Assembly: GCA_014378085.1 (NCBI GenBank)
Contig: JACMOJ010000137.1
Location: 1-6,366 of the forward strand
Length of the DNA stretch: 6,366 nucleotides
Direction of reading: 5' to 3'
Source: Burkholderiales bacterium
Lineage (GTDB): Bacteria; Pseudomonadota; Gammaproteobacteria; Burkholderiales; Usitatibacteraceae
The notes under the pieces were generated by a model that saw only the letters and a program-made list of their open reading frames with translations, did no database searches and had not been told where the DNA came from. Both the position numbers and the translations under genes were made by a program. Position 1 is the first letter of the stretch. Each line of letters begins with the position of its first letter. Positions 1 to 6,366 of this stretch are shown here, piece after piece.

Positions 1-1014
1 GCCAAACGGCGTGTCGAGGGATATGAAAATGCAAATGGCAAATTCAATGTTGCGGAGAAGATCGACATGAGCGTACCGTTTGCGGCGGGCGCGATGGTCT
101 CGACGGTGGATGATCTGGCGCGTTGGGATGCTGCGATTGCGGCCGGCAAACTCTTACAGCCTGAAACTTGGAAGAAAGCGTTTACCGCGTACACCCTGAC
201 TGACGGCAAAAAAGCGACCTACGGCTATGGCTGGGGGGTCGTCAAAGTCCAAGGCAAAGATGCCGTCAGCCATACCGGCGGTATTGACGGATTTTCGTCT
301 GTCGCGATCCATTTTTTCGACGACAAAGTGTTTGTCGCCGTGCTGCGTAACTCGATTGAGGCGGCCGACAGGCCTAGCGATCTGGCAAATCGTATGGCGG
401 CAATTTTGGTCGGACAGCCCATGCGTGAACTTGCCGAGATCAAAATTGCGCAAAACGTTTTTGATGCCTACGTCGGTCGTTATCAACTCGGGCCAAATTT
501 TGTGTTGCGGGTTTACCGCGAAGGCGAAAAATTCATGGCACAAGCCACCGGGCAGGGGCCGACAGAGATATTTGCCGAGGCGGAGGACAAGTTCTTTCTG
601 CGTGTGGTGGACGCCCAGATCAAGTTTGCGCGGTCAGCGGCGGGCAAGGTCGAATCCCTTGTGCTGTTTCAAAGCGGCCGCGAAATACCAGCCAAACGTT
701 TGCCGGAGGAGCCGACGGTGCCGCGGAAAGAAGTCAACCTTTCAACCGTGGAACTAGATGCGTTGGTGGGGGAATATCCGCTCGCCGCAGGTTTTGTCCT
801 GACGGTGTTTCGCGAATCGGACAAACAAGGAGAAAAGCTGATGGCGCGTGCCACCGGGCAGGGCGCATTTCAGATCTTTGCCGAAAGTAACGATAAGTTC
901 TTCGCCAAAGTGGCAGATATCCGTATTGAATTTAAGAAAGATGCCGCAGGAAGTGTGACGGGGCTGGTGCTGTTTCAGGCGGGAATGGAAACCCCGGCCA
1001 AGAAGAGCAAGTAG
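1..1014 (+). CDS. Serine hydrolase (class C beta-lactamase / peptidase S12-like), 3' part, with two tandem DUF3471-like C-terminal domains
   Basis: The frame is open from the first base, so the gene begins upstream and 337 codons of its 3' part are present; the ATG at 67 is internal. The fragment holds the end of a beta-lactamase-like catalytic domain: a typical AGAMVSTVDDLARW segment, YGYGWGV, and the HTGG motif (residues 91-94 from base 1), the counterpart of KTG in class C enzymes. The nucleophile motif SxxK would lie outside the window. Two copies of an approximately 80-residue beta-rich domain follow, at about 457-702 and 748-1002. Each runs Y/LVGxY, FVLxV, GEKxMAxATGQG, F-AE-xDKFF, and ends in LVLFQxG-E-PAK. 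This resembles the DUF3471-type domain often found behind such hydrolases. Family members hydrolyse peptides or esters, often outside the cytoplasm; the substrate and location cannot be told here. No good terminator follows. Confidence 0.88.
   Translation, partial: AKRRVEGYENANGKFNVAEKIDMSVPFAAGAMVSTVDDLARWDAAIAAGKLLQPETWKKAFTAYTLTDGKKATYGYGWGVVKVQGKDAVSHTGGIDGFSSVAIHFFDDKVFVAVLRNSIEAADRPSDLANRMAAILVGQPMRELAEIKIAQNVFDAYVGRYQLGPNFVLRVYREGEKFMAQATGQGPTEIFAEAEDKFFLRVVDAQIKFARSAAGKVESLVLFQSGREIPAKRLPEEPTVPRKEVNLSTVELDALVGEYPLAAGFVLTVFRESDKQGEKLMARATGQGAFQIFAESNDKFFAKVADIRIEFKKDAAGSVTGLVLFQAGMETPAKKSK
457..1002 (+). repeat. Tandem duplication encoding two DUF3471-like domains
   Basis: The protein segments encoded by about 457-696 and 748-1002 align along their whole length. 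Both start with a VG-Y motif and share MAxATGQG, IFAE, DKFF, an I-F strand, AAG-V-LVLFQ and a terminal PAK. They are separated by a linker of about 17 residues rich in proline, glutamate and lysine. The DNA is clearly diverged, so this is an old domain duplication and not a recent repeat. Confidence 0.8.
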
Positions 1015-1030
1015 CTTTTTTAATTGGTCA

Positions 1031-1068
1031 CACCACGTCGGCAACACCACGTCAGTCACTCCACGTTC
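1031..1068 (+). repeat. Short direct repeat in the intergenic gap
   Basis: CACCACGTC occurs at 1031-1039 and again at 1045-1053. A looser third copy, CTCCACGTT, starts at 1059, so the period is 14 bases. The repeat lies just in front of the DUF167 gene. No function is recognised; it could be a small slippage product or a regulator binding site. Confidence 0.45.
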
Positions 1069-1082
1069 GTCCGCCCCGCGTT

Positions 1083-1307
1083 TTGAAAACCATCCAGGTC
1101 AAAGTGAAGCCAAACGCGAGGACACCACTGTTCACAGAGCAGGCCGACGGCACATGGCTGGCGGAGATTAAGGCGCCGCCAGTCGACGGCAAAGCGAACG
1201 AAGAACTAATCAGTGTGATTGCTGCACATTTCGTCCTTCGCAAAGCGCAGGTGGCAATAAAGAGCGGTGGAAGTGGCCGTATGAAGCTCGTCACCCTAGA
1301 TGACTGA
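1083..1307 (+). CDS. DUF167 (YggU-family) protein, 74 aa, TTG start
   Basis: The family signature is plain: V-VKPNAR near residues 6-13, the invariant APPVDGKANEEL block at residues 31-42, then I-SGGSGRMKLV near the C-terminus. The length, 74 residues, is close to that of the bare domain; E. coli YggU is about 20 residues longer. The biochemical role of the family is not established. The start is TTG, because no ATG or GTG is available in frame after the preceding gene; no Shine-Dalgarno sequence is visible, so the start is the weak point of the call. The stop is followed after two bases by the oxidase start codon, which implies co-transcription and probably translational coupling. This differs from the proC-yggT-yggU neighbourhood usual in enterobacteria. 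Confidence 0.85.
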   Translation: MKTIQVKVKPNARTPLFTEQADGTWLAEIKAPPVDGKANEELISVIAAHFVLRKAQVAIKSGGSGRMKLVTLDD

Positions 1308-1309
1308 AT

Positions 1310-2494
1310 ATGCAAGTTGAAACGCCAGATGTGCTGGTGATTGGTTTAGGCGCAATGGGTGCCGCCACGGTGTATCAACTCGCCAAGCGCGGTGTGAAGG
1401 TCGTCGGCATTGATCGTTACTCGCCGCCTCACATACACGGCTCGACCCACGGCGAGACACGCATCACACGGCAGGCGATTGGTGAAGGCGCGCAGTTTGT
1501 GCCGCTCGCGTTGCGCTCCCACCAATTGTGGCGCGAAATGGAAGCCGAGACTGGCGTGACATTGTTTAACCAATGCGGTGGCCTCATCATCGCGCGAGAA
1601 GGCGCGGCAAGCCATATGCACGGTCAGACGGATTTTCTCGGCAATACCTTTGCGGCGGCCGAGGCCTTTGGGATTTCGCATGAACGGTTAGACGGCGCAC
1701 AAATTGCAGAACGCTTTCCGCAATTTCACAAGCTCGGCGACGAGATTGCCTATTACGAACCCGGTGCCGGATTTGTTATTCCTGAAGCGTGTGTCGAAGC
1801 GCAGCTACGGCTGGCAGAGCGGCACGGGGCGACATTGCACTTTGGCGAGACAGTCGTTCGACTCGACGCCGATACTGGCAGCACGCTGGTTGAAACCTCG
1901 CGTGGCACGTATCGCGCAGGCACCACGATTGTGTGTGCAGGGCCGTGGCTGCCCCAGCTCCTGCCGAGCCTCGCGAATAAAGTTGTGGTGCGCCGCCAAG
2001 TGTTGCATTGGTTTCCGATTGTCGGCGATGTGTCGTACGTTTCTTACAACACGCAGGATTGTCCAATCTATATTTGGCACTGGGGTGACGGGCCTGATGA
2101 TGTGTTTTATGGCTTCCCGCAAGCGGGTTCGGAGCGGCTGATCAAAGTGGCGACAGAGCAGGTTGTGACGACAACCACGGCAGACGACGTCAACCGTCGT
2201 GTATCGGATGCGGAATCTGCGCAGATGTTTCATCAGCATATCGATAGGCGTCTGCGTGGTGTTGGTGTGGCGGTGGCGAGAACGGCGACGTGTCTTTACA
2301 CCAGCACACCAGACGCGAACTTCATCATTGATTGGCTACCCGATCAGCTTGACACCATCGTTGTGTCGGCCTGCTCTGGCCATGGGTTTAAACACTCTGC
2401 GGCGATTGGTGAAGCGGTTGCGAACATGGCGATCGACGGTGAAATAGCCGAGATTTTGCAGCCGTTCAGATTGAAGTCCTCACAGAACTTCTAA
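1310..2494 (+). CDS. solA: FAD-dependent oxidase of the N-methyl-L-tryptophan oxidase / monomeric sarcosine oxidase family
   Basis: The 394-residue protein has the expected length for the family. The N-terminal GLGAMG (residues 12-17) is the dinucleotide fold that binds FAD, and an acidic residue ending the second strand (GIDR) contacts the ribose. HGSTHGETRITRQAIGEG matches the region of the flavin site in SolA. Near the C-terminus a Cys-Leu-Tyr followed by TPDANFIID places Cys328 at the position where SolA and monomeric sarcosine oxidase attach FAD covalently. SGHGFKHS with Lys361 closes the flavin pocket. Family enzymes oxidise secondary amines such as N-methyl amino acids, giving formaldehyde or a ring imine plus hydrogen peroxide, in the cytoplasm. 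SolA-like is closest by eye, but the true substrate cannot be read from sequence. The gene starts with ATG two bases after the DUF167 stop. Confidence 0.9.
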   Translation: MQVETPDVLVIGLGAMGAATVYQLAKRGVKVVGIDRYSPPHIHGSTHGETRITRQAIGEGAQFVPLALRSHQLWREMEAETGVTLFNQCGGLIIAREGAASHMHGQTDFLGNTFAAAEAFGISHERLDGAQIAERFPQFHKLGDEIAYYEPGAGFVIPEACVEAQLRLAERHGATLHFGETVVRLDADTGSTLVETSRGTYRAGTTIVCAGPWLPQLLPSLANKVVVRRQVLHWFPIVGDVSYVSYNTQDCPIYIWHWGDGPDDVFYGFPQAGSERLIKVATEQVVTTTTADDVNRRVSDAESAQMFHQHIDRRLRGVGVAVARTATCLYTSTPDANFIIDWLPDQLDTIVVSACSGHGFKHSAAIGEAVANMAIDGEIAEILQPFRLKSSQNF

Positions 2495-2549
2495 GGCCGA
2501 GCGCGGAGCCGCATAATCGAGGCCTCCAATCCTTATTTGAGCTCCATCT

Positions 2550-4136
2550 GTGCTGACCTTCGACAATCGTTTTCTCCGTGAACTCCCCGGCGACGCAGAA
2601 ACCACCAACACCACGCGACAGGTGAAGGGTGCGGTGTGGTCACGGGTGTTGCCCACACCGGTGTTGGCACCCAGGATGATTGCGTATTCACACGAAATGG
2701 CCGCGACACTCGGCCTAGACGCGGCGGCGATGCAACGCCCGGAGATAGTTAACGCGCTCGGTGGCAATGGTCTGCTGCCCGGCAGTGAGCCCTACGCCAC
2801 GGTCTACGGCGGACATCAGTTTGGGCATTGGGCGGGGCAGTTGGGTGATGGCCGCGCGATCTATCTCGGTGAAGTTGTGAATACCGCCGGCCAGCACCAT
2901 GAATTGCAGCTCAAAGGTGCGGGGCCCACGCCGTATTCTCGCCGCGCCGATGGCCGGGCCGTGCTTCGGTCATCGATTCGTGAGTTCTTGTGTAGTGAAG
3001 CGATGTTTCATCTTGGCATCCCGACCACACGTGCGCTGAGTCTGGTCGCCACTGGGGACAAGGTGGTGCGCGATATGTTTTACGACGGCAACCCCGAGCG
3101 CGAGCCCGGCGCAATTGTTTGTCGTGTCGCACCATCGTTTACGCGGTTTGGACATTTTGAGATTCACGCCGCACGTAATGACACCGCACTGTTGAGGCAG
3201 TTAGTGGATTTCACCATCGCGCGAGATTTTGCCGAGCTGGATCTACCGCGTGAGCCGATCGAACGAGTGCGCGCGTGGTTTGGTGTGATCGCTGAGCGCA
3301 CCGCCATCATGGTGGCGCACTGGATGCGGGTTGGTTTTGTACACGGCGTGATGAACACCGACAACATGTCCATCTTGGGCCTGACGATTGACTATGGTCC
3401 TTATGGGTGGATCGATAATTTTGATCCCGGCTGGACACCGAATACGACCGACGCGGAGGGCAAGCGTTACTGTTATGGCCGCCAACCGGAAATCGCGCGT
3501 TGGAATCTGGAGCGCTTAGGCTCGGCGCTCTTGATGTTGACCGATGAAGGTAGTGCTGAGGCGAATCGATTTGCCGATTTGTTGCAGGCCGGCATGAATA
3601 AATACGACGAAACGTTTGATCTCGCAACCCGCAACAATCTCGCTGGTAAGTTTGGCTTCGCGTCGTGGCGTGAACAAGATACCCCGTTGGTGAATGACGC
3701 GTTTCGTTTGCTCGCTGAAGCTGAAGTTGATATGACGCTGTTTTTTCGGCGTCTTGCGGACATAGGGTTAGACGCTGCGGCGAATCGTGTATTGCTAGCC
3801 GACGCGTTTTATCGTGACGATCTTCGTGAGAACCATCAGCAGGCGTTTGATTCCTGGCTCGGCCGTTATCTGTCGCGCATCAAGGAAGATGACTTCGCGC
3901 AGTCCGACCGGGCAGGGCAGATGAATCGCTTTAATCCGCTTTATGTCATGCGTAATTATTTGGCGCAGCAGGCGATCGATTTGGCGACTGCCGGCGACAA
4001 CAGTATGGTGGTTGAGCTGCTCGATGTGATGCGTAAGCCTTACGAGGCGCAACCCGGTCGTGAGCGATTCGCTGAAAAGCGCCCCGATTGGGCGCGACAG
4101 AAGGCGGGATGCTCGATGTTGTCGTGTAGTTCGTGA
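2550..4136 (+). CDS. selO: Protein adenylyltransferase SelO (YdiU family), GTG start, Cys at the Sec position
   Basis: SelO is a pseudokinase-fold enzyme that transfers AMP from ATP to Ser, Thr or Tyr of target proteins and has been tied to redox stress. The protein is 528 residues long, normal for bacterial members, and starts with the typical FDNRFLRELPGD. YGGHQFGHWAGQLGDGRA and LQLKGAGPTPYSRRADGRAV carry the nucleotide-binding region with Lys122. HGVMNTDN (residues 265-272) and IDYGP (280-284) hold the catalytic and metal aspartates Asp271 and Asp281, spaced as in characterised SelO. The C-terminus ends Cys-Ser-Ser, so Cys526 is antepenultimate, the position of selenocysteine in animal SELENOO, and a second Cys lies at 521. 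The first possible start after an in-frame TGA at 2538-2540 is GTG; a weak GAG at 2539-2541 could serve as ribosome site. It lies 55 bp behind the oxidase gene. Confidence 0.96.
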   Translation: MLTFDNRFLRELPGDAETTNTTRQVKGAVWSRVLPTPVLAPRMIAYSHEMAATLGLDAAAMQRPEIVNALGGNGLLPGSEPYATVYGGHQFGHWAGQLGDGRAIYLGEVVNTAGQHHELQLKGAGPTPYSRRADGRAVLRSSIREFLCSEAMFHLGIPTTRALSLVATGDKVVRDMFYDGNPEREPGAIVCRVAPSFTRFGHFEIHAARNDTALLRQLVDFTIARDFAELDLPREPIERVRAWFGVIAERTAIMVAHWMRVGFVHGVMNTDNMSILGLTIDYGPYGWIDNFDPGWTPNTTDAEGKRYCYGRQPEIARWNLERLGSALLMLTDEGSAEANRFADLLQAGMNKYDETFDLATRNNLAGKFGFASWREQDTPLVNDAFRLLAEAEVDMTLFFRRLADIGLDAAANRVLLADAFYRDDLRENHQQAFDSWLGRYLSRIKEDDFAQSDRAGQMNRFNPLYVMRNYLAQQAIDLATAGDNSMVVELLDVMRKPYEAQPGRERFAEKRPDWARQKAGCSMLSCSS

Positions 4137-4181
4137 TCGAAGCTTTGGTTAAAGAATGGGTATCTCGAATCTTGTGTCGAA

Positions 4182-4222
4182 TTGGTCGCCGGGAATGTCT
4201 GCTTTGCGGCGGCGGGAACCAA
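4182..4222 (+). repeat. Inverted repeat in the gap between selO and the cassette array
   Basis: TTGGTCGCCG (4182-4191) faces CGGCG (4207-4211) and ACCAA (4218-4222), giving a two-step stem with an internal bulge on one side. The gap 4137-4266 holds no gene. No U-run follows on either strand, so this is not a standard terminator, although it lies between convergent genes where one would be expected. It may also be a worn remnant of an integron site. Confidence 0.35.
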
Positions 4223-4266
4223 CCATATTGACCCAAAGCCGTCCTTTAATTTTCCCGATAGCGGCG

Positions 4267-4324
4267 GTTTAACTTCGCATTGAGCGGGCGCCGACTGGCG
4301 CGCCGCTCGAACGCGGTGTTAGGC
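4267..4324 (-). repeat. attC recombination site, compact 58-bp type (last site of the array)
   Basis: On the plus strand the site begins GTTTAAC (4267-4273) and ends GTTAGGC (4318-4324), matching RYYYAAC and GTTRRRY. Between them the plus strand folds as GCG, TT, GAGCGG, GCGCC, loop GACT, GGCGC, bulged G, CCGCTC, bulged G, AA, CGC. The two unpaired G residues lie on one arm seven bases apart, like the extrahelical bases that tell IntI which strand to use. The plus strand is the bottom strand relative to the leftward cassette, the strand integrases recombine. The TAA of the adjacent gene lies inside the GCCTAAC box of the minus strand. This is the strongest attC in the window. Confidence 0.82.
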
Positions 4325-4780
4325 AGCAGTTTCACCTGTCACGACCGCTTCCAGATTGCCGCCTACCGAAATGCCCGAGAGTTGATTAGCAAACCTGTCA
4401 AGTGCGGCTGGGTCGATGATCAGCGCACAGGACACGCGCGAAATAACCTGAACTTCTTCGTCCGAAGCCAGCGGACCTGAGGACAACTCCAACATGAGGA
4501 GAATATGCCCACGCCGCCCATGTGGGAGTAGGCGCAGATTGACTGTGTAATCGGGCGAGCCATTCGGGTTGATGTACCCGCCCTGCAGGACAGCTTTTCC
4601 CGTGCTTGTGGATGCTAGTTGTTTCGTGGCGGAAGCGAATTCTGAAACGTGTCCAATGGGCAAGTACGCTCGACCAATTCCGCGAAAGGCACCCGACGTC
4701 AATGTTGCTGTAACGTAACACTCGTCATCAGGGTCGTGCGACACGCTTACTCTGAGCTCCGATTGCTCGCGATCCGTCAT
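4319..4780 (-). CDS. Unrecognised cassette-encoded protein, 153 aa
   Basis: This is a soluble, acidic, beta-rich protein of 153 residues with no signal peptide or membrane segment. A central SGAFRGIGRAYLPIGHVSEFASA stretch (residues about 29-51) and VNLRLLPHGRRGHILLMLEL (about 80-99) recall a family of short hypothetical proteins common in cassettes and near toxin-immunity loci, but I cannot name it. The ATG (4778-4780) lies only 10 bases inside the cassette start, leaving a leader without a Shine-Dalgarno sequence, which is common for integron cassettes. The TAA lies within the attC at 4267-4324. Expression would depend on read-through from upstream cassettes or on a promoter in the attC to the right; none is evident. 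No function is claimed. Confidence 0.75.
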   Translation of the reverse strand: MTDREQSELRVSVSHDPDDECYVTATLTSGAFRGIGRAYLPIGHVSEFASATKQLASTSTGKAVLQGGYINPNGSPDYTVNLRLLPHGRRGHILLMLELSSGPLASDEEVQVISRVSCALIIDPAALDRFANQLSGISVGGNLEAVVTGETAA

Positions 4781-4784
4781 TTGT

Positions 4785-4913
4785 GCCGAACACCAGGGGT
4801 TGTAGTCACAGGGTTTTTCATCGAGATCAATGGCTCAAGGTATGAAACCGGGTAGCCGTCGGGAAGGACGGCTTCTGGCCGAAAAGGCAGTCCGCTGCAA
4901 TGACGGGTTGGGC
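4785..4913 (-). repeat. attC recombination site, long type (129 bp)
   Basis: The right end on the plus strand is GTTGGGC (4907-4913), a perfect GTTRRRY; read on the minus strand it is followed by a TTGCAGCGGAC box as in many attC left halves. The left end is GCCGAAC (4785-4791), pairing at six of seven positions. TTGTAG (4800-4805) pairs with CTGCAA (4895-4900) with one wobble. A perfect 7-bp hairpin, AGCCGTC (4854-4860) and GACGGCT (4867-4873), lies inside. It shares sequence with the site at 5207-5338, including 13 identical bases at 4873-4885 and 5297-5309. It begins 9 bases after the membrane-protein stop codon. Confidence 0.68.
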
Positions 4914-4922
4914 CACACATGC

Positions 4923-5168
4923 TCATGACTTCCACGCCCGCCGCACCAGCACCGGGAGCAGACCGAGCAGCAGAACCGAGGCTGCTACTACAGCCGCGCA
5001 TACGGCGACCGCGACAACTGCGGCGTACAACCAGAGCGGCTGCCAGTTTGGATGAATGCTTGCCCCGTACTCCATATCGAACCCGAATGATGCAAGTCCT
5101 GCGAGGACACCGCAGAGCACTCCAACGACCAACGGTCCCATCAACGTCTGCTTGGTGTGCTGATTCAT
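4923..5168 (-). CDS. Small two-helix membrane protein, 81 aa, function unknown
   Basis: The protein has two hydrophobic segments, at residues about 9-30 and 45-75, separated by a polar loop with several aromatics (DMEYGASIHPNWQ). The C-terminus, RRAWKS, is positively charged and the N-terminus carries a lysine, so both ends should lie in the cytoplasm with the loop outside. The second segment is unusually rich in alanine and valine. The ATG at 5168 is chosen because it opens a normal N-terminus (MNQHTKQ); a TTG at 5183 would add five residues. Neither has a well-placed ribosome site. It is the only gene of its cassette, and an attC starts 9 bases after its stop. Tiny membrane proteins without known relatives are typical cassette cargo. 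No family is recognised. Confidence 0.68.
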   Translation of the reverse strand: MNQHTKQTLMGPLVVGVLCGVLAGLASFGFDMEYGASIHPNWQPLWLYAAVVAVAVCAAVVAASVLLLGLLPVLVRRAWKS

Positions 5169-5206
5169 TCCGGTGATGTCCAACTTAATTTATGGCACAG
5201 CACCCA

Positions 5207-5338
5207 GTTAAACACCGGGGGGAAAAGAGTCAAGTTGCTTTTCACTTGATTCAGCGGATCAATATATGAAATCAGAAAGCAATCGCGAACAGCCGGTTCT
5301 GGCCGAAAATTACCGCGGCCTAGGTGACCTTCTAATGT
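5207..5338 (-). repeat. attC-like site, long type, with a worn R'' box
   Basis: This stretch matches the site at 4785-4913 along its length: an AAACACCGGGG end against GAACACCAGGGG, the shared 13-mer TTCTGGCCGAAAA at 5297-5309, and a GGTCA plus CCGCGG segment in the left half on the minus strand. The crossover end on the minus strand is GGTG then TTTAAC. The opposite box reads ACATTAG (5338-5332) where GCCTAAC is expected, three differences, and the antitoxin gene reads straight through it to a stop at 5310-5312. The palindrome TCAAGT (5230-5235) and ACTTGA (5244-5249) lies inside. It may no longer recombine well. Confidence 0.55.
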
Positions 5339-5624
5339 CCAAATCTTTGCCGACTGCACCGAATATCGCGGCGAGGTTGTCCATGCTCGGATTACCTTGC
5401 ACCGAGAGCATCCGGTGAAGACTTTTACTTGGTTTAGCTGTTATCTGCGCTAATTCCTCGAACCCAATCGTCGCATTCACGAGGTCACGCAAAACTAACC
5501 TTGCCAACTGAGGTTCGCCGTTTGCCATAAGCGCAACAGCCTCATCTAGCAAGGCTTTACCGAAGGCCGGGTCACGCTCAGCACGTTCGACGACTGTTCT
5601 CTTAAAGTCTCTGGTTAGTGCCAT
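5310..5624 (-). CDS. HTH antitoxin of a RelE/HigB-type module (COG3636-like addiction module antidote)
   Basis: The protein is 104 residues and all helical in character. It opens with DFKRTVVERAERDPAFGKALLDEA and carries the hallmark LVLRDLVNATIGFEELAQ (residues about 43-60), then PSKSLHRMLSVQGNPSMDNLAAIFGAV (65-91). Residues about 54-75 form the helix-turn-helix of the Xre/Cro type. Family members neutralise the partner toxin and repress the operon. The ATG (5622-5624) comes 5 bases after the toxin stop, the toxin-first order typical of this family, so translation is probably coupled. The last nine residues, DIRRSPRPR, are encoded inside the attC-like site at 5207-5338 and differ from the usual end of relatives, suggesting that the C-terminus was set by cassette formation. 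Confidence 0.92.
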   Translation of the reverse strand: MALTRDFKRTVVERAERDPAFGKALLDEAVALMANGEPQLARLVLRDLVNATIGFEELAQITAKPSKSLHRMLSVQGNPSMDNLAAIFGAVGKDLDIRRSPRPR

Positions 5625-5629
5625 GTTCT

Positions 5630-6001
5630 TTACCCAATTCCTCTTGTCAGTTTCAGCTTGGATTTGACGTCGGACAACCCCAGCTTTTTACGTAACTTAT
5701 ATTCGGCATGGAGGCCCTTTGCCTGTGCAATATCTCTCGTCTGGGTGCGCTTGGTTCCGCCACCGAAAAGAACTACGAGAGTCGACCCGTCCTTCGCCAA
5801 ATAGATTCGATAACCGGGGCCCCAATCAATACGATATTCACCAATGCCGTCAAACCATTTGACGTTCGATGTATTTTCCATCTCGAGCCGAAGAAGTGCA
5901 GTTGCAACCTTTGCGGCGGCGTTAGCCTCCAGACCGTCGAACCATTTTCTGTACGGGCTAGACTCGTCTTCACGTATGTACTCTGCAACTTGCATAAGCA
6001 T
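5630..6001 (-). CDS. RelE/ParE-superfamily toxin (HigB / addiction module killer protein type)
   Basis: Toxins of this family are small ribonucleases that usually cut mRNA on the ribosome and halt growth when the antitoxin is lost. The signature is clear: SSPYRKWFDGL (residues 14-24), VKWFDGIGEYRIDWGPGYRIYLA (47-69), LVVLFGGGTKRTQTRDIAQAK (75-95). The basic and aromatic residues of the EYRI, GPGYRIY and KRTQ segments are those expected near the active site. At 123 residues it is longer than the usual roughly 100, owing to a lysine-rich tail (about 105-123). The ATG at 6001 is the longest start; the ATG at 5995 gives MQVAEYIRED, the more usual beginning of relatives, and is equally possible. 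It forms an operon with the antitoxin 5 bases downstream and fills one cassette with it. Confidence 0.9.
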   Translation of the reverse strand: MLMQVAEYIREDESSPYRKWFDGLEANAAAKVATALLRLEMENTSNVKWFDGIGEYRIDWGPGYRIYLAKDGSTLVVLFGGGTKRTQTRDIAQAKGLHAEYKLRKKLGLSDVKSKLKLTRGIG

Positions 6002-6006
6002 TTCGT

Positions 6007-6035
6007 ATAGTACCGTTTATGTTACTTTCATGCAA
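6007..6035 (-). promoter_or_regulatory. Candidate promoter of the toxin-antitoxin cassette
   Basis: On the minus strand TTGCAT (6035-6030) and TACTAT (6012-6007) are 17 bases apart, a sigma-70-like arrangement with a partial match to each consensus. An alternative -10, TATACG, overlaps at 6009-6004. Transcription from the main -10 would start near 6000, so the message would have almost no leader and the ATG at 5995 would be the more natural start. Toxin-antitoxin cassettes usually carry their own promoter, unlike other cassettes. Confidence 0.45.
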
Positions 6036-6084
6036 GTTAAACAGTCGACAGGCGGTGTCAGCGCTTCCGCGAATTGAAAGTAAC
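6021..6084. promoter_or_regulatory. Candidate operator: perfect 10-bp inverted repeat at the toxin-antitoxin promoter
   Basis: GTTACTTTCA (6021-6030) is repeated exactly in inverted form as TGAAAGTAAC (6075-6084), with 44 bases between. The first half-site sits between the proposed -35 and -10 boxes and the second lies upstream. A smaller palindrome, GACA and TGTC around GGCGG, lies between them (about 6046-6059). This is the arrangement expected for an operator bound by the HTH antitoxin, possibly at two separated half-sites. Binding by this antitoxin is inference. Confidence 0.45.
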
Positions 6085-6122
6085 TCTACGTTTTGCGATC
6101 TCGCATTTAGTCAACGAGCATT

Positions 6123-6217
6123 GCCGAACACCCAATAGCTCGGAGTTCGATCCAATTCATCGCGCGAAAATATCAAATCAGACCGCGCCCGCGTAGCGCC
6201 GCTTTTGACCGCTAGGC
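6123..6217 (-). repeat. attC-like site (about 95 bp) between two toxin-antitoxin cassettes
   Basis: The left end on the plus strand is GCCGAACACC (6123-6132), identical over ten bases to the end of the attC at 4785. The right end is GCTAGGC (6211-6217), one base from GTTAGGC. CAATAGC (6133-6139) pairs with GCTTTTG (6201-6207) with a single mismatch, and the minus strand shows GGTCA then AGCGG after the box, as in the other sites. The stop codon TAG of the antitoxin at the right edge falls inside the box. The middle is not clearly paired. Confidence 0.55.
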
Positions 6218-6366
6218 GGCAATCAATACGTCCGCTGAAATACCAAAATCAGCGTGCAGTTTACGGATCATCGCCAACGAAAGTGGTCGCTTGCGGCTAA
6301 GAACCTCATAAGCGCGGTTTGGCCGTCCAAAAACTGGCGTCCAGTCGTGAATCGTCAGGCCGCGTA
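6212..6366 (-). CDS. higA: HigA-like HTH antitoxin, C-terminal 50 residues (cut by the window edge)
   Basis: The visible end reads from a glycine-leucine-threonine helix through VFGRPNRAYEVLSRKRPLSLAMIRKLH to ADFGISADVLIAA. This is the closing part of the HigA type of Xre-family helix-turn-helix antitoxin (COG5499-like), whose relatives show SxVSEVLxGKRxLSLxMIRxLH and GIPAxVL at the same places. It is a different family from the antitoxin at 5310-5624. The N-terminus and, in the usual order, a HigB toxin gene should lie just beyond the right edge; neither can be seen. Its TAG (6212-6214) is inside an attC-like box, placing it in the next cassette of the array. Confidence 0.85.
   Translation of the reverse strand, partial: RGLTIHDWTPVFGRPNRAYEVLSRKRPLSLAMIRKLHADFGISADVLIAA

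What the first reader, a model, noticed from the sequence alone, without database searches (positions are those of the whole stretch)
4267..6366. Unmarked integron cassette array, or CALIN, ending next to selO
Four attC-like palindromes alternate with short leftward genes, two stop codons fall inside GCCTAAC-type boxes, and three sites share a GGTG/TT crossover end. The left half is ordinary chromosome, so about 4267 would be the distal boundary of a chromosomal integron. The site sequences are unlike the well-known Vibrio or class 1 ones, so this could be a poorly described attC family.
Basis: partly seen in the sequence, partly recalled or inferred. Interest (0 to 1): 0.82.

Follow-up and report, generated by a model that had tools for sequence, protein, structure and literature searches.

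The report
One attC among lineage-specific spacer repeats
Next to a housekeeping gene this bacterium carries a run of small accessory genes; one of them ends in a genuine integron recombination site, while the other gaps hold copies of a DNA repeat found in its close relatives, for which I found no published description.

Summary
Site 1 (4267-4324, minus) is a 58-nt attC: R'' and R' boxes, a hairpin with bulges on the expected arm, the stop codon of the 153-aa gene inside R'', and 25.3 bits against a best control of 17.7 in 80 loci. Sites 2-4 are not attC: they fold no better than shuffles and score at background. They are copies of a ~95-nt non-palindromic repeat, rep1 (TCGGCCA...RGTGTT). A model built without window copies finds them at E 4e-16, 1.5e-23 and 2.5e-10. 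The shared GGTG/TT end is rep1's right edge. Next to site 2 lies a lone attC left half (4890-4913). A second repeat, rep2 (4192-4264), begins within two bases of the attC. rep1 occurs in 4 of 28 family genomes, the window's nearest relatives (29, 15, 12, 6 copies), in same-strand clusters, and does not track IntI. So this is a cassette remnant in a variable spot beside selO, mixed with lineage-specific repeats. Within the window it is neither a proven CALIN nor a new attC family. rep1 and rep2 tend to bracket accessory genes; how is unproven.

The parts
2550..4136 (+). selO, the chromosomal gene left of the variable stretch
   Evidence: PF02696, 401 bits
4192..4264 (-). rep2, a second lineage repeat, starting within two bases of the attC
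   Evidence: nhmmer model from five copies outside the window: 56.8 bits, E 4.8e-16; 0 hits in 80 control loci. The seeds were picked after noticing the likeness to this flank
4267..4324 (-). attC of the orfA cassette: R'' GCCTAAC, R' GTTAAAC, two bulged bases on the L'' arm
   Evidence: 25.3 bits with R2, best of 80 control loci 17.7; 22.2 bits with R1, best control 20.0; fold z -4.34
4319..4780 (-). orfA, 153 aa, no known family; stop codon inside R''
   Evidence: 11 relatives, none in 369 genomes of the class
   Evidence: R3: 55.9 bits, E 4.2e-16
4890..4913 (-). lone left half (R''-L'') of an attC, GCCCAACCCGTCATTGCAGCGGAC
   Evidence: 22.8 bits in a half-site matrix; 99% null 6.1, null maximum 19.9; 87% over 31 nt to a G002 array attC
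4923..5183 (-). orfB, 86 aa from TTG, no family over its cut-off
   Evidence: R3: 79.7 bits, E 1.5e-23
5310..5624 (-). putative antitoxin of the toxin next to it (by position; no family match)
5630..6001 (-). RelE/ParE-type toxin of a type II toxin-antitoxin pair
   Evidence: TIGR02683, 81.2 bits, cut-off 62.85
   Evidence: R3: 37.4 bits, E 2.5e-10, over 6149-6211
6212..6364 (-). end of a gene resembling a HigA-type antitoxin (recalled), cut by the window edge
   Evidence: no family match; the same gene end lies before a rep1 copy in G481 (L300)

Best explanation
The stretch is a variable insertion spot beside selO that holds small accessory genes and a remnant of integron cassettes. Shown: the orfA unit ends in a bona fide attC oriented leftward, and the left half of another attC survives upstream of orfA. 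Inferred: an integron integrase once inserted this cassette by cutting the folded window + strand at G|TTAAAC; whether an integrase lies further right is unknown. Shown: the other three 'sites' are copies of rep1, a ~95-nt repeat of this lineage lying between genes of the same strand, and rep2 follows the attC. Inferred: rep1 and rep2 are non-coding, non-attC intergenic repeats, and recombination between copies, probably homologous, moves and duplicates the genes next to them.
For: attC. rep1: 22 copies in the G598 stretches; model without window copies finds all three window copies; no conserved pairs, no codon periodicity; 4 of 28 family genomes, the nearest relatives by SelO (83-86% for three, 73% for G001). 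Shared blocks that change partners at rep1: window/L205 78.9% over 801 nt, window/L300 82.7% over 168 nt, L301/L303 99.3% over 439 nt. The spot beside selO differs in G481, G598 and G628. rep1-rep2 pairs within 3 kb: 30 same strand, 0 opposite.
Against: Homologous recombination is not shown: copies are only ~70-80% alike, and the sharp right edge plus the rep1/rep2 pairing could mean a dedicated system. One G598 copy of rep1 folds somewhat better than shuffles (z -2.09). Only 5 of the rep1-bearing loci of relatives gave an attC match.
Confidence: 0.8

Rival explanations
1. One reading: a cassette array or CALIN with four attC sites of a poorly described family, sites 2-4 being divergent attC.
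For: Sites lie between gene stop and next gene start, one orientation, right edge G|TT; an attC left half lies beside site 2; attC matches occur downstream of rep1 on the same strand in 5 loci of relatives, 7 matches.
Against: No conserved fold and ordinary folds; CM scores at background; of 56 copies only 2 have an attC left half and 3 a right half above the 99% null; present in G481 without an IntI match.
Confidence: 0.05
2. rep1 and rep2 are the two ends of a separate gene-cassette or mini-transposon system whose recombinase is not IntI, perhaps the small tyrosine recombinase seen in relatives.
For: 15 of 16 rep2 copies have a same-strand rep1 upstream, 9 of them at 534-847 nt; same-strand clusters of rep1 in G481, 6 of 6 neighbour pairs; the recombinase has a partial rep1 beside it in 3 of 3 copies and is absent from 24 of 24 rep1-free family genomes.
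Against: The recombinase was not found in G481 or G598, the two genomes richest in rep1. Edges are not inverted copies of each other. The rep2 counts come from loci chosen because they hold rep1.
Confidence: 0.12
3. rep1 is an attI-like or secondary IntI site: cassettes such as orfA were inserted at its G|TT edge.
For: Right edge RGTG|TT, and attC-bearing genes lie downstream in the same orientation. L305 and L316 share the DNA after rep1 at 90.6% while the first ~29 nt of their rep1 copies differ.
Against: Does not explain rep1-bounded genes without attC, such as the toxin pair; rep1 is not next to the intI genes of G598 (L242, L243).
Confidence: 0.08

Closest known systems
Integron gene cassette with attC; CALIN (cluster of attC sites lacking an integrase)
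   Same: orfA plus the 4267-4324 site: boxes, hairpin, bulge side, stop codon in R'', small gene of unknown function
   Different: One whole attC and one half in the window; other gene gaps hold rep1, which has no attC fold; no integrase visible in the window
Interspersed intergenic repeats of bacteria (REP, ERIC and the like; class recalled)
   Same: Short, multicopy, non-coding by the tests made, intergenic, restricted to a lineage
   Different: No conserved palindrome, same strand as the neighbouring genes, clustered with accessory genes and paired with a second repeat

Membership tests
attC (site 1) | R'' RYYYAAC and R' GTTRRRY at the ends (consensus recalled) | tested here: met
   GCCTAAC ... 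GTTAAAC
attC (site 1) | Imperfect hairpin with extrahelical bases on one arm | tested here: met
   z -4.34 and -3.39; two bulges on the L'' arm as in intI-array sites
attC (site 1) | Covariance-model match above controls | tested here: met
   25.3 bits, best control 17.7; own model, not IntegronFinder's
attC (site 1) | Recombined by an integron integrase | not testable with these tools
   needs an assay
attC (sites 2, 3, 4) | Hairpin and covariance-model match | tested here: not met
   z -1.23 to +0.25; 11.5 bits, none listed, 6.6 bits on the other strand; control maximum 11.7
CALIN | At least two attC sites without intI nearby (IntegronFinder 2 default) | tested here: not met
   one whole site plus one half in the window; DNA right of 6366 unseen
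Integron | intI and attI beside the array | not testable with these tools
   no genome held for the window
Interspersed intergenic repeat (rep1) | Many dispersed copies in a genome | tested here: met
   29, 15, 12 and 6 matches in four genomes
Interspersed intergenic repeat (rep1) | Non-coding | tested here: met
   information per codon position 1.12, 1.18, 1.14 bits; an indirect test
MITE-like transposable repeat (rep1) | Terminal inverted repeats and target-site duplication | not tested
   edges TCGGCCA and RGTGTT are not inverted copies by eye; duplications were not examined

The most novel reading that the evidence does not exclude
rep1 and rep2 are the two ends of a previously undescribed gene-cassette system: accessory genes bracketed by a conserved 5' end (rep1, ...RGTG|TT) and a conserved 3' end (rep2, GCCGCTTTCGGG...), collected in same-strand arrays in one betaproteobacterial lineage, either independent of the integron integrase or borrowing it at G|TT.
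Probability: 0.12. Interest if true: 0.8.

Novelty: new variant of a known kind. Interest (0 to 1): 0.42.

Why it matters
Spacer repeats of this sort can be taken for attC sites when sequence is read by eye; telling them apart corrects the call. If the paired repeats do delimit mobile genes, they would be a second way of keeping exchangeable gene arrays, living at the same spots as integron cassettes, and a directly testable one.

Tried and rejected
Rfam gave only chance matches. The box-and-fold scan also listed 1564-1693 inside a coding gene; it is weaker and was not listed by the covariance models. The core of rep1 as a general attC-array motif: CTTCTGGCCGA and CYGCTTNTGGCCGA found nothing in the 80 and 120 loci then held, CGGYCANAAGCSG 3 of 125. 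In 339 genomes of the class TTTCGGCCAGAANCSG lies at 19 places in 14 genomes, the reversed pattern at 4, so the core itself is more widely spread than rep1. rep1 as coding sequence: codon positions equally conserved. rep1 as promoter: 0 sigma-70-like sites in 4130-6366. rep1 within attC sites in general: rejected by half-site counts. rep1 on plasmids or phages: best plasmid E 0.3, no phage match. The region 4240-6366: 5 plasmid records at 60-80% identity, no phage record. Viral contigs: no orfA relative, five toxin relatives at 57-58% not pursued, 30 stretches with a 17-base rep1 pattern, whose flanks scored at most 43 against sites 2 and 3, mostly the pattern itself. selO neighbourhoods of four relatives: no attC match. 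Literature: searches (1 paper; 0; 13 papers, unrelated by title and abstract start; 2) gave no description of these repeats; none of these papers was opened.
Full report
What is in the window. The left two thirds are ordinary chromosome ending in selO (2550-4136, PF02696). No genome is held for the window. The closest named relative by SelO among the 80 loci kept is a Nitrosomonadaceae MAG (L001, 72%). Right of selO the genes of the finding run leftwards: a 153-aa protein (orfA), an 86-aa protein (orfB), a putative antitoxin with a RelE/ParE toxin (TIGR02683, 81.2 bits, cut-off 62.85), and the end of a gene that resembles a HigA antitoxin (recalled; no family hit).

Testing the four sites. I searched 47 genomes of SelO relatives for integron integrases (25 of 47 over the cut-off), fetched 20 intI neighbourhoods and collected attC sites there. 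A box-and-fold scan found site 1; in 80 control loci (1.52 Mb) it gave 9 hits, strands counted apart. A covariance model from 15 attC sites (R1) found 66 sites in the 20 loci at the cut-off used, in 13 of the 20, all on the strand expected from intI. A second model from those 66 (R2) gives site 1 25.3 bits on the minus and 19.4 on the plus strand. The best match in 80 control loci was 17.7 bits with R2; with R1 the best in 79 was 20.0 against 22.2 for site 1. So site 1 clears the controls, at the low end of true sites. Both strands fold better than shuffles (z -4.34 and -3.39), the bulges lie on the L'' arm as in the array sites, and the orfA stop codon is inside R''. Of 12 aligned orfA proteins, 8 end in Ala-Ala, 2 in Ala-Val, and the 2 closest relatives run two residues longer, so the overlap of stop and box need not hold throughout the family.

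Sites 2, 3 and 4 fail. Their folds are ordinary (z -1.23 to +0.25 over both strands). Site 2 scores 11.5 bits; one of 9 matches listed in 86 kb of controls reaches 11.7, and a further control locus gave at most 8.5. Site 3 has no listed match and site 4 has 6.6 bits on the opposite strand. Beside site 2 there is a left attC half at 4890-4913: 22.8 bits in a half-site matrix against a 99% null of 6.1 and a null maximum of 19.9. I found no matching right half.

What sites 2-4 are. Sites 2 and 3 share a 70-nt block (score 38, maximum 24 in 500 single-base shuffles). Following the toxin gene led to G598, where the same toxin pair lies in another context and is followed by the same block. The G598 copy alone finds 15 matches at E 1e-4 or better in that genome. 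Iterated nhmmer, seeded with the G598 copy and sites 2 and 3, found the block at all three window sites and at 22 places in the G598 stretches; site 4 was not in the seed. A sequence-only model from 18 G598 copies and no window copy (R3) finds site 3 at 79.7 bits (E 1.5e-23), site 2 at 55.9 (4.2e-16) and site 4 at 37.4 (2.5e-10). I call the block rep1. It runs from TCGGCCA to RGTGTT, about 95 nt. Across 22 copies, three of them the window's, RNAalifold predicts no pairs, codon positions are equally conserved, and information falls to near zero past GGTGTT. One G598 copy on its own folds somewhat better than shuffles (z -2.09).

Distribution. In the family of G598, 4 of 28 genomes carry rep1, with 29, 15, 12 and 6 matches (at most 150 candidates per genome were scored). 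In 399 genomes of the order 5 have a match, two of them single marginal hits; G001 is not among the five (stricter filters, 10 scored per genome). The carriers are the window's nearest relatives by SelO; six rep1-free genomes with a SelO match lie at 55-67%. Among carriers, IntI is intact in G598 (two copies), has four in-frame TAG in G628, and has no match at E 1e-60 in G481 or G001; of the 24 rep1-free family genomes 14 have such a match. So rep1 does not follow IntI. In G481, 15 copies lie on one 3.39-Mb contig with 6 neighbour pairs under 5 kb, all same-strand; random placement gives 0.31 on average and never 6 in 200,000 trials (the 5-kb limit was chosen after seeing the positions). In 1.92 Mb of other loci, matches at E 0.01 or better lie only in the G628 and G001 loci included there; the next is a partial one at E 0.085 in G598.

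Relation to attC and rep2. In rep1-bearing stretches of relatives R2 finds 7 attC matches (1, 6) in 5 loci, all on the strand of the neighbouring rep1 and downstream of it; two of the seven are weak (24.8 and 23.4 bits). The 34 loci with rep1 include the window and two that overlap, so most rep1 loci show no attC. The other three hits are in intI loci without rep1. Just after the window's attC comes a second repeat, rep2 (4192-4264): a model from five copies of G598, G481 and G628 finds it at 56.8 bits (E 4.8e-16), with 0 hits in 80 control loci. The seeds were picked for likeness to this flank. rep2 also starts within about 15 bases of an attC match in L246, L305 and L313. A half-site matrix puts 4 of 14 rep2 starts above the 99% null for an attC right half just upstream and 7 above the 95% level; the window's own (2.6 bits) is only above the 95% level. 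Of 16 rep2 copies, 15 have a rep1 upstream on the same strand, 9 of them at 534-847 nt and 6 at 1243-1915 nt; the sixteenth has one 548 nt downstream; within 3 kb there are 30 same-strand pairs and 0 opposite. In two places (L241, L301) rep2 leads into rep1 at an offset of 89-90 nt between genes. So accessory genes tend to have rep1 before them and rep2, with or without an attC, after them. These loci were chosen because they hold rep1, so the rep2 figures are no genome-wide rate. Of ten open frames that follow a rep1, eight have no Pfam family at E 0.01.

Mechanism. For site 1 the anatomy is that of a cassette end; insertion by IntI at G|TTAAAC is inferred from the family, not shown. For rep1 the facts are shared gene-plus-rep1 blocks (window/L205 78.9% over 801 nt, window/L300 82.7% over 168 nt), a shared rep1-plus-gene block (L301/L303, 99.3% over 439 nt), and other pairs whose likeness starts or stops inside rep1, often near its first 30 nt. 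Recombination between copies is the simplest reading. A dedicated recombinase is possible: the right edge is G|TT, and a tyrosine recombinase (185 aa or more, PF00589) lies beside a partial rep1 in 3 of 3 copies, but G481 and G598 lack it. The spot beside selO is variable: in G481, G598 and G628 about 1.7-2.4 kb of differing DNA separates selO from the next shared block, with rep1-like cores after selO in G481 and G628 and a rep1 copy near selO in G628.

Verdict. One attC is real and the cassette idea holds for orfA. The array of four attC sites and the new attC family are not supported. What may be new is the repeat pair and its bracketing of accessory genes; I did not find it described (searches; listings and abstract starts only). 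IntegronFinder definitions come from passages of PMC9024848 and the statements on attI and attC from passages of PMC8946536. The box consensus, the bulge rule and the names of repeat classes are recalled.

Noticed in passing
L312:3-590, L314:14959-15531, L320 (G628, G001): A small tyrosine recombinase gene (185 aa or more, cut by contig ends in G628, one TAG in G001) points towards a partial rep1 copy in 3 of 3 cases.
   Followed up: partly
L301:5310-5749 and L303:3599-4038 (G481): A 439-bp block of rep1 plus a gene resembling the toxin BrnT (recalled) is duplicated at 99.3%, starting at rep1's left edge and ending at GGTG.
   Followed up: partly
L314:3573-3710 (G628): A rep1 copy near selO is followed by a lone attC right half (CCTGAACTCAAACATTAGGT), the mirror case of the lone left half in the window.
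   Followed up: no
L242:7862-7990 and 8999-9127 (G598): The intI array of this relative has attC sites of 129 nt with long, strong hairpins, quite unlike the 58-nt site in the window.
   Followed up: no
L164, L171-L174 (G058): Another genome of the class carries five copies of TTTCGGCCAGAAGCGG, most preceded by a CCGC or CAGC, so the rep1 core belongs to a wider family of short motifs.
   Followed up: no
L205:9244-9370 and L333 near 9319 (G598, G481): The rep1 core also heads a different ~110-nt body (ACGTAGCGCGTG...GCTGACCAAATTTCTGAGG), once before the toxin pair and once after selO.
   Followed up: no
window 4319-4780: orfA belongs to a small family: 11 relatives found, none in 369 genomes of the class.
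   Followed up: partly
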